From NCBI GenBank assembly GCA_001515945.1, contig LOER01000016.1:310001-374000 (forward strand): 64,000 nucleotides of DNA, read 5' to 3'. Numbering within the stretch: position 1 is the stretch's first letter; each line of letters starts with the position of its first letter. This DNA comes from Desulfitibacter sp. BRH_c19 (GTDB lineage Bacteria > Bacillota > DSM-16504 > Desulfitibacterales > Desulfitibacteraceae). The position numbers and the translations under genes are program-made. Shown here one piece after another: positions 1 through 64,000 of this stretch. Under the pieces are notes generated by a model. It was not told the origin of the DNA and did no database searches. It saw only the letters and a program-made list of their open reading frames with translations.

Positions 1-65
1 GGAACTGGCTTAGCTTTTTCTCTAAGAATATTATCTCCCACTTTTACAATCTGATATATAGCCAA
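1..65 (-). CDS. def: Peptide deformylase, N-terminal fragment (cut by window edge)
   Basis: Only the first 21 or so codons are inside the window. The minus strand reads MAIYQIVKVGDNILREKAKP, which matches the usual N-terminus of peptide deformylases (the metalloenzyme that removes the formyl group from nascent proteins). The start is TTG, preceded by a strong AGGAGG eight bases upstream. It lies 12 bases downstream of the priA stop, the common priA-def(-fmt) order of Firmicutes. The catalytic motifs are outside the window, so the call rests on the N-terminus and synteny. Confidence 0.8.
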   Translation of the reverse strand, partial: MAIYQIVKVGDNILREKAKPV

Positions 66-77
66 TAAAACAACCTC

Positions 78-2585
78 CTATGCGAAATTATTAGGGCTAA
101 TGTCTAAACTAACATTTACTTTATTAGCGAAGGGGCTAGCCTGGTAAAATTCATCAAGACAAACCTTAACTATAGGTCTTAGGTTAACTCCCTTTTCATA
201 CTTAACAAGGAGCTGATATCTATATTCTCCCTTAATTTTAACCAAACCACAAGGATTTGGACCAAGAATTTGCAGGAAATTAGTATTTTTTTTAAGCTGT
301 AGGCTTCTGGTAAAATATTTATAAAAAAAATTCGCTCCTTCATTAACCAGATCCTCAGTCCTGCCTGTAAAAACTATTCTTATAATTTGACTAAATGGAG
401 GGTAATTATATTCTTTTCTAAAAGTGATTTCATCCTTATAAAATGAAGTAAAGTCTTGATTTTTTGCATGTACTATACTAATGTCGTGGGGATTAAATGT
501 TTGAATAACCACTTTTCCTTCCCATTTACCCCTACCTGCTCTACCTGCGACTTGTGTTAATAGTTGGAAAGATTTTTCCCTACTTCTAAAATCCGGTAAA
601 TTGAGTGTAGTATCTGCAGCAATAACTCCTACAAGAGTAACATTAGGAAAATCAAGCCCCTTTGCCACCATTTGTGTGCCTATTAATACATTTGTCTTAC
701 CTTTAGCAAATTCATCAAGATAATTCTGCACAACTTCCTTTTTATCAGAAATATCACCATCGATTCTCATCACATCAACATGTGGATAAAGAGTTTTAAA
801 CTCATGCTCTATTTTTTGAGTCCCAAGACCAAAAGGCTTCCAGTGAAGAGAGTTGCATTCTGGGCATTTCTGGGGAATACTTTGACTGAAGCCACAATAA
901 TGACATAGCATTTTTTGTGTTGTTTGATGATACGTAAGTGAAACTTCACAGTTAACACAATTTAAAATAAACCCGCAATCTCGACATAGTACAAAAGATG
1001 CAAAACCACGCCTATTTAAATATAAGATAATTTGTTTTTTATTAGCAAGAGTTTTGCTGATCTCTTCTTGTAGGCTTTTACTAAAAATGCTTAAATTCCC
1101 TTGCCTTAGCTCATCCCTCATGTCAATAACTTGGACGGTTGGGAGTTGATAATCTTTTACCCTCTTTGGAAGAGAAAGCAATTTGATTTTTCCAGTTTGT
1201 GTGCCTAGAAAGGTTTCCAAGGATGGAGTTGCACTTCCTAAAACAACTGGACAGTTATGCCACATGGCCCTTTTTAAAGCTACCTCCCTAGCATTATATT
1301 TAGGATCATTGTCTTGTTTATAACTAGTATCATGTTCTTCATCTATAATTATAGCTCCTAGTTTTTTTACAGGGGCAAATACTACTGAGCGAGCTCCAAC
1401 AATTATTTTTTTCTGACCAAATTTTATAGACTTCCATGCCTCGTACCTTTCTTTTGGAGTTAATTTACTATGTAAGATTACAATATGATCTGAGAACCTA
1501 GATTGAAGTCTACTTACTATTTGTAGTGTCAGAAATATTTCTGGTAGCACCAATATGGTTTGTAGTTCTTTTTTTAAACAATGCTCCATAATTTCCATAT
1601 AAACTTCAGTTTTTCCACTTCCTGTTATCCCATAGAGAAGATATGGATTGTAGCTTTTGTTTTCAATGTCATTGGCAACTATCTCATAGGCTTTTTTTTG
1701 GTCACTATTAAGACAAATGGAGTTATCCATATAATTTTCTTTATTCTTGTAGCTCTCTATTGATATAATATCTTTCTCAATTAATCTTTTTAAAACACCT
1801 ATATCCACATTTGTAATGTCAAGTAAGGACTGAATGGATGAATCAAAACCCTCCTGCAAGGCCTTTACAATTGCCCACTGTTTTGGTGCCCTTTTCCTTA
1901 AACTACAATGATTCTCTAACCTCAACTTCTCCACATTTAGAATTGCCTTTTGATCTCTCCAGTTGTTTCTTCTTTGCGTTTCCAGTACAATATGCTGTTC
2001 TATAATATAACCTTTATCTAATAGTTCCTTATATGCTTTTTTATAAGACTTACGATCATTCTCGAACAAATTATTATCGATCCATTTGTCACCGGCTTTA
2101 TACACTATATCATATAATTTTTTAGCAGAAGTATTTAAATCATCCATGTATGCTTTTTCTAACAACTTAAACTGCTTGATTATGTTTGGTAACGCACCCA
2201 CAGGAATAAACATTTTTAGTGTTTTTATCCTAGTTGTTAAGTAGTAGTCACTCATCCAATTAGCTAGACTAATTTCTTCCTCATTTAAACTCAAGGATCG
2301 GCTTAGAACATCTTTAATTTCTTTAAGCTTTGGATGTTGTTTCTTGTGGGACAACTCAACAACATATCCATATTTTAATGTATTACCAAATGGGACAAGA
2401 ACTAAACTCCCCTCTAGCACATTGTTTGCTAGGTGTGCAGGAATTAGATATTGGAATGTTTTATCTAATGATCTATGATTATTATTTATTATAACATTTG
2501 CGTATGATTCTTTCACGTTTGCATCCCACCCTTTTCTTATACTCATTATACCAAACTTGTCCACATAGGGTGAGAAAAAGAGCAT
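78..2585 (-). CDS. priA: Primosomal protein N' (PriA helicase)
   Basis: PriA is the 3'-5' superfamily 2 helicase that restarts collapsed replication forks. The protein has the N-terminal DNA-binding region (YLIPAHL near residue 45), Walker A GITGSGKTEVY, the DEEH Walker B box, the helicase C-terminal motifs (TQMVAKGLDFP, QVAGRAGRG) and between them the zinc-binding cluster with paired CxxC motifs (CRDCGF, CVNCEV, CHYCGF, CPECNS). About 835 residues is normal. I placed the start at ATG 2585 because AAGGAG, overlapping the ypeB stop, lies nine bases upstream; a TTG sits directly before it. The N-terminus is about 25 residues longer than typical, so an internal ATG at 2546 is possible but has no ribosome binding site. 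Followed by def. Confidence 0.96.
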   Translation of the reverse strand: MLFFSPYVDKFGIMSIRKGWDANVKESYANVIINNNHRSLDKTFQYLIPAHLANNVLEGSLVLVPFGNTLKYGYVVELSHKKQHPKLKEIKDVLSRSLSLNEEEISLANWMSDYYLTTRIKTLKMFIPVGALPNIIKQFKLLEKAYMDDLNTSAKKLYDIVYKAGDKWIDNNLFENDRKSYKKAYKELLDKGYIIEQHIVLETQRRNNWRDQKAILNVEKLRLENHCSLRKRAPKQWAIVKALQEGFDSSIQSLLDITNVDIGVLKRLIEKDIISIESYKNKENYMDNSICLNSDQKKAYEIVANDIENKSYNPYLLYGITGSGKTEVYMEIMEHCLKKELQTILVLPEIFLTLQIVSRLQSRFSDHIVILHSKLTPKERYEAWKSIKFGQKKIIVGARSVVFAPVKKLGAIIIDEEHDTSYKQDNDPKYNAREVALKRAMWHNCPVVLGSATPSLETFLGTQTGKIKLLSLPKRVKDYQLPTVQVIDMRDELRQGNLSIFSKSLQEEISKTLANKKQIILYLNRRGFASFVLCRDCGFILNCVNCEVSLTYHQTTQKMLCHYCGFSQSIPQKCPECNSLHWKPFGLGTQKIEHEFKTLYPHVDVMRIDGDISDKKEVVQNYLDEFAKGKTNVLIGTQMVAKGLDFPNVTLVGVIAADTTLNLPDFRSREKSFQLLTQVAGRAGRGKWEGKVVIQTFNPHDISIVHAKNQDFTSFYKDEITFRKEYNYPPFSQIIRIVFTGRTEDLVNEGANFFYKYFTRSLQLKKNTNFLQILGPNPCGLVKIKGEYRYQLLVKYEKGVNLRPIVKVCLDEFYQASPFANKVNVSLDISPNNFA

Positions 2586-2598
2586 CAAAAGATGCTCC

Positions 2599-3960
2599 TT
2601 ACATTGTCAATAACCCATATTCTGACTCAATAAAACGTAGAATATTAACTTCCATACCACTTTTTGCATCTATATACACCAAAAAAGGCATTTGGTCTAA
2701 ACTTCCTTTAAATTCCCAACAGAATGCCTCCTTTCCCGTTGGTAGGGGTATAACCACCTTCTGCTGTCTTTGAACTTGAAAATCAGGATGAAGTTTTATT
2801 TGAGCTTCTGTCTCAGATAATGCATCTTCTGGCCAATTTCTTTCCTCTTCCCTGGCTAGTAAATAATTAATAGCTTCAAATCCAGTAACCTCTCCGCTAT
2901 CTAATGCAACTTTTACCTTTAATAAATGGGGGTATACCAAGATGCCTTCTTTTACTTCCCCAAAGGAAACAACAGCCTGATTAAAGTTTTGGATTACACC
3001 AGTTGCATTAAAGGTATCATACCCTTTTTCCAGTAAAAATTTTTCGGCTTGCTCTTGTGCCTCCTGAAGAGAAAGGTCGCTTCCACCTACTCCCCTATTA
3101 TCCAACATCCAAGCAATATAACCCCCTGTTTTTGTTATATCGAGTACAATTTGATCTCCAATATTTCCATAAGTAGGTATAACTCTTACAGAATACACCT
3201 GGATAGGAGCATCCTCATCACTTTCTGTTATTTTATAATTAACCCTACCCTCTTCAACACCAAGAAAACTTCTAGCAATATTCTTAGCATCATCTTCCGT
3301 AATTATATCTCCAGTTAGCTCAACGCTTCTATTAATAATCTGTTCAGAGAATGGACCATCATATATCAATTGGGGAAATGTTTGTATTTGGTCCTCTAAA
3401 TTTGAAAATGTTTCCTCTGGAAGAGTACGTGTTGCGTCAGACCAATCCTTATGCTTTGACAAAGCAATATTACTCCAAGGAAATCTGTCTCTACTTATGT
3501 CAATATGTAGGTTTTGAAGATGTTGACTTATTTCAAGAGCTTGTTTATGAAGAAGCTGCATTTGTTCTCTATCATTTTCAGCCATTATCTCTTGTCTATA
3601 GCCATTGGCCATTGTAAAGCAGTAATCCCCCAGTTGATTTAGAAACATTTGCGTCTGCACCAAGACATTTCTCCCTAATGGAAGCTGGGCTAAATCCTTT
3701 TGAGCCATATGTGCTTGTTGCCACGCTAAAGTTAATTGTGATTTCTCATATTCGGGGGTACCTGATGCAAGTACCTTTGAGAGTACATTCTCAACCATCT
3801 GCATACTACCTGTCAGGTCATAAAAGGCTCTCTGATAATGAGTTTCCTGTAAAATTCTAAGGTTATTCTTCTGCTCATTTTGCGTATATCCCCAGTATCC
3901 TGTCCAGATTAAAGCTACTGTTAATAACCCCACAGTAAATGAATACCACCAACTTTTCAC
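2599..3960 (-). CDS. ypeB: Germination protein YpeB
   Basis: YpeB is the partner that SleB needs for stable accumulation in spores, where it keeps the cortex-lytic enzyme inactive until germination. The 453-residue protein starts with a single membrane anchor (SWWYSFTVGLLTVALIWTGY), followed by a helical region and, from about residue 215 to the end, repeated PepSY/YpeB-type domains (for example IARSFLGVEEGRVNYKI and AEKFLLEKGYDTF). It begins at GTG with AAGGAG upstream and lies 26 bases after sleB, the classical sleB-ypeB operon. Its stop codon overlaps the priA ribosome binding site, so priA may be read through from this operon. It is presumably made under forespore (SigG) control; I saw no convincing promoter. 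Confidence 0.93.
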   Translation of the reverse strand: MKSWWYSFTVGLLTVALIWTGYWGYTQNEQKNNLRILQETHYQRAFYDLTGSMQMVENVLSKVLASGTPEYEKSQLTLAWQQAHMAQKDLAQLPLGRNVLVQTQMFLNQLGDYCFTMANGYRQEIMAENDREQMQLLHKQALEISQHLQNLHIDISRDRFPWSNIALSKHKDWSDATRTLPEETFSNLEDQIQTFPQLIYDGPFSEQIINRSVELTGDIITEDDAKNIARSFLGVEEGRVNYKITESDEDAPIQVYSVRVIPTYGNIGDQIVLDITKTGGYIAWMLDNRGVGGSDLSLQEAQEQAEKFLLEKGYDTFNATGVIQNFNQAVVSFGEVKEGILVYPHLLKVKVALDSGEVTGFEAINYLLAREEERNWPEDALSETEAQIKLHPDFQVQRQQKVVIPLPTGKEAFCWEFKGSLDQMPFLVYIDAKSGMEVNILRFIESEYGLLTM

Positions 3961-3986
3961 TATTTGCCCAACTCCTTTACACCAGA

Positions 3987-4700
3987 CTATGTACCAAAAA
4001 CATGTTTGCCAATCCTTCTATGTATCGGTCTGCTCCAAATCCACCTTGAAGTTGCCACAGCTGGATTCCAGTAATAAATTGCTCCATTACTTGGATCCCA
4101 ACCACTTAACGCATCTGTAGCAGCCCTAAATGCTGAAGCATTAGGTTCTAGCCATATCTGACCATCACTTACTGCAGTAAATGCTCCAGGTTGAAATATT
4201 ACATCAGGAATAGAATTTGGAAAGGATGGATGCTTAACTCTATTTACCACAACAGCAGCAACAGCTACCTGCCCTTCATAAGGTTCACCCCTTGCCTCAC
4301 TATGAATAGTTCTTGCCAATAATAACATTTCATCACTAGATAATGCTGGGGCGTTTTCAACAGCTGCTGCAACACGTTTAGTTGGATTATCTAAACGATC
4401 GATAGTAGCTATATTAGCAATTCCTGTACCAGTCAAGCCTCTACTTAGTTGAAATTTTCTGACTGCAGAAGCTGTCCTAGGCCCATAGATACCATCAATT
4501 CTTCCTGCATCAAAACCTTTTTCATCAAGCATTCTTTGTAGTTCTGCAACATCTTCTCCTCTACTACCCCAGTTTAATTCTCTCTCACCCAGAGCAATAG
4601 CACTAACATGGGATAGTGGATTCCCTGCTGTCACCCCCACCAATACTAAGACTATTATTATTATAAATAGAATTAATCCATTATAATATTTCACTTTCAT
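3987..4700 (-). CDS. sleB: Spore cortex-lytic enzyme SleB
   Basis: SleB is a lytic transglycosylase that degrades the muramic-lactam-containing cortex during germination. Residues 1-28 form a signal peptide (LILFIIIIVLVLVGVTAG). Residues 43-105 are a peptidoglycan-binding domain (GSRGEDVAELQRMLDEKGF, GIYGPRTASAVRKFQ). The hydrolase_2 catalytic domain follows, with the catalytic glutamate in TIHSEARGEPYEG and the conserved AVVVNRV and YYWNP segments. The 237 residues are slightly shorter than Bacillus SleB. The ATG is preceded by AGGAGGG. It is the first gene of the sleB-ypeB pair. Confidence 0.95.
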   Translation of the reverse strand: MKVKYYNGLILFIIIIVLVLVGVTAGNPLSHVSAIALGERELNWGSRGEDVAELQRMLDEKGFDAGRIDGIYGPRTASAVRKFQLSRGLTGTGIANIATIDRLDNPTKRVAAAVENAPALSSDEMLLLARTIHSEARGEPYEGQVAVAAVVVNRVKHPSFPNSIPDVIFQPGAFTAVSDGQIWLEPNASAFRAATDALSGWDPSNGAIYYWNPAVATSRWIWSRPIHRRIGKHVFGT

Positions 4701-4765
4701 TTTTTACCCTCCTAAGCTAATTACTAATAATACTATTTTTTACGTAGCCTTTATTATTATGCAAA

Positions 4766-4793
4766 GAAAAACCACCCCTTTTGTTGAGGTGGT
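4766..4793 (-). terminator. Rho-independent terminator after the 2H phosphoesterase gene
   Basis: On the minus strand ACCACC, an 11-base loop and GGTGGT are followed by TTTTTC. It lies 16 bases after the stop of the gene ending at 4809 and separates it from sleB. Confidence 0.7.
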
Positions 4794-4808
4794 AGAATAA
4801 AAGGACAC

Positions 4809-5381
4809 CTACTTTAAGTAGAACCTTCTCACAACTCTTTCTTTCTCTTCTATTACAGGTCTCCAAAGTTCAAATCTCTCTATGACACCACGTATTGGTG
4901 CCTCTCGCAAGGATACTCTCTGACACACCTTCAAAAACTCATGATTCTCAAGTGGTGATTTAGCAAATATTTCACTTAGAATAGTTATGTGAAAAATCCA
5001 CTTATCCACTAAAGGGGCAACTAAAAATCCACTCTTATCTATAGCTTGCCTAAGCAGGTATTGTACTTGTTGCAATTTCTGACTATCCTCAATTTTTAAT
5101 ATGAGACTCTTATGCGGCTCAGTAAAGCAATCAAAACCACTAGATTGAATTTTTATAGAATCAAAACCATCTAAAACCTGCTGAACACACTTACTAAAAA
5201 CCTCTATTTGTTCTTGATGAATTCTCTTTACAGTAGTAATTGTTATATGAATGGTAGGTGGCAAATTTTGATAGACTTCCCAGCTATTAGATAATAGTCT
5301 TTGTATCCGAAAAGCTTCCTCATATAAATCTCCTGAAGGAATTGCAACAAGATACATATAATCTCTCCAGTTATTAATCAA
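4809..5381 (-). CDS. 2H phosphoesterase / LigT-like protein (2'-5' RNA ligase superfamily)
   Basis: The two defining H-x-T/S motifs of the 2H phosphoesterase fold are present about 80 residues apart: IHITITTV and WIFHITIL. The family includes bacterial ThpR/LigT (2',3'-cyclic phosphodiesterase activity on RNA ends) and uncharacterised YjcG-like proteins. The natural substrate here cannot be deduced. The long start is TTG with an excellent GGAGGTGA but at a long distance; ATG at 5357 has GGAG seven bases upstream and gives a more typical N-terminus (MYLVAIPSGDLYEEAF). The gene stands alone between two terminators. Confidence 0.8.
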   Translation of the reverse strand: MINNWRDYMYLVAIPSGDLYEEAFRIQRLLSNSWEVYQNLPPTIHITITTVKRIHQEQIEVFSKCVQQVLDGFDSIKIQSSGFDCFTEPHKSLILKIEDSQKLQQVQYLLRQAIDKSGFLVAPLVDKWIFHITILSEIFAKSPLENHEFLKVCQRVSLREAPIRGVIERFELWRPVIEEKERVVRRFYLK

Positions 5382-5443
5382 AACTGCAGCTCACCTCCAT
5401 AAGATATATACAACTTATTTTTCCCTTTACTATTCTATATTAT

Positions 5444-5477
5444 TAAGGTCCATCCCTGCATCTAGGGATGGACCTTA
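5444..5477 (-). terminator. Terminator hairpin after the DsrK-like gene
   Basis: A perfect 13-bp inverted repeat (TAAGGTCCATCCC and its complement) with an 8-base loop lies just after the stop of the gene ending at 5486. The following minus-strand run is AT-rich (TTAATAATA) rather than a pure T tract. Its symmetry could also let it act against transcription from the other side. Confidence 0.75.
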
Positions 5478-5485
5478 TATTAATC

Positions 5486-7102
5486 TTATTCTTCTTCTCT
5501 TAAAAACTCCAAGAAAGGTTCTTCAACACTTACAAGAGCATTCACAACCAGTTCAACTAATCCACCATATTGCACATTATACTTATCTGTGGCCTTATAG
5601 TAGCTTAGAATATCCCTGATAGCACCCTTACAGTTAGAACATGGTGCACAAACATACTTTGGAATATTTGCATCCTCAATAGTATCCTGAAAAGCATTAA
5701 GGATTTGTTTAAACTTCATTCTAGCACTAACTTTATCTCTAAATTCCGAGAAATTCTGTGATTTCATTATAGCAAAACCACTTCCTCCTCCACAGCAATA
5801 ATTGTTAACACCATGTGGTGTCATCTCTCTAAATTGTGTACATACTGCATTAATTATGTCTCTTTGGGGTTTGACAATACCCATCATCCTAACGACGTTA
5901 CAAGGGTCATGCATTGTCACAGGAAAATTGTTTTTGCTTGGATCTACCTTAAGAACTTTATTCTCTATCAATTCCCATAGTAATGGCAGAAAACTTTCTC
6001 TAGGAACATAATCTTCACCTGTAACCATTCTATCCGCACTTATTGCTGCAGCTTTATGAGCATGACCACACTCTGCAAGTACTATTCTTTTAACACCAAG
6101 ATCTCTTGCAGCCTTAAATTGCTGTAGAGCTACTTTTTTAGATTGGGCATCGTCATACCAAATGCCGTAGTTAACATTATCATACCCTATTAAGTCACTA
6201 CTTAGTGTCCAATTTAGCCCTGCTTCTTCAAATAGAATTGCAAAGGCTGCAGGGTTTTCAGGCCAGGCCATGAATTCTCCTGCATTATGGGTCAAAAGAA
6301 TATCTGCACCCTTCTTATCAATAGGCATCTTTATTCTTCTACCAATCATATCCTCAATATCATCTTCAATGAATTCTATAGTATCTAAAAATGCTGGTTT
6401 AGTAATACCAGTTGAGGAACCAGTTTTCAACTGCAAAACGCTACCTTTTTCATGTAATGGTTTTGGAGCTATCCCCATCTCCATGCTAAAGATTTTGCGT
6501 ATTTCTCGAGCTAATAATGCATTATCAAGCCCAAGAGGACAAGCTTGTGCACATCTTCTACAAAGATTACACCTATAAGCTAGCTCCCCAAGTCTAGCTA
6601 TAGTCTCCCAGTTAATATCAATATCTCCACCTGTAAAGGAACTTAAAATGCTATCTCCTTTAAAATGCTTTTTGGCAATTTTTCTTAAAACTTCGGACCT
6701 AAATATTGGCCTGTATAACTCATTTCTTCCAGTTGACTGAAAAATATGGCAAGCCTCTGAACATGTATTACACTTAGCACAATACTCAAAGGATAATAAC
6801 AATGGTTGTATAAAGTTCCTATTAGTCTCATTAGATAACATTTTTTCTAAACCAGATAGAAATTTCTTAACAAATTCGTCTTCCTGTTCCTTTGTCTCAG
6901 GTCTTGTTAATGTATCTATTCCAATGTACCCATCTAGTGATGTACAATATTTTTCTGCCCACTCAGCCTTGGGTTCTTTAAAATCTGGTTCCATTCCTGG
7001 TTTATTATAGGGAGCAGGTAAATCCATTAGCTTGTCAAGCCTTGTTAACTGTTTTGAAGGTTTCCCCATATCCTGCGGTTTCAAGTCTTTTCCATTAATC
7101 AT
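5486..7102 (-). CDS. DsrK/HdrD-like Fe-S oxidoreductase subunit
   Basis: This cytoplasmic iron-sulfur protein of 538 residues resembles the catalytic subunit of membrane-bound DsrMK, HmeCD or HdrDE complexes. Two ferredoxin-type 4Fe-4S motifs are visible: CAKCNTCSEACH (about residue 110) and CNLCRRCAQACP (about residue 178). The C-terminal half has cysteine-rich (CCG) domains: HDPCNVVRMMG, then NNYCCGGGSG 34 residues after that cysteine, then CAPCSNC, the pattern that binds the non-cubane cluster in heterodisulfide reductases. It follows the membrane subunit gene by 20 bases. Known relatives pass electrons between menaquinone and a disulfide or thiol carrier; the substrate here is unknown. 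No dsrAB or other sulfite-reduction genes are in view. Confidence 0.85.
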   Translation of the reverse strand: MINGKDLKPQDMGKPSKQLTRLDKLMDLPAPYNKPGMEPDFKEPKAEWAEKYCTSLDGYIGIDTLTRPETKEQEDEFVKKFLSGLEKMLSNETNRNFIQPLLLSFEYCAKCNTCSEACHIFQSTGRNELYRPIFRSEVLRKIAKKHFKGDSILSSFTGGDIDINWETIARLGELAYRCNLCRRCAQACPLGLDNALLAREIRKIFSMEMGIAPKPLHEKGSVLQLKTGSSTGITKPAFLDTIEFIEDDIEDMIGRRIKMPIDKKGADILLTHNAGEFMAWPENPAAFAILFEEAGLNWTLSSDLIGYDNVNYGIWYDDAQSKKVALQQFKAARDLGVKRIVLAECGHAHKAAAISADRMVTGEDYVPRESFLPLLWELIENKVLKVDPSKNNFPVTMHDPCNVVRMMGIVKPQRDIINAVCTQFREMTPHGVNNYCCGGGSGFAIMKSQNFSEFRDKVSARMKFKQILNAFQDTIEDANIPKYVCAPCSNCKGAIRDILSYYKATDKYNVQYGGLVELVVNALVSVEEPFLEFLREEE

Positions 7103-7122
7103 TTAATCCCCTCCTATCCTAG

Positions 7123-8022
7123 CTATTGTTCTTTACTTACTGACTTTCCCGGTTGTATGTGTGGAGCAGACCAACCTTCTTTAGTAGGCTTAAAAGCTGA
7201 AGCTTCCTTAACTTTCTTCTCAATTTCACTACCTGGTAAATTGGGATCATTTTCCCACAATACTTTATGGAAAGTAAAATACTTTGCAACATAATGACTC
7301 ATTTTAGTTTGAGGTATATATATCAACAAGAGTCCTAGCAATATAATGTGGAGAGTTAACATACCTCCAGCTTCAATGGCACTAAAGGTTAAAAGTCCTT
7401 TAAAAACATCTCTACCATATTGAAAACCCGGATCGGCAACAGAAACAAAAATTCCTGTTAATACTACTACAAAAATAAAAACTAAATTAAAGTAATCTTG
7501 GGGAGTTGTATATTTTTTCATGGAATCCATTAAAAGTCTTCTTAAAAATAACCCACCCGATCCTAAAGCTAATAAAACTGCACCTGCATTACCTGATACT
7601 AATGTCATAAAATAAACAAAACCAGCCCATCCTTGTGCAACACTTGTAACTGCATTACCTGATAACTCTGTTATTGCACCTACAAATAACATTGCTGTCC
7701 ATAATAGTAGTAGGTAAATACCTAAATGCAAAGCATATGAAAGCCACCATAATGGTTTTTGATTAACATAAAGATTCTTTATAAACAGCATCTCTTTTAA
7801 CATTTCCTTCAGTTCTCCCATGTGGGAAATCTCACGTGGTTTTTCAAACCATTTTACATCTTCATAATATGACCCACCGTATTCTCCTCTACCCTTTTCC
7901 TTTGGTACAGGGTACAACTCCCATCTGCCATGCATAGGCATCTTAGAAAACTTTAATGCTTTAGAAATAGAAATAAATACAAAAGCAAATAAGGAAATGT
8001 AAATAAATATTACTAGTAACAA
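7123..8022 (-). CDS. DsrM/NarI-like membrane cytochrome b subunit
   Basis: This is a 299-residue membrane protein with five predicted membrane helices: residues 3-23, about 93-115, 130-160, 177-195 and 220-240. It resembles nitrate reductase gamma (NarI), DsrM and HdrE, which carry haem b and exchange electrons with the quinone pool. Candidate haem ligands are the histidines in SYALHLGIY and LTLHIILLG. The gene is directly upstream of the DsrK/HdrD-like gene, so the two should form one membrane complex. The upstream gap contains a repeat (8197-8298) and no clear promoter was recognised. Confidence 0.82.
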   Translation of the reverse strand: MLLVIFIYISLFAFVFISISKALKFSKMPMHGRWELYPVPKEKGRGEYGGSYYEDVKWFEKPREISHMGELKEMLKEMLFIKNLYVNQKPLWWLSYALHLGIYLLLLWTAMLFVGAITELSGNAVTSVAQGWAGFVYFMTLVSGNAGAVLLALGSGGLFLRRLLMDSMKKYTTPQDYFNLVFIFVVVLTGIFVSVADPGFQYGRDVFKGLLTFSAIEAGGMLTLHIILLGLLLIYIPQTKMSHYVAKYFTFHKVLWENDPNLPGSEIEKKVKEASAFKPTKEGWSAPHIQPGKSVSKEQ

Positions 8023-8196
8023 AACACACGACCTCCTTTAATTTAAGTCAACTTTACATGTTACTTTTAGCACCACACTTCATATTATAAAATTCACAAG
8101 GAAATATATCCACTATAACTTCTACAAGAAAGCTTGATAACCTATAAAAGCATTATTTGAATATCCAATGCTACTATAAGAAAAACATATAGTAGG

Positions 8197-8298
8197 CTTA
8201 AAACAAAACTTGGCTTGCGCCAAGTCCTTAGACGCAGGCGCAAGCCTTAGTCTTTGTGAATACTATCTACCTTGTTTGAACTTATACTTCTGATAGTA
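8197..8298 (+). repeat. Structured intergenic repeat D, copy 1 (without hairpin insertion)
   Basis: This 102-bp segment is repeated almost exactly at 63645-63804, where a 58-bp insertion splits it. It contains a perfect 10-bp stem (GGCTTGCGCC at 8212-8221 with GGCGCAAGCC at 8237-8246) and a second stem (TACTATC with GATAGTA) near its end. The copy at 63.7 kb keeps the first stem with paired base changes. Confidence 0.85.
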
Positions 8299-8307
8299 TA
8301 AAATAAT

Positions 8308-8331
8308 AAAGAGCCGTTAAAACAGCTCTTT
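8308..8331 (-). terminator. metK terminator
   Basis: On the minus strand AAAGAGCTGTT pairs with AACGGCTCTTT (11 bp, one G-U), followed by ATTATTTTAT. It lies 14 bases past the metK stop and ends the yicC-metK gene series. Confidence 0.75.
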
Positions 8332-8344
8332 ATCTTCTTCTCTC

Positions 8345-9535
8345 TTATATTCCGGCTTCCTTTTTTAATATATCAGCCTTATCTGTTCTTTCCCAATTTA
8401 CGTCCAAATCTACTCTACCCATATGGCCAAAAGCTGCTAAGTTTCGGAATATGGGTTTCCTCAAATCCAAATCACGGATTATAGCGGCTGGTCTTAAATC
8501 AAAGTTATTATTTACTAATTCAACAATCTTTGCATCTGGAATTTTCCCGGTACCAAAGGTTTCTACCATAATGGATACTGGGTGAGCAACACCAATGGCA
8601 TATGCAAGTTGAAGCTCACAGCGACTAGCCAACCCTGCTGCTACAATATTTTTAGCTACATAACGGGCTGCATAGGCAGCTGATCTGTCAACCTTTGTGG
8701 AATCCTTGCCTGAAAAAGCTCCGCCTCCATGCCTAGACATTCCGCCGTAAGTATCTACAATTATTTTTCTTCCTGTAAGACCAGCATCACCCTGAGGTCC
8801 ACCAACAACAAACCTACCAGTTGGATTGATAAAGTATTTTGTCTTATCATCTAATAATTCTGATGGAATAACTTCTTTTATGACGCATTTGAGAATATCC
8901 TTATGAATAACTTCTTGTTCTATATCAGGTCTATGCTGACTTACAATGACAACTGTATCTACTCTAACTGGCTTATCATCTTCATACTCTACTGTAACCT
9001 GCGATTTCCCATCTGGACGAAGATAGGGTAAAATTCTCTGTTTTCTTACCTCTGATAATCTTTTAGTAAGCTTATGTGCCAATGCTATAGGCAATGGCAT
9101 AAGTTCTGGAGTTTCATCACAAGCATATCCAAACATCATTCCCTGATCTCCAGCTCCTGTTGCCTCTATTTCTTCTTCTGACATTTCTCCTTTTTTTGCT
9201 TCTAGAGCCTTGTTTACGCCTAACGCTATGTCTGGTGACTGTTCATCAATTGCTGTTAAAACTGCACAAGTGTCAGCATCAAAACCAAATTTAGCACGTG
9301 TATAACCTATTTCTCTGATTGTTTGTCTAACAATTTTGGGAATATCAACGTAGCACCTTGTTGTTATCTCACCGGATACCAAAACTAAGCCCGTGGTAAC
9401 AGTAGTTTCACAGGCAACCCTTGCATTTTCATCTTCTGATAGTATTGCATCTAATATACTGTCAGAGACCTGATCGGCTATTTTATCAGGATGGCCCTCA
9501 GTTACTGATTCCGAAGTAAATAATTTTCTAATCAT
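8345..9535 (-). CDS. metK: S-adenosylmethionine synthase
   Basis: MetK makes S-adenosylmethionine from methionine and ATP. The 396 residues contain the signature motifs GHPDK (residues 15-19), [12 protein letters not shown] (about 127) and [17 protein letters not shown] (about 270), which bind ATP, magnesium and triphosphate. Length is typical. Its start overlaps the coaBC end by 8 bases, so it is translated from the same transcript as coaBC. I see no SAM or S-box riboswitch upstream, as expected for a gene in the middle of an operon. Confidence 0.98.
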
Positions 9536-10757
9536 TGTTATCCACTCCTTTTCGTATGATTGTTTTCTTAAATAAATCTAACTTAGCAATTGTATTTAAA
9601 ATGAGTTTTGCGATTTCCGTTTTAGGCAGAAGCTTACTTTTAACAATGATCCCATTCCTGTCAAAAATCGATACCTGATTATTTTCAGATGAGAAACCTA
9701 TGGCTGCATTAGAGACATCATTGGCAACTATTAAATCAACATTCTTTCTCACCAATTTGTTCATTGCAGACTTCTCTAATTCCTCTGTTTCTGCCGCAAA
9801 TCCAACTAAAATCTTATCATTCTTTTGTGATCCAAGGATTGATAAAATATCAGGGGTTTTTGTTAACTTCACAATCAACTCATCTGCTGTCTTTTTTATC
9901 TTGTCGTCGTGTATGAAGGTTGGCATATAATCAGCTACTGCTGCTGCCATGATAATAATGTCTTGTACTTGATAATTCTGTAGAACTTGTTGGTACATCT
10001 CCTGGGCTGTTTCTACACTAATATGCCTGTCCAACTTACACTTCCTATTTTCAACTGTAGAAATAATAGTAACATTAGCTCCTAGATCTTTTGCAACCTC
10101 TGCTAAAGCATACCCCATCTTACCGGAACTTCTATTACCTATGTATCTGACTGGATCAATGGGCTCTCTGGTTCCACCCGCAGTAACTAAAACATTTAAA
10201 CCGCTAAACAACCTTTGGGGTTCAAGAATGCTGCATAACTCTTTAAATATTCTAGAAGGATCGGGTAATCTTCCTTTGCCAATGGTACCGCAAGCTAAAT
10301 GTCCTTCATCAGGATCCATTATGAAAATACCCCTATTTTTGAGTTTACTAATATTACTTTGAACAGCCATGTTTTGGTACATATTTATATTCATTGCAGG
10401 AGCAATAAAAACAGGACAGTTAGCTGCCAAAAGCAAGGATGATAAAAGATCATCTGCTATCCCATTGGCTAATTTACCAATAATATTAGCCGTTGCAGGA
10501 ACTACTGCCAACATGTCGGCATTTTGTACCAATTCAATATGAGGTATATTTTCTTTGTTTCCAAACAAATGTACAGATGTGGGGTTATTTGTTAATGCAG
10601 AAAAGGTTACAGGAGAAACAAATTTTTGAGCTGCTTCAGTCATTATTACCCGAACGTCAGCTCCATTCTTTACTAATAGGCTTACAAGCTCACATGACTT
10701 ATAAGCAGCAATCCCTCCTGTTACTCCAACCAATAATTTTTTATTCTTTAACTTCAT
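9528..10757 (-). CDS. coaBC: Bifunctional phosphopantothenoylcysteine decarboxylase / phosphopantothenate-cysteine ligase
   Basis: CoaBC performs two consecutive steps of coenzyme A synthesis. The N-terminal flavoprotein half (CoaC) begins [15 protein letters not shown] and has the FMN/active-site segment [11 protein letters not shown] near residue 124. The C-terminal half (CoaB) begins near residue 190 with [18 protein letters not shown] and has the CTP-site segments [10 protein letters not shown] and VGFAAETEE. About 409 residues is normal. I chose ATG 10757 (GGTGA upstream) over an in-frame GTG at 10769 that lacks a binding site. The start overlaps rpoZ by 17 bases. Confidence 0.97.
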
Positions 10758-10983
10758 TCCATTTATCACCGTTTTCTATCAGAATTTCTTCTACTGTCTT
10801 GTAAGTATCTTTATTTGCCAGCTCAAATAGTGCCAAGGTCACAGGTTTTCCTTTTATAGCTAGACCATTTAAATCCATAATCTCCCCTGCTGTGATTCTA
10901 CGGGCTCTTTTGGAAGCTTTAACTACTAAAGAATACTTATTGTCAACCTTTTGTAAAAGTAAATCTAAAGGTGGTTGATTCAT
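10741..10983 (-). CDS. rpoZ: RNA polymerase omega subunit
   Basis: The 80-residue omega subunit helps RNA polymerase assembly and stability. The conserved core is clear: PPLDLLLQKVDNKYSLVV followed by ASKRARRI near residue 25. The position between gmk and coaBC is the standard Firmicutes order. The start is ATG, 15 bases after the gmk stop, with AAGGAG upstream. Confidence 0.95.
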   Translation of the reverse strand: MNQPPLDLLLQKVDNKYSLVVKASKRARRITAGEIMDLNGLAIKGKPVTLALFELANKDTYKTVEEILIENGDKWNEVKE

Positions 10984-10998
10984 TTAGCAAAATCTCCT

Positions 10999-11592
10999 TT
11001 AATCAAAATTAATTTTACGTCTTTGTGGTCTACACTTTTCTGCATTTATTATTGATTTTAGTTTTGCGATAGCGGTTTCTATTTTGTCATTAACAATTAC
11101 GTAATCATATTCTGATACGTAAGCCAATTCAGTATGAACACTTTTCAATCGTCTTGAAATATCCTCAGGCGAGTTCTGTCCCCTACTTTCAATTCTTCTT
11201 TTCAATTCTCCAATGGATGGAGGCACAATAAAAATAAAGACTCCTTCAGGATATTGTTTTTTAATGTGTAATGCCCCTTGAATATCGATTTCTAATATAA
11301 CATCTTTTCCAGCTGCAATATTCTCTTCCACCAGACTCCTAGGGGTTCCATAAAAATTCCCATAGACCTCAGCCCATTCAAGAAGACCATTATTTTCTTT
11401 CAAATTTAAAAACTCTTCTTTAGGCATAAACAAGTAATCAACCCCATGCCTCTCCCCTTGTCTCGGACTTCTCGTGGTGGCCGATGTTGAATAATAAATA
11501 CTAGGAAATTCCTTCTTTATTAAATTACATAATGTCCCTTTGCCAGCACCTGATGGACCAGAAATAACAATTAATAAACCTGATATACTCAC
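10999..11592 (-). CDS. gmk: Guanylate kinase
   Basis: Gmk phosphorylates GMP to GDP with ATP. The P-loop GPSGAGKGTLC (residues 12-22), the GMP-binding TTRSPRQGERHGVDY and the lid segment SRGQNSPEDISRRL are visible in 197 residues. The likely start is GTG, two bases after the remA stop, so the two are translationally coupled. Confidence 0.97.
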   Translation of the reverse strand: MSISGLLIVISGPSGAGKGTLCNLIKKEFPSIYYSTSATTRSPRQGERHGVDYLFMPKEEFLNLKENNGLLEWAEVYGNFYGTPRSLVEENIAAGKDVILEIDIQGALHIKKQYPEGVFIFIVPPSIGELKRRIESRGQNSPEDISRRLKSVHTELAYVSEYDYVIVNDKIETAIAKLKSIINAEKCRPQRRKINFD

Positions 11593-11594
11593 TT

Positions 11595-11873
11595 TTAGCC
11601 GTCTACTCCTTCATCCCCAGCATTATTTGTATTTTTGACATTTAATCGATGTGCAACTGTTTCTGGCTGTACAGCTGATAAGACAACATGGTCACTATCT
11701 GTAATAATTACTGCTCTTGTCCTTCTCCCATATGTAGCATCCACAAGCATTCCCTTTTCTCTTGATTCTTGAATAATTCTCTTAATGGGAGCTGACTCCG
11801 GGCTTACAATGGCAATTATCCTATTTGCAGATACAATATTTCCAAACCCAATATTAATTAATTTAATAGACAC
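11595..11873 (-). CDS. remA: Extracellular matrix regulator RemA (DUF370)
   Basis: RemA is a small DNA-binding regulator known from Bacillus to activate biofilm matrix operons. The sequence [20 protein letters not shown], the SPESAPIKR segment and the [11 protein letters not shown] segment are the family hallmark. I chose GTG at 11873 (92 residues), because GGAGGGG lies eight bases upstream and this gives the standard N-terminus; the ATG at 11888 overlaps that binding site. It sits between yicC and gmk as in most Firmicutes. In clostridia its targets are not established. Confidence 0.93.
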
Positions 11874-11900
11874 AGATTTCCCCTCCATTTTCGAAAGTTT

Positions 11901-12779
11901 TTACTCCACATTTTGAACCTGCTCGCGCATCTTTTCTATATCTGTCTTAATATTTACAACTAAGCTGCTAATATCATAATTACTGCTTTTTGATCCTATG
12001 GTGTTTGCTTCCCTATTCAATTCCTGGATTAAAAAGTCTAACTTTCTTCCTACAGACTCACCAGACAAAAGTTCCTTTTTTAGCTGTTTAAGATGACTTT
12101 CGAGTCTTACTATCTCCTCATCGATACTCATCCTGTCAGACATGATTGCTACTTCAGTTAATAATCTATTATCATCCACTTCCCAACCAGAAAGTGCATC
12201 CTTCAATTTTTTTGAAAGCTTGTCTTGATATTCATTCACTACGGAAGGAGCTTGCTCCTTTAAATGCTTACAAGACCCATGGATAAAATCAGCTTTTAGG
12301 CTCAAATCCTTATATAGTTCCTGACCTTCTTTTTCTCGCATGTTAACCATCTGTTGAATGGCATTAACTAAAGACTTTTGTAAAAGAGACCAGTATAAGT
12401 CAAGATCCTCTTCAGGTTCCTCAATTCCTAATACTTCAGGCATATTTGCAATATCCATAGTCTTAATCTCTTTCATAACTGGTAAAATATCAGAAATCTC
12501 CTCTAAAGCTGAATAATATGCTTTAGAGAGCTCTTTGTCAAGTTTCACCTGTCTTTTTTGTTCTCCTTCATCTTGTATCTTAACATAAACATCTATTCTG
12601 CCTCTAGCTATTTTTTTCTTTATTTCTCCCCTTATTCTTTCTTCAAGAAGGGTTATACCTCTGGGTAGCTTTATAGATATATCCAAAAACCTGTGATTAA
12701 CTGATTTTGCTTCAACTATCCATTTTCTACCTTCTCCGGTAGTTTCCCCTCTACCATACCCTGTCATACTTTTTATCAC
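11901..12779 (-). CDS. yicC: YicC/YloC family endoribonuclease
   Basis: The 292-residue protein has the N-terminal YicC signature MIKSMTGYGRGE and the C-terminal DUF1732 region (EEIVRLESHLKQLK, GRKLDFLIQELNREANTIGSK, VVNIKTDIEKMREQVQNVE). E. coli YicC and B. subtilis YloC have been reported as RNases with stress-related roles. It is the first gene of the yicC-remA-gmk-rpoZ-coaBC-metK series; the 138 bases upstream should hold the promoter, but I could not pick one out with confidence. Confidence 0.93.
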   Translation of the reverse strand: MIKSMTGYGRGETTGEGRKWIVEAKSVNHRFLDISIKLPRGITLLEERIRGEIKKKIARGRIDVYVKIQDEGEQKRQVKLDKELSKAYYSALEEISDILPVMKEIKTMDIANMPEVLGIEEPEEDLDLYWSLLQKSLVNAIQQMVNMREKEGQELYKDLSLKADFIHGSCKHLKEQAPSVVNEYQDKLSKKLKDALSGWEVDDNRLLTEVAIMSDRMSIDEEIVRLESHLKQLKKELLSGESVGRKLDFLIQELNREANTIGSKSSNYDISSLVVNIKTDIEKMREQVQNVE

Positions 12780-12917
12780 AATAATTCCTCCATGGACAAC
12801 ATCTTTAAACTATTATAACATTCAATATTCTCTATACCAAATCTTTTTAATAAAATACAGAAAATACAGATTCAGTAGCCAGAATAAAACCTTAAAAAAC
12901 TACTACTTCTGAATTTT

Positions 12918-15680
12918 TTAGTTATTAAGGTATACTAATTTCCTTCTAATTGGTTTGGCTATATAATGATAAATAGCAGTTAAATAAGTCTTCCATCCAG
13001 CAACTAATAATATAACTGACCAATGAAGCCAATTCAAACTCGTTGTCTGGAAAACTGGTTGAAGAAATGGAAGATATATAACAGTCAACTGCATTGCAAT
13101 CGAACAGCATACCGCTACAATTAATGCAGGATTAGATAATACACCAACTTCAAAAGGAGAATATCTTTCAGATTTACAATGAAAGACATGAAAAAGCTGT
13201 GAGAAAACTAATGTAGAAAATGCCATTGTTCTAGCTAATACCAAATCTCCACCACCAAGCTGTAGCGCTAACCAAAATACAAATAATGTCGCTAACCCAA
13301 TTTGAAAACCTCTCACAAGAATCTTTTTACCTAATCCACCACTAAATACACTTTCTTTAGGATGTCTTGGTTTTCTAAACATAAGATCCTTGGCATTATT
13401 ATCAACACCTAATGCCATTGCTGGAAGGCCATCAGTAACTAGATTTACCCATAATATTTGGATAGGTATTAGTGGCAAGGGCATCCCCATTAAAGCAGCC
13501 AAAAACATAACCATAACTTCTCCTACATTACAGGACAAGAGGTATCTAATAAATTTACGAATATTATCATAAATACCACGGCCTTCTTCTATTGCTGCTA
13601 CTATAGTAGCGAAATTATCATCCGCTAAAACCATTGCAGAGGCTTCTTTTGTAACATCTGTTCCTGTTATTCCCATAGCCACTCCAATATCTGCTTCTTT
13701 AACAGCTGGTGCGTCGTTTACTCCATCTCCTGTCATAGCCACAATATGACCATTATTCTTTAAAGCTCTTACTATTCTGAGTTTATGTTTGGGGCTGACC
13801 CTGGCATATACATTTATTCCTTCCACCCTTTTTTCCAATTGGTTATCATTTAATTTATCTAACTGACTGCCATCTATTACACTATCAGGACTACTACAGA
13901 TGTTTAATTCTTTTGCAACGGCTTCTGCAGTAGCCTTATAATCTCCAGTAATCATTACAGGCTTTATCCCTGCCTGTTTACATGCAGCAATGGCCTTAAT
14001 TGCGCTAGTTCTTGGAGGGTCAATCATACCAGCAAGTCCGACGAAAATCAGGTCAACTTCGGCTACATCTTCATTGAAATCTTCCCCATAAGCTAATTCT
14101 TTATAGGCTAAACCAAGAACACGTAATGCTTTGCTGGCTAACCTTATATTTTGATCCAAAATGTGTTTGCGTAAAGTAGAAGTTAGGGGGACGATGTTAT
14201 CTTGTACTAGGATATGGGAGCAATTTTGCAATACGATTTCAGGTGCACCCTTGACATAGGATTTCTTAGCACCATCTGATGTTTCATATATAGTTGTCAT
14301 TCTTTTTCTTTCGGAATCAAAAGGAATTTCACAGATTTTTTTTTCTTTTCTTTCTATAGTTTCTTTCCATATTCCTACTTTAGCTCCTAAGACAGTTAAT
14401 GAACCTTCAGTTGGGTCACCATTAATACCCCAATTTCCCTTTTCTTTATTATTTCGCATTAATCCGTCGATATGAAGATTATCCTTCTCTAATCGAGAAT
14501 TATTGCACAGAACGCCTATTTTTAGAAGCTTTATCAGCTCTTTATTCTTTTGGAAATCTACTTTAAGGTTATTTTCTAGAATATCTCCTTTGGGATCATA
14601 TCCTTCACCAGTTACTGTAAAAGACTTACTAGTAGTCACAATTTCTCTTACTGTCATTTGGTTTTGTGTTAATGTCCCTGTCTTGTCTGAACAGATGATA
14701 GTGGCACATCCTAATGTCTCAACAGCAGGCAATTTTCTAATAATAGCATTTCTTTTAATCATTCTTTGAACCCCAATTGCCAAAGCAACCGTAACTATTG
14801 CAGGCAATCCCTCTGGTATTGCGGCAACAGCAAGGCTTACACCTGCCAAAAACATTTTATATACAGGCTCTCCCCTAACAATTCCAGTAATAGATACAAC
14901 GGCACAAATAATAAGGCAAAGAGCTACTAACCACTTACCAAGTCCATCAAGCCTTTTCTGCAATGGAGTCTCTTCAGTTTTAACAGACTGTATAAGACCA
15001 GCAATCTGCCCCATCTCTGTTTTCATACCAGTAGCAACCACTACTGCTACTGCCCTGCCTCGTGTAATTACCGTTCCCATATGAACCATATTATATCTAT
15101 CGCCTAACCCAATTTCACTTTTATTGAGGGGATCAACCTTCTTTTTAACAGGGTGGGATTCACCAGTAATGGCTGCTTCTTCTACTTCTAGATTAGATAA
15201 TTCTATAACCCTAGCATCCCCAGGGACTTTATCGCCAGACTCAAGGAAAATTATATCACCTGGAACCAATTCTGCAGCTTTTATCTTTTTTCTGGTACTA
15301 TTTCTGATAACAGATGCTTCAGGTGCAGTCATACTCTTTAGAGCTTCTAATGATTTTTCTGCTTTATATTCCTGAAAAAAACCTAAGATAGCATTTACGA
15401 AAACTATTAAAAGTATTGTTATAGCATCTGCATATTCTTTTAGTATACCCGAAATCATTGTAGCACCTAAAAGAACTAAAACCATAAAATCAGTAAATTG
15501 ACTGAAGAACAATTTCCATGGATTAATTTGCTCCTTTTCTTCTAGTGTGTTTGATCCATATATAGATAATCTTTTTTCAGCAATAATGTTTTCTAAGCCC
15601 TGTTCCTGATTTGTTTGTAATGCTTCTAGAACCTCTTGACTGCTAAGCTGATACCATTTATCATTCCTCACAATATTCAT
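12918..15680 (-). CDS. Calcium-type P-type cation-transporting ATPase
   Basis: This 920-residue P2-type ATPase resembles the Ca2+ pumps of the SERCA/PMCA group (YloB of Bacillus). Visible motifs: actuator TGES (about residue 175), membrane helix 4 PEGLPAIVTVALAIG, phosphorylation site DKTGTLTQNQMTV, nucleotide-binding KGAPE, and hinge TGDGVNDAPAVKEADIG. The membrane 6 segment NLVTDGLPAMALG carries calcium-site type residues. It is likely an exporter of Ca2+ from the cytoplasm; Mn2+ cannot be excluded. It is divergent from rqcH and shares the 160-base intergenic region with it. There is no clear terminator before yicC. Confidence 0.92.
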   Translation of the reverse strand: MNIVRNDKWYQLSSQEVLEALQTNQEQGLENIIAEKRLSIYGSNTLEEKEQINPWKLFFSQFTDFMVLVLLGATMISGILKEYADAITILLIVFVNAILGFFQEYKAEKSLEALKSMTAPEASVIRNSTRKKIKAAELVPGDIIFLESGDKVPGDARVIELSNLEVEEAAITGESHPVKKKVDPLNKSEIGLGDRYNMVHMGTVITRGRAVAVVVATGMKTEMGQIAGLIQSVKTEETPLQKRLDGLGKWLVALCLIICAVVSITGIVRGEPVYKMFLAGVSLAVAAIPEGLPAIVTVALAIGVQRMIKRNAIIRKLPAVETLGCATIICSDKTGTLTQNQMTVREIVTTSKSFTVTGEGYDPKGDILENNLKVDFQKNKELIKLLKIGVLCNNSRLEKDNLHIDGLMRNNKEKGNWGINGDPTEGSLTVLGAKVGIWKETIERKEKKICEIPFDSERKRMTTIYETSDGAKKSYVKGAPEIVLQNCSHILVQDNIVPLTSTLRKHILDQNIRLASKALRVLGLAYKELAYGEDFNEDVAEVDLIFVGLAGMIDPPRTSAIKAIAACKQAGIKPVMITGDYKATAEAVAKELNICSSPDSVIDGSQLDKLNDNQLEKRVEGINVYARVSPKHKLRIVRALKNNGHIVAMTGDGVNDAPAVKEADIGVAMGITGTDVTKEASAMVLADDNFATIVAAIEEGRGIYDNIRKFIRYLLSCNVGEVMVMFLAALMGMPLPLIPIQILWVNLVTDGLPAMALGVDNNAKDLMFRKPRHPKESVFSGGLGKKILVRGFQIGLATLFVFWLALQLGGGDLVLARTMAFSTLVFSQLFHVFHCKSERYSPFEVGVLSNPALIVAVCCSIAMQLTVIYLPFLQPVFQTTSLNWLHWSVILLVAGWKTYLTAIYHYIAKPIRRKLVYLNN

Positions 15681-15752
15681 CTCCTTGTATCTTCCTCTTG
15701 AACATGTACATATAAATCTTTATTCATGTCCTACAAAAAAAATGAACGCAAA

Positions 15753-15781
15753 TTGCTTAAGTATAATACCAATGCTATACT
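15753..15781 (+). promoter_or_regulatory. Sigma-A-type promoter for rqcH
   Basis: TTGCTT (15753-15758), a spacer of exactly 17 bases and TATACT (15776-15781) lie 61 bases before the rqcH start. The region is also an inverted repeat (AAGTATA with TATACTT, extended by AATTGCTT with AAGCAATT further out), so an operator overlapping the promoter, or a shared control site for the divergent ATPase gene, is possible. Confidence 0.6.
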
Positions 15782-15841
15782 TATTGAAAAGCAATTGCTC
15801 AAAAAATAACAAGTATAGTCACCCGCTCAAGGAGGATACCC

Positions 15842-17599
15842 ATGGCTTTTGACGGTATTACAATGAATGCAATAAATCAGGAATTACAGCAAAAAATTTC
15901 AGAAGCACGTATTGATAAAATTTACCAACCAAATCCTGGTGAAATAGTACTACATTTAAGAAAATACAGGGAAAGCTTTAAGCTACTTGTATCTGCTCAT
16001 CCGGTCTACGCAAGGATATGTATAACTAAGAAAACATTTGATAATCCAAAATCTCCTCCATTATTTTGTATGGTCCTGAGAAAACATCTTGAAGGAGGAA
16101 AAATCTTATCAATTGAGCAACTATCTTTTGACAGGGTATTAAAAATATCTATCGAAAATCATACTGAAATAGGTGAGATAGCACAGAAAACATTAATCAT
16201 TGAGATTATGGGCAAGCATAGCAATCTTATTCTTCTTAATGAACATGAAAATAAGATTATTGATAGTATAAAGAAGGTGTCCTATGGCACTAGTCAATAC
16301 CGTCAAGTTTTACCTGGAGTTGAATACATCTCACCACCCTATCAAGATAAGCTTAATATTTTAGAAATTAGCCAGGAACAGTTCTCTACTAAATTGCTTG
16401 CACAAGAAATGACCCTTCCTATGGAAAAAGCACTTCTAAATACCATAATGGGACTTAGCCCCATACTAGCTACCCAATTAGCTGCAAAAGTTAATTTAAA
16501 GGGCACAATTCTTGAATACTGTGGTGATTATGAGTTAAATCTAATCTGGCAGTCAGTAATATATCTAAAAGATACTATTCAAACCAATAGCTATATGCCT
16601 ATAATACTTCTTGATAAAAATGAGCAATACAGAGGTTTTTCACCAATAAATGTACCTGAGTATCATAATGAACAGGTATTGCACTTAAAGTCTATTAATG
16701 AAACGGTAGATGAATACTATGACTGGTTGTTAAAGAATAGTCATTTTGTTTCAAAGAAAAGCAACTTACAGAACAGTATCTCAAAAGAGATAAAAAGATG
16801 TGAAAAAAAGCTAGGAATACAATTACTAACGGTTCAAGAAAGTAAGAATTCCCAGCAAGATAAAATTTTTGGTGAATTGCTTACAGCTAATATGCACCTA
16901 GTAAAAAGGGGTATGGATGAAATACAGGTTGCAGATTATTACCATGATAATACACCTGTTACCATAAAGTTGCGGTCTGAACTGTCACCCGCTGAAAACT
17001 CTCAAAGATATTTCAAAAGGTATAATAAAGCAAAAAATGCTGCAAAAAAGGCAGCAGTACAGGCCCAACATTCAAGAGAGGAATTAGACTACCTAGAGTC
17101 TTTAGACTTTTGGCTTTCAGAAACCAACTCTCACGGAGATTTTGCTCAGATAGAACAAGAATTGAATGAAAGTGGTTATTTGAAATTGAAGAACAAGCTT
17201 GATAAAAAAGATAAAGCTAAGCCTATACCAAATACATTTATTACTACTGAAGGCTATAAAATACTTGTAGGTAAAAACAATAAGCAAAATGATTGGCTTA
17301 CTTTTAAAGTGGCAAAAGATGGTGACCTCTGGTTTCACGCTAAGGATATACCTGGATCCCACGTAATTTTAAAGCTAGAGGGGGGGGGAATTACTGATGA
17401 TATAATAAAAAAGGCAGCTCTATTGGCTGCATATCACAGTAAAGGAAAGTATTCAGCTAATTTACCAGTAGCCTACACTCAAATTAAGAATGTGAAAAAA
17501 ATCAAGGGTGCAAAACCTGGTCTCGTAACTTATGAGAACTACAAAACAGTTTATGTAACTCCAGATAAAGATTTGATTGATAAACTGTTCGTATCCTAA
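15842..17599 (+). CDS. rqcH: Ribosome quality control protein RqcH (NFACT family, formerly FbpA)
   Basis: RqcH binds stalled 50S subunits and adds C-terminal alanine tails to blocked nascent chains. The protein has the NFACT-N domain (MAFDGITMNAINQELQQKI), central helical and coiled-coil regions (about 300-440) and the C-terminal NFACT-R domain with DLWFHAKDIPGSHVIL near residue 495, whose D-x-W motif is needed for activity in homologues. 585 residues is typical. The ATG has AAGGAGG. It is the only convincing plus-strand gene in the window. A run of nine G at 17379-17387 codes for EGGG in the NFACT-R domain. Confidence 0.95.
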   Translation: MAFDGITMNAINQELQQKISEARIDKIYQPNPGEIVLHLRKYRESFKLLVSAHPVYARICITKKTFDNPKSPPLFCMVLRKHLEGGKILSIEQLSFDRVLKISIENHTEIGEIAQKTLIIEIMGKHSNLILLNEHENKIIDSIKKVSYGTSQYRQVLPGVEYISPPYQDKLNILEISQEQFSTKLLAQEMTLPMEKALLNTIMGLSPILATQLAAKVNLKGTILEYCGDYELNLIWQSVIYLKDTIQTNSYMPIILLDKNEQYRGFSPINVPEYHNEQVLHLKSINETVDEYYDWLLKNSHFVSKKSNLQNSISKEIKRCEKKLGIQLLTVQESKNSQQDKIFGELLTANMHLVKRGMDEIQVADYYHDNTPVTIKLRSELSPAENSQRYFKRYNKAKNAAKKAAVQAQHSREELDYLESLDFWLSETNSHGDFAQIEQELNESGYLKLKNKLDKKDKAKPIPNTFITTEGYKILVGKNNKQNDWLTFKVAKDGDLWFHAKDIPGSHVILKLEGGGITDDIIKKAALLAAYHSKGKYSANLPVAYTQIKNVKKIKGAKPGLVTYENYKTVYVTPDKDLIDKLFVS

Positions 17600-17634
17600 A
17601 AGAAAAATAACAGATATCGTCATTGTAAATTCAA

Positions 17635-17668
17635 AAAAGGATATAGCTAATATACGCTATATCCTTTT
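17635..17668. terminator. Bidirectional terminator between rqcH and pyrR
   Basis: AAAAGGATATAGC pairs perfectly over 13 bp with GCTATATCCTTTT. The hairpin has A and T runs at its ends, so it can stop transcription from both convergent genes. Confidence 0.8.
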
Positions 17669-17712
17669 GATGTTTATCATAAAGTACACTTCATTAGTAA
17701 AGTATACTTCCC

Positions 17713-18276
<564 letters not shown>

Positions 18277-18292
18277 CTAAATATTTAATTAG

Positions 18293-18349
18293 CTCAGAAC
18301 ACAGAATTCAGAACAAAATTTAAGCCCTTATTCTGACTTCTGACTTCTG
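18293..18349 (+). repeat. CAGAA/TTCTG repeat cluster, copy 1
   Basis: Three CAGAA words face three TTCTG words across an AT-rich spacer. The complementary strand contains CAGAAGTCAGAAGTCAGAA followed by TAA, also found at 35.6 kb in the opposite orientation. It lies in the pyrR upstream gap. Confidence 0.65.
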
Positions 18350-18420
18350 TATTTATGTATCTGACTTATCTGGTAAAAGAAGTATAACTTAATTAATAAC
18401 TAAGCGTCAAGATTGTATTG

Positions 18421-19569
18421 CTAATTAAACAACCATTTTGCTAGGACTGGCTTTTTAACAGTTACTGCACTACTTGGGCAAAGTTCCTGACAGCAATAAC
18501 AATAAATACATTCATTCAAATCAACTTTTGGAATTTTCTTTTCCATCACTAATGCTTCAGCAGGGCAGCTTTCAATACACATTTTACATGCTGTACACTT
18601 TTCATTTGAAAATTTTACAACAGGTTTTAACCATTTATAAATACTACCTAATAGTCTTTTAGGAACTCTTTTGGCAAACCGATCAGAAAAATCGGCATAC
18701 TTAGTTGCAACAGGTATCTCAAAAGGTACAACCTCTTTATTAGTATCACCAAGATGAGTAACTATATCATCTGTTAAAGAAATAATACCTCTTTCATGGG
18801 CAAGCTTAAGGAGTGGTATTTCTGAAGGTTTTATTCCAATAATTTGGGCTGCAGCAATGTCAACTTGATAACTCTCTGTACTAGCAATTATATAACCTGC
18901 AAATTTTGGTGATCCACTAGATGGGCCTTCTCCTTCCATACCAACAATAGCATCCATTATAGTAATACTGGGGCTCAAAAATTCATTGATTTTAATAATC
19001 AAATCACAAAAGTTTTCTATATCTGAAAGTTCTAAATGATATTTTGCCTTGATTAGTCCAGGGATGCATCCGTAAAGGTTTTTGGGTCCACCGGTAACTA
19101 CAGTTAACCCATGTGTTTTTAGTTTTGGCATGTTTATTAGATAATCACTATCCACAACAGCTTTAAGGAGCTGTAGTTCTCTATCTATGTTTTTTAGTTT
19201 AATATTCACCTTGTATGGAGTAAGATCAAAATTCAATTCAGCCCCGGATTCTTCTGCCGCCCAATCCATTCCTGTAGCTTTATAAACAGACCTTAATCTT
19301 GATATTGAATTAGGTCCCCCAGGACTGTCACCAATAATAACTCGGGCTCCCTTAGTAATAAAGTAACTGCAAACCTCTTTAACCAAGATGGGATGAGTTG
19401 TTACTGCCTGTTCTGGAGTTCTTCTGGTAAGTAAGTTAGGTTTTATAAAGACTGTTTTACTTTTAAAAACTTGATTTAGAAATGAGTCATTGATTATCCT
19501 ATTAATATATTCCTTTATCCTTGTATCTTCATAATCATTACATTTATATGTATGAACTATTTTTTCCAC
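18421..19569 (-). CDS. DUF362 protein with C-terminal ferredoxin domain
   Basis: Residues 1-300 form a DUF362 domain (KTVFIKPNLL, VTGGPKNLYGCIPGLIKAKYH). The C-terminus carries two 4Fe-4S motifs: CTACKMCIESCP and CIYCYCCQELCP, the second with an extra cysteine. DUF362 proteins are widespread in anaerobes and no function is firmly assigned; the fusion with a two-cluster ferredoxin points to electron transfer. It is 8 bases from nfo and probably the last gene of the lspA-rluD-hslO-nfo series. Not recognised beyond the domain level. Confidence 0.82.
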   Translation of the reverse strand: MEKIVHTYKCNDYEDTRIKEYINRIINDSFLNQVFKSKTVFIKPNLLTRRTPEQAVTTHPILVKEVCSYFITKGARVIIGDSPGGPNSISRLRSVYKATGMDWAAEESGAELNFDLTPYKVNIKLKNIDRELQLLKAVVDSDYLINMPKLKTHGLTVVTGGPKNLYGCIPGLIKAKYHLELSDIENFCDLIIKINEFLSPSITIMDAIVGMEGEGPSSGSPKFAGYIIASTESYQVDIAAAQIIGIKPSEIPLLKLAHERGIISLTDDIVTHLGDTNKEVVPFEIPVATKYADFSDRFAKRVPKRLLGSIYKWLKPVVKFSNEKCTACKMCIESCPAEALVMEKKIPKVDLNECIYCYCCQELCPSSAVTVKKPVLAKWLFN

Positions 19570-19576
19570 CTATAAC

Positions 19577-20401
19577 TCACTCCTGCCGTAGTATATCTAT
19601 CTCTTTAGGATATACTTCAATACCTCCAGGTGTCTCAAGAATAAAAGGTATGTTCTTGAAATAATCTATCTTTACAAGTTCTTTAAAGAAACCAATTCCT
19701 AGCTCCCCTTCTCCTAAAGAAGCATGTCTATCTCCTTTACTACCAATTGGCTTTAAAGAATCATTTAGATGAAATGCCTTAAGCCTTGATATCCCAATGA
19801 GCTTATCAAAGTGATCTAAAACGCTTTGTAACTCATTTTTTATATCGTAACCTGCAGAATAAACGTGACATGTATCAAAGCATATACCTAATCTTTCCTT
19901 GTATTTACAATGCTCTATTATATCCTGAAGCTCTTCAAAGGTACTTCCAATCTCAGTACCTGAACCAGCCATTGTTTCAAGAAGAATCATGGTATTATTG
20001 TTTACCTTTTCAAACACCTGGTTCAAACCTTGAATAATTCTCCCTATTGCAAAAGGCAATCCTTTACCAACATGTCTACCCGGATGAATACAAAGATATG
20101 GTACGTCTAATCTTTCGATTCTTAATAAATCATCTGCAGTTGTCTCAATAGAAAAATTCCAGGAATCCTCTACAGGCGACGCTAAGTTTATAGTATATGG
20201 GGAATGGGCCATTACTGGCCCAAATTTATGTTTCTTTAGTAAGTCTTTATACTTTTTCAGATCTTGATCATCAAATTTCTTTGCCTTTGCTCCTCTAGGG
20301 TTTCGTGTAAAAAACTGTAAAGTATTTGCGCCAATGCTTTCTGCAGTTTGAACCGCTTTTGCAAATCCCTTAGCAATGGATACATGGGCTCCTATGTACA
20401 T
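19577..20401 (-). CDS. nfo: Deoxyribonuclease IV (AP endonuclease)
   Basis: Nfo cleaves DNA at abasic sites with three zinc ions in a TIM barrel. The metal-binding motifs are present in order: AHSPYTINLASP (about residue 68), CIHPGRHVGKG (about 107), LLETMAGSGTEIG (about 142), GICFDTCHVYSAGYD (about 176) and FHLNDSLKPIGSKGDRHASLGEG (in parts, about 213-235). 274 residues. Its ATG overlaps the hslO stop by one base, indicating coupling. Confidence 0.96.
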   Translation of the reverse strand: MYIGAHVSIAKGFAKAVQTAESIGANTLQFFTRNPRGAKAKKFDDQDLKKYKDLLKKHKFGPVMAHSPYTINLASPVEDSWNFSIETTADDLLRIERLDVPYLCIHPGRHVGKGLPFAIGRIIQGLNQVFEKVNNNTMILLETMAGSGTEIGSTFEELQDIIEHCKYKERLGICFDTCHVYSAGYDIKNELQSVLDHFDKLIGISRLKAFHLNDSLKPIGSKGDRHASLGEGELGIGFFKELVKIDYFKNIPFILETPGGIEVYPKEIDILRQE

Positions 20402-21288
20402 TAACTCTCGTCTCCTTTAGCTTTGGCCAAAATATCTAAAAGTGCTTTTTCATCTAGCTCGTAGGTTTCATTGCAAAAGTGACACACAAGTTCGGCCTTC
20501 TTTTCAGTATTAATAATATCTTTTATTTCCGCTTCCCCTAAACTGATCACAATTTTTTCTATTTTATCGATACTACATCCGCATTCAAAATCTACTTCTT
20601 TTTCCTCATGAACTACCACATTCCAAGGATTACATAAGTATTCCACGATATCCATGCTTTCCTTGCCCTTTTCAACAAAACTGCTTACTGCACCCAACTC
20701 CATAACTTTTTTTTCTAAATGGGCAACAATCTCTTCTGGAGCGTCAGGCAATAATTGTATTAAATAACCACCAGCGCCTTTAACAGTAGTGTCTTTATCT
20801 ACCAGTACACCCATGCCCACAGCAGTTGGTATTTGTTCGGAAGAATGAAAGTAATGTGATATGTCATCGCCAATCTCTCCGCTAATTAGCGGAGAACTAC
20901 CTGTATAGACTCCTTTTAATTTAAGGTCTTTGATAACATAAAGCATTCCTTGACCTACAGCTTTTCCCACATCCATTTTTCCAGATTGTTCAGGTTCAAT
21001 ATATACGTGAGGATTACTGACATACCCTTTTACTTTACCCTTGTTACCAGCCACAGCCAAAAGGACTCCCAATGGTCCGTCACCTTCAATTTTGATAGTA
21101 ACTGTCTCCTGGTTTTTCAGACCCGCTCCTATTAAAAGAGCACCAGTTAAAATCCTTCCAAGGGCAGCTGTTGCAGTAGGATAAGTACCATGTATAAGTC
21201 TTGCTTTTTCTACAAGTTTAGTAGTGTTTGCTGCAACTATCCTAATATTACCATCAGCCGCAGTAGCTCTAACCAGCTTGTCCTGCAT
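20401..21288 (-). CDS. hslO: Redox-regulated chaperone Hsp33
   Basis: Hsp33 is a holdase activated by oxidation of its zinc-bound cysteines. The C-terminal zinc centre is clear: CGCS (about residue 237) and CHFC (about 270), matching the family CxC...CxxC pattern. The N-terminal domain begins DKLVRATAADGNIRIVAANTT, typical of the family. 295 residues. It lies 20 bases after rluD. Confidence 0.95.
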   Translation of the reverse strand: MQDKLVRATAADGNIRIVAANTTKLVEKARLIHGTYPTATAALGRILTGALLIGAGLKNQETVTIKIEGDGPLGVLLAVAGNKGKVKGYVSNPHVYIEPEQSGKMDVGKAVGQGMLYVIKDLKLKGVYTGSSPLISGEIGDDISHYFHSSEQIPTAVGMGVLVDKDTTVKGAGGYLIQLLPDAPEEIVAHLEKKVMELGAVSSFVEKGKESMDIVEYLCNPWNVVVHEEKEVDFECGCSIDKIEKIVISLGEAEIKDIINTEKKAELVCHFCNETYELDEKALLDILAKAKGDES

Positions 21289-21308
21289 GTTTATTCTCCC
21301 TTCAATAA

Positions 21309-22217
21309 TTAAGTACGTAAAATATTTAGTGCCTTTTGGAAATAATCAGGCAATGGAGCCTTAAACTCCATATAATTATTATGATCCGGATGCAAAAAAC
21401 CTAATGTTTCAGCATGAAGAGCCTGTCCTTTAAAACCTAAATTATTTTTTGCCTTTGAATACTTAGGGTCACCAACAACAGGATGTTTAATATAGCTCAT
21501 ATGTACTCTTATTTGATGAGTTCTACCAGTCCTTAACTTTGCTTCAATGAAAGTATAATCTTTAAAATTCTCTAGAACCCTAAAATGAGTTTCCGCTACC
21601 TTGGCATTCTTTACTCCAACTGCCATTCTTTTTCTATCTACTGGATGACGTCCAATAGTTGTCTTTATGATACCCGCTGGCCTATTTATATTTCCATATA
21701 CTAATGCTTTGTAAACCCTATTCACGCTATGCTCCTTTATTTGGGCAGCAAGATTCAGATGGGCCTTATCACTTTTTGCAACCACTAGTACCCCAGAAGT
21801 ATCTTTATCAATTCTATGGACAATACCAGGTCTCAAGACACCATTAATACCTGATAAATCTTTACAATGATCTAAAAGTGCATTAACTAATGTACCTGAA
21901 TAATTTCCTGGGGCAGGATGTACCACCATTCCTTGGGGTTTATTTACTACCACCAAATGACTATCTTCATATAATATTTCTATATCAATTTTTTCTGGTT
22001 CAACGTCTAAGGGTTTAGGTTCAGGCAAGGATAAAATAATTTCATCCATATCTTTCAGTTTATAGTTGGCCTTAGTATTATCATTGTTTACCTTTACAGA
22101 ACCTTCATTTATTAATTTCTGTATTTGACTCCTGCTCATTTCAGGTAGCATACTTGATAAAAAAAGATCTATCCTCTTATCAAAATTATCTTGTTCTGGA
22201 ATAAAGATCTTCTTCAT
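21309..22217 (-). CDS. rluD: RluA/RluD-family 23S rRNA pseudouridine synthase
   Basis: An S4 RNA-binding domain (residues 15-75, RSQIQKLINEGSVKVN) precedes the pseudouridine synthase domain with the catalytic motif HRIDKDTSGVLVVAKS, where the first aspartate is catalytic, and RTGRTHQIRVHM. 302 residues. Located directly after lspA, the normal Firmicutes pairing (YlyB in Bacillus), with a 4-base gap. The exact RNA site modified is inferred from family only. Confidence 0.93.
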   Translation of the reverse strand: MKKIFIPEQDNFDKRIDLFLSSMLPEMSRSQIQKLINEGSVKVNNDNTKANYKLKDMDEIILSLPEPKPLDVEPEKIDIEILYEDSHLVVVNKPQGMVVHPAPGNYSGTLVNALLDHCKDLSGINGVLRPGIVHRIDKDTSGVLVVAKSDKAHLNLAAQIKEHSVNRVYKALVYGNINRPAGIIKTTIGRHPVDRKRMAVGVKNAKVAETHFRVLENFKDYTFIEAKLRTGRTHQIRVHMSYIKHPVVGDPKYSKAKNNLGFKGQALHAETLGFLHPDHNNYMEFKAPLPDYFQKALNILRT

Positions 22218-22221
22218 TCAA

Positions 22222-22665
22222 TCACCCAACCTGTTCTTGCCAAGTTAATAATTGCCAAGCTAATAAAATTACTCCGATAACAATTGCCATATCTGCTACA
22301 TTAAACACAGGCCAAATTCTAAAATCCAAAAAATCTACCACATAGGAAAATCTAATTCTATCTATAAGATTTCCAACGGCACCACCTAGTTGTAAAGATA
22401 ATGCAATAGTTAAAATAACATTTTTTTGTGCTAGTTTCCAGTATACCCCCACAAGAAGCAAAATAACTAAAGAAGTCACAAGAATAAAAAAGGCCATTCT
22501 ATTTTGTAATATACCAAAGGCGGCTCCTGGGTTTCTTACGAAAGTAATATGAAAAATGTTTTCTATTACAGGTACTGTTTCATTAGGATACATTGTAATT
22601 ATAATGAAATATTTTGTAAGCTGATCTATTATAACAATAAGAAATGCAGTTAAAGCAAATATCAC
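22222..22665 (-). CDS. lspA: Lipoprotein signal peptidase (signal peptidase II)
   Basis: LspA removes signal peptides from prolipoproteins in the membrane. Four membrane helices are predicted in 147 residues. The catalytic aspartates lie in GNLIDRIRFSYVVDFLDF and FNVADMAIVIG; the N-terminal IDQLTKYFI segment is conserved. It starts the lspA-rluD pair; the gene upstream is separated by 130 bases with a terminator. Confidence 0.95.
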   Translation of the reverse strand: MIFALTAFLIVIIDQLTKYFIIITMYPNETVPVIENIFHITFVRNPGAAFGILQNRMAFFILVTSLVILLLVGVYWKLAQKNVILTIALSLQLGGAVGNLIDRIRFSYVVDFLDFRIWPVFNVADMAIVIGVILLAWQLLTWQEQVG

Positions 22666-22766
22666 AGATTATCACTCCTAGTCCAGTTCATACTTTCTAA
22701 CAAGTATCTTTAATCGTCGTGAAAATTGTAACATTAGTTACCATTTCTATCAAGTAACCTTATAAT

Positions 22767-22797
22767 TAAAAAAAAGCTATGGATAAACCACAGCTTT
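22767..22797 (-). terminator. Terminator after the YteA-type zinc finger gene
   Basis: On the minus strand AAAGCTGTGG, TTTAT, CCATAGCTTT and then TTTTT. The hairpin starts within the last codons and stop of the gene ending at 22796. Confidence 0.75.
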
Positions 22798-23488
22798 ATT
22801 CTTTATCCTTAAACTTTTCACCTTCTGTTTCGCCTACTACCTTTTCTATTGGGCTACTCTCATCATCATGCCCATACACATCTTCATAAAAAACCCCATC
22901 TTTTCCTTTGAAATAGGGTATACCTTCAACCATTTCTACTATTCCCCTATCCTCATCAAGGTCAGTACCCCCGTAATAGGATCCTGCACCTGCCCCGTAT
23001 GCATGTTCATTCCACCTTGCCATATCCTGCCAAGTATCCTCGGGGTCCATTTCCTGCTTTTCTCTCATATATACTGGTATAACCTTCTCTTCTATAGGTC
23101 TTATGTTGTTGTCACCTGTTTCTACTAGCTTTTCTCTGCAATGAACACATTTTGTTGTTTCAGGTAAAACTTCAAGTCTTTCTTTATCAATCACATGACC
23201 ACATTCATCGCAGTATCCATAAGTTCCCTGTTTGATTTGACTTAAAGCATCTTCAACCTTTTCAAGCTGTATTCTAGCATTATCCACCAAGCTAAGGTCT
23301 TTAGATCTTTCAAAAAGTTCACTAGCTACATCTCCCGGATGGTTATCATAAAGAGATAACTCACCAATAGAATCCCGCATAGAAGACTCTAAACCTGTAT
23401 CTTGAAGCACTTGAATCCTTTTTGTTATATCCTCCTTCATCTTTAGCAACCTATCACGATATTTTTGCAATAAAGATTGATTAAGCAG
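22796..23488 (-). CDS. TraR/DksA-type C4 zinc finger protein (YteA family)
   Basis: A coiled-coil N-terminus (QKYRDRLLKMKEDITKRIQ) is followed by a C4 zinc finger, CDECGHVIDKERLEVLP with CVHC 21 residues after the first pair. This is the layout of YteA, a Bacillus sporulation-associated DksA/TraR relative. The C-terminus (130-224) is acidic and contains WNEHAYGAGAGSYYGGTD. A TTG at 23470 has no ribosome binding site near it. The only good one (GGAGG at 23499-23503) lies 10 bases before an in-frame CTG at 23488, which adds LNQSLL before QKYRDRLL, as in homologues starting NQ-LLQ. I therefore suggest a rare CTG start. Confidence 0.85.
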   Translation of the reverse strand: MLNQSLLQKYRDRLLKMKEDITKRIQVLQDTGLESSMRDSIGELSLYDNHPGDVASELFERSKDLSLVDNARIQLEKVEDALSQIKQGTYGYCDECGHVIDKERLEVLPETTKCVHCREKLVETGDNNIRPIEEKVIPVYMREKQEMDPEDTWQDMARWNEHAYGAGAGSYYGGTDLDEDRGIVEMVEGIPYFKGKDGVFYEDVYGHDDESSPIEKVVGETEGEKFKDKE

Positions 23489-23510
23489 GGTTAACGCACC
23501 TCCATTATGA

Positions 23511-23705
23511 AGTTGAAGTAAGATCTTAATTCAGATTGAGATTCTGCTCCCACTAAATTTGACGCAGTTCTTAGCTTAGCAAAGTGCATTTATTTGCGAA
23601 GCTTTAGAAATGCTAATGCAAAGCTAGAGCTACTAATGAATGACTTAGTTGGCGTTGTACTCCCAATTATTGAATGTGAAGACTTACTCCAAAATTAGTC
23701 AGTTA
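23511..23705 (+). repeat. Structured intergenic repeat B, copy 1
   Basis: The segment matches 57401-57575 (read on the other strand): GAAGTAAGATCTTAATTCAG at the start, GAATGACTTAGTTGGCG in the middle (one base differs) and TTAGTCAGTTAA at the end. This copy carries a diverged version of the GTAG hairpin at 23564-23620 at a place where copy 2 has none, and lacks the hairpin where copy 2 has it. It fills the gap between the DUF5665 gene and the YteA-type gene. Confidence 0.75.
23564..23620 (+). repeat. Degenerate copy of the GTAG hairpin element (H6)
   Basis: GCAGTTCTTAGCTTAGCAAA and TTTGCGAAGCTTTAGAAATG form an imperfect palindrome that aligns with the 44-bp hairpin of 54.9-63.7 kb, including the downstream GCTAATGCAAAGCTAGAG against CTAGTGCAAGGCTAGAAG of copy H4. 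The stem sequence differs but still pairs. Confidence 0.5.
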
Positions 23706-23714
23706 ATAAGCTTC

Positions 23715-24002
23715 CTAATAAGATTGTTCCCTAACCATCTGGACAATATCAGCAATTAAATCACCAATGAATGGTAAGTTTAACAAAACCATTTTTTGAA
23801 GAAAGTATATTACCAAGGCACCAAGCAAAGTAAAACCAACTGCCATACCCAGCCCTCTAGCAACACCTGCTAAAAAGTTCATATATAAAAGCTTTTTTGG
23901 ATTCTCCAAGAGACTGACGTATTCACGTATTTGTGCTTTTTCTAGAATATATGCCAGGTTAGATAATTTCTCTTCTAGAGATTTATTTTCATTTTTCTCC
24001 AA
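23715..24002 (-). CDS. DUF5665 domain small membrane protein
   Basis: 95 residues with an N-terminal helical stretch (LEEKLSNLAYILEKAQIREY) and one or two membrane segments from about residue 48 to 80 (GVARGLGMAVGFTLLGALVI). The LLENPKKLLYMNFLAGVARGLG region is the DUF5665 hallmark in Firmicutes. Function unknown. It stands alone between the PFL gene and repeat B1. Confidence 0.75.
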   Translation of the reverse strand: MEKNENKSLEEKLSNLAYILEKAQIREYVSLLENPKKLLYMNFLAGVARGLGMAVGFTLLGALVIYFLQKMVLLNLPFIGDLIADIVQMVREQSY

Positions 24003-24104
24003 TTTGTTACCCCCAATGACATATTGGCAACAGTATAATACTAATTAAAGTAATATGCATTTAACATTAAAAAATACCTGTAATTAATTAGATATTAATT
24101 TAGG

Positions 24105-25478
24105 CTAATTCGTAAGAGCTTGAATAGGAGCAGGAATTCTACCCCCTCTACTTATAAAACAATCACTTGACCATTTGTTTATAGGCATCACAGGAGCAGT
24201 ACCCAATAAGCCACCAAACTCTACCCTCTCTCCAACAGTCTTTCCAGGTACAGGAATTATTCTCACAGCTGTTGTTTTGTTATTAATCATTCCAATGGCA
24301 GCTTCATCAGCAATTACGGCAGAAATAGTAGCTGCAGTAGTATCCCCTGGAACTGCAATCATGTCTAATCCGACAGAACATACACATGTCATTGCCTCAA
24401 GCTTTTCTATGGTTAAAGCTCCTTCTTCTACTGCTCTTATCATTCCTGCATCCTCACTTACGGGAATAAATGCACCACTTAAGCCTCCCACATAGGATGA
24501 TGCCATTGATCCACCTTTTTTTACAGCATCGTTAAGCATGGCCAAAGCAGCTGTTGTTCCTGGAGCACCACATCGTCCCACACCTAGACTCTCTATTATT
24601 TCAGCAACACTATCTCCTAATGCTGGTGTTGGTGCAAGAGACAAATCAACTATTCCAAAAGGCACTCCCAATTTTGTTGAAGCAGTCCTACCCACTAATT
24701 CTCCCATTCGTGTAACTTTAAAAGCCGTTTTCTTAATAACCTCTGCAATGCTACCAAGATCATGGTTTGGGTATTTTCTAACAGCATTCAAGACAACACC
24801 AGGTCCACTTACGCCAACATTGATAACTGTCTCTGGTTCCCCAATGCCATGAAATGCCCCTGCCATAAATGGATTATCTTCAGGTACATTGCAAAAAACA
24901 ACCAATTTTGCACATCCTAATCCACCTTGATCTGCTGTATATTCAGCTGTTTTTTTGATTATTTCTCCCATTAATTTGACAGCATCCATATTTATTCCAG
25001 CTTTGGTAGAACCAATATTTACAGATGAACAAACCCTTTCAGTTACACTTAAAGCCTCCGGTATACTATTGATTAACATTCTGTCAGCTGTAGTAAAACC
25101 TTTATGTACCAACGCAGAAAAGCCACCTATAAAGTTCACTCCAACCTCACCTGCTGCCCTATCCATAGCTTGGGCAGCTTCGATATAGTCCTGCAAGTTT
25201 TCACCCTTCATAACAAGTGAAATGGGAGTTACAGAGATCCTTTTATTAATAATAGGTATTCCATATTCTTTTTCAATTTCTTCTCCGACTCTTACTAGAT
25301 CTCTGGCTCGTCCTACGATCTTTTCATAAATGTTTTGGCTGGTTTTCCGTGGTAAATCTGTCCGGCAATCCATAAGGTTTATTCCCATTGTAACTGTTCT
25401 TATGTCAAGATGTTCATTTTCTACCATATGGATAGTTTCCAAAATTTCTTCTCGGCTAAAATATAAAGGCATTTTCAT
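24105..25478 (-). CDS. PFL family protein (DUF711)
   Basis: 457 residues of the DUF711/UPF0210 family, structurally related to pyruvate formate-lyase-like barrels but without a proven activity. Conserved glycine-rich segments include [35 protein letters not shown] and [13 protein letters not shown] at the end. It is 11 bases downstream of an ACT-domain gene, a pairing conserved widely in bacteria and archaea, which suggests amino acid-responsive regulation of this protein. Confidence 0.9.
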
Positions 25479-25489
25479 TCCTCCATCTA

Positions 25490-25768
25490 TTATATACGGT
25501 GCATATAATTAAAAACATCTTCCCTTTGTACAGTAATTTTAACTCCAAGTTCATTACCCGTATCTTCTAGTCGTATTAATAAATCACTATAATCAATCTT
25601 AGTACTATTTGTATCTGCCACTAGAATCATTGTAAAAAAGTTCTGCATAATTGTTTGGCTTATATCAAGAATATTTACATGAGTATCTGCCAAAACCCCT
25701 GTTACTGCGGCTATAATACCTACTCTATCTTTTCCAACAACTGTTATAACAATTTTTGAGCTTTCCAT
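25490..25768 (-). CDS. ACT domain protein (UPF0237, GcvR-like)
   Basis: 92 residues forming a single ACT domain: [24 protein letters not shown] is visible in parts at residues 10-34, with [14 protein letters not shown] following. Such domains bind amino acids. It is the first gene of a two-gene unit with the PFL/DUF711 gene. Function unproven. Confidence 0.9.
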
Positions 25769-25910
25769 TGCTATACCTCCATGAAGTTATGATTCTTTTT
25801 TAATACACTAATGACTATGTGTACTCTTAATAACGTGATAGTCATATTATCAAGTAATAATAATATATAGTAACCCCTTTTGCAAGAAATTACTTATCTG
25901 TTTTGTATAA

Positions 25911-25956
25911 AATAAAATAACCCATCATGGAATATCATTAGTCCAGATGAGTTATT
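25911..25956 (-). terminator. ileS terminator
   Basis: On the minus strand AATAACTCATC pairs with GATGGGTTATT (one wobble), followed by TTATTTTAT. It lies 8 bases after the ileS stop. The remaining 140 bases to the ACT gene hold nothing else recognisable. Confidence 0.65.
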
Positions 25957-25963
25957 CTGTTGC

Positions 25964-28738
25964 CTAGATAGTTTTCGTCACATCAAGACATCTTGGACAC
26001 AATAGAGTCTCCTCAACTTCTTGTGATCCTTCACTATATTTCCAACATCTTTCACATTTTTCTCCTAATGCTTTATCCACAACGATAACAGCTTCTACTT
26101 CATCGGATTTGTATGCATCCTCAGGAATGTCATCTGTCATGTTTTTAACTTCTACACTAGAAACAATAAATATTTGATCTAACGGTTCTGTAATGCCCTT
26201 AAGAATTTGAACCATATCTTTATCTGTATAGATTTGAATACTAGCATCAAGCGAATGGCCAATTATTTTTTTCTGCCTAGCCAACTCCAAAGCTTTTGAA
26301 ACCTCTTCACGTAAGTCCAATATTTTTTCCCACTTGGTTTCTAAGTCTACATCCATATAACTCTCATTTACTTCTGGATATTGGGCTAGTTGCACACTTA
26401 TTGGGTCATCTTTCCGTTTAGGCAGATAGCTCCATATTTCTTCAGTTGTAAATGCAAGTACTGGCATCAAAATCTTGACAAGTGACGTGAGGACTTCATA
26501 AATAACCGTCTGGCTTGACCTTCTTAAAATATGGTCTGCTGGCATTGTATAAAGTCTATCTTTACATACATCTAGGTAAAAAGAACTCATGTCGACCACA
26601 CAAAAATTGTGAACACTATGATGAACAACATGGAACTCATACTTGTTATAGGCCTTTGTAACTCTATCAATTAACTTATGGGTTTTAAGTAATGCCCATT
26701 TATCAACCTCTGAAAGGTTATCATAATCAACCTTATGCTGTTCTGGATCATAATCATATAAATTACTCAATAAGAAACGGAATGTATTTCTAATCTTTCT
26801 ATAAGACTCAGTTATTTGTTTCATAATACCAGGTGAGGCAGCAACATCCCGTCTATAATCCGCAGATGATACCCACAACCTAAGAATATCTGCTCCCATT
26901 TGTTCTATAACTTTTAGTGGGTCAACTCCATTACCCAAGGATTTAGACATTTTTCTTCCTTTTTCATCTACTACATATCCATGGGTTAAGACTTGCTTAT
27001 AAGGTGCTGTCCCTCTAGTTGCCACCGCTGTGGAAAGAGAAGAATTAAACCAACCTCTATGCTGATCACTACCTTCCAAGTATATATCAGCAGGCCATCT
27101 TAGGTCAGGGTGATTTGCACACACAGCTTCATGACTTGAGCCTGAATCGAACCATACATCCATGATATCTGTTTCTTTCTTAAATGCTTTAGATTCACAA
27201 TGTGGGCACTTAAAGCCTTCAGGTAATAACTCCTTTGGAGTTCTTTCAAACCAAACATTAGAACCATGTTCTCTAAAAAGATTTTCTATATGAGAAATTG
27301 TTTCGTCATTAATAATTTCCTTGTTGCAATCTAAGCAGAATAATATGGGAATTGGCACGCCCCATGTTCTCTGTCTGGAGATACACCAGTCACTTCTATC
27401 AGCCACCATATTATATATTCTTTCTTCACCCCAAGCTGGAATCCACTCAACTTCTCTAATAGCGTTTAGTGCAGCTTCCCTAAAACCATCAATTGATGCA
27501 AACCATTGTTCAGTAGCTCTATATATAACTGGACGTTTACATCTCCAGCAATGAGGATACTGATGTTTAGTGAATTCAAGAAAGAATAAGTAACCTTTCT
27601 CCTCAAGTTCCTTAGTCACTTCTTTGTTTGCCTTATCATAATACATTCCTGAAAACTGCCTAGCCTCATCAGTAAATACTCCTTTATCATTTACAGGAGA
27701 TATTATAGGCAAATCATATTTTTGTCCTACTTGGTAATCCTCTAATCCATGGCCAGGGGCAGTATGTACGCACCCTGTTCCTTGTTCTAAGGTAACATGA
27801 TCTCCTAAAATAACTAATGAATCCCTTTCCAGTAAAGGATTGGAGCAGACAATCAATTCAAGATCATTACCATCAAACTCTTGAAGAACTGTATATTCCA
27901 GTTCCACCTTTTCCATAACACTTTTCACCAGTTCTCTAGCTAGGAGGAATTTACCTTTCTCGGTTTCAACGAGTACATACTTGAATTGTGGATGCAACGC
28001 TATCGCCACATTGGCAGCTAGAGTCCAAGGTGTGGTCGTCCAAATCATCACATAGGTATTATCCTCTGGTAATATGCCTTTACCATCCTTTACAGGGAAG
28101 TTTACAAAGATAGAAGGAGATTTCTTTTCTCCATATTCTACTTCTGCTTCAGCTAAGGCCGTTTGACAATCAGTACACCAGTAAACTGGTTTTAAGCCTT
28201 TATAGATGTATCCTTTTTTTGCCATTTCACCAAAGACTTTTATTTGAGCTGCCTCATATTCAGGGGCTAGAGTTAGATATGGGTTATCCCAATCACCTCG
28301 TACGCCTAGCCTTTTAAATTGTTCTCTTTGAACATCAACATATTTTAAGGCGTAATCTCTACAATGATTACGAAACTCAACTACATCTATCTTACTTCTG
28401 TCAAGTCCTAAATTCTTAATAGCTTGTTGCTCAATTGGCAGACCATGAGTGTCCCAGCCAGGCACATATGGAGCATCATACCCTGACATTGAATAATACT
28501 TAACAATAAAGTCTTTAAGAATTTTGTTTAATGTAGTTCCTAAATGTATGCTGCCGTTTGCATAGGGAGGTCCATCATGTAATATGAACTTGGGCTTATT
28601 TTGATTTTTTTTCTGAACTTGTTCATATATTTTTTGCTCGTCCCAAAACTGTAAAAATTCAGCTTCCCTCTTTGGCAAATTAGCACGCATAGGAAAATCT
28701 GTTTTAGGTAAATTTAAAGATTCATCATATTTAGCCAT
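25964..28738 (-). CDS. ileS: Isoleucyl-tRNA synthetase
   Basis: IleS charges tRNA-Ile. Visible are the class I HIGH-type motif PPYANGSIHLGTT (residue 56 on), the editing domain (TTTPWTLAANVAIALH), the KMSKS motif GRKMSKSLGNGVDP (about 600) and the C-terminal zinc finger CERCWKYSEG with CPRC. 924 residues, with the zinc finger of the bacterial type. It is controlled by a T-box leader directly upstream. Confidence 0.98.
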   Translation of the reverse strand: MAKYDESLNLPKTDFPMRANLPKREAEFLQFWDEQKIYEQVQKKNQNKPKFILHDGPPYANGSIHLGTTLNKILKDFIVKYYSMSGYDAPYVPGWDTHGLPIEQQAIKNLGLDRSKIDVVEFRNHCRDYALKYVDVQREQFKRLGVRGDWDNPYLTLAPEYEAAQIKVFGEMAKKGYIYKGLKPVYWCTDCQTALAEAEVEYGEKKSPSIFVNFPVKDGKGILPEDNTYVMIWTTTPWTLAANVAIALHPQFKYVLVETEKGKFLLARELVKSVMEKVELEYTVLQEFDGNDLELIVCSNPLLERDSLVILGDHVTLEQGTGCVHTAPGHGLEDYQVGQKYDLPIISPVNDKGVFTDEARQFSGMYYDKANKEVTKELEEKGYLFFLEFTKHQYPHCWRCKRPVIYRATEQWFASIDGFREAALNAIREVEWIPAWGEERIYNMVADRSDWCISRQRTWGVPIPILFCLDCNKEIINDETISHIENLFREHGSNVWFERTPKELLPEGFKCPHCESKAFKKETDIMDVWFDSGSSHEAVCANHPDLRWPADIYLEGSDQHRGWFNSSLSTAVATRGTAPYKQVLTHGYVVDEKGRKMSKSLGNGVDPLKVIEQMGADILRLWVSSADYRRDVAASPGIMKQITESYRKIRNTFRFLLSNLYDYDPEQHKVDYDNLSEVDKWALLKTHKLIDRVTKAYNKYEFHVVHHSVHNFCVVDMSSFYLDVCKDRLYTMPADHILRRSSQTVIYEVLTSLVKILMPVLAFTTEEIWSYLPKRKDDPISVQLAQYPEVNESYMDVDLETKWEKILDLREEVSKALELARQKKIIGHSLDASIQIYTDKDMVQILKGITEPLDQIFIVSSVEVKNMTDDIPEDAYKSDEVEAVIVVDKALGEKCERCWKYSEGSQEVEETLLCPRCLDVTKTI

Positions 28739-28771
28739 ATTTCACCAATCACCTCTGTTTATTTAATAAAG

Positions 28772-29010
28772 AAAAACCCCTCATCTTTAAGGACGAGAGA
28801 TTCCCGCGGTACCACCTTATTAGGATTGAAAGTATTTTAGAATACCCTCTTTCTTATTCTTTGAATAACGGCAAGACTACCGTCCCTTTTTACTAATTTC
28901 AAAAGAGTTGTTCACAGGTGATCTTCAATAGTGTTCTTATCTGGCTCCCACCTGCCCAGAATCGCTGGAAAAACTATCACTATCTACTCTCCTGATCATT
29001 ACATGTAACT
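28772..29010 (-). promoter_or_regulatory. T-box riboswitch upstream of ileS
   Basis: The minus strand contains the T-box antiterminator sequence AAGGTGGTACCGCGG (complement of 28802-28816 and on), followed by a terminator (CTCGTC, loop, GATGAGGGG, TTTTTC) 35 bases before ileS. Upstream is a stem I with the typical distal loop region (CCAGCGATTCTGG, GGTGGGAG). A plausible specifier is ATT in ACACTATTGAAG, an isoleucine codon, though this reading is tentative. Uncharged tRNA-Ile should stabilise the antiterminator and switch ileS on. Confidence 0.93.
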
Positions 29011-29070
29011 ATATTTATTTTTATAGACAATAATTTAATATTTGGAATAAATTATACCATATCTTCATTT

Positions 29071-29580
29071 TTAGTCAACTTTCTCTTGATTTGTCAGAAC
29101 ATCTGTAGCCTTAGCTTCATCATTATCTTGTGGTATGGAATAATCCCCTTTTACCATCCTATATTGAGTCTCTAGAAAGGTCAAAATTTTTAGTTTATAA
29201 CTCTTGAATTGGTTAATTAGTTCCTGTAACTCTTCTTCTTTAATGTGAACCTTTTTTTGAGTTTCTTCAATAATTTTCTGTGATTTGAGTTCTGCTTCTT
29301 GAATAATTAAACCTGCCTCTTTTGTTGCATTTTCCTTTAAATCATTGGCTGTCTTTTGTGCAATTACAAGAGTAGCAGATAAATTATTCTCAATCGACTT
29401 ATATTTACCAATATCATCTTCAATCTTTTTAAGCTCTTCCTTTATTACCTGGTTTTCCTTGTAAATCTTTTCATAATCAATAAGAACTTTATTCAAAAAA
29501 CTATCTACTTCACTCTGTCCGTACCCTCTAAAAGCAACTTTAAACTCAGCATTTTGAATATCCAAAGGTGTAATCGCCAT
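29071..29580 (-). CDS. divIVA: DivIVA-domain protein
   Basis: The N-terminus AITPLDIQNAEFKVAFRGYG and SEVDSFLNKV are the DivIVA lipid-binding domain; a long coiled coil follows (about 35-140). DivIVA marks curved membrane at the poles and septum. I chose ATG at 29580 (169 residues), which gives the canonical start; the longer frame to 29610 would overlap ylmH. Last gene of the sepF-ylmG-ylmH-divIVA block, followed by ileS, as in most Firmicutes. Confidence 0.93.
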   Translation of the reverse strand: MAITPLDIQNAEFKVAFRGYGQSEVDSFLNKVLIDYEKIYKENQVIKEELKKIEDDIGKYKSIENNLSATLVIAQKTANDLKENATKEAGLIIQEAELKSQKIIEETQKKVHIKEEELQELINQFKSYKLKILTFLETQYRMVKGDYSIPQDNDEAKATDVLTNQEKVD

Positions 29581-29593
29581 TTCCATCCCCCCA

Positions 29594-30325
29594 TCAAACA
29601 TAAATACCAATTTTTAAAGCTATTCTATCTTTTCTAGTTGTACCTAGGACTTCTAATACTTTAATTCGTCCTTTTCCTTGTACTGACAAAATGTCTCCTT
29701 CCTCAATCTGATAATCAATTCGAGTAATATGCTGCCAGTTCACTTTAACTTTCTCCTTCTTAATTAACTCAGCAGATTTGCCCCGTGCAACAAAGAAACC
29801 AGCACTCAATACTGCATCTAACCGCATTGAAATAACAGTAGCTCTAATTTCCTTAAATAATGATTTTGGTAATAATAAGTCCTCAATCTTTTTTTCTTCC
29901 CCAACTACAGGAATGGGGCCAATTGAAACAACATTAGCTACTACATAACTGGTTGTTTTACTATCCACTATAACCTGTACTTGATTATCGCCAATAAAAA
30001 TATCTCCAAACTTGTCCCTTTTAATTCCGGATGCCAGTAAAGCCCCTAAAACATGCCTATGATTATTTTCAAAAAATTTGAAGTTTCCTTGAAAGGAAAT
30101 AAGAGCAATAGAAAACTCTTTTTTATCAAAGCGGAGATCTGCTGGATAAATACCTATTTTCTTCCTTTCCGCTTCTTGATAACCACCCCATGAAAGAAAT
30201 GCTACCTCTTGAATTCCTTTTAAAATATCAAAAGCTACTTTGACCGTATAAGGGTCTAAAAAGTTCGTAGGTTGTAGTTGTCCTTTTTTCAAACAAACTT
30301 CGGCCTTATCTAAAACATGATGCAT
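29594..30325 (-). CDS. ylmH: YlmH family RNA-binding protein (S4 domain)
   Basis: 243 residues with the YlmH N-terminal domain (KIGIYPADLRFDKKEFSIAL) and a C-terminal S4 domain (LDAVLSAGFFVARGKSAELI, VKVNWQHI). YlmH in Bacillus is linked to cell division and, in recent work, to ribosome quality control together with RqcH; both genes occur in this window. It sits between ylmG and divIVA. Confidence 0.93.
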   Translation of the reverse strand: MHHVLDKAEVCLKKGQLQPTNFLDPYTVKVAFDILKGIQEVAFLSWGGYQEAERKKIGIYPADLRFDKKEFSIALISFQGNFKFFENNHRHVLGALLASGIKRDKFGDIFIGDNQVQVIVDSKTTSYVVANVVSIGPIPVVGEEKKIEDLLLPKSLFKEIRATVISMRLDAVLSAGFFVARGKSAELIKKEKVKVNWQHITRIDYQIEEGDILSVQGKGRIKVLEVLGTTRKDRIALKIGIYV

Positions 30326-30371
30326 TGCCCTTATTTGCTCATCATTTCTAATATGAGATAAAATACGTTTT

Positions 30372-30635
30372 CTATCTAAGTAGTTGAATTACAAAACCTT
30401 CAATCATTCTTATTAACAAAAGAGCTATAATAGGTGAAAAATCAATAGGCAATGATCCTCTGGGAATTAATCTTCTTATGGGTGCTAATACTGGTTCGGT
30501 AATTTCATAAATAAAATTCATAAGGGTATTGTTCGGGTTTCCTATGGGAATCCATGATAGAATCACCCTAGCAATAACAAGAAAGTATAAGACACGAAAA
30601 GCTATTAGTACAAATTCCACCATATTATAAAACAC
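30372..30635 (-). CDS. ylmG: YggT family membrane protein (YlmG)
   Basis: 87 residues with two membrane segments (VLIAFRVLYFLVIARVILSW and FSPIIALLLIRMIEGFVI) joined by the conserved EPVLAPIRRLIP loop. The family is involved in membrane or division-site organisation. Two bases after sepF. Confidence 0.93.
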   Translation of the reverse strand: MFYNMVEFVLIAFRVLYFLVIARVILSWIPIGNPNNTLMNFIYEITEPVLAPIRRLIPRGSLPIDFSPIIALLLIRMIEGFVIQLLR

Positions 30636-30637
30636 TC

Positions 30638-31099
30638 CTAACTTTCAATTGTTTTGTTCCAGGCTAGATATTCATTTTTTATGGATGCGTCTTTAACTTC
30701 ATCAGTTAAGTTTAACATACTGAAGTTTTGAGGTAATATCATAAATATATTTGGGTTTATCTTTTGCATGGATCCAGAAATAGCATATGTAGTACCACTC
30801 AAAAAGTCTACAATTCTTTTCGCAAGCTCTTTATCAATTGATTCCATATTTACAATAACAGGTCTATAATTTCTTAAATGATCTGCTATACCCTGAACCT
30901 GCTCATAATCGACTGGACTAATATAGACTATTTTAACAGGTTTGTTTTGATGAATACTTATAATATTGTTATTTTTTTTACTGTTATCTAGCATGTCTAC
31001 CATAGGGTCACCTGTAGAAGATTTAACTGGTTTATCCTCGGGTATCTCTTCTATTTCAAAACCTATCCAACTCAATAATTTATACCAGTACTTTTTCAT
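30638..31099 (-). CDS. sepF: Cell division protein SepF
   Basis: 153 residues. The N-terminus (KKYWYKLLSWIGF) is the amphipathic membrane-binding helix, an acidic linker follows, and the C-terminal half is the SepF core (VKIVYISPVDYEQVQGIADHL in part, RIVDFLSGTTYAISGSMQKI). SepF links FtsZ to the membrane in Firmicutes. 9 bases after yggS. Confidence 0.95.
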   Translation of the reverse strand: MKKYWYKLLSWIGFEIEEIPEDKPVKSSTGDPMVDMLDNSKKNNNIISIHQNKPVKIVYISPVDYEQVQGIADHLRNYRPVIVNMESIDKELAKRIVDFLSGTTYAISGSMQKINPNIFMILPQNFSMLNLTDEVKDASIKNEYLAWNKTIES

Positions 31100-31108
31100 A
31101 TTATCCCC

Positions 31109-31795
31109 CTACATATTTCCAAATATTTCGGAACCAATGCGAATCATATTTGCCCCTTCTTCTAAAGCAATTTCATAGTCATTACTCATTCCCATTGAAA
31201 GATACTTCAATTCAATTCTAGGTATATGAAGTGCCTCAAGCTTATGTTTAAGATCTCTTAATCCTTCAAAAACAAAACGAGTATTATCAGGGTTAGCCTC
31301 AAAAGGTGCCATCGTCATCAAACCCTGAATATTAATCCGCTCCAATTTTGATAATTTCAACAAGAGGCCCTCTACATTTTTGGGCGAAACTCCAAATTTA
31401 CTATTTTCCCCAGAAATATTTACCTGCACAAGGCAATTAAATGTATAATTAAAGAATTTTCCCTGTTTCTCTAACTCATTTGCTAAGCTTTCTCTATCTA
31501 AAGAATGGATCATTGATACCTTATTTATTAAGTATTTTACTTTATTGGATTGTAGATGCCCAATAAAGTGCCAGTTTACTTTTTCAGAAATAGACTCATA
31601 TTTTTCTAACAGATTTTGAACTCTATTTTCACCGATATCCTCTGCTCCACAAGCAATTACCTGTCTTATAATATCTGCATCAACAGTTTTTGTAACTACT
31701 ATTAATTTAATATGCTCTGGTGAATTTCCCCCTTTAACTGCACTTTTTTTTATTATTTCCTTAACATGTTCTAATCTCTCTAGTAAATTGTTCAA
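31109..31795 (-). CDS. yggS: PLP homeostasis protein (YggS/PROSC family)
   Basis: 228 residues with the PLP lysine in LIVVTKTVDADIIRQVI, the family GENRVQNLLEKYE segment, WHFIGHLQSNKVKYL, and the C-terminal LSMGMSNDYEIALEEGANMIRIG in part. It binds pyridoxal phosphate and influences vitamin B6 homeostasis without a known reaction. The order HlyD-like, yggS, sepF matches ylmE-sepF of Bacillus. Confidence 0.95.
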   Translation of the reverse strand: MNNLLERLEHVKEIIKKSAVKGGNSPEHIKLIVVTKTVDADIIRQVIACGAEDIGENRVQNLLEKYESISEKVNWHFIGHLQSNKVKYLINKVSMIHSLDRESLANELEKQGKFFNYTFNCLVQVNISGENSKFGVSPKNVEGLLLKLSKLERINIQGLMTMAPFEANPDNTRFVFEGLRDLKHKLEALHIPRIELKYLSMGMSNDYEIALEEGANMIRIGSEIFGNM

Positions 31796-31865
31796 AAGAA
31801 TCTCTCCCCAAATATTGAAAGATTATTAAAAAATTTCGTCAACAATAGCTAAATTCCTGCTTATT

Positions 31866-32816
31866 TTACAACACTTGCGGATTTATTACTATTGGATACA
31901 GATAATCATCGAACATAATCAAGCTTTTGTCAGGAAGTGTTTTTAAAACTTCCACAGGAACCCAATTATATGAATCACCTTTATGGATATAAATACCCGG
32001 TTCTTCATCTATAATTACTATAGCTTCCTTATCAATTAAGTAGCCCTCTTTAGTATCTATAATTAGCCTAAAATCAGCCTTTCTGATACTATAAAAATCT
32101 TCTTTGTTATTCAATATAACACCAAAACAAAATACATCTTTTCCAGCAAAGCCGATGTCTGATATATTAATCCTGTACTCACTATCCCCATTACTTAACG
32201 TTAATGGTGCGTCTTTTAATTCTAAAGGATCCCTTCCAATATCTAATATCTCGCTTTGTGGAAAATATAGAATAAAGTTTACATCAGAAAAAGGATTAAT
32301 AATCTTAAATATTGGTGTACCTTCTTCCACTATTTGCCTATCTTTTTCCTGATCACTATACTGCCCAGAATTTATTTTTTTAACCTCTAGAAGATTGAGC
32401 TCACCCATAGGTTTTCCACTTAATACCTCTTCAAAACCATCTGGATAAAAACTTAAAACTCCTGCACTATTGGTAGTAACTGGTATGTAGTTTTGCTTTC
32501 CTTCCAATGTTTGTGCTGTGATTGTCGCTATCTGATGACTCACCCTAACCCTTTCTCCTTCCTGTAAATCTTCATATGAAATCTGACCTTTGTTAGGAGA
32601 TTTGATAGTTCTTTCATCACGGATAAAAACAGCTTCAGCTAACAACTCTGTTGTAATGGCCTCTAACTCAGGATTTATTGTCTTCACAGTTTTGTTAGAG
32701 ATTGCCGAAATACTAGTAATTATACATACTGTAAGACCCAAAATGAACAAGTAAATCCATCCCATTTTTTTCTTTGGTTTCCTTGGTTGATGAGGCATAT
32801 GCAATACTTTTGACAA
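31866..32816 (-). CDS. HlyD-like membrane protein of the ylm cluster
   Basis: 316 residues. A basic N-terminus and one membrane anchor (MGWIYLFILGLTVCIITSI, about 18-37) are followed by an extracytoplasmic region with a barrel-sandwich/HlyD-like pattern (AVFIRDERTIKSPNKGQISY, EGERVRVSHQIATI). It resembles the HlyD-family proteins often found between pgeF and yggS in Clostridia, and no function is established. No partner ABC transporter is nearby, so classical secretion is unlikely. A role in envelope assembly or division is an inference from position. Confidence 0.72.
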   Translation of the reverse strand: MSKVLHMPHQPRKPKKKMGWIYLFILGLTVCIITSISAISNKTVKTINPELEAITTELLAEAVFIRDERTIKSPNKGQISYEDLQEGERVRVSHQIATITAQTLEGKQNYIPVTTNSAGVLSFYPDGFEEVLSGKPMGELNLLEVKKINSGQYSDQEKDRQIVEEGTPIFKIINPFSDVNFILYFPQSEILDIGRDPLELKDAPLTLSNGDSEYRINISDIGFAGKDVFCFGVILNNKEDFYSIRKADFRLIIDTKEGYLIDKEAIVIIDEEPGIYIHKGDSYNWVPVEVLKTLPDKSLIMFDDYLYPIVINPQVL

Positions 32817-32820
32817 TTAA

Positions 32821-33645
32821 TCACCTTCTAAGGCCCATCACCGCAGCCATTCTACCTGTTCGACCATTATCCCTTCTATGGGAGAAAAAGTAGTCTTTAC
32901 TGCAATGAGTGCATAATTTGCTTATATGAATATTTTGATCTATTATTCCAGCTTCTAGTAAGGATAACCTATTTGCTTCCCACAAATTTAAGAATCCCTT
33001 TTTGGATTTCTCTTTACTTATAATGGAATTGTAATCTGAATATGCTTTTTTGATTGGAAGGAGAACTCTTTCATCTACTTCATAACAACAAGGCCCAATA
33101 GATGGACCTATAACAGCAACACAATCTTTTGGATTAACTCGAAAACTTTTTTTCAGGCTACTAACTATATTTATCCCTATTTTCAACAATGTACCTTTCC
33201 ATCCAGCATGGGCCATACCTATAGAATTGGTTTGGGGGTCATAGATATAGATTGGTACACAGTCCGCATAATATGTAGTCAACAAAATCCCTGGCTTATT
33301 AGTAATCATTCCGTCGGTTGAAGATAAACAATCTTCATAGGACGTCATTCCCCTGCCTTTATCAAGCTCATTGACTAAAACCACATTGTTCCCATGGATT
33401 TGATCTAAAGCAACTGCTTCTTCTAACGAAAAACCTAGAGAATTAATATATTTATTGCGATTTTCAATTACATAATCTTTATCATCGCCTACATGAAGCC
33501 CTAGGTTTAATGTATCATATGGATGAAGGCTTGTCCCACCTTTTCTAGTAGAAAACCCATGTGCTAGTTGATCAAATCTATTCAAAGGTTCAAATGTATA
33601 GTAAGCAAGGTCGCCTCTCTGTATTAGATGATTAATAAGTGACAC
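32821..33645 (-). CDS. pgeF: Peptidoglycan editing factor PgeF (YlmD, laccase-domain)
   Basis: 274 residues of the multicopper-oxidase-like/purine phosphorylase family: the metal site is formed by LDQIHGNNVV, ADCVPIYIYD, AHAGWKGTL and GPSIGPCCYEV, with a CTHC near the C-terminus. PgeF removes L-Ser misincorporated in peptidoglycan precursors in E. coli; related proteins act on purine nucleosides. Its position next to division genes is conserved. Confidence 0.93.
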   Translation of the reverse strand: MSLINHLIQRGDLAYYTFEPLNRFDQLAHGFSTRKGGTSLHPYDTLNLGLHVGDDKDYVIENRNKYINSLGFSLEEAVALDQIHGNNVVLVNELDKGRGMTSYEDCLSSTDGMITNKPGILLTTYYADCVPIYIYDPQTNSIGMAHAGWKGTLLKIGINIVSSLKKSFRVNPKDCVAVIGPSIGPCCYEVDERVLLPIKKAYSDYNSIISKEKSKKGFLNLWEANRLSLLEAGIIDQNIHISKLCTHCSKDYFFSHRRDNGRTGRMAAVMGLRR

Positions 33646-33732
33646 CTCCTAGGCTTTATAATGAAATTATATATGTCACAGATGCTTACGTCAATTTCTT
33701 ATATTTCTCATTCGAAAATTATAGTGCCGTAC

Positions 33733-34008
33733 CTAATCAACTACTCCATTTTCTTCATGTCTTGGGTCTGTGAAATTGTGCACTTCTACTAGTATTACAT
33801 CAATTCCAAGTTTTTTTATCCTGTCCCATGGTACTACTATATCTTCGTTTCTACCAAAAAATCTAAAAAAGCCACCTGTTCCAGGTAAAATGATTGACCT
33901 TATCCTTCCTCTCTCCAAATCAAGTTCTACGTCCTTTATTTCTCCAAGTCGTCTACCATCTACTATATTGATTACTTCTCGCATTCTCAGGTCAGAAATT
34001 CTCAACAA
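33733..34008 (-). CDS. ylmC: YlmC/YmxH family sporulation protein (PRC-barrel)
   Basis: 91 residues with a single PRC-barrel domain (LRMREVINIVDGRRLGEIKDVELDLERG in parts). YlmC/YmxH proteins are conserved in spore-formers with poorly known function. It lies between spoIIR and pgeF, the usual place. Confidence 0.88.
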   Translation of the reverse strand: MLRISDLRMREVINIVDGRRLGEIKDVELDLERGRIRSIILPGTGGFFRFFGRNEDIVVPWDRIKKLGIDVILVEVHNFTDPRHEENGVVD

Positions 34009-34143
34009 AACTCACACCCCCATACTAGCTGACTATTTGTCCACTTTAAACCAACAGTATTCTAAATGTAGAAATAGTGGCAAAGTGAAATATGTTTCTA
34101 TACATATATATGCTTCTAGTAGCTGAAAATGTGTATGTAAGCA

Positions 34144-34175
34144 AAAAAAAATAGGGCATCTATCTCCCCTTATTT
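34144..34175 (-). terminator. Probable weak terminator after spoIIR
   Basis: AATAAGGG and CCCTATT form a short bulged stem followed by nine T on the minus strand. The other bases between spoIIR and ylmC (34009-34143) show no gene. Confidence 0.45.
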
Positions 34176-34772
34176 AAGTCTATCTTTTATTATCTCTAAA
34201 AGCTTAAATTTGATTTTAAATGTTTTATTTGCTTTTTTATTTACTTCATCAACTTCTGATACAGCCAATGTCTTGGGTTCCACAATACTGCTTGTTATAT
34301 CAACAAAACATAGTGGTGGAAATAAAACGCACCACCAATTAGAGCCTTTGCCATCCCCAATTGTTATTCTTAGAGATTGATATGTACCAGCAGGCAGAAT
34401 AAGATCACCATATGATCTTGTTGGGTAATCCGCACTACCCATTACTGCTAAAGTTGAATAATCATACCCCCGTTTTTCAATCTCTTTTTCTGCTATTTCC
34501 TCTAAATAGTCTAAATTATTAGCTATGAAATCCTTAGCCTCTTCTAATGTCGTAGCCCTTCCAAGCTCAGGTTCTATTTTTTCTAAAAGAATATTTCGTA
34601 CCTTTAATTTTAATTCCTGATCTTCATCACTATCACTATTTGCAATAACATGAAACCTGATTAATTCTGAATACTTTTTAGCTTGTTTTTTATCCTCATG
34701 GAAATTCCATGAGATATTGAGTGCTGCCCCCACAATCAAAACCATTAGTAATAAATATATGATTCTCCTCAA
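34170..34772 (-). CDS. spoIIR: Stage II sporulation protein R (SpoIIR)
   Basis: SpoIIR is secreted from the forespore and activates SpoIIGA, which then cleaves pro-SigE in the mother cell. A signal or anchor sequence (IIYLLLMVLIVGAALNISWN) is followed by RFHVIANSDSDEDQELKLKVRN and SYGDLILPAGTYQSLRI, both typical. I chose TTG 34772 (GGGGTG upstream) over GTG 34781. It directly follows sigG, which would place it in forespore expression. Its target genes spoIIGA and sigE are 1-3 kb upstream. Confidence 0.95.
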   Translation of the reverse strand: MRRIIYLLLMVLIVGAALNISWNFHEDKKQAKKYSELIRFHVIANSDSDEDQELKLKVRNILLEKIEPELGRATTLEEAKDFIANNLDYLEEIAEKEIEKRGYDYSTLAVMGSADYPTRSYGDLILPAGTYQSLRITIGDGKGSNWWCVLFPPLCFVDITSSIVEPKTLAVSEVDEVNKKANKTFKIKFKLLEIIKDRLK

Positions 34773-34785
34773 ATAAAACACCCCA

Positions 34786-35580
34786 CTAAACTTCTTTGTT
34801 ATTCACTTGCACGTATTTCCGCATATGATGTAGTGCTGCCTTTTCAAGCCTAGATACCTGTGCTTGAGAAATTCCAACCTCATCAGCTACTTCCATCTGA
34901 GTCTTACCATCAAAAAATCTAAGAGTCAGAATATGTTTCTCCCTGTTATTAAGCTTATTAAGAGCTTCTTTAACAGCAATTCTTTCCAACCAACTATTAT
35001 CATTATTCTTTTCATCTCCTATTTGATCCATCACAAATATGGGATCCCCACCATCATGATAGATAGGTTCAAATAACGAGATGGGTTCTTGTATAGCGTC
35101 TAAAGCAAATATAATCTGCTCTCTGGGTACTTCAAGAGCCTGTGAAATTTCATTAATGGAAGGCTCCCTTGAATTCCTACTTACAAGGGAATCTCTTACC
35201 TGTAATGCTTTATAAGCAATGTCTCTTAATGATCTGCTTACCCTTATTGGATTATTGTCACGAAGATATCTCCTGATTTCCCCAATTATCATTGGTACTG
35301 CATATGTAGAAAACTTAACATTTTGACTTAAATCAAAATTGTCTATTGCCTTCATTAGACCAATGCATCCAACCTGAAATAGATCGTCTACATATTCTCC
35401 TCTGTTGGTAAACCTTTGGATAACACTTAGCACTAATCGTAGGTTTCCATTAACAAGTTTTTCTCTAGCTTCTTCATTACCGTTTTGGATTTCTATAAAT
35501 AGTTCTCTCATTACTTTGTTTTTTAATACAGGTAATTTGGAAGTATTTACACCACAAATCTCAACCTTATTTGCGATCAA
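34786..35580 (-). CDS. sigG: Sporulation sigma factor SigG
   Basis: SigG directs late forespore transcription. The N-terminus NKVEICGVNTSKLPVLKN is diagnostic (the SpoIIAB/Gin interaction region). Regions 2 (DDLFQVGCIGLMKAIDNFDL), 3 and 4 (GKTQMEVADEVGISQAQVSRLEK) are intact. 264 residues. TTG start with GGGAGG eight bases upstream. Downstream of sigE and followed by spoIIR. Confidence 0.97.
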   Translation of the reverse strand: MIANKVEICGVNTSKLPVLKNKVMRELFIEIQNGNEEAREKLVNGNLRLVLSVIQRFTNRGEYVDDLFQVGCIGLMKAIDNFDLSQNVKFSTYAVPMIIGEIRRYLRDNNPIRVSRSLRDIAYKALQVRDSLVSRNSREPSINEISQALEVPREQIIFALDAIQEPISLFEPIYHDGGDPIFVMDQIGDEKNNDNSWLERIAVKEALNKLNNREKHILTLRFFDGKTQMEVADEVGISQAQVSRLEKAALHHMRKYVQVNNKEV

Positions 35581-35598
35581 TATATTTACCTCCCTTTT

Positions 35599-35634
35599 CA
35601 GAAGTCGGAATTCAGAAGTCAGAAGTCAGAATAA
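35599..35634 (+). repeat. CAGAA direct repeat, copy 2
   Basis: Four CAGAAGT-like words in tandem (CAGAAGTCGGAATTCAGAAG and on), sharing CAGAAGTCAGAAGTCAGAA with 18.3 kb. It lies in the gap between sigE and sigG; adjacent bases 35640-35690 are purine/pyrimidine-biased (repeated CTTCAT, CTCCTGCTTC). Confidence 0.6.
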
Positions 35635-35750
35635 CACCTTAAAAACCCTACTTCATACCCTTGTCTCCTGCTTCATGCCTCTTGAACAATGTACTTTCTT
35701 TCCTTTAAAATTATTGCCATGGGTATTAAGTTTTATACTGACACGGGCAA

Positions 35751-35783
35751 AATAAAAAAACAGCCACCTAAGTGACTGTTTGA
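35751..35783 (-). terminator. sigE terminator
   Basis: On the minus strand AAACAGTCAC, TTAG, GTGGCTGTTT (one wobble), followed by a T-rich run (TTTTATTTT). It separates sigE from sigG, fitting their use in different compartments. Confidence 0.75.
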
Positions 35784-35816
35784 AATATAGAGACAACATT
35801 ATATAAAATAATACTC

Positions 35817-36542
35817 TTATTCTAGTTTCCGAAACTCTTTTCGCAAACGTTTAATTATTCTTTTTTCGAGTCTAGATATATATGACTGAGATATACCCAG
35901 AATGTCTGCCACTTCCTTTTGCGTCTTTTCTGTCCCATCCATCAATCCAAATCTAAATTCCATTATCTTTTTTTCCCTGGGGTTTAGTTTTTTCATAGCG
36001 GCATAGAGTAGTTTTCTATCAACCTCTTCTTCAATTGATCTATAAATAATATCATTTTCAGTTCCCAGAACATCTGATAATAATAATTCATTACCATCCC
36101 AGTCTATATTAAGAGGCTCATCAAAGGAAACCTCTGTTTTTGTCTTATTATTTCTTCTCAAATGCATCAATATCTCATTTTCAATGCATCTTGATGCATA
36201 GGTGGCAAGTTTTATCTTTTTCTTTGGATCAAAGGTATTGACTGCCTTAATTAAACCTATAGTCCCTATTGACACTAGGTCTTCAATTCCTACACCTGTA
36301 TTTTCAAACTTTCTAGCAATATACACTACTAGACGCAGGTTACGTTCTATTAGAATACTCTTTACAGCTCTATCGCCTTCTTCAAGCTTATCTATTAAAT
36401 ACTTTTCCTCATCATTTGATAGGGGCGGGGGTAATGCTTCACTACTTCCCACATAATGTACTTCCGGGTGCAGTTTAAGTCTTATTAACAAATTTAGTAA
36501 CTTTATTTTTATGTTCCAGCGAAGTTGTAAAAGTTTCTTCAT
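35817..36542 (-). CDS. sigE: Sporulation sigma factor SigE (pro-form)
   Basis: SigE controls early mother-cell transcription. The N-terminal 25-30 residues ([20 protein letters not shown]) are the amphipathic pro-sequence removed by SpoIIGA, next to [20 protein letters not shown], which contains the cleavage region. Regions 2 ([21 protein letters not shown] in part) and 4 ([22 protein letters not shown]) are intact. I chose ATG 36542 with GGGGGG nine bases upstream. Operon with spoIIGA. Confidence 0.97.
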
Positions 36543-36588
36543 TAACAAAATCCCCCCTATATGAATAAAGCTTATACTAATTTAAAAA

Positions 36589-37524
36589 CTAAATATCCAG
36601 AGAATTTTGTAAGAGTTCTGGATGTAAGAGTCCATTATATATGCCCTTAGAAGATAGTCTATAGTTATAAATACCTACAATAATATCCTTAATCTTTATT
36701 GTCTTATCATTATGTACAATAATGATTGAATCTGGTCTAATGCCTACAAGCATTCCCTTTTGCTCTCCTATTGAATTAAAGGGTATGACCCGTAGTCTAG
36801 ATATCAGGTTTGTCTCTGAAAGACAAGTTATTGTTGAATTAATATCAAAATCCTTATTTTCCTCCAATTCTTTGTATATGACTTCAGGAATTATACTTTT
36901 CAAAGCTTCTAATTCAGCTATCATCACGGGCTTACTTGTAATCGGATCTGTTAACTGATTACCTGTATCAACTAAGGTTTTTAGAGCTATTCTTTGATCT
37001 CCAATACAAATAATTACTGGAACATATAAAATGTTTTTGAGAAAGTTCTGTCTGATAAATCTTGTTCCGTACCTACCAACAACCAATGCAGCCACCATTG
37101 CCGCAAGTAACCAATTATATCCCAATGGTTCTATAATTGAAAACTTACCTGTTAATACAGCCTGTATGGTATGGTCCGTATTTGCTAGATATACTGTAGC
37201 TAACATAGCACCACCTGCAGCAAATACAATAAAATAAAAATAGGCTAGTGCCTGCATCATTTTCCGAAGGCTCAATGGATAAAAAGCTATGTAAATCATT
37301 ACTATAGAAAAAAGTAATTTTATTAAAAGCGAAGAAAAAGAAGTATGCAATGCGGGAAAATAGACAGTTACTGAATACAAGGCACCAGTAAGGGCAGCTA
37401 AGATAATTCTTTTAAATGAGGTACTAAACCCTGTAAACCTAGCTGTTGCCCAAATCAAAACAAAATCCATGGTAAGATTTACAAGAAATAGAACATCTAA
37501 ATATAGGATGTTTTCCTCAAACAC
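36589..37524 (-). CDS. spoIIGA: Sigma-E processing peptidase SpoIIGA
   Basis: SpoIIGA is a membrane-embedded aspartic protease that matures SigE at the septum. Five membrane segments fill the N-terminal half (for example YLDVLFLVNLTMDFVLIWAT). The catalytic site is LVDTGNQLTDP at about residue 188 in the soluble C-terminal half. GTG 37524 with GAGGTG upstream is the likely start. Order spoIIGA-sigE-sigG downstream of ftsZ is the Firmicutes standard. Confidence 0.95.
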   Translation of the reverse strand: MFEENILYLDVLFLVNLTMDFVLIWATARFTGFSTSFKRIILAALTGALYSVTVYFPALHTSFSSLLIKLLFSIVMIYIAFYPLSLRKMMQALAYFYFIVFAAGGAMLATVYLANTDHTIQAVLTGKFSIIEPLGYNWLLAAMVAALVVGRYGTRFIRQNFLKNILYVPVIICIGDQRIALKTLVDTGNQLTDPITSKPVMIAELEALKSIIPEVIYKELEENKDFDINSTITCLSETNLISRLRVIPFNSIGEQKGMLVGIRPDSIIIVHNDKTIKIKDIIVGIYNYRLSSKGIYNGLLHPELLQNSLDI

Positions 37525-37660
37525 TAGAGCCACCTCAAAGGGAATACTCCATATAAATATATTAAATGCAGTACGAGTCTATGACTTCTAAAACAATTAT
37601 ACAGAAGACTTCAGAAGAACTTTGTCACTTATTGCGAATTCTTTAAAGTAGTTTTAATAA

Positions 37661-37690
37661 CAAAAGAACGGTCACCTAAAACCGTTCTCC
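37661..37690 (-). terminator. ftsZ terminator
   Basis: AGAACGGT, TTTAGGTG, ACCGTTCT then TTTG on the minus strand, about 58 bases after the ftsZ stop. The remaining gap to spoIIGA presumably holds the spoIIGA promoter (SigA/Spo0A in relatives); I could not fix it. Confidence 0.7.
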
Positions 37691-37747
37691 TCATTAATAT
37701 CTTGCTATTGAATTTATTACATCATTAAATTTTTTGCCTGAACGAGT

Positions 37748-38797
37748 CTACTTTCTTCTTAAAAATGCAGGAATATCAAGATCGTCCCCTGTAAAAGGTT
37801 TCATCTCTATTTCTTTAGTAAAACTCTCTTTAGGACTTCGTCTCTCATCAAAACCAGTAGCTATTACTGTTACCCTTAACTCATCTTCTAATCTCTCATC
37901 CACAACTGCTCCAAAAATTATATTTGCTTCTGGATCTGCTGCAGACGAAATTATTTCAGCCACCTCATTAACTTCAAATAAGCCAAGGTTATTGCCTCCT
38001 GTGATATTTAACAATACACCCTTTGCACCCTCTATTGAAGTTTCCAATAGTGGACTTGAAATTGCCATATTAGCGGCTTCAGCAGCACGTTTATCACCAC
38101 TAGCACGTCCAATACCCATTAGAGCAGACCCTGTGTCCATCATAATTGTTTTAACATCAGCGAAATCTAAATTAATTAATCCAGGTACTGCAATTAAATC
38201 TGATATACCCTGAACACCTTGCCTTAATATATCGTCTGCTATTTTGAAAGCATCTGAAATTGAAGTATTCTTATCAGCAACTTGTAGTAACCTGTCATTT
38301 GGAATTATTATGAGTGTATCTACCTTCTCTTTTAATTCTTCAATACCTATCTCTGCTTGTCCTGCTCTTTTCTTGCCCTCAAATGTAAATGGCCTGGTTA
38401 CTACTCCTACAGTTAAAGCACCCTGTTCTTTAGCTACCTCTGCAACAATTGGAGCTGCCCCTGTTCCTGTTCCTCCACCCATACCTGCCGTAACAAATAC
38501 CATATCCGCTCCTTGGAGGCTTTTTACTATTTCATCTCGTGTTTCCTCAGCTGCTTTTTTACCAATTTCTGGATTAGCACCGGCACCTAAGCCTTTTGTA
38601 AGCTTATTTCCAATTTGAATCTTCATTTGTGCTTGACTAAGACTTAAGCACTGAGCATCTGTATTTACACAAATAAAGTCGACTCCTTGTAGATTGGCTG
38701 ATATCATACGATTAACAGCATTATTACCTCCGCCACCTACTCCAATAACCTTAATCTTTGCAAATGGGTTAAATTCTTGTTGTTCTAGTTCTAACAT
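37748..38797 (-). CDS. ftsZ: Cell division protein FtsZ
   Basis: Tubulin homologue forming the Z ring. GTP-binding: [15 protein letters not shown] (about 17-32), [14 protein letters not shown] (about 106). The T7 loop synergy region [11 protein letters not shown] is intact. The C-terminal peptide [12 protein letters not shown] binds FtsA and SepF, both encoded here. 349 residues. 14 bases after ftsA. Confidence 0.98.
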
Positions 38798-38811
38798 GTA
38801 GTATCCTCCCT

Positions 38812-40053
38812 CTAAAATAAGTCTTTAAACCAGCTTTTAATACTATTAAAATAACTTTTAAAGCTGTTATCGTTATCTACTGCAACTTCCTCTGAAACCA
38901 TCCTACGTGAAGCATATATTACCAGGCCGATAGCTGTTGCATATTTGGGGTTGTTTACCATATCTATCATACCGCCAATATTACATGGATAACCTATCCT
39001 AACAGGCATATCTAATTGTTCAGCGGCGAGTTCAGCAATTCCATCCAATAAGCAACCTCCACCAGTAAAAATTAGCCCTGCTGGAATAACACCCTTAAAA
39101 CCGGATGATTTTATCTCTTGCTTTATCATATGAAATATTTCCTGCATCCTAGGTTCAATAATACTAGCTAAGGCCTTTTTTGAAACTTTCCTGTTTTCAT
39201 GCCCACCTAAATTGGATATAGCAACATATTCTTCATCTGGCATCAGATTACTAAGAACACAGCCATGTTCCATTTTAATCTTTTCAGCTTGGTTCAAAGG
39301 GATCCTTAAGCCTACAGCCAAGTCACTAGTTACATGGTAAGCACCGACTGGCAGTACAGACGCAAACCATAAACCATCTTCATCAAAGAGAGAAATCTCT
39401 GTGGTTCCACCACCAATATCCACAACCACAGATGCTAAATCTCTTTCTACAGGTTGCAATACCGCTTCAGATGCTGCTAACGGATTTAATACAAAACCGT
39501 CTACATGCAGATCTGCCCTTGAAACCGCTTTGCCAAGATTTTGGATAGATGCATTTGCCCCTATAATAATACTAACCTCTGCTTCAAGTCTTGACCCTAC
39601 CATTCCTACAGGATCTAACACCCCATCATACCCATCAACCACATATTGTCTAGGAATCACATGTATGATTTCCTTATCAATGGGTAGGTTTATTACTTTA
39701 GATGCTGATATTACCCTTTCTACATCTGCTACAGAGATTTCACCATCCCTATTGCCAACAGCCACTACACCTTTGTTATTAACAGAATATATGTGAGAAC
39801 CAGTCACTCCTACATATACTGATAGAATTTTTTGGCCGCTCATTCTCTCGGCAGATGTAACTGCCTGAACAATAGAACGTGCCACTCCATCAATATCTAC
39901 TATGATGCCTTTACGCAAGCCATTTGATGGACATTCACCAAACCCTGTGACTTTAATCTCACCTAATTCAGTTATTTCTCCTACAACTGCTGTAACTTTT
40001 GTACTTCCAACGTCTAATCCTACTACTATTCTATTTTGGGGCAAGTTTTGCAC
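38812..40053 (-). CDS. ftsA: Cell division protein FtsA
   Basis: Actin-like membrane tether of FtsZ. Phosphate-binding [16 protein letters not shown] at the N-terminus, [16 protein letters not shown] (about 205), and a C-terminal amphipathic helix [13 protein letters not shown] for membrane binding. 413 residues. Immediately upstream of ftsZ. Confidence 0.97.
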
Positions 40054-40132
40054 CTCCCTGGAAGAACATCTATATCTTTAAAAAAATTTCCACAACATAT
40101 TGCAAATACCTTTTTTTACAAAAAACAATTTT

Positions 40133-40468
40133 TTATTTTTTCAAAATAAGTCTTCTAACTATGGCAAGGTTTTCAAACAAACGAACCCCAAAAGCAAATA
40201 CTGCAGCTAAATAAAGATCGACTCCTATCTGCTCGCCAATATAAGCTAAGGCACCAGCAAAAAACGTATTGGCTACAAATCCCGTAACAAAAATTGCATT
40301 ATCATATTTACCCTCTAAATTTGCCCTTAGTCCTCCAATCACAGAATCAAAAGCAGCCAGTAAGGCCACAGACATATACTTAGCAAACCCAATGGGTACA
40401 GCAAATGGAAGCTGTAAACCTAGCATTATTCCTATCAACAGGCCAACTAAAGGGAACCACATTTGCAA
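40133..40468 (-). CDS. sbp: Small basic membrane protein (sbp, DUF1290)
   Basis: 111 residues with three membrane segments (LVGLLIGIMLGLQL, YMSVALLAAFDSVIGGLRANL in part, and GFVANTFFAGALAYIGEQIG). The family is always found between ftsQ/divIB and ftsA or ftsZ in Firmicutes. Function unknown. Confidence 0.9.
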   Translation of the reverse strand: MQMWFPLVGLLIGIMLGLQLPFAVPIGFAKYMSVALLAAFDSVIGGLRANLEGKYDNAIFVTGFVANTFFAGALAYIGEQIGVDLYLAAVFAFGVRLFENLAIVRRLILKK

Positions 40469-40475
40469 ACATCCT

Positions 40476-41231
40476 TTACTTATATTTGATTACTGGCAAA
40501 CCTGCAAAGCTTATATCAATATATTCCAATTGGTAGTGGTTTCCTTCCTCCAACTGTTTTGTATAAAGCTTTTCAAAAACGGCTATCTTTTCATCAAGGT
40601 TTTTTGAATTACCTACTTTAACCATAATACCTTCGTTTGTGAACAACCAAATATCATTTTCTCCTGAGGAAACGTTTATCTCATTGAAATAAATACCATG
40701 CTCTTCCCATATTTGGTCTGCAATTTCAAGAGCAGCATCCAGAACCCGATTCTCTATCTCTTGTCCATAACGTAAATTTTCCTCAAGACTTAGACCAGTT
40801 ATAAGGGGAAGATCAATAAACTCTCTTATAGATTCCACATCCTGCATGTAAAATCCTTTGCCATCCACTAAAATAAATTTTTCTTGTGCAACAACAATTG
40901 AGGACGGTTCTCTCTCTTTTACATGAATATATAAAGTACCCGGAAGACGTTTTTCAACTTTCACTTCCTGGATCATTGGTAATATTTCTAATCGCCTTAT
41001 GATGCGTTTCTCATCAATATAAAACAGATTATTCCCTAAGGGCACGTCTGCATTTTGTAAAATGTGCTCATTATCTAGGATCCTATTCCCGTCTACAAAT
41101 ATATCCTTGCAATCAAAATAACTTGATTGTATAAATAAGTACATAAATAGCGCAAATAAAAGACAAAGTAAGGTAGTCTGCATAACCCTTGACTTCTTGG
41201 TATGTAAAACTCGGTATGCTTTTGAGGGCAT
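40476..41231 (-). CDS. ftsQ: Cell division protein FtsQ/DivIB
   Basis: One membrane anchor (MQTTLLCLLFALFMYLFIQS, about residues 16-35), a POTRA domain (FVDGNRILDNEHILQNADVP) and a beta domain (LPGTLYIHVKEREPSSIVV). ATG 41231 has AAGGAG nine bases upstream; the longer TTG start would overlap it. First gene of ftsQ-sbp-ftsA-ftsZ with its own promoter after the murA terminator. Confidence 0.92.
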   Translation of the reverse strand: MPSKAYRVLHTKKSRVMQTTLLCLLFALFMYLFIQSSYFDCKDIFVDGNRILDNEHILQNADVPLGNNLFYIDEKRIIRRLEILPMIQEVKVEKRLPGTLYIHVKEREPSSIVVAQEKFILVDGKGFYMQDVESIREFIDLPLITGLSLEENLRYGQEIENRVLDAALEIADQIWEEHGIYFNEINVSSGENDIWLFTNEGIMVKVGNSKNLDEKIAVFEKLYTKQLEEGNHYQLEYIDISFAGLPVIKYK

Positions 41232-41278
41232 TTTGGTTATCTCCTTAAATAACAATTATAGTAAGATTTTTTATCACT

Positions 41279-41307
41279 ATTATATCAGACAACTACTGCC
41301 AGTCCAA
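41279..41307 (-). promoter_or_regulatory. Sigma-A-type promoter for ftsQ-sbp-ftsA-ftsZ
   Basis: Minus strand TTGGAC (41307-41302), 17-base spacer, TATAAT (41284-41279), 48 bases before the ftsQ start and just after the murA terminator. A second TATAAT is nearer the gene. Confidence 0.7.
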
Positions 41308-41315
41308 TATAACAT

Positions 41316-41340
41316 TAAAAAAAGCAGCCACTTAGCTGCT
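41316..41340 (-). terminator. murA terminator
   Basis: AGCAGC, TAAGTG, GCTGCT followed by TTTTTTT on the minus strand. The first arm encodes the last two serine codons and the loop contains the TAA stop of murA. Confidence 0.8.
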
Positions 41341-42603
41341 AAGAGAGTTGTTGACTCTTATTATTTTGGCGCCTAGATCGTTGTACTTTCTTTCAAAGTT
41401 CTCATAGCCTCTGTCCAAATAATGAATATTTTCTATAACTGTAGCTTCTTCTGAGACGAGACCTGCCAAGACTAATGCTCCTGCAGCTCTTAAGTCTGTG
41501 GCCTCTACAAAAGCACCAGTTAATTTTTTAACTCCCTTAACAATTGCAATTCTACCTTCAACTTTTATTTCTGCACCAAGCCTTCTAAATTCATCAACAT
41601 GTTTAAACCTATTTTCAAAAATGTTTTCTACTATTACTGAAGTGCCCTGACCAAGCATTAGGAGCACCATCATTTGAGGTTGTAAGTCTGTAGGAAAACC
41701 TGGATAAGGTAATGTTCTAATATCTAATGGTTTTAACTCTTTATTTCCCCTTACCCTTATTTGGTAGTCTCCTTCATCTATTTGACACCCCGCATCTCTA
41801 AGTTTACTAGTAAGAGGAACTAAATGTTCAGCTATCACATTTTCAATCACAACATCTCCACCTGTTGCAGCTGCAGCTATCATATGTGTACCTGCTTCAA
41901 TTCTGTCAGGAATAAGGTAATGTTCTACTGAGCCAAGCTTCTTAACTCCAGTTATTTTTATAGTGTCTGTTCCTGCTCCACGTATTTTTGCCCCCATAAA
42001 GTTTAAAAAATTTTGTAAGTCCACAACCTCAGGTTCTCTAGCACAATTTTTTATTATTGTTTCTCCTGGTATTAAACATGCTGCCATCATTAGGTTCTGA
42101 GTGGCACCTACACTTGGAAAGTCTAGGTAAATACTTTCTCCTTTTAAATTTGAGCCGTTGGCTTCGATAAAACCATGTTTTTCCTTAATAATTGCGTTTA
42201 ATTTTTCAAACCCTTTCAGATGCAAATCTATTGGTCTTGAGCCAATATTACATCCACCTGGATAAGCTACTCTTATAGAACCGAACTTGCCTAACATAGG
42301 TCCCATAAATAAGCTAGAAGCACGTATTTTTCTCACAAGCGTTTCAGATAATTCTTGGGGCTGTACGTTGGAGGTATCTATAATATGTACCTTGCCTTCT
42401 CTCTTTAGGTTTGCACCCAAAATCTCTAACATTTTAAGCATTTCCTGCACATCTGAAATATCTGGGACATCATGTAGTATTACTTCCTTGCTGGATAAAA
42501 GACTCGCAGCCATTATTGGTAAAACTGCGTTTTTTGACCCACTAACCTTTATTGTTCCGGAAAGTTCTTTACCCCCCATTACAACAAACTTATCTTTTTT
42601 CAC
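41332..42603 (-). CDS. murA: UDP-N-acetylglucosamine 1-carboxyvinyltransferase
   Basis: MurA makes the first committed peptidoglycan precursor from UDP-GlcNAc and PEP. GSKNAVLPIMAASLL binds substrate near the N-terminus; the active-site loop AYPGGCNIGSRPIDLH contains the fosfomycin-target cysteine (about residue 116). The likely start is GTG 42603 with GGGGG seven bases upstream (423 residues), rather than TTG 42621. Confidence 0.96.
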   Translation of the reverse strand: MKKDKFVVMGGKELSGTIKVSGSKNAVLPIMAASLLSSKEVILHDVPDISDVQEMLKMLEILGANLKREGKVHIIDTSNVQPQELSETLVRKIRASSLFMGPMLGKFGSIRVAYPGGCNIGSRPIDLHLKGFEKLNAIIKEKHGFIEANGSNLKGESIYLDFPSVGATQNLMMAACLIPGETIIKNCAREPEVVDLQNFLNFMGAKIRGAGTDTIKITGVKKLGSVEHYLIPDRIEAGTHMIAAAATGGDVVIENVIAEHLVPLTSKLRDAGCQIDEGDYQIRVRGNKELKPLDIRTLPYPGFPTDLQPQMMVLLMLGQGTSVIVENIFENRFKHVDEFRRLGAEIKVEGRIAIVKGVKKLTGAFVEATDLRAAGALVLAGLVSEEATVIENIHYLDRGYENFERKYNDLGAKIIRVNNSLSS

Positions 42604-42623
42604 AGATCCACCCCCTGTCAACT

Positions 42624-43541
42624 CTATCCTAAAATACTAATCTCCGGTTCTAGGTGAATTCCATAGAAATTTTCTACACAATGAACAGCTTTATCCATCA
42701 GGTTGAGAATATCCTCAGCAGTTGCACTTCCAGTATTGACTATAAAATTTGCATGTTTATCTGAAATCTTTGCTCCACCCATATTAAATCCTTTTAAACC
42801 AACAGATTCAATAAGGTAACCAGCTGCATAACCCTCTGGATTCTTAAAAACACTTCCTGCATTGGGTAGCCTTAATGGCTGTTTCTCAATTCGGTTCTGC
42901 TGATGAAATGTCATTAAATTTTTTATTTTAACAGCATCACCTTGAGCTAGTTTAAGGTTGCCACCGACTATCACCTGAGCACCTTTTTTAAAACTACTTT
43001 CGCGATAATTAAAATTCATTTGCTCCCTTGATAGAACCTTGACCTCACCTTCCATATTAACTATTTTGACTTCTTTTATAACATCTCCTAATGATTTACC
43101 CCATGCTCCAGCATTCATCAAGATAGCACCACCAAAAGACGCTGGAATTCCTACAGAAAACTCAAGTCCAGTAAGGCTATTTTGCATTGCATATTTTGCA
43201 AGTTGTGGCATTGTATTTCCAGCCTCTGCACTTATAATTGTTCCTTGAACGGATATCCTTTCAAGCTTAGCTGTATTGATAACTATCCCTTTGATACCAC
43301 TATCTTTTACCAGCACATTAGATCCATTTCCCAAGACGATAACTGGTACATTATTCTTCTTTGCAATTTTTATCACACCCACTACCTTCTCCACGCTACT
43401 TGGAAATACTAGGTATTGAGCGGGGCCACCAACTCTCCATGTAGTCCATTTACTTAAAGGTTCGTTAGCAAGTACTTCTTTACCTGAATTTAGAATTTCT
43501 TTTAATTGCGCAAATACAGTATCATTGATCTCCACTTTCAT
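42624..43541 (-). CDS. murB: UDP-N-acetylmuramate dehydrogenase
   Basis: MurB reduces the enolpyruvyl group with NADPH via FAD. FAD-binding domain: TTWRVGGPAQYLV, VLGNGSNVLVKD; catalytic region NYRESSFKKG with the serine; C-terminal GSVFKNPEG and HANFIVNTG. 305 residues, type II pattern. Overlaps the murC end by 4 bases. Confidence 0.96.
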   Translation of the reverse strand: MKVEINDTVFAQLKEILNSGKEVLANEPLSKWTTWRVGGPAQYLVFPSSVEKVVGVIKIAKKNNVPVIVLGNGSNVLVKDSGIKGIVINTAKLERISVQGTIISAEAGNTMPQLAKYAMQNSLTGLEFSVGIPASFGGAILMNAGAWGKSLGDVIKEVKIVNMEGEVKVLSREQMNFNYRESSFKKGAQVIVGGNLKLAQGDAVKIKNLMTFHQQNRIEKQPLRLPNAGSVFKNPEGYAAGYLIESVGLKGFNMGGAKISDKHANFIVNTGSATAEDILNLMDKAVHCVENFYGIHLEPEISILG

Positions 43542-44908
43542 TCCCCCAAGTTGTTTACAAGTTCTTTACCCTTTTTCCATATATCCCCAGCCCCTAATGT
43601 CAATATTAAATCCCCAGACTTAGTTTTTTTTCGCAAATAATCACTTAACTTATTATATTCCTTGTATACTACTTGCTTATTAGGAAAGCTCTTCTTTGCT
43701 TCCAGATAAATTAATTCACCACTAATACCTGGAATAGCTTTTTCTCCTGCTGCATAAATATCAGTAATAATTACTAAATCTGCATCAGAAAATGAATTAC
43801 CAAATTCTTGATAAAGTTGTTTTGTCCTTGAATAACGATGGGGTTGAAATACTACCACAACCCTTCCTTCATGACTCTGTCGAGCAGCTTCTAAAGTAGC
43901 CTTAATTTCAGTAGGATGATGTGCATAATCATCTACAACCTTAACGTTGTTTTGATCTCCCAATAATTGAAAACGTCTCTCAACTCCCCTGAATTGTTTT
44001 AATACTAGACTAGCTTCTTCAAAACTAATACCAACCTCCATGGCCACTCCTAATGCTCCCATTGCATTGATTATATTATGCTTACCTGCAACAGTAAGTT
44101 CCAAACTACCAAGAAATTTATTTTCGTAGTATATGTCAGAGATGCTTCCTGTTGCCTTAAAAACTATATTTTTTGCAACATAAGAATCATTTTCTTGTAG
44201 ACCATAATATTTTATATTTCTGCCTTTTGGCACTTTGATTCTTTTAACAATTTCATTATCTATTCCAAGAAATATTGTGCCTCCCTCAGGAACTTGATTA
44301 ATAAATTGTTGAAAAGAACTAATTATATTTTCCATACTACCATAGTGATCCAAATGATCATCCTCTATATTAGTCACTAGGGCAATTTCAGGAAAGAGCT
44401 CTAAAAATGACCCGTCACTTTCATCTGCTTCGGCTACAAGGTATTCTCCATAACCTAACTTAGCATTTGAGCATAAGTTGAATACCTCACCACCAACTAC
44501 AATAGTAGGATCATACCCAGCATCTTCAAGTACCAGAGCGATCATTGAACTTGTAGTTGTTTTCCCGTGAGCTCCCGCTACAGCAATGCCCCTTTGAAGT
44601 TTCATTAATTCTCCAAGAAGTTTTCCTCTTTTGATGATTCTTATATTTCTATCTTTAGATCTGCGAATTTCAGGGTTGGTCTCAGGTATAGCAGTAGAAA
44701 CCACAACCAAATCACAAATATCAGGTACATTATCTTCCTGGTGGCCTATTTTTATTTGGGCGCCCATTTGGGTAAGCCGCTCTACATATTTTGAGTTAGA
44801 TAAATCTGAGCCACTAACTTTTGTTCCAGTTTGAATTAGTATTTTTGCCAGGCCACTCATGCCTGCGCCACCAATACCAATAAAGTGTACATAATTTATT
44901 TCTTTCAA
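43538..44908 (-). CDS. murC: UDP-N-acetylmuramate-L-alanine ligase
   Basis: MurC adds the first amino acid of the peptide stem. KEINYVHFIGIGGAGMSGLA is the nucleotide-binding N-terminus; ATP loop AVAGAHGKTTTSSMIA; central DDYAHHPTEIKAT. I chose TTG 44908 with AAGGAG seven bases upstream (456 residues); an upstream extension to 44992 would add an unlikely hydrophobic segment. Confidence 0.96.
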   Translation of the reverse strand: MKEINYVHFIGIGGAGMSGLAKILIQTGTKVSGSDLSNSKYVERLTQMGAQIKIGHQEDNVPDICDLVVVSTAIPETNPEIRRSKDRNIRIIKRGKLLGELMKLQRGIAVAGAHGKTTTSSMIALVLEDAGYDPTIVVGGEVFNLCSNAKLGYGEYLVAEADESDGSFLELFPEIALVTNIEDDHLDHYGSMENIISSFQQFINQVPEGGTIFLGIDNEIVKRIKVPKGRNIKYYGLQENDSYVAKNIVFKATGSISDIYYENKFLGSLELTVAGKHNIINAMGALGVAMEVGISFEEASLVLKQFRGVERRFQLLGDQNNVKVVDDYAHHPTEIKATLEAARQSHEGRVVVVFQPHRYSRTKQLYQEFGNSFSDADLVIITDIYAAGEKAIPGISGELIYLEAKKSFPNKQVVYKEYNKLSDYLRKKTKSGDLILTLGAGDIWKKGKELVNNLGE

Positions 44909-45044
44909 AGCTACCACTCCTTTTGTCCCGAGAAGCAAAGTAACATAACTTACAAACCATACTATGCAGACTAAGATACTTTTGTTACACAAAGTAAATT
45001 TTTAATTATAGCTTGTCTAACTAAAAAGCAATTTTCAAGCTAGC

Positions 45045-46169
45045 TCAGGATAGTAAATTATAAGGTACTACTTCAGTAAACACTTCAAGTATTTTCTTTA
45101 ATGCGTGAGGTTCTCCAAGCTCCTGGGAAGCCTTTTTCATAGAAAGTAATCTCTTTTCATTCAATAATAGATTATCTAATTCCTTTAAAAGATTATTTGA
45201 TGTTAAATCATGATCTTTTATTAATATTGCTGCACCATTTTTAACGAGGGATCTTGCATTATGTTCTTGATGGTTTTCAGTTGCCCATGGATATGGCACC
45301 AATATGGCGGGTATCCCTAAGGCTGTGATTTCCGCTAGAAATGTAGCTCCTGCTCTCCCTATTACTAGGTCAGCAATACCTATAGCATCTTCCATATTAT
45401 GTATATAAGGCTTAATGGTAATATTACCCATATCTTCAAGATTTATTCCTTGTTTTTTAATAGTTTCAGTTGTTTCAAGATAACTTGCTTCACCTGTAAT
45501 GAATATGAATTGAGTATTTTTGATTTTAATCAGTTCAGCCATTGATTTGGCAATTGCATTGTTAATACTCCATGCTCCTCGGCTTCCACCTGTAATTAAA
45601 ACAGTTTTCATTCTTGGGTCAAGTCCCAACCTTTTATAGCTGCCTTTTTTCGAAACCTTTAGTATCTCCGAACGTATAGGTAGGCCGGTTAATCTAAGTT
45701 TGGACTTATCTTTAAAATACTGTTTACTATCTTTAAATGTCAAGCAAATACGCTTAGCTCTTCGAGCTAATAACTTATTTGTAATACCAGGATATGAGTT
45801 TTGTTCATGTAGCATGAGTGGTACACCCATTTGAGAACCTACCCACGCTACTGGACCTGCAACATATCCTCCTGTTGATACTATGGCGTCAGGTTTAAAC
45901 TCTGAAATAATTTTAAAGGATTGCCCCAGCCCTTTAAGGAATTTAAAACCACTTTTAAGCGATTGAAAATTAATCTTTCTGGGTAACCCTTCAACTGTGA
46001 TGAACCGAAAATTTATACCTGTTTTTGGGAGAATCCCTGCTTCTAAGCCTTTACTTGTACCAACATATAATATGTCACAACCTACGTAGGTTTCCTGTAA
46101 ACCTTTTGCAATTGCTAGGGCAGGATAGATATGTCCCCCTGTCCCACCACCTGTTATTATTACATTCAT
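45045..46169 (-). CDS. murG: UDP-GlcNAc:undecaprenyl-PP-MurNAc-pentapeptide transferase
   Basis: MurG makes lipid II at the inner membrane face. G-loops VIITGGGTGGHIYPALAIA and GGSRGAWSINNAIA; donor-binding GRAGATFLAEITALGIPAILVPYPWA in parts. ATG 46169 with GGGTG upstream is the likely start. The 136 bases between murG stop and murC belong upstream of murG's neighbour; nothing was found there. Confidence 0.96.
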   Translation of the reverse strand: MNVIITGGGTGGHIYPALAIAKGLQETYVGCDILYVGTSKGLEAGILPKTGINFRFITVEGLPRKINFQSLKSGFKFLKGLGQSFKIISEFKPDAIVSTGGYVAGPVAWVGSQMGVPLMLHEQNSYPGITNKLLARRAKRICLTFKDSKQYFKDKSKLRLTGLPIRSEILKVSKKGSYKRLGLDPRMKTVLITGGSRGAWSINNAIAKSMAELIKIKNTQFIFITGEASYLETTETIKKQGINLEDMGNITIKPYIHNMEDAIGIADLVIGRAGATFLAEITALGIPAILVPYPWATENHQEHNARSLVKNGAAILIKDHDLTSNNLLKELDNLLLNEKRLLSMKKASQELGEPHALKKILEVFTEVVPYNLLS

Positions 46170-46182
46170 AAACAACACCCGC

Positions 46183-47283
46183 CTAAGTGCTTTTTGTATA
46201 TCTAGATATCCCTAGTAAAATACCAACCCCTGCCATGGTAAATACTAGGCTAGAACCTCCATAACTAATAAATGGCAAGGTAATACCTGTAACTGGTAAA
46301 GAACCTGTTACAACGCCAATATTCATTAATGCTTGAAATGATATCATTATTGTAATGCCTGCTGCTACAAGGCTTGTAAAGTTATCAGGTGCTGAAACAG
46401 CGATTTTAAAGCCCCTCCATACAAATATTACAAATAGAATTAAGATAAAAGCGGCACCTATAAAGCCTAGCTCTTCACCAAGTACTGCATATATAAAATC
46501 TGTATGCCTTTCTGGTATATAAAGCAACTTTTGTCTTCCATTACCCAACCCCATTCCCAACAGTCCTCCTGAACCAAGTGCCAAAAGAGATTGTATAGTT
46601 TGAAAACCTGCACCAATGGGATCTTCATATGGATTAATGAATGCCATGATTCTTCGTAACCTATATGGTTCCGCAATAATTGCTACCGCAATAGCTACTA
46701 GGCCGCTAGAAGCTAACATAGTTAGATGTAATGGTTTTGCACCTGCTACCACTAATAATAAATAGATTGTACCAGCAACTGCAACTGCAGTACCCAAATC
46801 TGGTTGAGCTAGAATTAATGCACAAACAATACCCAATATAACCAATTGGGGTAATAAGCCTCTCCCAAAATTTTTTAAATTCTTTTGGTTTAGGCTTAAA
46901 CTCTTTGCCATAAATAGTACCATAGCTAGTTTAACAATTTCTGACGGTTGAAAAATAAATCCACCGAGACCAATCCATCGACCTGCTCCACCACTTACCT
47001 TCCCAATTAAAAGCGTCAGGACCAGTAAAGACATTGTACCAAGCAGGATAGGAGCTGCAAATTTATAAAGGACTTTATAATGGATATTCATTGCAAAAAT
47101 AAGAGCAACAACACCTATCGAAGCGTTAAATAATTGCCTTCTTAAGTAAAAATACATATCCCCATGGCTTATATCAGATGAATAGGCACTAGAACTGAAT
47201 ACCATGATAATACCTATACTTATTAAGATCATAGTAACAAAAAAAATTGTAAAGTCCGGGGAATGCCTGTTTTTATCTAACAT
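46183..47283 (-). CDS. ftsW: SEDS glycosyltransferase FtsW/SpoVE
   Basis: A 366-residue SEDS protein with about ten membrane helices; it polymerises lipid II at the septum with a partner class B PBP. Conserved segments: GGAGRWIGLGGFIFQPSEIVKL in parts (catalytic loop region), FAVLGEELGFIG-like YAVLGEELGFIG, and PFISYGGSSLVF at the end. In spore-formers the gene between murD and murG is often called spoVE; with one SEDS gene in the cluster it may serve both division and cortex. Confidence 0.93.
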   Translation of the reverse strand: MLDKNRHSPDFTIFFVTMILISIGIIMVFSSSAYSSDISHGDMYFYLRRQLFNASIGVVALIFAMNIHYKVLYKFAAPILLGTMSLLVLTLLIGKVSGGAGRWIGLGGFIFQPSEIVKLAMVLFMAKSLSLNQKNLKNFGRGLLPQLVILGIVCALILAQPDLGTAVAVAGTIYLLLVVAGAKPLHLTMLASSGLVAIAVAIIAEPYRLRRIMAFINPYEDPIGAGFQTIQSLLALGSGGLLGMGLGNGRQKLLYIPERHTDFIYAVLGEELGFIGAAFILILFVIFVWRGFKIAVSAPDNFTSLVAAGITIMISFQALMNIGVVTGSLPVTGITLPFISYGGSSLVFTMAGVGILLGISRYTKST

Positions 47284-47289
47284 ATCTTT

Positions 47290-48660
47290 TCACCCCATCA
47301 CTTTTTTTACTAACTTCCGGAAGTGGTCTCCTCTTTCTTCATAGTTACTGTACATATCCCAGCTAGCACACGCAGGAGATAACAGCACAATACCACCTTT
47401 TGAAGAAATGTTCTTACTAAGTTCCACAGCCTCAGCTAAATTGTTTACCTGATAGCACTCACTAATGCCTGCATCAGTAGCAGCTTCCTTAATCTTTACT
47501 GCTGTTTCTCCAAACACAACTATTTTACAACTTAAACCAGCCGCTATTTTGGCAAGGTCATTAAAAGAGCTTCCCTTATCCATTCCACCAGCAATTAACA
47601 CAATTTTTTTATCCATATAGGCTTCTACTGCCTTTATTGTGGCTTCAGGATTAGTTCCTTTAGAATCATTTATATATGTAATACCATCTACTTCTCCCAC
47701 TGGTTCTAATCTATGTGGAACCCCCGGAAACGTTTGTAAGCTCTCCTGTAATCCTTTTCGATTGACATTACATATCAGCGCAACGGCAATAGCAGCCATA
47801 GAGTTTTCTAAATTATGCGAACCTTTAATCTTAACTTGCTCCCAGTCTATAATCTTTTCTGTTTTACCCTGCCAGTTAGCAATAATTGTTCCTTGATCTA
47901 AAAAAATACCTTTTTCTAATTTATGTTTTTTACTAAAAAATATTACCTGACATTTTATCTTGGAGGCAAAGCTCCTTGTCAGTTGATCATCATAGTTTAA
48001 AATAGCATAATCATCTTTATCTTGATTAATAAAAATATTACCCTTAGCAGCTATATATTTTCCCATTGTTTTATGTCTATCCAAATGGTCAGGAGTTATA
48101 TTTAAAAGTACTGCAATTTTAGGACAAAACTGATGTACAGTTTCCAATTGGAAGCTACTCACTTCAACAACTAAATATGTATTATCATCTGCATAAGTCA
48201 CTTCTTGAACCAAGGGTATTCCGATATTTCCTGCCACCTTTACTTTTTGTCCAGTTTTAGATAAAATATCCCCGATTAGAGCAGTCGTAGTAGTCTTCCC
48301 ATTTGTACCCGTAACAGCGATAATAGGAGATTTTGTCATTATAGATGCCAGCTCTAGCTCACTCCATACAGGTAACCCTTTACCAAAAGCTGTAGTTATA
48401 GGAGCTGCAGTTAATGGTACACCTGGGCTTGTAACAACTAAATCAAACTTATCAGTACTTATTTCAGGCTCAGATCCTCCCAAATAATAGTCAATATTTA
48501 ATCCTGAAAGGGTTTTTAATTCCTTCACTAGTTTTTCTAGTGGTTTCTGATCATATATGGAAACAATTGCTCTCTGTTCTTTCAAAATCTTAGCAGCAGC
48601 AATACCACTTCGCGCCATACCAATTATTAAAACTTTCTTTTCCTTGAAATCCATTAACAT
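47290..48660 (-). CDS. murD: UDP-N-acetylmuramoylalanine-D-glutamate ligase
   Basis: MurD adds D-Glu. N-terminal VLIIGMARSGIAAAKIL, ATP loop AVTGTNGKTTTTALIGDIL, NITPDHLDRHKTM and C-terminal INDSKGTNPEATIKAVEAY. 456 residues. Six bases after mraY's partner spacing, upstream of ftsW. Confidence 0.96.
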   Translation of the reverse strand: MLMDFKEKKVLIIGMARSGIAAAKILKEQRAIVSIYDQKPLEKLVKELKTLSGLNIDYYLGGSEPEISTDKFDLVVTSPGVPLTAAPITTAFGKGLPVWSELELASIMTKSPIIAVTGTNGKTTTTALIGDILSKTGQKVKVAGNIGIPLVQEVTYADDNTYLVVEVSSFQLETVHQFCPKIAVLLNITPDHLDRHKTMGKYIAAKGNIFINQDKDDYAILNYDDQLTRSFASKIKCQVIFFSKKHKLEKGIFLDQGTIIANWQGKTEKIIDWEQVKIKGSHNLENSMAAIAVALICNVNRKGLQESLQTFPGVPHRLEPVGEVDGITYINDSKGTNPEATIKAVEAYMDKKIVLIAGGMDKGSSFNDLAKIAAGLSCKIVVFGETAVKIKEAATDAGISECYQVNNLAEAVELSKNISSKGGIVLLSPACASWDMYSNYEERGDHFRKLVKKVMG

Positions 48661-48666
48661 TACCCC

Positions 48667-49623
48667 TTACATCATATACTTAAATAACGCAATACCTGCA
48701 AAAGCAAATACTATAGACACTAGATAAAATACTAATACAATTTTTCTTTCTCCCCAACCCTTTAATTCAAAGTGGTGGTGTAAAGGACTCATTAAGAATA
48801 ACCTTTTTCCAATAGTCTGGAATGCTATAACTTGAATTATTACTGATAATGTTTCTATAACAAATATTATTCCTATAAATACTAGTAGAACTTCTGTTTT
48901 AGATAAAACAGCTAGAGTAGCTATTGCAGCTCCAAGGGCTAGTGATCCCGTATCTCCCATGAAAACCTTTGCAGGATTGAAGTTAAAAACCAAAAAACCC
49001 ATACAACCTCCTGCAAGAGTAGCTGCAAACATTGCTAATTCTTGATTGTCTAGCATAATACTAATCATCAAAAAGCCTAAAGCTGCTACTGCTGTAATCC
49101 CGGTAGCAAGGCCATCAAGTCCATCAGTAAGATTCACAGCATTAGTTGTGCCTACTACAACTATAATAACAAATGGAAGATAAAGCCACCCAAAGAATAC
49201 ATAGCCTAAAAATGGAATCCAAACTTCGGTCCCTCTATCTAAAAATACAACAGCTATAAATGCTAAAATAAGACTTAATAAAACCTGTCCTGCCAATTTC
49301 CATCTTGCCTTTAAACCAAGAGATCTCCTTAAGACTACTTTTATATAATCATCAGTAAACCCTATTAGACCAAAACCAAGTGTCATTAATAATAATAAGG
49401 CAGTATCAAGACTAGGAGATGATATAAAAAGTGTAACAATAATTACTGGCAATAAGAAAATCAGTCCACCCATGGTCGGTGTTCCGGCTTTCCCAAAATG
49501 TCTTTTTGGTCCATCGGAACGTATTGTTTGACCCACTTTTAGACTACGCAAAACAGGTATAATTAACGGTGCCAAGATTACTGTACTAATGGCAGTAACA
49601 GCAAATGTTATCAAATAGACCAT
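48667..49623 (-). CDS. mraY: Phospho-MurNAc-pentapeptide transferase
   Basis: Integral membrane enzyme forming lipid I; ten membrane helices in 318 residues. Catalytic aspartates in GFTDDYIKV and the NAVNLTDGLDGLATG motif; HHHFELKGWGE near the C-terminus. Located between murF and murD. Confidence 0.96.
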   Translation of the reverse strand: MVYLITFAVTAISTVILAPLIIPVLRSLKVGQTIRSDGPKRHFGKAGTPTMGGLIFLLPVIIVTLFISSPSLDTALLLLMTLGFGLIGFTDDYIKVVLRRSLGLKARWKLAGQVLLSLILAFIAVVFLDRGTEVWIPFLGYVFFGWLYLPFVIIVVVGTTNAVNLTDGLDGLATGITAVAALGFLMISIMLDNQELAMFAATLAGGCMGFLVFNFNPAKVFMGDTGSLALGAAIATLAVLSKTEVLLVFIGIIFVIETLSVIIQVIAFQTIGKRLFLMSPLHHHFELKGWGERKIVLVFYLVSIVFAFAGIALFKYMM

Positions 49624-49638
49624 ACTTTATGTGTCCCC

Positions 49639-51006
49639 CTAAACAAGTTCTTTAACAATTTCTTCGATTTTAGTAGCTCTAGAGCCCTTAAATAGAATAG
49701 TATCTCCCTTTGTAATAATTTTTTTCAGGTGATCAGTTGCTTCCCTGTTGTTTGTAAAAATAAAGACTTTGTCTTCAAGCATCCCACTTTTTAGAGCTCC
49801 TTGAGCAATCATCTTTGCAAGTTCTCCTACTGTTACTAAGATGTCAATGCCCTTGGCATGAACCTGCTTACCGACTGTATGATGACCCTCTTCTTCATAC
49901 TTACCTAATTCGTACATATCACCTAAGACAGCTATTTTTCTGTGATTTTTTACTGTGGACAAAATATCTAAACTTGCAACCATAGATACTGGATTTGCAT
50001 TATATGTATCGTTTATAAGTATAATATTCTTTTCTAGAATAATTTTCTCTAACCTTTTTTCTGATAAAATTGAATTTTTGAGTCCTTCACTAATACTCTT
50101 TAAATTAAGACCCAGTTCATAAGCAACTCCTGCAGCAGCTAGTGAGTTTAAAATATTATGTCGTCCAGGAATGGGCAATGTAATATCAATGCTCTCATTA
50201 TAAATCTCCAGCTGGAACAGACTCTTGTCAAAATACATTTCTATATTTTTTGCTTTGTATTTATGCTTGCTTTCAAATCCATAAAAGTTAACATCTGCCT
50301 CTGTCCAACCTTCCATCTGCCTACACCAATAATCTTCTCCATTTAAAATTACTTTTCCGTCTTTATGAATATTTTTTACAAGTTCACTCTTTGCAATTGC
50401 TATATTCTCTATTTTTCCAAGGAGTTCAAGATGTACAGGAGCAACATTTGTAACAACCCCTATCGTAGGCTGAGCAATACGAGCTAGCTCATCAATTTGC
50501 CCTAATCCTCGCATCCCCATTTCTACTACAACTGCTTGTGTATCTTTATCAATATTAAGAAGGGTCAGAGGAAGTCCTATTTCATTGTTAAAGTTACCCT
50601 TACTTTTCACAACATTTAGCTTTTGCTGAAGAATAGTAGCTATTAGATCCTTTGTACTAGTCTTTCCATTGCTTCCAGTTACTGCTATGACCGGAATATT
50701 AAACTTTTTCCTATGGTGCTTAGATAAATCCTGAAGTGCTTTTAATGTATCCTCCACAATTATAACGGGCATCGTAAAAGTTGGTTTAGATTTTGCCCAC
50801 CAATTTTCATTTACGATAACAGCAACAGCGCCCTTTTCTTGTGCTACATTTATGAATTCATGTCCATTAAACTTTTCACCAATCAGGGGGATAAATAAGT
50901 CCCCCTTTTGTATGGATCTTGTATCTGTTGAAACTTTTTGTATAGTAATCTCAGTTTGACTACTTAACTCCCCATGGACTGCATGTGCTATTTCTTGAAG
51001 CTTCAT
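49639..51006 (-). CDS. murF: UDP-MurNAc-tripeptide-D-Ala-D-Ala ligase
   Basis: MurF adds the D-Ala-D-Ala dipeptide. ATP loop AVTGSNGKTSTKDLIATIL, carbamylated-lysine region and C-terminal NDTYNANPVSMVASLDIL. 455 residues. Start overlaps the murE stop (shared base). Confidence 0.96.
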   Translation of the reverse strand: MKLQEIAHAVHGELSSQTEITIQKVSTDTRSIQKGDLFIPLIGEKFNGHEFINVAQEKGAVAVIVNENWWAKSKPTFTMPVIIVEDTLKALQDLSKHHRKKFNIPVIAVTGSNGKTSTKDLIATILQQKLNVVKSKGNFNNEIGLPLTLLNIDKDTQAVVVEMGMRGLGQIDELARIAQPTIGVVTNVAPVHLELLGKIENIAIAKSELVKNIHKDGKVILNGEDYWCRQMEGWTEADVNFYGFESKHKYKAKNIEMYFDKSLFQLEIYNESIDITLPIPGRHNILNSLAAAGVAYELGLNLKSISEGLKNSILSEKRLEKIILEKNIILINDTYNANPVSMVASLDILSTVKNHRKIAVLGDMYELGKYEEEGHHTVGKQVHAKGIDILVTVGELAKMIAQGALKSGMLEDKVFIFTNNREATDHLKKIITKGDTILFKGSRATKIEEIVKELV

Positions 51007-52487
51007 TATTCCACCAACTTCACCAGAAATTCTTTTGCAATTTCTTTGTCATCAAATGGATATGTTTTCCCTTTAACTTCCTGATATGTTTCATGCCCTT
51101 TGCCGGCAATCAGTATTAAGTCATCCTTTTGAGCCATTTGAATTGCCTTACCTATTGCTTGCTTCCTATCAACTACTACTTCATATGGAACTGATAGCTT
51201 ATCTAAGCCTGGTAGTATATCTGTAATTATCGCTACGGGCTCCTCATTTCTAGGATTATCTGATGTTACTATGCTATAAGTGCTATACTTAGCAACAGCT
51301 TCTCCCATCAACGGTCTCTTTGTCCTATCCCTGTCACCACCACAGCCAAATACTGTTATTATACGCCCTTTGACAAAATTTTGTGCAGAAGTTAAAACAT
51401 TAATCAAGCTATCAGGTGTATGGGCATAGTCCACAATAACGGTAAAATTTTGATTTGCATCAACCCTTTCAAAACGTCCAGGAACTCCCATAACAGCCTC
51501 TAGCTTATCCTTTATGACGTCTGGCTCAATTCCTTCAAGGTAGCCAACCACAAATGCAGCTAAGGAATTGTATACATTAAATAAGCCAGTCATTTTCAGT
51601 TTAAGACTAACACTACCCTTAGGAAACACTAGATCATAAGACACCCCATGCCCCTGAACATTAATGTTTTTTGCTCTGAAGTCACAATCCTCATTAATAC
51701 CATATGTATACACAGGAACACGTGCCTTGTTTCTAAAATACTCATAATAATTGTCATCTCTATTTATTACTGCATATTGGGGTCTTCTTTTTTTATAGTT
51801 GCCTATCATTTCAAAAAGGGCACCCTTTGATTCTTTGTAAGCATCAAGGCTTTCATGAAAATCCAGATGGTCTTGTGAAAGGTTTGTATATACTCCCACA
51901 TCAAAGGAGCTTCCATGTACCCTCTTTAAGTCCAATGCATGAGAGGATACCTCCATAACACCATATGAAGCATTTTCTTTAAGCATCTGCGAAAACATAT
52001 ATTGCAAATCTACTGCTTCAGGAGTTGTTCTACTAGCCGGGAGAGTTTGGTCACCAATCATATTACCAATGGTACCGATTATTCCTACCCTGTGACTTGC
52101 TTCAAGAATTGATTTAATAAGATAGGTTGTAGTAGTCTTGCCATTTGTTCCAGTAACCCCAATTAAGCCAAATTTATTTGATGGATAATCATAAAAGAGG
52201 GTTGCCATTAACGACATGGCATCCCTAGCATTCTTGACCTTTATTTGAGGTACATTTAAACCTTCTAAATATCTTTCCACCACAAGTGCTGCTGCCCCAC
52301 ATTTAACAGCCTTATCAGCATATAAATGTCCATCTGTCTTGAACCCGGGAACACAGAAAAATAGATCTCCTGTTATAACCTGCCGAGAATCATATTTTAG
52401 ACCATGTATTTCTATTTCATCTATAGGTTTAGATGTTTCGTAGAAGTTTAATGGTTTTAATATATCATGCAAATTCACTAAAATCAT
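51006..52487 (-). CDS. murE: UDP-MurNAc-L-Ala-D-Glu:meso-DAP ligase
   Basis: MurE adds the third residue. ATP loop GVTGTNGKTTTTYLIKSIL and the substrate motif SDNPRNEEP, which is typical of enzymes using meso-diaminopimelate rather than lysine, so the wall is inferred to be DAP-type. 493 residues. Confidence 0.96.
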   Translation of the reverse strand: MILVNLHDILKPLNFYETSKPIDEIEIHGLKYDSRQVITGDLFFCVPGFKTDGHLYADKAVKCGAAALVVERYLEGLNVPQIKVKNARDAMSLMATLFYDYPSNKFGLIGVTGTNGKTTTTYLIKSILEASHRVGIIGTIGNMIGDQTLPASRTTPEAVDLQYMFSQMLKENASYGVMEVSSHALDLKRVHGSSFDVGVYTNLSQDHLDFHESLDAYKESKGALFEMIGNYKKRRPQYAVINRDDNYYEYFRNKARVPVYTYGINEDCDFRAKNINVQGHGVSYDLVFPKGSVSLKLKMTGLFNVYNSLAAFVVGYLEGIEPDVIKDKLEAVMGVPGRFERVDANQNFTVIVDYAHTPDSLINVLTSAQNFVKGRIITVFGCGGDRDRTKRPLMGEAVAKYSTYSIVTSDNPRNEEPVAIITDILPGLDKLSVPYEVVVDRKQAIGKAIQMAQKDDLILIAGKGHETYQEVKGKTYPFDDKEIAKEFLVKLVE

Positions 52488-52548
52488 CCCCCTATAACTT
52501 TCTATATTACTAAATTAACCCAAAAGTAAATATTTTAACCTATTACAG

Positions 52549-54657
52549 TTACTCCTGAAAAATCACATTAACTTCACTTCCTGGTTCTAAATTTGAATTT
52601 GGTTTTGGATTCTGCTCAATTGCCGACCCACTACCTTCCGGGACCAATTTAAGTCCCATAGCTTCTAGAACATTAGCTGCCTGGTATACTCGATAGCCAG
52701 ATATGTCGGGCACTTTTAGCATTTCCGTCGCTTCGCCTTCTTCTAATTGGAGGATTATAGTAGTCCCTGGTGTTACCTTGGCCATGGCTGCAGGATTTTG
52801 ATCCTTTATTATTGTTCCATTACCTCTAAAATCAGCTATTAATCCAAGACTTCTTAAAGCTTGCTCTGCCTTATCAATACTTAATCCTGTCAAGTCTGGC
52901 AAAGAAATCTGTTGATTCTCAGTTTGTTCCTTTTCATCGGGGTTGTATTGAGGGGCAACACCTAAATAGTGCAAACTGTCTTCCACTACCCTTTTAAAAA
53001 TTGGAGCAGCTACAGTACCCCCATAATATGGATAACCTTGAGGTTCATCAATTACAACTAAAGCAACTAGTTTGGGATCATCTACAGGAGCCACTCCAAG
53101 AAAGGATGCGACATATCTCCCCTGTAAATAACCACCTGCTCCTGCTTTTTGAGCTGTACCAGTTTTTCCGCCCACTCGGTATCCTTCAATATATCCATTT
53201 CTCCCAGTACCTTCGCTAACAACCTCTTCAAGGATTCCTAAGGTTTCTTGGGCTGTTTCCTTTGATATTACCTGTTTAACAACTTCCGGCTCTATAGCTT
53301 TAACAAGGTTTCCGTCTTTATCTCTAATTTCTCGTACAAGATGAGGTTTTAATAAAGTACCATTATTAGCAATGGCCGACATAGCTGATGCTAACTGAAC
53401 TGGAGTAACAGCTATACCCTGGCCAATAGAAATAGTAGCTATATTTACCTGCTTAAGGTTCTCTTCTTGTATCATAATGCCACTAGCTTCACCAGGCAAA
53501 TCAAGTCCAGTTATACTGCCAAAACCAAAATCTCTTATATAATTATAAAAATTACCTTTCTGCTTATCCTCTAATCTTAGTCCTAAAGTAATAAATGTAG
53601 GGTTACAAGAATTCTGAACGCCTACTGAAAAAGTCTGGCTTCCGTGGGGATTATAATACCGCCAGCACTTAATGGTTTCACCACCAACCCTAATTGATCC
53701 TGTACAAACAAATTTTTCATTTTCCCCAACCAGCCCTTCCTCTAAGACAGCTGAGGTTGTAACCACCTTGAAAGTAGATCCTGGTTCATAGCTGTTGGAT
53801 ACGGCAATATTTCTCCAGTTTTCCTGTGGATATTGACTATAATTGTTTGGATCATAGGTAGGTCTGCTTGCAAGAGCTAGAATCTCTCCTGATTGAGGGT
53901 CCATTACTATTATAGTAGCACTTTTGGGATTGCTAGTGCTGGCCATTAAAGTATCTAATTCTCTCTCTGCAATGAATTGGATTGTCTCATCAATTGTGAG
54001 AACCAGACTATTTCCATCCTCTGGAGGAATATATTGATGCATAGCATGGGGTATCTCTCTTCCAGCTGCATCATATTCTACTACAATAGCACCTCTTTTT
54101 CCATTTAACTCCTCATCATAAATTACTTCAATTCCTTCTAGACCCTGATTATCAATACCAGCAAAGCCTAAAACATGAGCTGCCAAGTGATCATTTGGAT
54201 AAAATCTCTGGCTTTCCTCAGCTACATTGATACCTGGCAAATTCAACTCCCTTATAGCAGTAGCTTTATCATAATCTACTTTACGAACAACGTATTCAAA
54301 CCAGGAGCCATTTTTTGTTATACGATTATATACATTTTCAACAGGTATATCCAAGATTTTTGATAGTTCTTCTGCAATTTCTTGGGCTTTTCCACTTCTA
54401 TTGACTTGGGGAGGAATAGCATAAATATAATCAGCGCTTACGCTGATGGCCAATTCTCTCATATTTCTATCAAAAATAGTTCCTCTTTTTGGCTCCACAG
54501 GCACCTCTCGCAAACGATTATCGAGGGCCTGTAGTTGTAACTCATCTCCCCTGACAAATTGAATCCAGACAAGTCTAAAGCTTAAAAAAAAGAAAGCTGC
54601 AAAGAAAAGTAAAAACACCTTTGCAATTCTCTTTTTCATAACTACATTTCCTGTCAT
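52549..54657 (-). CDS. Penicillin-binding transpeptidase with two PASTA domains (FtsI/SpoVD)
   Basis: A class B PBP of 702 residues. N-terminal membrane anchor (VFLLFFAAFFFLSFRLVWIQ), dimerisation domain, transpeptidase with SxxK in PGSTFKVV, SCN in NSCNPTF and KTG in GGKTGTAQKAG. The C-terminus has two PASTA domains (ISLPDLTGLSIDKAEQALRS and KVPDISGYRVYQAANVLEAM). PASTA domains occur in both FtsI and SpoVD of this phylum, so one cannot tell which; only one such gene is here, and it may serve both. Separated from ftsL by the 562-base repeat region. Confidence 0.93.
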   Translation of the reverse strand: MTGNVVMKKRIAKVFLLFFAAFFFLSFRLVWIQFVRGDELQLQALDNRLREVPVEPKRGTIFDRNMRELAISVSADYIYAIPPQVNRSGKAQEIAEELSKILDIPVENVYNRITKNGSWFEYVVRKVDYDKATAIRELNLPGINVAEESQRFYPNDHLAAHVLGFAGIDNQGLEGIEVIYDEELNGKRGAIVVEYDAAGREIPHAMHQYIPPEDGNSLVLTIDETIQFIAERELDTLMASTSNPKSATIIVMDPQSGEILALASRPTYDPNNYSQYPQENWRNIAVSNSYEPGSTFKVVTTSAVLEEGLVGENEKFVCTGSIRVGGETIKCWRYYNPHGSQTFSVGVQNSCNPTFITLGLRLEDKQKGNFYNYIRDFGFGSITGLDLPGEASGIMIQEENLKQVNIATISIGQGIAVTPVQLASAMSAIANNGTLLKPHLVREIRDKDGNLVKAIEPEVVKQVISKETAQETLGILEEVVSEGTGRNGYIEGYRVGGKTGTAQKAGAGGYLQGRYVASFLGVAPVDDPKLVALVVIDEPQGYPYYGGTVAAPIFKRVVEDSLHYLGVAPQYNPDEKEQTENQQISLPDLTGLSIDKAEQALRSLGLIADFRGNGTIIKDQNPAAMAKVTPGTTIILQLEEGEATEMLKVPDISGYRVYQAANVLEAMGLKLVPEGSGSAIEQNPKPNSNLEPGSEVNVIFQE

Positions 54658-54842
54658 TTATCTTCTCCCCTCCATTTTACTCATAATAAAGTGAAACTCC
54701 TATCAGTAGGGGTTGGCCTATAAACAGGATTCTTTATTCAGGTGGAGTTCCCACAGGATTAGTTCAGCTATAGTTCAGCTATAGTTCAGGGAAAGTCACC
54801 TGAACTAAGTTTTACTGAATGACTCCATCTGAATATTATAGA

Positions 54843-54880
54843 GCGAAACTTGCCAAATTGTTTGGCTTAGCTGAGCTAAT
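54843..54880 (+). repeat. E module 1 (GAAACTT - palindrome - TAGCTGA)
   Basis: GCGAAACTTGCCAAATTGTT followed by TGGCTTAGCTGAGC. The stem is GCCAAA with TTTGGC. Same frame of conserved flanks as E2-E4 but a different stem sequence. Confidence 0.65.
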
Positions 54881-54937
54881 CCTTTAGGGAAAACCGTTAT
54901 CCAGGGGCTTAGTACCAGTTATCTCCCACCTACTACC

Positions 54938-54980
54938 GTAGTTCTAGCATTGTGTTTTAGCAATGCGTAGAAATACTAGT
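54938..54980 (+). repeat. GTAG hairpin element H1
   Basis: GTAG, then the imperfect palindrome TTCTAGCATTG / CAATGCGTAGAA (one bulged G) and ATACTAGT. Followed by GCAGAGC. With H2 it forms a tandem pair with a 55-base period. Confidence 0.85.
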
Positions 54981-54992
54981 GCAGAGCCGCCA

Positions 54993-55036
54993 GTAGTTCT
55001 AGCATTGTGATTTTTGCAATGCGTAGAAATACCAGT
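54993..55036 (+). repeat. GTAG hairpin element H2
   Basis: Same 44-bp unit as H1 with a different loop (TGATTTTTG) and ATACCAGT at its end; preceded by CGCCA and followed by GCAGAGC. Confidence 0.85.
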
Positions 55037-55060
55037 GCAGAGCAAGAGGTGGGAGTCTTG

Positions 55061-55097
55061 GAGTGAAACTTGTCAACTTGTTGACATAGCTGAACCC
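55061..55097 (+). repeat. E module 2
   Basis: GAGTGAAACT, stem TGTCAAC / GTTGACA around TT, then TAGCTGAACCC. An almost exact copy lies at 57810-57846 on the other strand. Confidence 0.75.
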
Positions 55098-55219
55098 ATG
55101 CAAGGCTAGTGGTAGTTAGTCATCGGATAAATAATTGCCCGCAAAGTATATTACTGATAGTTAGTTGCTGTATCCGGAAGGTGAATTAGTCAGATAGTTA
55201 GCAGACTAATGTGTTGAAA

Positions 55220-55753
55220 CTAATGCTTGCCTGTAACAGCCCATTCACTAAAAACATTTGCTATTGCAGTCATAATGGAAAAAGAAGCATTATTGTCTGC
55301 TGCTTCGATATATTCATTTCCCGATGGGTTATGTAATGCAAGAAGGGTGTCTGCTGTAGAAACTTCTTCAGCACTAACCATTTTCAAGTTTTCAAACTGC
55401 GGTTTCTCCATTCCCAATTCAGCCACAGCTATTAGTTCAATATTTTCTAGAGCAAGCAATTTATTCTTTTCTAATTGTAACCGTTCATTAGATATTTGCA
55501 TAGAATGTAATTCATCTTTAACTTTATTTAATTCCTGACCCTTTACACCAACTTGGCCAGCTAAACCTGTAAGTGCTAACCCCAAAATAAAAGATACTAA
55601 AGTTAATGAACACATAAAAAGTTTTACTTTTGTAGAAGTCTTGATAAGTTTAGCCTTTTTAGGTTCACTATTTTCTTTATTTACCTTTAAAACTTCGGTA
55701 GTATTATACTCTTTTATCTTAGGAGCTACTAACAAACTATTCACCCTCTCCAT
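55220..55753 (-). CDS. ftsL: FtsL-like division protein
   Basis: 177 residues with a basic cytoplasmic N-terminus of about 40 residues, one membrane helix (LFMCSLTLVSFILGLALTGL) and a coiled coil (KDELHSMQISNERLQLEKNK), the FtsL layout. Sequence identity to known FtsL is low, as is usual for this family, so the call leans on topology and position between rsmH and the transpeptidase gene. Confidence 0.82.
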   Translation of the reverse strand: MERVNSLLVAPKIKEYNTTEVLKVNKENSEPKKAKLIKTSTKVKLFMCSLTLVSFILGLALTGLAGQVGVKGQELNKVKDELHSMQISNERLQLEKNKLLALENIELIAVAELGMEKPQFENLKMVSAEEVSTADTLLALHNPSGNEYIEAADNNASFSIMTAIANVFSEWAVTGKH

Positions 55754-55766
55754 CTTTTATGCCTGA

Positions 55767-56702
55767 TTATAGTCTTTCCACTATTCTTAACCTGGCACTC
55801 TTGGCTCTAGAGTTATTTTCCAATTCCTCTGTAGAGGCAGTTATAGATTTTTTATTAATTATTTTAACTTTGGCTTTCTTATCACAAATGCATATTGGCA
55901 ATTTTGGTGGACAAATACATGTTGATGCCAAATCTCTAAATGTATTTTTTACTATACGGTCTTCCAACGAATGAAAAGATATTATTGCTAATCTACCACC
56001 CGGATGTAAAATTTCTACAAAATCATCTATTGCCTTTTCGAGACCTTCAATTTCCTTATTTATAGCAATTCGTAAAGCTTGAAATGTTCTTTTGGCCGGG
56101 TGTGAATTTTGCTCTCTAACCTTTTTTGGTATAGCTTTGTCAATTATGGTTACTAAATCTCTTGTAGTTTCAATCTCTTTAAGTTGTCTATATTTAACAA
56201 TGAAATCTGCAATTCTTACAGCCCATCTGTCTTCACCATATTTCTTAATCATATTAGCTAGTTCTTCCTTGCTTAGTGTATTGACAAGCTCCTTAGCTGT
56301 AGTTGCGTCCTGTTCATTCATCCGCATATCAAGGGGGCCGTCTTGCATGTAAGAAAATCCTCTAAACTTATTATCAATTTGAAATGAGGAAACACCAAGG
56401 TCTATTAGAGCTCCATTAACCTTAGTCCAACCATTAATATAGAAAATTCTTTTTATGTTTTTATAGTTATCATGGACTAGTGTAACCCTTTGTCCGTATT
56501 CTTTTAGCTTATCTCTAGCTGCTTCTAGTGCTTGAGTATCTCTGTCAATTCCCATTAACACACCATTTGGTGAAGCTTTTCTTAGCATGTGATAGCTATG
56601 CCCACCACCACCTACTGTACCATCAACTAGATCCCAATCAGCCTTAATGCCTAGTCCTTCAATGACTTCATCCAACAAAACTGGCTGATGATAAAATTTC
56701 AA
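55767..56702 (-). CDS. rsmH: 16S rRNA N4-methylcytidine-1402 methyltransferase
   Basis: Rossmann-fold methyltransferase (MraW). DGTVGGGGHSYHML binds SAM; GALIDLGVSSFQID, RGFSYMQDGPLDMRM and GRLAIISFHSLEDRIVK are conserved. The C-terminus has a CICPPKLPICICDK cysteine segment seen in the family. 311 residues. 14 bases after ftsL's side, following mraZ. Confidence 0.96.
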   Translation of the reverse strand: MKFYHQPVLLDEVIEGLGIKADWDLVDGTVGGGGHSYHMLRKASPNGVLMGIDRDTQALEAARDKLKEYGQRVTLVHDNYKNIKRIFYINGWTKVNGALIDLGVSSFQIDNKFRGFSYMQDGPLDMRMNEQDATTAKELVNTLSKEELANMIKKYGEDRWAVRIADFIVKYRQLKEIETTRDLVTIIDKAIPKKVREQNSHPAKRTFQALRIAINKEIEGLEKAIDDFVEILHPGGRLAIISFHSLEDRIVKNTFRDLASTCICPPKLPICICDKKAKVKIINKKSITASTEELENNSRAKSARLRIVERL

Positions 56703-56717
56703 TGTTTTCTTGCCCTC

Positions 56718-57155
56718 CTATATATTAATGTCTATATCCTGAAGTTTTTCTGCAATTCCTTCATAATCCATTTCTTCACTCTGACTGTAGCTTTCCCAAA
56801 CTTCTCTGGACCAAATCTCTATTCTTGAAGAAACTCCTATTATCACAACATCCTTATCAAGTTTTGCATATTCTCTCAAATTAGATGGCAAAAGTATTCT
56901 TCCTTGCTTATCAAGCTCACACTCATTGGCTCCTGAGAAAAAGAATCTAACAAAAGCCCTAGCATCAGCTTTAGTAAAAGGTAAGTTCTTTAGCTTTTTT
57001 TCTATTACTAGCCACTCATCCATGGGATAAACAAACAAGCAGTTATCCAAACCCTTTGTAATAACAAAGTTTTGTCCTAATCCATCACGGAACTTGGATG
57101 GGACTATTAATCTGCTCTTTGGATCAAGAGAATGTTGATACTCTCCCATAAACAT
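56718..57155 (-). CDS. mraZ: Transcriptional regulator MraZ
   Basis: Two AbrB-like SpoVT-type halves: [20 protein letters not shown] and [21 protein letters not shown], each with the DxKxR-type motif. MraZ binds direct repeats upstream of its own operon. 145 residues. First gene of the dcw cluster; its putative operator overlaps its ribosome binding region. Confidence 0.96.
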
Positions 57156-57166
57156 ACTTGCTCACC

Positions 57167-57211
57167 CCACTTTGTGGGTATTTCGCCCCACATACATCCA
57201 CTTTAATCCAC
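57167..57211 (-). promoter_or_regulatory. MraZ-box operator (GTGG direct repeats)
   Basis: On the minus strand GTGG occurs at 57211, 57201 and 57191, exactly 10 bases apart, and again at 57170, 21 bases further (GGTGGATTAA, AGTGGATGTA, TGTGGGGCGA, then GTGGGGTGAG). This matches the known MraZ operator layout of short G-rich direct repeats with 10-base spacing. The last box also serves as ribosome binding site region of mraZ. Confidence 0.75.
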
Positions 57212-57346
57212 CTATTCTCCCTTCATCCCATAAATTCCTTCTTTTGTATATTCTTTATTTAATTTTTTTTTAAAATAGGACTAAAGTCACATGTAAAAGG
57301 CAGGATAAAGCAAAGACCTAAGAAGCAAGAGGCAAGAATCAGGATA

Positions 57347-57382
57347 AAAAAAGACACCTTGGTAGACTTTAAAGGTGTCTAA
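57347..57382 (-). terminator. Terminator between the 49-codon ORF and mraZ
   Basis: AGACACCTT and AAGGTGTCT (9 bp) with TTTTTTT following on the minus strand. It would end a transcript covering the small ORF and repeat B2 before the mraZ promoter region. Confidence 0.75.
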
Positions 57383-57400
57383 AAAATGTAAATTACATTT

Positions 57401-57575
57401 TAACTGACTAACTTGGCGTCCATAAAGGACTGGTATTTCTACGCATTGCAAAATGCGCAATGCTAGAACTACTGGCGTAATACAAGTGGGAGTACAACGC
57501 CAACTAAGCCATTCATTCGTAGCTCTAAAATTCAGCGGGAGTAGAATCTCCCCCTGAATTAAGATCTTACTTCAA
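57401..57575 (-). repeat. Structured intergenic repeat B, copy 2
   Basis: Read on the minus strand: TTGAAGTAAGATCTTAATTC, then a 13-bp stem with one mismatch (AATTCAGGGGGAG with CTCCCGCTGAATT), GAATGGCTTAGTTGGCG, CTCCCACTTG, then hairpin H3 between two CGCC copies, and CCAAGTTAGTCAGTTAA. Its first bases overlap the stop of the 49-codon ORF. Confidence 0.75.
57429..57472 (-). repeat. GTAG hairpin element H3
   Basis: Same 44-bp unit, loop CGCATTTTG. It is flanked by CGCC direct repeats (57415-57418 and 57474-57477 as GGCG on the plus strand). Confidence 0.85.
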
Positions 57576-57721
57576 TCAGCTTCAGTTTCAAAGTAAAAAT
57601 CCACAGCATTAAACTTTTTCAAATCTGTTGCAACAATACCTTTTCTATCATTATTTCTACTACCTATACCTGCGACTGGGGTGAACTGGTTATACCTTTT
57701 TAGGGCCTTGTTTCTAATCAT
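57572..57721 (-). CDS. Small ORF of 49 codons, unknown function
   Basis: Minus strand ATG at 57721 preceded by GGAGGTG eight bases upstream; it runs to TGA at 57572. The protein begins MIRNKALKRYNQFTPVAGIG, is basic in the first half and acidic at the end (FYFETEAD). No membrane segment and no domain I recognise. It lies between repeats A2 and B2 with a terminator downstream, so it may be an independent small transcription unit upstream of mraZ. The good ribosome binding site is the main support; it could also be chance. Confidence 0.5.
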   Translation of the reverse strand: MIRNKALKRYNQFTPVAGIGSRNNDRKGIVATDLKKFNAVDFYFETEAD

Positions 57722-57809
57722 AAATAAAACACCTCCAAATCTAGTATTTCATAAGGAGGGATGAATTATTTGAATTTTATCCGATGACTATCGCCACTAG
57801 CCTTGCATG

Positions 57810-57846
57810 GGTTCAGCTATGTCAACAAGTTGACAAGTTTCACTCC
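57810..57846 (-). repeat. E module 3
   Basis: Minus strand AGTGAAACTTGTCAACTTGT followed by TGACATAGCTGAACCC: the same as E2, with stem TGTCAAC / GTTGACA. Confidence 0.75.
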
Positions 57847-57870
57847 AAGACTCCTATCTTCTAGCCTTGC

Positions 57871-57914
57871 ACTAGTATTTCTACGCATTGCAAAAATCTC
57901 AATGCTAGAACTAC
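57871..57914 (-). repeat. GTAG hairpin element H4
   Basis: Same 44-bp unit, loop AGATTTTTG, ending ATACTAGT and followed by GCAAGGCTAGAAG. Preceded by GCGACC, as H1 is by CTACC. Confidence 0.85.
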
Positions 57915-58009
57915 GGTCGCAAGTGGGAGATAAGTGGCGCTACGTCCCTGGATAACGGTTTCTAGAACTCAGATGGAGTCAAAACTCCACCTGAGTTCTA
58001 GAAACCTGT

Positions 58010-58567
58010 TTATCCTCTTTTATATAGATAGAATACTATGAAAAGCATAGCAATAATCATCACAACCAATGGAATTCCCACGTAGCCTATTAATGTATAG
58101 ATCCCCAACGTAGCCAATGTTACTAAAATTCCAGCTATAAACATTCCAATAGTAATTGCCGGAAATGCTAATCTAAATGGTATCCCAAAAAGAAAAGCTG
58201 CAATACTACCTGTCCAGACTCCAGTAAGTGGCAAAGGCACAGATACAAGTAGCATTAAACCTAACGCTTCATATTTTTGCAGTTTTTTACTTTTAGTTCT
58301 TGTTCTTGACAGAACCCATTTAACAAATCTTCTAGAATAAGAATATCTCTCCATTACTTTAATGACATGGGGTAACCATAATAGTAGCGGTATAATGGGA
58401 ATAAAATTGCCCATAAGAGCATACATCAAAGCTGCAATAGGGTCCATATTCATACCTATTGCAATGGGAATGGTAGCCCTCAATTCAGTTACTGGCACGG
58501 CAGATAATATCATTACCTGTGCTTCTAGAGGAAAGTCTTTTAACATTTCTATAATTAATTCTCCCAT
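58010..58567 (-). CDS. Small multi-drug export protein family membrane protein (COG2426)
   Basis: 185 residues with five or so membrane segments. Conserved: ILSAVPVTELRATIPIAIGM near the N-terminus and VSVPLPLTGVWTGSIAAFLFG in parts near the centre. The family name is historical and transport activity is not well demonstrated. It follows the MetE-like gene by 15 bases. Its 3' end abuts repeat A2, whose first hairpin could act as its terminator. Confidence 0.8.
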   Translation of the reverse strand: MGELIIEMLKDFPLEAQVMILSAVPVTELRATIPIAIGMNMDPIAALMYALMGNFIPIIPLLLWLPHVIKVMERYSYSRRFVKWVLSRTRTKSKKLQKYEALGLMLLVSVPLPLTGVWTGSIAAFLFGIPFRLAFPAITIGMFIAGILVTLATLGIYTLIGYVGIPLVVMIIAMLFIVFYLYKRG

Positions 58568-58582
58568 AGTAATATCACCTTA

Positions 58583-59650
58583 CTAGTACTTATTATAAAT
58601 CTCTGCCAATTCAGCAACCAACTGATAAATTTTTTCTGCCTGTTCATCTGTTAGTATACCAGTTCCACATGCAGGGCTTAAAAGGATTTGCTTTTTAAGT
58701 TTACTTTCATTTAATCCTTTTCTTAATAACTGGTCAATTTGACCCTCAAACTCATTCTGCAAGTTTTTCACATTTTCTTGCTGGGATAAATTATACGTAG
58801 GAACAACACCCCATGCAAGAATTCCACCTTTATCTACAAATGATATCAACTCATCTTTATAAACAGCCAGAGACTGAAAGTAACCAGTATCAAAGTTTAT
58901 AATATCAAAACCTGCATCCATAAATATTGTCCAATCTATATTGCAACACGAATGCGCTCCTACTATTGCTCCCATTTTGTGAACACCGTCTACTATTGAA
59001 GCTAAATCATCCACTATACCTTGTCTATTTAAGGTCAAATAGTTGGATGTTCCATAAGCACCAACTGCTGGATCATCAACAAAAATAATTGTCTGTTTGC
59101 CTCTTTTTCTAAGTTCATATGCCTGCCACATTGCATTTATCATAATTGCTTTTACGATTATATCACGGGTTTGATCAGTATAGTATACCAATTTCTTTTT
59201 ATGATCCTTTAGAAATAAACCAACACTTAAAGGACCAGCAATCTGTCCTTTGTAAGCAATTGAATCAGTAAAATTCCCTTTATCTATCCAATCCAGAAAA
59301 TCATAAAATCCTGGCGCAGCGTTTATAGGCATTTTTATATCCTCAAGAACATTCATATTTCCACTTTCTATTTGAAAATACAATTCATAGAAACTAACTT
59401 GATTTTTCACCCAATTAGGGCTTTCATAGTCCATCATAACTTTATCATCATTAATATTTAATAATCCCAACTGAACTAAAAAGTCAAGATTTTGAAAAAC
59501 AAAGTGTTCTTGAACACCCCTATTTGGCAGTTGGGGCCAATGGGGAATTAAGGGTATGGTGTCCTTAATCAACTGTAAGGCTCTTGTAGTATTGTTAAAA
59601 GGTAGACTCCCTATTGCCGTTGCCTCAAAGCCCTTAATTTCTAAGGTCAT
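58583..59650 (-). CDS. MetE/UROD-like zinc methyltransferase-fold protein
   Basis: 355 residues resembling the C-terminal barrel of cobalamin-independent methionine synthase and uroporphyrinogen decarboxylase-like methyltransferases. N-terminus ATAIGSLPFNNTTRALQLI; candidate zinc ligands are the His and Cys in GAHSCCNIDW (about residue 230) and the Cys in LSPACGTGILT (about 322). This pattern fits thiol-activating methyltransferases, but MetE's N-terminal folate domain is absent, so the methyl donor may be a corrinoid protein or another carrier. No corrinoid protein is encoded next to it. Substrate unknown. Confidence 0.75.
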   Translation of the reverse strand: MTLEIKGFEATAIGSLPFNNTTRALQLIKDTIPLIPHWPQLPNRGVQEHFVFQNLDFLVQLGLLNINDDKVMMDYESPNWVKNQVSFYELYFQIESGNMNVLEDIKMPINAAPGFYDFLDWIDKGNFTDSIAYKGQIAGPLSVGLFLKDHKKKLVYYTDQTRDIIVKAIMINAMWQAYELRKRGKQTIIFVDDPAVGAYGTSNYLTLNRQGIVDDLASIVDGVHKMGAIVGAHSCCNIDWTIFMDAGFDIINFDTGYFQSLAVYKDELISFVDKGGILAWGVVPTYNLSQQENVKNLQNEFEGQIDQLLRKGLNESKLKKQILLSPACGTGILTDEQAEKIYQLVAELAEIYNKY

Positions 59651-59665
59651 TATTAATCTCCTTCG

Positions 59666-60403
59666 TTATATATTTCCGCATACAGGACAATTCATATTTC
59701 GTTCCATCTTAAATTCACTAAATGTAAGTTCTAGTCCATCAAAAACAAGGAGGCGATTAGTAAGCGTGTTGCCTAATTTGAGTACTAATTTGACCACTTC
59801 CATTGCCTGGATTGTGCCCAAAACACCTGGCAAACAACCTATTAAACCAATCTCTCCTTCATTTTCCTCAGGCATAGTGGGGAAAATACATCTATAGCAG
59901 GGAGATTTGCCTGGGATAATGGTAGTAGCTAACCCTTCCCACCCAGCAACTCCAGCTTCAACAAGAGGTTTCCGTAAACTAACACAGGTTTCGTTTACTA
60001 AGTATCTAGTGGTTAGATTATCCAAAGCAGTAACAATTATATCATAATCTGAAATCAACGGTACACAATTATTCTTAGTAATCCTAAAAGGATATTCAAC
60101 TAAGTTGATGTGAGGATTTAGCCTTTCTAGCGATTCTTTTGCAGATTTTACTTTGTTTACACCTATTTTATTAGTATCATGAAGGATTTGTCTCTGTAGA
60201 TTTGATAAATCTACATTATCCGAATCTACTATGCCAATAGTGCCTATTCCCATGGCTGTTAGATAAAAAAGGACTGGAGAACCTAGTCCACCTGCTCCAA
60301 TAACTAGAACCTTGGTTTTTCTAAGTTTCAACTGTCCTTCTTCTCCAACATCATGCATTATTAATTGCCTTTTGTACCTAAGTCTTTCATCACTAGACAA
60401 CAT
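59666..60403 (-). CDS. HesA/MoeB/ThiF family adenylyltransferase
   Basis: 245 residues. ATP-binding VLVIGAGGLGSPVLFYL, the SNLQRQILHD motif, TALDNLTTRYLVNETC and two CxxC zinc pairs (CYRC about residue 176 and CPVC at the end). Such E1-like enzymes adenylate the C-terminus of ThiS or MoaD-type sulfur carriers. No ThiS, MoaD or Ubl-like gene lies nearby in the window. It precedes the MetE-like gene by 15 bases, suggesting cotranscription. The exact role is open: thiamine, molybdopterin or another sulfur-transfer pathway. Confidence 0.87.
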   Translation of the reverse strand: MLSSDERLRYKRQLIMHDVGEEGQLKLRKTKVLVIGAGGLGSPVLFYLTAMGIGTIGIVDSDNVDLSNLQRQILHDTNKIGVNKVKSAKESLERLNPHINLVEYPFRITKNNCVPLISDYDIIVTALDNLTTRYLVNETCVSLRKPLVEAGVAGWEGLATTIIPGKSPCYRCIFPTMPEENEGEIGLIGCLPGVLGTIQAMEVVKLVLKLGNTLTNRLLVFDGLELTFSEFKMERNMNCPVCGNI

Positions 60404-60426
60404 AGTCGATATCCTCCTTTTTAAAG

Positions 60427-60452
60427 AACAAACGCACCGAATAGGTGCGTTT
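60427..60452 (-). terminator. Terminator-like hairpin after the TPR gene
   Basis: AAACGCACC, TATTC, GGTGCGTTT followed by a T-containing run (GTTCTTT) overlapping the TPR gene stop and before the ThiF-like gene. Weak T tract. Confidence 0.5.
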
Positions 60453-61158
60453 AGTTTGATTCTTCTTCAGCTTCAGTATCAGCTTCAGTATCAGCTTCAG
60501 TATCAGCTTCAGTATCACTATCTTCTTCAAGTGCTTCAATCATTTGATTTGCAAAGGTTACAAAAGTCTCTAACTGCTCCTTGGCTTCATCATTAATGTC
60601 TTGTTCAAGTGCCTTTCCGAATTGGGTTAATGCACCATCGAAATCCCCTTCACTATTCATCAAGTAGACACCATAGTTTGCAAGAGCATTAACATTGTTT
60701 TCATCTAATTCTAAAGCCTTGTTAAAATGCTCGCGAGCTAATTCATCATTGCCTGCACTATGTGCTACTACAGCAGTCTGAGTAATTAAGTTGACGTTAT
60801 CGGAGTTCAGTTCAACTAATCTCTGATAAAAACCAAGAGAATTATTCATTTCTTCTTTTTGCTTTTCTTGATCTTCATATAAACCTGCTAAGTTCCAGTG
60901 TATCTCTGCTAACGCACCTATAGCCTCCTGATCATCAGGATCTTCGGTTAATTTGGCATTATACTCCTCTAATAATCCTTCAAAAAAGGCCATTTGTTCT
61001 TCCGGTGAAAGGTTTGGATCAGCAGAAGCATCAGGAAGTTGTTGTCCCCCTAAACCACCCATTAATGTAAATGATCCAACAAGACCTATAGATAACATAA
61101 TTACTAGGACAATCATTGGTCCTCTCATTTTCTTTACATTTCTTAGTTTCCTCATCAT
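60451..61158 (-). CDS. Membrane-anchored TPR protein with acidic repeat tail
   Basis: 235 residues. A basic N-terminus and one membrane anchor (GPMIVLVIMLSIGLVGSFTL) are followed by TPR-type helices (PEEQMAFFEGLLEEYNAKL, DDQEAIGALAEIHWNLAGLY, NDELAREHFNKALELDENNV, FDGALTQFGKALEQDI). The C-terminus is a low-complexity DTEA repeat encoded by four 12-base units. ATG 61158 with AGGAGG nine bases upstream is preferred to the longer frame. Probably a scaffold for protein contacts outside the membrane; partner unknown. Upstream are the VWA and MoxR genes. Confidence 0.8.
   Translation of the reverse strand: MMRKLRNVKKMRGPMIVLVIMLSIGLVGSFTLMGGLGGQQLPDASADPNLSPEEQMAFFEGLLEEYNAKLTEDPDDQEAIGALAEIHWNLAGLYEDQEKQKEEMNNSLGFYQRLVELNSDNVNLITQTAVVAHSAGNDELAREHFNKALELDENNVNALANYGVYLMNSEGDFDGALTQFGKALEQDINDEAKEQLETFVTFANQMIEALEEDSDTEADTEADTEADTEAEEESN
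60471..60518. repeat. 12-base tandem repeat encoding DTEA
   Basis: Four copies of CTTCAGTATCAG (last one with one change) in the end of the TPR gene. Unit length is a multiple of three, so copy-number changes keep the frame. Confidence 0.9.
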
Positions 61159-61251
61159 ATTCAATCGCCTCCTATAGTCTCCACGAAAACTACACAATTA
61201 AGCTTATTACACAGACTGTCTCCTGTCAATATCTAATTACTGGTGAAATAT

Positions 61252-62565
61252 CTAAATAATTTGTGTGTTAATTAACCTTTCCAAATGCTTTAAAGTATTG
61301 CATGGAAACATCTGAGTATAGTCCTGAAATAGTTTTACTGATGTATGATTTTCCCACTGATTGACAGGCATCGGATTGAGCCATAAGATCTTTCTTGCCC
61401 TATTAGATATTTTGATCAATTCAGCTGTTGTATCTGTTATCTTGATGGTTTTAGTATCACTTACAATAATAACTACAGTTTTTTGTGTAAGAAGATGATT
61501 GTAGTTACCTTGAATTGATTTTAAAGCAAAATGTATATCTGTACCTTCACCCCAGATAGGACTTTTCTCAATTATTCCTTCTAATTCTGTCAAATCAGAG
61601 TTCTTTATTTGCTTTAATGAAAGCTTTTCAATTTTTTCTGAAAAAATGAATGTATCTATTTTCTTTACTGCCTCTGCTAAATAATGTAAAAATTGAATAA
61701 TAAAAGCAGAATACCTTATCATTGATCCAGAGACGTCCACAATCAGTAGAATGGATGGCTTTTGGATTCTCCTTTTACGATATTTTAAATGTAACGGTAC
61801 ACCACCAAACCCAATATTGCTTCTGATCGTTTTCCTAATATCAATAAGTTTAGCCTTTCTAGATAGTGAATATCTCCTAGATATTTTAGTAGCAAATCTT
61901 TTCGCAAGTTTTTTTAATAGACGCTTAGCTTCTTCTAATTCCTGGGCATTTAAATCCTTTAAGTCCTTACCAGGAACATACCCTTGTTCCATAAGTTGCA
62001 TATGAGTATTATATAAATATTGGTCAATCTCAGGGTCCCCAGTAAACTCCACTTCCATAGTATTAGTTTGGATTTGTTTTCTCCAGTATTTTAGATGACT
62101 CTTTACTAAATCCTCAATAACAGGCCTAAACTTCTCTGGATTCATGTGTTTCCCATGGGTACTTTCTTCTAAGAATTTTTTTATTTTATCTTGTTGTTCT
62201 CTAGCAAGTTTGGCGTAAAAAACCTTATCCTCCTCAGAAATGTTAATGGGAGTTTCATTATATACCAGATCTTCCTCTGCCTTTTGTTTGGACTTCTCCT
62301 GAATGTTTTGGAAGTTCTGCCATCTATCTGACATTTCTTCCATTTCTTCTAGATTTGCAAAAAAGCTTTTAAATGCCATTTTGAAAATAAGAATATCCTG
62401 CTCCTTTTTAACTACTGTAGCCTGCATAAGCCACATCAATTCATTTTTATCTCCTATATTGATGTATTCAATGGATCGAAAAAAATCTTCCATTTCTGAA
62501 TAGCTGATTTTAAGTCCCATTTTTCGAAGCAATAGTAAAAATTTATATAAATTCTGTACAAGCAT
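61252..62565 (-). CDS. VWA domain protein of the CoxE type
   Basis: About 437 residues. The C-terminal half is a von Willebrand A domain with the MIDAS motif VDVSGSM (about residue 272) and the later TVVIIVSDTKT and WLNPMPVNQW segments typical of CoxE-like proteins. The N-terminal half is helical. It follows a MoxR ATPase gene by 14 bases; MoxR-VWA pairs in bacteria activate or insert metal into target enzymes, or act as chaperone-like stress systems. The target protein is not evident from the window. ATG 62565 has AAGGA upstream. Confidence 0.85.
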   Translation of the reverse strand: MLVQNLYKFLLLLRKMGLKISYSEMEDFFRSIEYINIGDKNELMWLMQATVVKKEQDILIFKMAFKSFFANLEEMEEMSDRWQNFQNIQEKSKQKAEEDLVYNETPINISEEDKVFYAKLAREQQDKIKKFLEESTHGKHMNPEKFRPVIEDLVKSHLKYWRKQIQTNTMEVEFTGDPEIDQYLYNTHMQLMEQGYVPGKDLKDLNAQELEEAKRLLKKLAKRFATKISRRYSLSRKAKLIDIRKTIRSNIGFGGVPLHLKYRKRRIQKPSILLIVDVSGSMIRYSAFIIQFLHYLAEAVKKIDTFIFSEKIEKLSLKQIKNSDLTELEGIIEKSPIWGEGTDIHFALKSIQGNYNHLLTQKTVVIIVSDTKTIKITDTTAELIKISNRARKILWLNPMPVNQWENHTSVKLFQDYTQMFPCNTLKHLERLINTQII

Positions 62566-62579
62566 CTGAATCATCCTTA

Positions 62580-63458
62580 TTATTTAGACGTATGCAGGAT
62601 TTTTTCTGTTCCAATCTTCTCCTTGAAATTTACTATGTCTTCCTGGTCTTTAAACAATATATTAAGGGTTTTATCCATGGTATCCTCGGTAACCTCTTCA
62701 CTATTCAATAATTTTAAAGTATTTGCCCAATCGAGGGTCTCCGATATAGAGGGTAGTTTTTTAGCCTCGAACTGTGTCCTAATTGCATAAACAGTACTTG
62801 AAACTTGGAGCGCTAATTTATCAGTTATTCCTGGTACTTTTGCTTTAATTATAGAAAACTCCTTATCAATAGATGGAAAATCAATGTGTAGAAACACACA
62901 TCTTCTTTTTAATCCATCTGACAGCTCTCTTTCAGCATTACTTGTAAGAACTACTATAGGTTTATGCTCAGCTTTGATAGTTCCAAGCTCAGGTATGGAT
63001 ACCTGGAAATCGGATAATAATTCAAAAAGAAATGCTTCAAATTCTTCATCAGTTTTATCTATTTCATCAATGAGCAGAACAGTCTTTCTTGGTAAGCTTA
63101 TGGCTTTTAGAAGAGGTCTTTCAAGCAAGAAATCTTTAGAAAATAAGTCCTGGTTTATAGTACATTCTCCTGAATCATTTCTTGATATTTGTATTTGTAA
63201 AAGCTGTTTTTGATAGTTCCATTCATAGAGTGCTTTCTGCTCATCAAGACCTTCGTAACATTGAAGTCTAATTAAATCCGTATCAAAAACACTTGCCAAC
63301 ACTTTAGCAAGCTCAGTCTTTCCAACCCCCGGGGCTCCAGTAACAAGTAGAGGCTTTTCAAGCTTGAGAGCTATAAATACAGATAGAACCAGGTTGCCGT
63401 CAGTTATATAACCTTCTGCCTCCATGGCCCTCCTAAGATTAATCAAATTCAATTCCAT
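62580..63458 (-). CDS. MoxR family AAA+ ATPase
   Basis: About 292 residues. Walker A VTGAPGVGKTELAKVLA, Walker B LLIDEIDKTDEEFEAFLFELL in part, sensor LTSNAERELSDGLKRRC (arginine finger region). MoxR ATPases pair with VWA proteins, and the downstream gene is one. The start at ATG 63458 has a G-rich binding site seven bases upstream; ATG 63473 is the alternative. Upstream is repeat sequence, so the promoter is unclear. Confidence 0.88.
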   Translation of the reverse strand: MELNLINLRRAMEAEGYITDGNLVLSVFIALKLEKPLLVTGAPGVGKTELAKVLASVFDTDLIRLQCYEGLDEQKALYEWNYQKQLLQIQISRNDSGECTINQDLFSKDFLLERPLLKAISLPRKTVLLIDEIDKTDEEFEAFLFELLSDFQVSIPELGTIKAEHKPIVVLTSNAERELSDGLKRRCVFLHIDFPSIDKEFSIIKAKVPGITDKLALQVSSTVYAIRTQFEAKKLPSISETLDWANTLKLLNSEEVTEDTMDKTLNILFKDQEDIVNFKEKIGTEKILHTSK

Positions 63459-63506
63459 GTAGTGCCCCCCCATGTTTTTATCAATATATCACCTATTATA
63501 ACATAA

Positions 63507-63551
63507 AGTGAAACTTCTATCAGTGGATTTATACTGATAGTTAGCTGAACC
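63507..63551 (+). repeat. E module 4
   Basis: AAGTGAAACTTC, stem TATCAGT / ACTGATA around GGATTTAT, then AGTTAGCTGAACC. The 5' half (ATAAAGTGAAACT, then CTATCAGT) recurs at 54687 and the 3' half (TACTGATAGTTAG) at 55152, bracketing repeat A1. Confidence 0.65.
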
Positions 63552-63644
63552 AATCAGGAATTTAACATCCGTTATGAATTTACGGATGGTAGATGCGCAC
63601 AGGTAAAACTTCCAGTCTGTATTGCTCTCAATTCTGTCCTTAAA

Positions 63645-63804
63645 CTTAAAACAAAACTTGGCTTCCGCCAGTAGTTCTAGCATTGTGTCTTTTGCAATGC
63701 GTAGAAATACCAGTACTATAGTGCGCCAAGTCCTTAGACGCAGGTGGAAGCCTTAGTCTTTGTGAATACTATCTACCTTGTTTGAACTTATACTTCTGAT
63801 AGTA
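63645..63804 (+). repeat. Structured intergenic repeat D, copy 2 (with hairpin insertion)
   Basis: Same as 8197-8298 except for a 58-bp insertion (63670-63727). The 10-bp stem is kept with changed bases: GGCTTCCGCC (63660-63669) with GGTGGAAGCC (63743-63752). Shares CTTAGTCTTTGTGAATACTA and the rest of the 3' part with D1. Confidence 0.9.
63671..63714 (+). repeat. GTAG hairpin element H5 (insertion in D2)
   Basis: Same 44-bp unit, loop TGTCTTTTG; the inserted segment ends ACTATAGTG and is bounded by CGCC on both sides. Absent from D1. Confidence 0.9.
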
Positions 63805-63972
63805 AAAAAAAGGCGATAATCCGCCCTTTAAAGTATTACAGAAATCCTCTTGGCTTTTACCAGTACCCCCATTGAGACCTTTGAAATTTTGCATAACAAT
63901 CTCTGCACAATGACTTGGTAATCCATAATTCCTGTACAGTATTGAGTTTATTTTTTCTATATGTTCTCCCAC
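63769..63972 (-). CDS. Small ORF (67 codons), C-terminus supplied by repeat D2
   Basis: Minus strand GTG start without a visible ribosome binding site. The middle, LPSHCAEIVMQNFKGLNGGT followed by DFCNTLKGGL, has spaced cysteines and glycines somewhat like C_GCAxxG_C_C family proteins. The last 11 residues (YYQKYKFKQGR) and the stop come from repeat D2. It may be the remnant of a gene truncated by the repeat, or spurious. Confidence 0.35.
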   Translation of the reverse strand: MGEHIEKINSILYRNYGLPSHCAEIVMQNFKGLNGGTGKSQEDFCNTLKGGLSPFFYYQKYKFKQGR

Positions 63973-64000
63973 ATTTTTGACAACTCGATATTTCAGTTAT

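Follow-up and report, generated by a model that had tools for sequence, protein, structure and literature searches.

Insertion of a 49-59 bp hairpin unit into other small repeats of Desulfitibacter sp. BRH_c19 and related genomes

Across six genomes, a hairpin unit (H) is lodged at four positions and in both orientations within the dispersed repeat D, in the unrelated repeat E, and in head-to-tail arrays. Together with two orthologous pairs of filled and empty loci, this distribution bears out the original prediction that the hairpin moves as a unit. Our preferred reading, to which we give about an even chance of being correct, is that H is a non-autonomous hairpin that enters D and E without target duplication, that D inserts in the same manner beside terminators, and that a putative Y1/REP-like enzyme moves them in trans.

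The D1/D2 pair in the window

The window, i.e. the whole stretch of 64,000 nucleotides that was analysed from the genome of Desulfitibacter sp. BRH_c19 (G000), contains the following features.

8199-8298, plus strand: D1, a D element of 100 bp without H (single CGCC: GGCTTG-CGCC-AAG)
63647-63804, plus strand: D2, an H-filled D element (TAAAAC...GATAGTA) of 158 bp
63666-63723, plus strand: H unit inside D2 (CGCCAGTAG...ACTATAGTG), 58 nt of hairpin and mini-palindrome
63724-63727, plus strand: CGCC of the D target, kept 3' of H in D2, as judged from D1 and further empty copies of D
54892-55132, plus strand: core of the E element (GTTATCC...GGATAAA), with approximate outer limits; its CTCCCACCT/AGGTGGGAG loop contains two H units
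54933-54987, plus strand: first H unit of the tandem pair in the E loop, with the diverged 5' end CTACCGTAG
54988-55043, plus strand: second H unit of the tandem pair in the E loop, 56 nt
57419-57477, minus strand: H3, an H unit within an E-like repeat, immediately followed by CGCCAAG
57864-57919, minus strand: H4, an H unit (CGACCGTAG...GCAAGGC) located within an E element

D2 exceeds D1 by exactly 58 bp, which correspond to H: D2 reads GGCTTC-(CGCCAGTAG...ACTATAGTG)-CGCC-AAG, and its counterpart in D1 is GGCTTG-CGCC-AAG. This exact difference confirms that both are copies of the same dispersed element, D2 with 58 extra hairpin bases, as had been proposed from a first inspection of the window; the coordinates proposed then were nearly right, apart from starts that lie two bases off the real ones at 8199 and 63647. 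The placement of H3 between two CGCC copies followed by AAG was likewise correctly recognized. A CGCC on both sides of H, as had been noted for D2 and H3, is present at this site of D (site 1) and at H3 but missing from most other insertion sites. The 17-base core of H has five exact copies in the window, with 0.15 matches expected by chance, and a sixth match with three mismatches at 62881 is likely due to chance. Genome-wide searches of the 48 contigs yielded 56 matches for the H query, 83 for the D/H query and 42 for the E query.

Anatomy, insertion sites and arrays of H

H is a unit of 49-59 bp with a CGCC of its own at the start and a small palindrome at the end. Its layout is CGCC-A, a hairpin of the GTAGTTCTAGCATTG...CAATGCGTAGAAATAC type (interrupted by one G-A mismatch and a single bulged G), CAGT, and a mini-palindrome that occurs as GCAAAGC, GCAGAGC, ACTATAGTG, CCTTTAGGG or CCCTTTGGG. 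The tetranucleotide GTAG is found in most H copies of G000 to G004, where it is mostly paired within the stem, and the copies of G005, a Desulfitobacteriaceae MAG, have GAAT or AAAA instead.

Individual D copies hold zero, one, two or several H units. Site 1 (TTG-H-CGCCAAG) is occupied in G000 and in the sister species G001 and G002, and site 2, on the opposite arm of the D palindrome, holds inverted H units in only two copies (L027, L028). Site 3 (GGCG-H-GAAGCC) was found in G005, and site 4 in G001 and G002, where it reads GTTG-H-CACTTA or, with shared bases, GTT-H-GCAC. The loop of E harbors H in G000 at CTTG-H-TAGAAG and CCTA-H-AAGAGG, and H is also located within E in G003 and G004, which belong to other lineages. 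CGCC or CACC adjoins H in three of the six contexts. The preferred site that had been postulated is partly supported: CGCC or CACC follows H immediately on its 3' side at D sites 1 and 2 and around H3, but other sequences do so at D site 3 (GAAGCC), at D site 4 (GCAC) and in the E loop (TAGAAG and AAGAGG).

The arrays are arranged head-to-tail with a period of 56 bp, and some of them reach contig ends. Those at contig ends are L095 (C5:1-385), L096 (C27:6741-7255), L097 (C37:1-173) and L111 (C10:42190-42448), and their real lengths probably exceed the assembled ones. In arrays within D, H units of the GCAAAGC type are placed 5' of the unit of the ACTATAGTG type, and nearly all site-1 units of G000 that adjoin CGCCAAG exhibit the ACTATAGTG end or close variants of it.

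Filled and empty loci

The comparison of the sister species revealed one orthologous pair filled in each direction. The filled locus L157 of G001 and the empty locus L175 of G002 are 93% identical over 1.5 kb with H as the difference; reciprocally, L149b of G002 is filled and the orthologous L208 of G001 is empty, the remaining D sequence being identical. In the tree of 51 D bodies, filled and empty copies are interleaved, and the state of H requires 15 changes; strongly supported branches of this otherwise weak tree force at least five of these. Both orthologous pairs can equally represent precise deletions between GCGCC or GCAC repeats, and for them as well as for D1 and D2 a gain of H, a precise loss between these repeats and gene conversion all fit.

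The most serious alternative is that filled copies gave rise to D1-like empty ones through slippage or deletion of the hairpin between the short direct repeats (GCGCC or GCAC) and that gains of H are rare. It agrees with the interleaved positions in the tree; moreover, H is bounded at sites 1 and 4 by repeats of 4-6 bp, and a deletion between them would produce exactly the observed empty sequences. Separate gains would nevertheless be needed for sites 2 and 3, for E and for the arrays; site 3 and E lack a flanking repeat for the deletion, and site 2 is confined to its two copies, with the nearest relatives of L027 being empty. As a general account, we regard loss as possible but rather unlikely, and the presence of H at new sites indicates that gains have taken place.

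If H spread among the copies of D chiefly through gene conversion or homologous recombination and not through transposition, its patchy occurrence at one site would be explained, and the common ACTATAGTG end of nearly all site-1 units in G000 is expected if a single insertion was copied around. The new sites, the inverted insertions, the copies in E and the 5' additions of GCAAAGC-type units in D arrays are left unexplained by this scenario, which makes it improbable as the main route.

Junctions and target duplication

Junctions without a duplicated target are those of L027 and of one pair of E elements. The empty relatives L016 and L019, which are closest to L027, read GGCTTC-CACCCGCG, and the filled L027 reads GGCTTC-CGCC...GCAAAGC-CACCCGCG, which represents an exact addition of 56 nt. 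Its left CGCC differs from the retained CACC of the target, and a duplication would have placed CACC there as well, barring a later mutation of that copy. In E, the empty L080 (CCTA-AAGAGG) and the filled L066 document a clean unit insertion with zero duplicated bases, and flanking repeats are absent from both the E site and D site 3. The predicted target duplication of 4-5 bases is not supported. Based on the junctions of L027 and L066/L080, the left CGCC is attributed to H, and at site 1 the one on the right is assigned to the D target. Since H begins with CGCC, an insertion directly 5' of CGCC would leave a new CGCC at its start and remake the preferred site, thereby allowing head-to-tail arrays to grow.

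The same junctions bear on the possibility that H belongs to the classical MITE-like elements and duplicates 4-5 bp of its target (CGCC or GCGCC). Repeats of this kind do exist, namely GCGCC on both sides at site 1, CCGCC on each side in L028, and GCAC on each side at site 4 in L157 and L149a. However, L027 has CGCC on the left and CACC, which belongs to the target, on the right; site 3 (GGCG-H-GAAG) and E (CCTA-H-AAGAGG) have no repeat; duplicated targets are lacking at all three of these places; and the ends of D are devoid of inverted repeats, so that we consider this explanation improbable.

Folding of H and insertion of D

The hairpin of H is well conserved. Among 42 distinct stems, 96.5% of the cells are paired and four pairs have changed on both sides. 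Single-strand folding of two H variants on the written strand resulted in z values of -3.1 and -4.3; a longer reverse-strand stretch of H with its flanks reached only -1.8. D folds with a z value of -6.5 into a long hairpin plus TACTATC/GATAGTA. Five pairs of its stem have changed on both sides, although one of these changes is due in part to the divergence of two D subfamilies; the pair adjoining the H site is mostly unpaired. The compensatory changes in both stems would suit domains of a functional structured RNA (D, E and H, with H as an optional arm), but the high copy number, the arrays, the inverted insertion, the presence or absence of both H and D at orthologous loci and the lack of an Rfam match render this very improbable.

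By inspection, the ends of D (TAAAACAAAAC and GATAGTA) are not inverted repeats. A strict terminator-like hairpin adjoins 25 of 67 right ends of D and three of 55 left ends, with a background of about 2%. Such intrinsic-terminator-like hairpins are often located at the GATAGTA end, in one orientation (window 8199-8298 and 63647-63804; L170-L199). The absence of D at an orthologous site was assessed on two clean pairs only, L151/L201 and L149a/L200, because other pairwise alignments were forced outside the flanks. In the cleanest case, L151/L201, the empty GAGCA-TAAAAAAC corresponds to GAGCA-(TAAAAC...GATAGTG)-TAAAAAAC. The repeated TAAAA could be read as a duplication; against this, the 5' TAAAAC is constant in that D subfamily and the 3' flank varies (CAAAA in L004). 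The insertion of D shows no clear target duplication, and its end TTTTA (reverse strand) resembles its T-rich target.

D also carries a second hairpin module, K (GACGAAC..GTTCTAATGTCGGCTATGCAGC..GCTGCGTTTTAGCCGAC), which has been inserted at another place of the element than H, behind TTTGTGAAT or CTAGTGAAT and independently of H, at L143, L146, L151, L116 and L197 of G001 and G002. A diverged D subfamily is nested within the E element at L086, L090, L092 and L093.

Proposed mechanism and search for a helper enzyme

According to our preferred reading, H would insert into the hairpins of other small mobile repeats (D and E), often directly 5' of CGCC, and D would likewise be non-autonomous and insert next to intrinsic terminators. 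Both D and H bear, at one of their ends, the motif next to which they are often found inserted. The combination of an end motif that mimics the target with the lack of a convincing duplication in both D and H follows the logic of single-strand Y1 elements, so that both may be moved in trans by Y1/REP-like (HUH) cleavage and joining of their folded ends. The H unit, its junctions, its various sites, its orthologous presence/absence and its conserved hairpin are observations; the enzyme class, the single-strand route and the direction of change at each locus are what we infer. A broader and more tentative extension is a nested, self-propagating system, in which target-mimicking hairpins of 50-60 nt and the ssDNA type (H and K) might colonise separate positions of a terminator-targeting host element, restore their site and extend arrays with every insertion, and be moved in trans by a non-adjacent enzyme.

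RAYT-like Y1 genes are present in all six genomes and account for most of their Y1 genes. All four Y1 genes of G000 are long, RAYT-like frames of 255-303 aa, and the only short TnpA was found in G001. Within 1.5 kb of the Y1 genes, at 19 loci with Y1 matches, neither H nor D gave a significant match, and none of the Y1 genes recovered from the six genomes was found to be a helper gene for them. Several RAYT-like genes have their own GGGGAC-type inverted repeats; those of the four G000 genes (L031-L034; GGGGAC.. or GGGGTCAGGCTTGACA..) are unrelated to H. An autonomous parent with the ends of D or H was not found, and the viral contigs and plasmids searched contained no match. The sole candidate for an autonomous D copy that emerged from the pairing of D ends (L220, contig C93 of G005) encloses housekeeping genes of the sdh type and really consists of two separate D copies. 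Rfam families gave no match for D or H; the only Rfam match in the window is a T-box leader (28786-29008, minus strand).

Relation to known mobile repeats

H resembles known small mobile repeats such as REP and BOX, yet its nesting and modularity are unusual. It shares with the REP/RAYT (TnpA_REP) system a small, intergenic, dispersed and sometimes grouped hairpin that contains a G-A mismatch and a bulge of one nucleotide and, in most copies of G000 to G004, GTAG at the foot of its 5' side (PMC3733652, PMC8266576). In contrast to REPs, the GTAG of H is largely paired in the stem and absent from the G005 copies, H has no adjoining RAYT gene, and it is nested in other repeats and forms regular head-to-tail arrays with a fixed junction. 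In the BOX repeats of streptococci (boxA-boxB(n)-boxC), a central hairpin module is present zero, one or many times in tandem, and repeats are inserted into each other (PMC3049150). The D flanks likewise enclose a variable number of tandem H units, a likeness of architecture; unlike the BOX module, H also enters the unrelated E and several different positions of D, once inverted.

The GC clusters of yeast mitochondria (GC42) are mobile palindromes of about 40 bp with orthologous presence/absence and cluster mergers (PMC4478555), but they are flanked by AG/ACT direct repeats, whereas H has no duplication at several sites, and they occur in another domain of life. Non-autonomous IS200/IS605 elements resemble D and H in the hairpins near the ends and in a motif at one end that is similar to the one beside the insertion (architecture: PMC6006769). 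Their insertion next to a fixed motif without target duplication may also apply to H, which shows no duplication in L027 and E and adjoins CGCC or CACC in three of six contexts. They differ in that the Y1 genes of G000 are longer and RAYT-like and that no autonomous parent with the ends of D or H was found. Our literature search, which covered sources other than subscription journals, found no paper on the D, H and E repeats.

How REPs, BOX modules and other very small hairpins spread has so far been poorly documented. H is a single hairpin observed at a number of different junctions; its unit boundaries are clean, and the sister species provide empty counterparts, which opens both the target rule and the enzyme to direct tests. 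It also illustrates that a second CGCC resembling a target duplication can stem from an element that mimics its own target.

A stretch of E with H (window 54892-55132; L122, L123) is 95% identical over 204 bp between G000 and G004 (Gracilibacter sp. BRH_c7a), and the metK genes of the two genomes are 69% identical. This near-identity relative to metK suggests that E and H have spread horizontally between the two lineages.
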